Assembly (NCBI GenBank): GCA_017308345.1
Contig: JAFKFE010000255.1
Location: 1 to 12,291 of the forward strand
Source of the DNA: Alphaproteobacteria bacterium
GTDB taxonomy: Bacteria; Pseudomonadota; Alphaproteobacteria; Rhizobiales; Rhizobiaceae
Length of the DNA stretch: 12,291 nt
Direction of reading: 5' to 3'
The position numbers and the translations under genes are program-made. Under the pieces are notes generated by a model. It had not been told where the DNA came from. It was given only the letters and a program-made list of their open reading frames with translations, and did not search any database. Shown here piece by piece: positions 1 to 12,291 of this stretch (its first letter is position 1; every line of letters begins with the position of its first letter).

Positions 1-418
1 AGCGGTTCGGCCATCGTGAGGCGCACCGTCCCCTGCAGGGCCTCCTCGCTGTACAGGCGGTGCGTCGCCGTCCGGCCGAACCCGGGTCCGTCATAAGGCG
101 GGAACACGGAGAGATCGGCCGCATGGGACCGAAGCAGGATCTTGCCCTTGTCGTCGCGGATCACGTAGGTCAGAAGTTCGTCATGGCTGCGGATCGCCCC
201 AAGGCGCTGGCTGGCGACGTCTTCGTCCTCGCGACCCACGATGTCCAGGACCGCCAGGGGAAGCAGGCGTTGCGCGGTCTCCTGGAGGGATGAATCGAAG
301 ACGTCCTCGATGCCGTGCCGCAGCAGCACAGCCGTAGCCCACGCCGCGCCGGCCCAGATCATCAGCAGAACCGCTCCAAGCGTCAGGAGGAGCCTGCCCT
401 GGAGGCTTCGCGGACGTC

Positions 419-422
<4 letters not shown>
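1..422 (-). CDS. Two-component sensor histidine kinase, N-terminal part (cut by window edge)
   Basis: Only the first 140 residues are present; the kinase core lies beyond the left edge. The start is a GTG at 422-420 whose bases overlap the response-regulator stop (GTGA, 4-bp overlap), so the two genes are translationally coupled. The protein begins with a basic stretch (MRRPRSLQGR) followed by a hydrophobic helix at about residues 11-34. A predicted periplasmic region follows, with the pattern DSSLQETAQRLLP and then LTYVIRDDKGKILLRS. That pattern is typical of the 2CSK_N sensor domain of the QseC/TctE/PmrB kinase group. The partner is the regulator immediately upstream. The signal is unknown. 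The identification rests on the N-terminal pattern and the overlap with a cognate regulator, since no H-box or ATPase motif can be seen here. Confidence 0.85.
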
Positions 423-1078
<656 letters not shown>

Positions 1079-1119
1079 TGTCATTCGCCTTTTCGCGGCT
1101 GCTGCCTTCCTTGCCGGAC

Positions 1120-1177
1120 GTTCCTGACACCAGCCTGAAGCGGATTGCGCGCGAACTTCAGGATAGCGTCAGCTTGG
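1120..1177. promoter_or_regulatory. Candidate response-regulator operator, copy 1 (divergent control region)
   Basis: The gap between the regulator and the PepSY gene holds two facing boxes. The plus-strand box is CCTGAC-N5-CCTGAA at 1123-1139. The minus-strand box is GCTGAC-N5-CCTGAA, occupying 1173 down to 1157. Each box is two hexamers repeated every 11 bp, the geometry known for PmrA/QseB-type regulators. The boxes are separated by 17 bp. The same layout recurs at 1635-1692, with 38 of 58 positions identical by hand alignment. Clear -10/-35 hexamers could not be assigned. Binding by the adjacent regulator is inferred. Confidence 0.6.
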
Positions 1178-1225
1178 CCCTCCACTTTGCGTTGGCGCAA
1201 ATCGGTTGGAACGGAGTCCATGCCC

Positions 1226-1543
1226 ATGCGGCTTGCCCTGACAATTCTCGCGTGCGTCGCGGCCTTCTCCGCCGGGCCGGCGCGCGCCGATGACGAATGC
1301 TTCGTCCCGATGGCGGACTGGAAGCCGAGGGAGGCCGTCGCCGCCCTTGCGGCCGAGCATGGCTGGACGGTGCGCCGGATCAAGATCGACGACGGCTGCT
1401 ATGAGATCGACGGCACCGACGCTCAGGGTCAGCGGATCGGGGTGACCGTCCATCCGTCGACCCTCGAGATCATCCAGATCGAATCCAGGGACGGCGCCGG
1501 TCATCGGCACCGCGACGATGAAGGCCGCCACGACGGTCAATGA
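1226..1543 (+). CDS. Small exported PepSY-domain protein
   Basis: This predicted periplasmic protein has 105 residues from the ATG at 1226. That start is preferred to the ATG at 1220 because GGAG at 1213-1216 is then 9 bases away and not 3. Residues 1-21 form a Sec signal peptide ending at an ARA-like site. The mature part (ECFVPMADWKPREAVAAL, then HGWTVRRIKIDDGCYEIDG, then a HPSTLEIIQI strand) matches the PepSY_2 pattern. Two cysteines (C25 and C58) could form a disulfide. The tail is rich in His, Arg and Asp and might bind metal. The gene is divergent from the two-component pair and shares its control region. PepSY proteins beside two-component systems are often regulon members or sensor modulators, so a feedback role is plausible but unproven. 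It is probably monocistronic, since a terminator follows. Confidence 0.85.
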   Translation: MRLALTILACVAAFSAGPARADDECFVPMADWKPREAVAALAAEHGWTVRRIKIDDGCYEIDGTDAQGQRIGVTVHPSTLEIIQIESRDGAGHRHRDDEGRHDGQ

Positions 1544-1609
1544 CTTCGCCCCGGCCTCGCCGGCGGAGTGGCCCGACCGCGGGGTATCCAAAAAGCAGAG
1601 AGCCATTCA

Positions 1610-1632
1610 GGCCCCGTTTCGGCGGGGCCTTT
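1610..1632 (+). terminator. Rho-independent terminator after the PepSY gene
   Basis: A perfect 7-bp GC stem, GGCCCCG (1610-1616) with CGGGGCC (1623-1629), has a 6-base loop and is followed by TTT. The U-tract is short, so efficiency may be partial. An A-rich run (about 1588-1594) precedes the stem on the other side. The terminator separates the PepSY gene from the operon that starts at 1733, so the second operator copy is a fresh promoter region. Confidence 0.65.
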
Positions 1633-1634
1633 CG

Positions 1635-1692
1635 GTTCCTGACGGCAAGCTGAAGCAGAAAGTCCATTTCCGTCAGGAACGGATCAGCCTGG
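1635..1692. promoter_or_regulatory. Candidate response-regulator operator, copy 2 (before the flavin electron-transfer operon)
   Basis: The plus-strand box CCTGAC-N5-GCTGAA lies at 1638-1654. The minus-strand box GCTGAT-N5-CCTGAC occupies 1688 down to 1672. Box length (17), inter-box gap (17) and orientation match those at 1120-1177 exactly. Part of the layout also reads as an 11-bp perfect inverted repeat, GTTCCTGACGG/CCGTCAGGAAC (1635-1645 and 1670-1680). Only one transcription unit starts here, at 1733, so the facing arrangement belongs to the operator and is not a by-product of divergent promoters. Confidence 0.6.
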
Positions 1693-1732
1693 ACCCTCAG
1701 AACGGCGCCAGCAGAAAAAAGGAGATCCTGCC

Positions 1733-2077
1733 ATGAAAAAGACCTTTGTCACCTTGCTCGCCTCGACGGCGCTGATCGCCGGGATCGGCCTGCCGGCATG
1801 GAGCGCGATGCACGGCGCCGACCTGTTCGAAGGACCGCGCGATGCGGCCCTGGCTGCCTTTCGCGAAGCGGGCGCGTCCCCGATGCTGGTCAGCGATGAT
1901 GACGGCGAAGGCCGTGATCACGAACGCCGGTTGCATCGCGGGGGCGATAGCGACGAAGAGGATGATGACGATTCCGATGGCGGCAACGCCCCGGGTCCGG
2001 CTCCAGCCGGGAGCGTGGCTCCTCCGGACAACGGCCTCTTCGGCACCGGCGCGGCGCCCAAGGTTCAGGTGAACTGA
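1733..2077 (+). CDS. Small exported acidic protein of unknown function
   Basis: This 114-residue protein is the first gene of the electron-transfer operon. The start is supported by AAGGAG at 1719-1724, 8 bases upstream. Residues 1-25 form a Sec signal peptide (KK, then a hydrophobic core, then AWSA). The mature protein has a short Ala-rich, probably helical segment (about 36-47) and an Asp-rich stretch from about 55 to 82 that includes DSDEEDDDDSD. A Pro/Gly/Ala linker follows, with a C-terminal NGLFGTGAAPKVQVN motif. It matches no domain that I recognise. The charged, low-complexity middle could bind cations or act as a flexible spacer. Position in the operon and export suggest a periplasmic accessory role next to the DUF2271 protein. 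The gene is real by start signal, signal peptide and operon position; its function is open. Confidence 0.8.
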   Translation: MKKTFVTLLASTALIAGIGLPAWSAMHGADLFEGPRDAALAAFREAGASPMLVSDDDGEGRDHERRLHRGGDSDEEDDDDSDGGNAPGPAPAGSVAPPDNGLFGTGAAPKVQVN

Positions 2078-2117
2078 GCCGACGGCCCGCATCACGCCAG
2101 ATCAAGGAAACAGTCCA

Positions 2118-2588
2118 ATGAAGACCATCCTCGCCGCCTTGGCTCTGACCACGGCGCTGACGTTCCCCGGCATCGCCATGGCGCGGCCGGTAACCCTTAC
2201 CACCACGCTGAAGGACTATGGCGGCAACGGAGCCTACCTCGCCATCTATGTCACGGACCCCAAGGGCGCCTACGCCGGCAGCCTGTGGATGGCCGGAACC
2301 AAGTCCAAATACTACGAGCACCTGTCCGACTGGTACCGCGCGACGGGCGGCAACACGGCCGAGATCAATGGCATCACCGGAGCGAGCGTGGGCGCCGGCC
2401 GCCGGCTGGAGATCACGCTCGACCTCGCCGACGCGCTCTTCGACGCGGGCTACACCGTTCACATCGACGCGGCCGCCGAGGACATGCGCGACAGCCCCAA
2501 CGAGATCGCCGTGCCGCTGACTGCCGAGGGAGCGGGACAGTCCGTCCCGGGCCGCCGCTACATCGCGAACTTCAGCTACGGCATGTAA
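2118..2588 (+). CDS. Exported DUF2271 protein, candidate covalent-FMN carrier
   Basis: This protein has 156 residues. AAGGAA lies about 9 bases before the ATG. A Sec signal peptide runs to about residue 22 (FPGIAMA). The mature part fits the DUF2271 family: beta-rich, with LWMAGTKSKYYEHLSDWYRA, then INGITGASVGAGRRLEITLDL, and ending in IANFSYGM. The TGAS at 87-90 sits where family members carry a GAT/GAS motif. It resembles the (S/T)GA(T/S) sequence at which ApbE attaches FMN through a Ser/Thr, with S90 the likely acceptor. The apbE-type gene two genes downstream and the membrane flavoreductase directly downstream support a role as the periplasmic flavin-bearing end of an electron-transfer chain. 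Family membership is fairly sure; flavinylation is inferred. The last position of the extended motif is Gly and not Ser/Thr. Confidence 0.85.
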   Translation: MKTILAALALTTALTFPGIAMARPVTLTTTLKDYGGNGAYLAIYVTDPKGAYAGSLWMAGTKSKYYEHLSDWYRATGGNTAEINGITGASVGAGRRLEITLDLADALFDAGYTVHIDAAAEDMRDSPNEIAVPLTAEGAGQSVPGRRYIANFSYGM

Positions 2589-2600
2589 GGGGCCGCAACG

Positions 2601-4805
2601 ATGATCCGTGCCCTTCACCGCTGGGTGGGCCTGCCGGCTCTGGTCCTCGTGACGCTCCTTGCCGTCAGTGGCGCGGCGCTGTCCATCTTCCCGGCGGCGG
2701 AGCGGATCTCCGCACCTCAGGCGGAACAGGCTATGAGCGTCGCGGACCTTGCCGCGCGTATCAAGGCCGCCTTCCCGGGAGTCGAGCAGATCCGGCGCTC
2801 GCCGTCGGGGCGCATCACCGCCTACTGGTTCGACGGCGGCAAACCGGCGTCGGCGGTCGTCGACCCGGCGACAGGAGCCGCCACGGCTCCGGCTGACCCC
2901 AACCCCCTGCAGCGTTGGCTCACCAACCTGCACCGCTCGCTGTTCCTTGACGATGCCGGCCGCATCGCCATGGCAGCGGGAGCGGCGGCCATGCTCGCCC
3001 TCGCCGTCTCTGGTTCCATGCTCGTCGCGCGGCGCGCCGGGGGGTGGAGACGCTGGTTTGCTCCGCTTCGGGGACCTCTGGCGGGGCGTGTGCATGTCGA
3101 GCTTGCCCGGGTCGCCGTGCCCGGCCTTCTGCTGTCGGCGGCGACGGCGCTCTGGATGACGGCCTCGACCTTCGGGCTCCTTCCCGACAAGGCGGCGGTC
3201 CCGGAATTGCCAGCCGCAAGCGGCACGATTGGCGCCCGGCTGACATCGATGCCTCTGCTCGTGGCGACACCGGTCTCGAGCCTGCGCGAGCTGAGCTTCC
3301 CCTCTCTCGAGGACGCCACCGACGTCTTTACGCTCAAGACGAACGCCGGCGCAGGCTATCTCGACCAGGGAACAGGGGCGACGCTCGGCTGGTCCGGCTT
3401 GAGCGGCTGGGCGCGCGTCTCCGAAACCATCTACATGCTTCACACCGGACAGGGCGCCGCGCTGCTCGGCCTGCTTCTGGGGCTTTCGGCGCTTGCCGTC
3501 CCTGTCATGGGCGCCACGGGACTCCTCATCTGGCTGGCGAACCTGAAAGGTCGCCCCACGATCCGCGACAATGCCGCGCCGGGCCGCGCGGAGACGGTCA
3601 TCCTGGTCGGAAGCGAGGGCGGCAGCACCTGGGGCTTTGCCGGGACACTGCACGCGGCGCTGACCCGCGCCGGTCAGCGTGTCCACACCATGCCGATGTC
3701 GGCGTTCGACCCCGGCCGCTTTTCCGGTGCGCGGCGGTACCTCGTCCTTGCCGCGACCTACGGCAATGGCGATCCGCCCGCGTCGGCCAAAGGGTTCCTC
3801 GATCGAGTGGCCGCACTTTCCACCGCCCCGGAGGCAAGACTGGCGGTGCTCGGCTTCGGCGACCGGAGCTTCCCGGCCTTCTGCGCCTACGCCAAGGCGG
3901 TCGCCGATGCCGCGCAAGACAAGGACTGGCCGCTTCTGCTGCCCTTCGAAACGGTGGACCGCCAGTCGCCGCAGGAATTCACCCGTTGGGGCCATGCGCT
4001 CGGTGCCGCGCTCGGCGTCGAACTGGAACTGGACCATCAGCCCGTTCGCCCCGAAACCAAGGCGCTGGTGCTTGTTTCGCGACGGGACCATGGCCACGAA
4101 GTCCAGGCGCCGACCGCGATCCTGCGTTTCGCCCTGCCACGCCCATCCGCATGGCAGCGCCTGACAAGACGTGGATTCGCTGGCTTCGAGGCCGGAGACC
4201 TGCTCGGCATCGTGCCGGAGGGATCGCCAGTGCCACGCTTCTATTCCCTCGCTTCGGGCAACCGTGACGGGTTCGTGGAGATCGTGGTGCGCAGGCATCC
4301 CGGCGGCATCTGCTCGGGCGAACTCATGGCGCTCGAACCGGGTGGGACCGTCGCCGGCTTCATCCGCCGCAATCCCACGTTCCACGTCGCACGCGACAGC
4401 GCTCCCCTCATACTGATCGGAGCGGGCACCGGAATAGGACCGCTTGCCGGCTTCATCCGCGCCAATACCGCGCGGCGGCCGATTCACCTGTTCTTCGGCA
4501 TGCGACTTCCAGGAAGCGATTTCCTCTATCGCGAGGAGCTCGAAGCCTGGGCGGCCGCCGGCAGGCTATCCAGCCTGTCCACGGCGGTCTCCCGTGGAGC
4601 GCGGCCGCGATACGTTCAGGACGCACTGGCAGCCGAGCAGCTCGAAGTCGTCCGCGCGATACGCAAGGGCGCGCGCGTCATGGTCTGCGGCGGGCGGCAG
4701 ATGGCGGCCGGGGTGGCGGAGACGATGGCGCGTATGCTTGAACCGCTTGGCCTGTCGCTTGCGGTCTTGAAGGCACAGGGGCGCTATGTCGAAGATGTCT
4801 ACTGA
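2601..4805 (+). CDS. PepSY/membrane-heme domain fused to flavodoxin and NAD(P)H:FAD reductase
   Basis: This 734-residue membrane protein probably moves electrons from cytosolic NAD(P)H outward. AAGGGG (2587-2592) overlaps the DUF2271 stop and precedes the ATG by 8 bases. The PepSY/TM part has helices at about 9-31, 121-143, 167-194 and 284-313, with periplasmic loops at 32-120 and 195-283. Histidines H6 and H165 (cytosolic side) and H111 and H281 (periplasmic side, LHTG) could ligate two b-hemes. The flavodoxin domain (about 332-470) shows GSEGGSTWG, ATYGNGDPP and FGDRSFPAFC. The reductase domain shows RFYSLAS (546-552) for FAD, GGICSGEL (568-575), the nucleotide loop GAGTGIGPLAGF (607-618), VMVCGG and a terminal GRYVEDVY like CysJ. 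Its end overlaps the apbE start. The fusion layout is typical of such proteins. Heme ligation is inferred from position. Confidence 0.93.
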   Translation: MIRALHRWVGLPALVLVTLLAVSGAALSIFPAAERISAPQAEQAMSVADLAARIKAAFPGVEQIRRSPSGRITAYWFDGGKPASAVVDPATGAATAPADPNPLQRWLTNLHRSLFLDDAGRIAMAAGAAAMLALAVSGSMLVARRAGGWRRWFAPLRGPLAGRVHVELARVAVPGLLLSAATALWMTASTFGLLPDKAAVPELPAASGTIGARLTSMPLLVATPVSSLRELSFPSLEDATDVFTLKTNAGAGYLDQGTGATLGWSGLSGWARVSETIYMLHTGQGAALLGLLLGLSALAVPVMGATGLLIWLANLKGRPTIRDNAAPGRAETVILVGSEGGSTWGFAGTLHAALTRAGQRVHTMPMSAFDPGRFSGARRYLVLAATYGNGDPPASAKGFLDRVAALSTAPEARLAVLGFGDRSFPAFCAYAKAVADAAQDKDWPLLLPFETVDRQSPQEFTRWGHALGAALGVELELDHQPVRPETKALVLVSRRDHGHEVQAPTAILRFALPRPSAWQRLTRRGFAGFEAGDLLGIVPEGSPVPRFYSLASGNRDGFVEIVVRRHPGGICSGELMALEPGGTVAGFIRRNPTFHVARDSAPLILIGAGTGIGPLAGFIRANTARRPIHLFFGMRLPGSDFLYREELEAWAAAGRLSSLSTAVSRGARPRYVQDALAAEQLEVVRAIRKGARVMVCGGRQMAAGVAETMARMLEPLGLSLAVLKAQGRYVEDVY

Positions 4806-5724
4806 CCTTGAACGCCACGCCCTCAACGGGCCGACGATGGGCACGCGCTGGTCCGCGTTGTTCCATGCTCCGTCCGGCTTCGACGCGGCGCCTGTCCGTG
4901 CGGCCCTCCAGGCCGCGGTTGACGAAGTGGACGCGCAAATGTCGACATGGAAACCCGACAGTGACCTGACGCGCCTCAACCAGGCCCCGACCGGGGAGTG
5001 GGTGACGGTTCCAGGACGCCTCCTGGACGTGATCCGGCTGGGGCTGAAGATCGGCCGGGAATCGGGTGGCGCTTTCGACATCGGCTTGGGCGACGCCGTG
5101 ACCGCGTGGGGCTTCGGCCCAGCCGGAGCCAGTCCGGACGGTATCCGCGAAGCGACGCGGGCGAGGCGGTCGCCTGCCCACGACGTGCTGGAGATCGACG
5201 GAACAAGGATTCGCAAGAAGGGGCGAATGACACTTGACCTCAATGGCGTCGCCAAGGGTTACGGCGTGGACCGTCTTGTCGAAATCCTCGGCGGCTTCGG
5301 AATCCGCGACGCGCTCGTGGGCATCGATGGCGAGATGCGGGCCATGGGCCTCAGACACGATGGCGACGCAGGCGACTACCGCCACTGGATCGAGGTGAAG
5401 GGCCGACGCCTCTCCCACACGATGGACCCAGTCCGTGGCGCGCCTCTCATGCAATCCCCGGCCTCGGTCACCGTCATAGCGCCAACCTGCGTCGAGGCGG
5501 ACGCCTGGGCGACCGCGTTCATGGTGCTCGGCCCGGATAGAAGCGGAGAGATTGCGCGACGGTCGAGGCTCAATGCTCTGTTCCTGCTTCGCGGTGAGGC
5601 GGACAGTATCCGCTGCTGCCGGATCGGCGGCTTGTTCAGCGGCGGACAGACGTCGGTTCCGCCGGACGGAGCCGGGCGCGATGGGGCACTCGACCGGGGA
5701 CCGGCTGTTGCAAGCCCCTTCTGA
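4786..5724 (+). CDS. apbE: FAD:protein FMN transferase (ApbE family) with a shortened core
   Basis: The product would transfer FMN from FAD to Ser/Thr of a partner protein. It has 312 residues. The ATG at 4786 overlaps the upstream gene by 20 bp (AGGGG at 4777-4781); an alternative ATG is at 4795. ApbE motifs are clear: GPTMGTRWS (15-23), SDLTRLN (59-65), SGGAFDIGLGDAVTAWGFGP (93-112), DLNGVAKGYGVD (151-162), GIDGEMRA (179-186), HTMDP (211-215) and EADAWAT (237-243), with D239/T243 as likely magnesium ligands. Two oddities stand out. No signal peptide is visible, although the likely substrate is exported. About 30 residues normally found between the GEMRAMGLR strand and GDYRHW, including the ISTSG-type motif, are absent at residues 193-196, in frame. 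The C-terminal 30 residues are Gly/Pro-rich and unfamiliar. Family certain; activity uncertain. Confidence 0.9.
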   Translation: MSKMSTDLERHALNGPTMGTRWSALFHAPSGFDAAPVRAALQAAVDEVDAQMSTWKPDSDLTRLNQAPTGEWVTVPGRLLDVIRLGLKIGRESGGAFDIGLGDAVTAWGFGPAGASPDGIREATRARRSPAHDVLEIDGTRIRKKGRMTLDLNGVAKGYGVDRLVEILGGFGIRDALVGIDGEMRAMGLRHDGDAGDYRHWIEVKGRRLSHTMDPVRGAPLMQSPASVTVIAPTCVEADAWATAFMVLGPDRSGEIARRSRLNALFLLRGEADSIRCCRIGGLFSGGQTSVPPDGAGRDGALDRGPAVASPF

Positions 5725-5742
5725 GATCCCTCGGCATGAGCT

Positions 5743-6798
5743 TCACGTCAGGGCTTGTCCCGGTCCGATCAGCACGGCGGCGCGGTAGGGCGGATTGCCG
5801 TACCAGGCCATCCGGTCGAGCTCCGCCGCCCTGACCGGCAGGTCGACAACGTCCATCGGCTGTTCGAGCCGGTCGGGCTCGACCCAGGGATCGTTGAGGA
5901 AATAGATGCCGTCGCCATGGCCATGGACGAGCACCCAGTGCGGGCAGGTGTAGCCCATCATCGGCGCCTGATCGATCAGCACCAGCGCCGAGAAGCCGCG
6001 ATCGAGCGCCCGGCCGATCTCTTCGACCCCAAAGGCGCGTGCCTCGTTCGGAAGGGCCGCGGCTTCGACCTGGCGCTTGAAACCCGCCTGCACGAAGCTC
6101 ATCAGGCCGCGCCTTTCCTCCGAACTGGCCCGGTCGAGGAAGATCGGTTCGGCGCTGCTCATGAAAACCTCAGCCCGCACTCCGCGCCGGTGCGCGGCCA
6201 GCGCCAGGCCGTAGGGGTCGCAGCCGCCCGGACCGCTCGGACCGATGATGGTGGTGGCCTCGCGCCAGAGCTGGACCTCCAGCGCGCGGTCCGGCCGCAA
6301 CGCCGGATCGATCCCGGCCATCGCCATGGCCAGCGCCGACGGCCCGCAAGTGAAGCCCGCCGTCTGCGGCCAGGACGGCGGAACCTGGTCCCGGCGCCGG
6401 GTCGGTTCGATACCGATCCAGCGTTGCAGGAACCCATTCCGGCGCTCCCACAGGCCGCCAATGCACCGCGCCGTGTCCTCACCGGCGCGCAGGCAGAGCA
6501 CATCCTGCGCGTACGCCTCCTTCTCCAGCACCTCCAGCAGGCGCGGGCCGTCACCCGCGACGAAGCTGGCGGCCGACCAGAACAAGGCGATACGCATCAT
6601 TGCGGCCGCCGGACGGCGCAGGCCGACCATGATCGCCTGCGGGCGGCCTTCGCTGTATTGCGCCACGCCGGTGACGCCAGCGACCTTCCGCAGGGCAGCC
6701 AGACGATCACCGATCCCGGCCGGCACCGCCGCCATCAGGCCCGACCAGGCGGACGCATCCGCGGCGGTGAAGAGTGTCACACTGGTCATTGGCGGCAT
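5743..6798 (-). CDS. C39-like cysteine peptidase family protein (DUF3335)
   Basis: This 351-residue protein is convergent with apbE (18 bp between the stops). The C-terminal two thirds match the DUF3335/peptidase C39-like family: QTAGFTCGPSALAMAMA with catalytic C151, then ALEVQLWREATTI and GPGGCDPYGLALAAHRRG, then CPHWVLVHGHGDGIYFLNDP with H287 and D303. The Cys-His-Asp triad is therefore complete. Residues 1-135 are not clearly assignable; related proteins carry a GNAT acetyltransferase there, and this part could be a diverged remnant. There is no signal peptide, so it probably acts in the cytosol. The start is uncertain: ATG at 6798 or 6789, neither with a Shine-Dalgarno sequence. The family often occurs with RimK-like ligases, and none is seen here. 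Its promoter appears to be overlapped by the TetR operator. The substrate is unknown. Confidence 0.85.
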   Translation of the reverse strand: MPPMTSVTLFTAADASAWSGLMAAVPAGIGDRLAALRKVAGVTGVAQYSEGRPQAIMVGLRRPAAAMMRIALFWSAASFVAGDGPRLLEVLEKEAYAQDVLCLRAGEDTARCIGGLWERRNGFLQRWIGIEPTRRRDQVPPSWPQTAGFTCGPSALAMAMAGIDPALRPDRALEVQLWREATTIIGPSGPGGCDPYGLALAAHRRGVRAEVFMSSAEPIFLDRASSEERRGLMSFVQAGFKRQVEAAALPNEARAFGVEEIGRALDRGFSALVLIDQAPMMGYTCPHWVLVHGHGDGIYFLNDPWVEPDRLEQPMDVVDLPVRAAELDRMAWYGNPPYRAAVLIGPGQALT

Positions 6799-6863
6799 GT
6801 GGTGAGTCGACGTCGGCTATGGCCGCGACGGATGGCGCGCGGCGCATTGGTCATTGGCGGTAT
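6783..6863. repeat. 16-bp direct repeat around the peptidase start
   Basis: TGGTCATTGGCGGCAT at 6783-6798 recurs as TGGTCATTGGCGGTAT at 6848-6863, with 15 of 16 positions identical and the copies 65 bp apart. The first copy covers both candidate start codons of the minus-strand peptidase. The second supplies an upstream minus-strand ATG (6854) that opens a 22-codon reading frame. This could be a small local duplication or a leader arrangement. The function is not known. Confidence 0.5.
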
Positions 6864-6896
6864 CCCGCGCCCTGCGTTTTCGGTTGCGGCCAGACG

Positions 6897-6925
6897 ATAA
6901 TCCCGTAGACTGACTGATCAGTCAA
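6897..6925 (-). promoter_or_regulatory. Minus-strand sigma-70-like promoter for the C39-like peptidase
   Basis: On the minus strand, TTGACT (6925-6920) is followed after exactly 17 bp by GATTAT (6902-6897). These match the consensus at 5/6 and 4/6. Transcription would run toward the peptidase gene and leave a leader of about 90-100 bases. The -35 box lies mostly inside the palindrome at 6911-6924, so a bound repressor would block it. Confidence 0.5.
6911..6924. promoter_or_regulatory. Perfect 14-bp palindrome, likely TetR operator
   Basis: TGACTGATCAGTCA is a perfect inverted repeat in the divergent gap between the peptidase and the TetR gene. Its size and symmetry suit a TetR-family dimer, and it starts 44 bp before the TetR GGGGAG and 57 bp before its start codon. 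It overlaps the -35 element of the minus-strand promoter and lies about 10 bp downstream of a possible plus-strand -10 (GATAAT, 6896-6901). Binding by the adjacent TetR protein is inferred. Confidence 0.65.
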
Positions 6926-6967
6926 TGACGATCTTGTTCCCTGGCGAGTTGGGGAGAACCGACACCA

Positions 6968-7609
6968 TTGAGCAAGCCCGACAAGAAAAGCCGCGATGCC
7001 GAGAAGGTCGCCAGACGGCGGCGGAGCCTCGCCCAGGCGGCCATCACCGTCATCGCCCGCAAGGGCCTGCCCGGCGTGACGCTGGCCGACGTGGCGCGCG
7101 AGGCCGATTGTGGTTACGGCCTGGTCCTGTTCCATTTCGAGACCAAGGATCGTCTGCTACTGGCCGCGCTCGACGCGCTGGTCGAGGAATACCGCGCGGC
7201 ATGGCATGCCCGCAGCGACGCTCATGACGATGCCGTGGCCAGGCTCGAGGCGCTGATTGATCTCGACCTCGGTTCGGCGGTGACCGACCTCAGGCACATC
7301 GCGGTGTGGACGGCGTTCTGGGCCGAGACCTCGCGCAACGCCGACTACAGGGCGCGCTTCAGCGAGCTGAACCGGGCCTATCTGGCAAGGCTCGAGCCGC
7401 TGGTCGGCACGCTCGCCGAACAGGAACCGCCGGCCGCCGACTGTCGGCTGATCGCCGGCGGACTGAGCGCGATCCTCGACGGTCTGTGGATCGAGAGCCA
7501 GATCGGTCATGGACTTGGCGAGGCCGACTGGGCGCGCGCCCGCGCCATCTGCCGGGCCTATCTCGGCGCCTTCTTCCCGAAGAGTTTCGGAGCCGAGACG
7601 AACCGATGA
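6968..7609 (+). CDS. TetR-family repressor, BetI-like
   Basis: This 213-residue protein starts at a TTG (6968), with GGGGAG at 6951-6956 about 11 bases upstream. No in-frame ATG is found in the first 200 residues, so the rare start looks correct. The N-terminal helix-turn-helix lies at about residues 20-65 (AAITVIARKGLPGVTLADVAREAD, then the LVLFHFETKDRLLLAAL recognition pattern). The ligand domain contains HIAVWTAFWAE (110-120), characteristic of the BetI-type C-terminal domain. BetI relatives often sense choline-like or other small quaternary compounds, but the ligand here is unknown. The stop overlaps the following LysR gene (ATGA), giving a two-regulator operon. The palindrome upstream is the likely operator and suggests autoregulation plus control of the divergent peptidase. 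Assignment to BetI itself is not claimed. Confidence 0.92.
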   Translation: MSKPDKKSRDAEKVARRRRSLAQAAITVIARKGLPGVTLADVAREADCGYGLVLFHFETKDRLLLAALDALVEEYRAAWHARSDAHDDAVARLEALIDLDLGSAVTDLRHIAVWTAFWAETSRNADYRARFSELNRAYLARLEPLVGTLAEQEPPAADCRLIAGGLSAILDGLWIESQIGHGLGEADWARARAICRAYLGAFFPKSFGAETNR

Positions 7610-8529
7610 CCCTGCGCAAGCTGCTGCCCTCGCCCAATGCGATCTTCATGTTCGAGGCGGCCGCGCGTCATCTCAACTTCACCAGCGCGGCGCGCGAGTT
7701 CAACGTTACCCAGTCGGCGATCAGTCGCATGATCGCGCGGCTGGAATGCCATCTCGACGTCAAGCTGTTCGCGCGGGCGCCGACCGGCATCGAGCTCACC
7801 GATGACGGCCGCCTGCTGTACGATGCCGTCGGCAGCGGTTTCCAGCAGATCGAGATCGTGCTCGACGACATCCGCGCCCGCCAGGGCGAGGCCGGCACGG
7901 TGACCCTGTCGCTGTCGTCGGCTTTCGCCCTGCACTGGTTCATGCCGCGCTTCGACCGCTTCCAGGCGAGCTTTCCAGGCATCGACCTGCGCTTCCAGCT
8001 GGTGCGCGGCGAGCCGACCGGGCCGATCGAGGATGTCGATCTCGCCATCCGCTACAATCAGCCGCCCAATGCCGAGCAGCAGAGCTGGGCGCTGATGGAA
8101 GAGGTCGTGCTGCCGGTCTGCAGCCCGGCCTACCTGGCCGAGCACGGCAGTCTCGACGACTGTCGCGATCTGAGCCGGCACACGCTTGCCCATCTCTCGG
8201 GCTCGCTGCGCATCCCCTGGCAGAGCTACCTGGCGCAGTTCGATTATCCGCAGCCGGCGGGCAGCCGTAGCCTGACCTTCTCCGACTACACGCTGGTCAT
8301 CCAGTCGGCCATCAAGGGCCGCGGCATGGCGCTGGGCTGGTGGCATGTCGTGGCGCATGAATTGCTGCAGAAGGGCCTGGTCAAGGGGGCCAGGCATGAA
8401 TTGCGCACCGGCAACCACTATTACCTGGTGGCAACGGCACGGCGCCCCCTGCGCAAGCCGGCCGTGCTGGTGCGCGACTGGCTGCTCGATGAAATGGCCG
8501 AGCTGAAACGAGAAATCCTGTCCGGCTGA
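7606..8529 (+). CDS. LysR-family transcriptional regulator, GcvA-like
   Basis: The ATG at 7606 overlaps the TetR stop by 4 bp (ATGA) and gives 307 residues, the usual LysR length. The N-terminal winged HTH is plain: AIFMFEAAARHLNFTSAAREFNVTQSAISRMIARLE, with FARAPTGIELTDDG following, as in the GcvA/AmpR-like branch. The effector domain runs from about 90 to 300 (GTVTLSLSSAFALHWFMPRFDRFQ, DVDLAIRY, LPVCSPAYLAEHG, GRGMALGWWHVVAHELLQKG). Co-expression with the TetR gene is likely. The adjacent catabolic genes starting near 8697 are the natural targets, and a 15-bp palindrome lies 28 bp after its stop. The effector cannot be told from sequence. Some relatives in this branch regulate choline-sulfate use, which would fit the BetI-like neighbour, but this is only a hint. 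Confidence 0.92.
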   Translation: MTLRKLLPSPNAIFMFEAAARHLNFTSAAREFNVTQSAISRMIARLECHLDVKLFARAPTGIELTDDGRLLYDAVGSGFQQIEIVLDDIRARQGEAGTVTLSLSSAFALHWFMPRFDRFQASFPGIDLRFQLVRGEPTGPIEDVDLAIRYNQPPNAEQQSWALMEEVVLPVCSPAYLAEHGSLDDCRDLSRHTLAHLSGSLRIPWQSYLAQFDYPQPAGSRSLTFSDYTLVIQSAIKGRGMALGWWHVVAHELLQKGLVKGARHELRTGNHYYLVATARRPLRKPAVLVRDWLLDEMAELKREILSG

Positions 8530-8696
8530 GCGGCGGGCCGCATGGCCGCCATCCCCATGACCACAGGTCATCGCCTCGTGACTATTCGGAGCGTGCGCGA
8601 TCGTTTCCCGGTTCTATAGTCGCTCACCATCCGGGCTCCTCGAGAATGAGAAAACAGGGGCCACGGAGCAAGGCTTCGGGAACAGGCCGTGGGAGC
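8530..8696 (+). promoter_or_regulatory. Intergenic control region with an operator-like palindrome
   Basis: The palindrome ATGACC-ACA-GGTCAT at 8557-8571 has perfect 6-bp arms and a 3-base centre, the size of a LysR-type or dimeric-repressor site. A second, looser inverted repeat is GACTAT (8580-8585) with ATAGTC (8616-8621); CTATAGT in its right arm could also serve as a -10. An imperfect GC hairpin at about 8532-8549 just after the LysR stop has no T-tract. The region most likely holds the promoter of the acyl-CoA synthetase operon. No -35/-10 pair was convincing. Confidence 0.4.
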
Positions 8697-10835
8697 ATGA
8701 ACTTGGCTGGAACCATCGCCGTCCCTGGCGGCATGACGGAGGCAAGGCATCGTCTCGATCCGCTGCTGCGGCCGGCTTCGATCGCCTTTGTCGGCGCCTC
8801 CATACGCCCCGACACGCCAGGCAACACGATGGTGCGCGCCGCGGCGATGGATGGCTATTCAGGCCGGCTCTATCCCATCAACCCGAAATACGATGTGGTG
8901 GAAGGCCTGCCGTGCTTTCCCGATCTGGCGAGCCTGCCGGAGACGGTCGACCATGTCGTGCTCGGCGTCGCCAATGACTATCTGGAGGACAATCTGCTGG
9001 CGGCCGCGCGCCACGGCGCCAGGGCGGTCACCATCTTCGCCAGTTGCGACCTGACCGGCGCCGCCAACGACCCGCTCGCCGGCCGGTTGACCGAAATCGC
9101 CCGCGAGGCCGGCATCGTCATCTGCGGCGGCAATGGCATGGGCTTCTTAAACCCCGCGATCGGCCTGCGCGTCTCCGGTTTCGCCTCCAGTCTCGCCATG
9201 GAGCCCGGCGGCGTGGCGCTGATCACGCAATCCGGCTCGGCCTTCTCGGCGCTCGCCTACAACGACCAGCGGCTGAAATTCCAGCTCTGCGTTTCCAGCG
9301 GCCGCGAACTCACCACGACGACGGCCGACTATGTCCACTGGGCGCTCGAGCAGCCCGACACCACGGTCATCGGCCTGTTCCTCGAAACCGCGCGTCGGCC
9401 TGACGATTTCGCCCGCTGCCTGGAAAAGGCCGACCGGCTCGGCATTCCCGTCGTGGCGCTGAAGGTCGGACGCACGGAATTGAGCGCCGGCTTCGCCGCC
9501 AGCCACAGCGGCGCGATTGCCGGCGACAATGCCGCCTATGAGGCGCTGTTCGACAGATGGGGCGTCCTCGGCGTCGACACGCTGGACCAGCTCGCCGCCA
9601 ATCTCACCCTGTTTTCGGCCGGCAGGCCGGCGGCCAGGGGCGGCCTGGCCAGCCTGCATGATTCCGGCGGCGAGCGCGAAATGGTCGCCGACCTCGCGGC
9701 AAAGGCCGGCGTGCCATTCGCGGCGATCTCGGAGCGGACGAAGGAAAGCCTGCGGCTGCATCTCGACAGCGGCCTGCAGCCGGCGAATCCACTCGATGTC
9801 TGGGGCTCGGGCCTCGACTTCGAGATGCATGTCGAGGCCTGCATGGACGCCATGCTCGCCGATCCCGATACCGCCATCGGCGTGCTGTTCCAGGACATAC
9901 GCGGCGGCTCCTATATCGCCGAGGGTTTCACCCGCGCGGTGGTCCGCTCCAGCCGCAAGACGAGCAAGCCGGTTGCCGTGGTCAGCAACTACGCCACGGT
10001 AAACCACCGCGCGCTGGCGCTCGCCACGACGCAGGCCGGCGTGCCGGTCATCGACGGCACCGACGAAGGCCTGCACGCCATCCGCAACCTGCTGGCGTTT
10101 CGTGACCGGCATGCAGCCAGCCACACATTCGAGCCGGCCATTGCAAACGAGATTCGCGACCGCTGGCGCAGACGCCTTGGACAGGAAAAGCCGCTCGGCG
10201 AAAACGAGGCGCTGGCGCTGCTGGCCGATTATGGCATCGCCACGCCGCGATCCATCACCGCCGCCACACCGGACGAAGTTGTGGCCGCCGCGCGAATGAT
10301 CGGCTTTCCCGTCGTCCTGAAGACGGCCGCGCCCGGTATCCAGCACAAATCGGACGTCGGCGGCGTCCGCCTCGGCCTGGCTGACGAACAGGCGCTCACG
10401 GATGCCTATGCCGACATGGCCTCGCGGCTAGGTCCCGAGGTGCTGGTCGCCGAGATGGCGCCCAAAGGTATCGAGATCGCTTTCGGCCTGATCCGCGACG
10501 AGCAGTTCGGACCCTATCTGGTCGTGGCCTCCGGCGGCATCTGGATCGAAGTGCTCAGGGATCGCGCCGTGGCCTTGCCGCCGCTCAGCCTGGAGCAGGC
10601 GCGAGACCTGATCGGCAGGCTGAAGACAAGCCCGCTGCTCGATGGCGGGCGCGGCCAGCCTCCCGCCGACAGGCCGGCGCTCACAGCGGCGCTTGCTCGC
10701 TTCTCGATGCTCGCAGCCGATCTCGGCGACCTCATCGGCGAGATGGACGTCAACCCGCTGCTGGTCTCCGGCCGCGGCTGCATGGCCGTCGACGCACTTG
10801 TGCTCGGCCGCGATGCCGGCCGGTCGCCACGATAG
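8697..10835 (+). CDS. ADP-forming acyl-CoA synthetase (CoA-binding, ligase and ATP-grasp domains)
   Basis: This enzyme should make an acyl-CoA from a carboxylic acid, CoA and ATP with release of ADP and phosphate. The frame is open from an ATG at 8646 (729 residues, used for numbering). The CoA-binding domain begins at about residue 36 (LDPLLRPASIAFVGAS), followed by the ligase domain with ALITQSGSAFSAL (191-203) and the phospho-histidine motif ASHSGAIAG with H287. The ATP-grasp part (about 510-720) has FPVVLKTAAPGIQHKSDVGGV and EMDVNPLL. Several starts are possible: 8646, 8697 (GGGAG only 1 base away), TTG 8703 (GGGAG 7 bases away) and 8733. Homology favours one of the later ones. The acyl-CoA dehydrogenase follows after 18 bp. 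The substrate is unknown; short-chain, aromatic or betaine-like acids are all possible for this family. Confidence 0.9.
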   Translation: MNLAGTIAVPGGMTEARHRLDPLLRPASIAFVGASIRPDTPGNTMVRAAAMDGYSGRLYPINPKYDVVEGLPCFPDLASLPETVDHVVLGVANDYLEDNLLAAARHGARAVTIFASCDLTGAANDPLAGRLTEIAREAGIVICGGNGMGFLNPAIGLRVSGFASSLAMEPGGVALITQSGSAFSALAYNDQRLKFQLCVSSGRELTTTTADYVHWALEQPDTTVIGLFLETARRPDDFARCLEKADRLGIPVVALKVGRTELSAGFAASHSGAIAGDNAAYEALFDRWGVLGVDTLDQLAANLTLFSAGRPAARGGLASLHDSGGEREMVADLAAKAGVPFAAISERTKESLRLHLDSGLQPANPLDVWGSGLDFEMHVEACMDAMLADPDTAIGVLFQDIRGGSYIAEGFTRAVVRSSRKTSKPVAVVSNYATVNHRALALATTQAGVPVIDGTDEGLHAIRNLLAFRDRHAASHTFEPAIANEIRDRWRRRLGQEKPLGENEALALLADYGIATPRSITAATPDEVVAAARMIGFPVVLKTAAPGIQHKSDVGGVRLGLADEQALTDAYADMASRLGPEVLVAEMAPKGIEIAFGLIRDEQFGPYLVVASGGIWIEVLRDRAVALPPLSLEQARDLIGRLKTSPLLDGGRGQPPADRPALTAALARFSMLAADLGDLIGEMDVNPLLVSGRGCMAVDALVLGRDAGRSPR

Positions 10836-10853
10836 ACACATCAAGGAAATGTC

Positions 10854-12023
10854 ATGAATTTCGACCTCAGCCCGCGCGAAAAAGAACTGTCGAGAAAAGG
10901 CCGCGACTTCTGCGACCAGGTGCTTCTGCCGCTGGAGGCGATCACCGACGAGCATGGCGAACTGCCGATGGAGCGCCGTGAGGCGGTGCGGCAGCAGGTG
11001 CGCGACTGGGGCCTGGCTGGCATCAACCACTCCAAGGAGAATGGCGGGCTCGGCCTGACCATGGTCGAGCAGACGGCGATCGAGGAACAGCTGGGACGCG
11101 TCACCAACGGGCTGTGGAGCTGCGTCTGGCGCCCGCCGGTCAGCCTGAAATTCGGCACCGAGGCGCAGAAGCAGGCGTATCTGATCCCTTCCTCGCACGG
11201 CTACCGGCGCGGCGCCTTCGCCATAACCGAGCCCCAGGCCGGCTCCGATCCGCGCCGGGTGAAGACGAGCGCCGTGCTCAAGGACGGAGAGTGGCATCTC
11301 AGCGGCGAGAAGTGGTTCGTCACCGCCTACAACGCTTCCGATTTCGTCATCGTGCATGCCCATGTCGATGAGGACCCGGACAAGCCGACCCTGTTCCTGG
11401 TCGACAAGCCGGTGAACAACATGGTGCATCTGCGCTCGCCGAAATTCATGCACAATTTCGCCTTCGACCACGCCGAGCTTCGCTTCGAGGGTACCGCCGT
11501 CGGCGAGGACAAGATGCTCGGCCAGATCGGCCAGGGCCTCGAACTGACCAAGGACTGGTTTGTGGAGGCGCGCCTGCAGATCGCCTCGCATGCGGTGGGC
11601 GCGGCGACGCGGGCCGCCGAGATCGCCAACGACTATGCCGCCACCCGCCACCAGTTCGACCGGCCGATCCGAGACTTCCAGGGCGTGGAGTTCATGCTGG
11701 CCGACATGGCGGTCGAGATCTTCGCCGCCAAGTCGATGCTCTACCGCGTCGCCTGGGAGATCGACCAGGGTCTCGACCGCAAGCGCGTTCACGCCCATGC
11801 CAGCGCCCTGAAGCTCTACTGTTCGGAAGCCGCCGGCCGCGTCATCGACAAGGCGCTGCAGGTGCTGGGCGGACGCGGCTACATGCGCGAGAACCCAGTC
11901 GAGCGGCTCTACCGCGACATCCGTGTCGATCGCATCTGGGAAGGCACTTCGGAGATCCAGCGGGTGGTTGTCGCCGGTCAGATCCGCAAGCGCGGCATGG
12001 GCATCTTCAGCGAGGTCGCCTGA
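10854..12023 (+). CDS. Acyl-CoA dehydrogenase family flavoprotein
   Basis: This FAD-dependent enzyme has 389 residues and would introduce an alpha,beta double bond into an acyl-CoA. AAGGAA (10843-10848) lies 5 bases before the ATG. Family motifs are intact: AITEPQAGSD (123-132), the LSGEKWFVT strand (149-157), RHQFDRPIRDFQGVEFMLADM (265-285), QVLGGRGYMRENPVERLYRD (336-355) and IWEGTSEIQR, in which E363 is the expected catalytic base. It is 18 bp downstream of the ADP-forming acyl-CoA synthetase and probably uses its product. The ABC permease that follows suggests an imported substrate. Caution: CaiA-type crotonobetainyl-CoA reductases share this fold and could act in the reverse direction. 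Length is normal for the family and there is no sign of damage. Confidence 0.94.
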   Translation: MNFDLSPREKELSRKGRDFCDQVLLPLEAITDEHGELPMERREAVRQQVRDWGLAGINHSKENGGLGLTMVEQTAIEEQLGRVTNGLWSCVWRPPVSLKFGTEAQKQAYLIPSSHGYRRGAFAITEPQAGSDPRRVKTSAVLKDGEWHLSGEKWFVTAYNASDFVIVHAHVDEDPDKPTLFLVDKPVNNMVHLRSPKFMHNFAFDHAELRFEGTAVGEDKMLGQIGQGLELTKDWFVEARLQIASHAVGAATRAAEIANDYAATRHQFDRPIRDFQGVEFMLADMAVEIFAAKSMLYRVAWEIDQGLDRKRVHAHASALKLYCSEAAGRVIDKALQVLGGRGYMRENPVERLYRDIRVDRIWEGTSEIQRVVVAGQIRKRGMGIFSEVA

Positions 12024-12060
12024 TGCGGCGGCCCCGCCCGGACGGAAAGGAGCGGCCCGC

Positions 12061-12291
12061 TTGATTTCGCGCCGGCATATCGAGACCGCATGCCTGCTCG
12101 GCCCCGCGCTGCTGGTGCTGGCGCTGCTGTTCGTGGTGCCGCTGGCGCGGCTTTTCTCGCTGGCATTCACCGATCCGGCGGGACCGCTCGCCACGTTCGG
12201 CGTGCTCGCCGAAAGCACCGTCTACCGCCAGGTGATGTGGAACACCTTCGTCGTGGCCGCCATGGTGACGGCACTGTGCGCGCTGCTCGCC
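12061..12291 (+). CDS. ABC transporter permease, spermidine/putrescine type, N-terminal part (cut by window edge)
   Basis: The gene starts at a TTG (12061) with AAAGGAG at 12046-12052, 8 bases upstream. An ATG-initiated frame at 12023 stops at once, so the TTG is preferred. The 77 visible residues begin MISRRHIETACLLGPALL and continue with a strongly hydrophobic first helix (about 10-32). LFSLAFTDPAG and a second helix around WNTFVVAAMVTALCALLA follow, the beginning of the BPD_transp_1 domain. This layout is typical of PotB/PotH-like permeases of polyamine, quaternary-amine or related uptake systems. It lies 37 bp after the acyl-CoA dehydrogenase on the same strand, so it is likely the same operon. 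The rest of the transporter lies outside the window. Confidence 0.85.
   Translation, partial: MISRRHIETACLLGPALLVLALLFVVPLARLFSLAFTDPAGPLATFGVLAESTVYRQVMWNTFVVAAMVTALCALLA

Follow-up and report, generated by a model that had tools for sequence, protein, structure and literature searches.

Which regulator would read a four-part sequence that stands before two transcription units of one gene module, and why is its layout the same between divergent genes and in front of a single operon? The window, by which we mean the whole stretch of 12,291 nucleotides analysed here (an alphaproteobacterial contig, JAFKFE010000255.1), holds both copies (Table 1).

The operator and its module

The original prediction had aligned positions 1120-1177 with 1635-1692 without gaps at 38 of 58 positions. 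Our recount agrees, and the match lies above all controls: it is the best 58-mer pair of both intergenic regions and was reached by none of 500 dinucleotide-shuffle pairs (maximum 32) and none of 904 random segment pairs from the window (maximum 35). The two regions share a 49-bp core, CTGA-N7-CTGA-N19-TCAG-N7-TCAG. Its four half-sites, described earlier as CCTGAC-like, are exact in their CTGA and TCAG cores at 4/4 places in both copies (copy 1, CTGA 1124-1127, CTGA 1135-1138, TCAG 1158-1161 and TCAG 1169-1172; copy 2, CTGA 1639-1642, CTGA 1650-1653, TCAG 1673-1676 and TCAG 1684-1687), and the proposed geometry of two hexamer-N5-hexamer boxes with an 11-bp period and a 17-bp gap between them agrees as well. 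Because the promoter-proximal box, read towards the nearest gene, is TTCAG-N6-GTCAG (GTCAG-N6-ATCAG in copy 2), we call the boxes back to back; by the PmrA/PhoB reading direction, both boxes of an operator would face outwards. Within 1635-1680, copy 2 also has a perfect inverted repeat of 11 bp, GTTCCTGACGG/CCGTCAGGAAC, of which a shorter form, TTCCTGACG/CGTCAGGAA, can be seen in many orthologs.

Table 1. Coordinates of the operators, predicted promoter elements and genes in the window
Feature	Position	Strand	Remarks
Sensor histidine kinase	3-617	-	Pfam 2CSK_N, 23.5 bits, barely over the cut-off of 23.2; gene cut by the window end
OmpR/PhoB-type response regulator, PmrA/QseB-like	419-1084	-	Pfam Response_reg and Trans_reg_C; proposed binder of both operators
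Putative -10 of regulator promoter (CAAGGA)	1108-1113	-	A at 1112 (-)
Operator copy 1	1124-1172	none	Between divergent regulator and PepSY_2 genes; exact core
Putative -10 of PepSY_2 promoter (CACTTT)	1183-1188	+	A at 1184
Secreted PepSY_2 protein	1220-1543	+	Pfam PepSY_2
Terminator-like hairpin of PepSY_2 gene	1609-1632	+	Directly 5' of copy 2; fold z-score -4.73 (1600-1640)
Operator copy 2	1639-1687	none	5' of flavin operon; exact core; promoter signature on right side only
Putative -10 of flavin operon (CAGAAC)	1698-1703	+	A at 1699
Small acidic secreted-looking protein	1733-2077	+	First flavin-operon gene; no Pfam family; BLAST matches in many orthologous loci
DUF2271 protein	2118-2588	+	Pfam DUF2271; TGAS flavinylation motif in translation
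PepSY_TM - flavodoxin - NAD-binding fusion, transmembrane electron transfer	2601-4805	+	Pfam
ApbE flavin transferase	4786-5724	+	Pfam ApbE

The histidine kinase frame listed from 617 overlaps the regulator gene, so its true start lies further in. A G+C-rich hairpin and T run comparable to that of the PepSY_2 gene precedes copy 2 in many orthologs. By Pfam the window brings together PepSY_TM, DUF2271 and ApbE genes, the same gene set as in published PepSY-like flavinylation clusters, in which DUF2271 is a proven ApbE substrate with the flavinylation motif [S/T]GA[S/T] (PMC8238504). The TGAS of the window's DUF2271 protein fits that motif; since it is of the type flavinylated by ApbE elsewhere, the flavin operon very likely builds an extracytosolic flavoprotein electron-transfer path, by which electrons probably leave the cell. 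The passages on these clusters in PMC8238504 give an account without such two-component control or such an operator, and no description of two-component control of flavin-based extracytosolic electron transfer was found in the literature searched. A DUF3335 (peptidase C39-like) gene at 5743-6798 (-) converges on the flavin operon and is unrelated to it as far as seen.

Conservation and regulon

The ortholog set comprised the window and 34 loci found through the regulator protein, with identities from about 64% upwards, 35 in all; many of these loci are related, so that the counts are non-independent, and some are near copies, leaving 32-33 distinct flanks. An operator lies upstream of the regulator in 35/35 loci with 15-16 of 16 core bases, so the loss of the half-sites among related genomes, named in the original prediction as the result that would speak against it, is absent. 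At copy 1 the boxes are separated by N19 in 28 loci and N20 in 7, and the spacer bases are nearly random. In 24 of the 31 loci that extend over the flavin genes, a second operator stands upstream of these, and the spacer is N19 in all 25 copies found (at least a 15/16 match, N18-20 allowed); in L033 and L058 this second copy lies several hundred bases ahead of the first flavin gene found. Copy 2 was not found in 7 of the 31 (L008, L044, L046, L050, L051, L056 and L059; best 9-12 of 16). Because the flavin genes of L008, L056 and L059 appear within roughly 50 bp after a PepSY-like frame, the upstream operator there may serve them too. Start-codon distances were scripted from the first open start codon and are noisy; the spacing arguments rest on other data.

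Two further observations concern the arrangement of single loci. L006 carries three operators at about 2150-3300, one of them at the regulator and the others ahead of the acidic-protein gene and of DUF2271, respectively. L044 and L050, on contigs titled Vulcaniibacterium and Burkholderiales, encode a regulator 79% identical together with copy 1 and flavin genes, which suggests that the whole module moved horizontally out of Alphaproteobacteria.

Genome scans used the four-half-site core; two half-sites alone yield too many chance matches. In the source assembly (79.9% complete, 1307 contigs) the only exact sites were the two copies in the window, and there was no further core at 1-2 mismatches. 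The 11 places found at 3 mismatches, compared with 6 in the reversed control, were taken as background and rejected as targets. An order-wide scan (397 genomes, N18 or N19) returned 64 exact sites in 47 genomes and none for the reversed pattern; 30/30 loci fetched from these genomes have one or more module proteins encoded no further than about 1.5 kb away, the sole one near the site in L148 being PepSY_2-like. Together with the two exact sites in the window, these loci bear out the earlier proposal of a single regulon: a conserved operator, presumably bound by the PmrA/QseB-like regulator, ties the PepSY gene and the flavin operon to the two-component genes. No prior description of this operator was found in the literature searched, most subscription papers lying outside its reach.

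Promoter signature

With flanks aligned on the outer half-site and position +12 counted in distinct flanks, copy 1 has an A at +12 on both sides, in 29/32 flanks towards the regulator and 31/33 towards PepSY_2. At copy 2 the A is present in 23/23 flanks on the flavin side and 2/23 on the opposite side (P about 7e-11, right versus left). Ten tandem operators (L131-L140), with the kinase gene on one side and the flavin operon on the other, are similarly one-sided, with an A at +12 in 10/10 on the flavin side and 1/10 on the kinase side. We read this A as the likely second base of a -10 element, with the proximal box overlapping the -35 region in class-II style. At copy 2 and at the tandem operators the distal box has no promoter signature of its own, yet it is retained with N19. 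Because these operators have the signature on one side only, two back-to-back boxes are best read as a property of the operator, independent of divergent promoters, as had been claimed for the two facing boxes.

Box spacing and helical phase

A class-wide scan (385 genomes, N8-38) found 34 sites in 31 genomes and none in the control, with 12 at N9, 2 at N10, 10 at N19, 1 at N20 and the rest scattered. A phylum-wide scan (398 genomes, N1-31) gave 8 at N9, 4 at N10, 18 at N19 and 2 at N20, with 3 matches (2 genomes) in its reversed control. Spacers of N9-11 or N19-21 account for 40/42 loci with module-associated sites and for 9/22 module-free sites. Longer spacings also occur: regulators 53-63% identical from the window's genus have operators with N28, N29, N40 and N71 (in L010 the core matches 16/16 at N71 and just 14/16 at N28), and a family-wide scan (111 genomes; reversed control 0) found N30, N38, N40 and N49 operators beside modules. 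An A at +12 is present on 18/18 sides of nine long-spacing module operators, compared with 15/56 sides of 28 module-free sites from the class and phylum scans and 7/18 sides of nine from the family scan.

Across relatives the spacer classes are N9, N19/20, N28-30, N38-40, N49 and N71, mostly whole helical turns apart. This phasing is not absolute, because the module operators of L161 (N16) and L229 (N35) are out of phase; both have an A at +12 on both sides. The N35 operator (L229:1501-1565) has identical 15-bp arms, forms a perfect palindrome and adjoins a PepSY_2-like gene. In a periodicity test designed after the data had been seen, which compared one modal spacing per regulator cluster with 5000 uniform draws, the observed periodicity was equalled by 0/5000 draws at 65% and 70% clustering and by 21/5000 at 60%; clustering at 55% identity left seven spacing values, and 140/5000 draws equalled it. 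The mostly whole-turn spacing supports cooperation between two regulator dimers that would bind the operator.

Operators with N9 go with regulators of other clades, 37-52% identical to the one in the window and likewise accompanied by PepSY genes; at these operators the A is most often found at +13 (11/15 and 9/15, as estimated from fractions). Six loci (L159, L160, L163, L167, L183 and L196) represent a sister system of another regulator clade, in which an N9 operator separates a PepSY gene from a PepSY-regulator operon. The module-free sites are more numerous at N9 (4) and N10 (4) than an even spread would give, and some of them may be real targets. An A at +12 on both sides, with no module protein found within 1.5 kb, also marks L234 (N41), L235 (N52) and L238 (N73) and the class- and phylum-scan sites L180, L197 and L210. 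In G030, G003, G008, G022, G025, G014 and G036, the 57%-identical regulator is accompanied, at a distance of about 1.9 kb, by a second copy that is shorter and whose match stops at an in-frame TGA; in G030 an N30 operator is close to this second copy.

Comparison with known operators

The regulator belongs to the OmpR/PhoB family by its Pfam scores, which are over the cut-offs (84.9 bits for the receiver, 81 bits for Trans_reg_C). A QseB/PmrA-like regulator had been predicted beside copy 1; the gene is there and its best PDB relatives are PmrA/BasR, but its NCBIfam scores fall below the equivalog cut-offs for both PmrA (202 bits versus 330) and QseB (191.7 bits versus 345).

The PmrA box consists of two head-to-tail hexamers, 5 bp apart, bound by an OmpR/PhoB-family dimer (PMC3973317). 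Of the earlier label of a PmrA/QseB-type box, the architecture stands, a direct repeat with a 5-bp spacer and an 11-bp period being present in 4/4 window boxes and in the 35 orthologous loci; the sequence does not, the half-site being TTCAG/GTCAG and not CTTAAT/CTTAAG. The PmrA (BasR) box of enterobacteria has the half-sites CTTAAT / CCTAAG and is single, whereas the window operator has CTTCAG / CGTCAG and two boxes back to back. Ser197 and Arg198 of the regulator, the latter in its recognition helix, align with His195 and Asn196 of PmrA, and PmrA Asn196 corresponds to PhoB Arg201, a guanine contact (PMC3973317). An arginine at this position fits a half-site nearer to PhoB's than to the TTAA of PmrA. 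PhoB of P. aeruginosa binds head-to-tail GTCA(C/T) with 6-bp spacing (PMC8041468), close to the window's GTCAG-N6-GTCAG; the window operator differs in its extra opposite box at fixed spacing, in its presumed regulator, another family member, and in the genes it precedes.

AgrR of Cupriavidus metallidurans, likewise an OmpR-family protein, has been inferred to act by Type II activation with autoregulation, and its operator is described as having for its core an inverted ATTACA repeat (6-4-6), with imperfect direct repeats as an optional addition (PMC7380067). The window operator differs from this in half-site sequence and spacing; in the operators analysed here it is the direct-repeat box that is strictly kept, and the distance between the inverted boxes changes by helical turns. 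In E. coli, the qseBC-ygiW genes are arranged likewise, a regulator and its kinase diverging from the gene of a small secreted protein, and the MG1655 ygiW-qseB intergenic region shows CTTAAC-N5-CTTAAG, with no opposite box visible there by eye. UzcR of Caulobacter presumably also lies near PepSY auxiliary proteins. Its motif, CATTAC-N6-TTAA (PMC8963506), differs from the window operator.

Model and alternatives

We propose that each 49-bp core is the operator of the adjoining OmpR/PhoB-type regulator and would hold one dimer on each of its two direct-repeat boxes, whose half-sites are 11 bp apart and which, placed back to back, each read outwards. Because the proximal box sits at the -35 place, with the -10 beginning 11 bp past the outer half-site, the regulator, once phosphorylated, would act as a class-II activator in the manner of PhoB and bring in RNA polymerase. 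Copy 1 would serve two promoters, those of the regulator-kinase genes and of PepSY_2, and copy 2 that of the flavin operon only. There the distal dimer probably has a stabilising or activating effect on its proximal partner, perhaps through head-to-head contact, because in this single-promoter copy the distal box is preserved and its spacing unchanged. Once the kinase's presumed signal arrives, such a positively autoregulated, module-only circuit would raise the periplasmic flavoprotein electron-transfer system. We put at roughly 80% the probability that the four-part operator switches the flavin module through the neighbouring regulator, with back-to-back dimers, PhoB-like activation and a module-only regulon.

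The same phasing could instead reflect negative control, in which a second dimer at the distal box, perhaps unphosphorylated, holds a repressing complex or loop until the signal comes. Helically phased site pairs are typical of loops, and phase is kept here up to N71; the -35 replacement geometry favours activation, though the data here do not separate the two modes, and we consider negative control unlikely. A little less likely again is that the boxes are independent, each driving its own promoter without dimer contact, with copy 2's distal box as a remnant or as the site for a weak leftward transcript. Each box does have its own promoter signature in divergent contexts, and the spacing is not strictly fixed, as N16 and N35 show. 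Yet copy 2 and the tandem operators keep an exact distal box at N19 throughout, although this box lacks a signature (2/23 and 1/10), and independent boxes would not be expected to give whole-turn spacing classes.

It is improbable that the sites belong to another regulator, such as an iron regulator with an iron-reduction module as its target. The N9-class operators contain TGA-N9-TCA, which resembles what we take to be the RirA/IRO box. PepSY/DUF2271 clusters have moreover been reported as Fur-repressed in Shewanella and Caulobacter (PMC8238504); against such a regulator, the sites track a window-type regulator gene in 35/35 orthologs, distinct spacer classes accompany distinct regulator clades, and the window copies have N19, not N9. 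We rejected as highly improbable the reading of the inverted repeats as RNA elements such as attenuators, since copy 2, with its perfect repeat, folds better than shuffles (z -2.78) but copy 1 does not (z -0.81), the operators lie upstream of the -10-like element, and an Rfam search of 900-2300 gave no match.

Implications

With slightly less than even confidence, we suggest an operator class in which two regulator dimers sit back to back on a defined helix face and their separation evolves by whole turns only (N9-N71, about six turns), the distal dimer being required even at single promoters; this would be an enhancer-like unit of several PepSY-associated regulator clades of Proteobacteria. 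A direct-repeat box bound by an OmpR/PhoB regulator is usually regarded as a unit by itself, and the unusual, testable feature of this operator is its whole-turn spacing: the natural collection of whole-turn variants, together with one- and two-promoter operators, makes dimer-dimer cooperation testable. In addition, the operator sequence has the specificity needed to trace regulators of flavin-based extracytosolic electron transfer and to link them.
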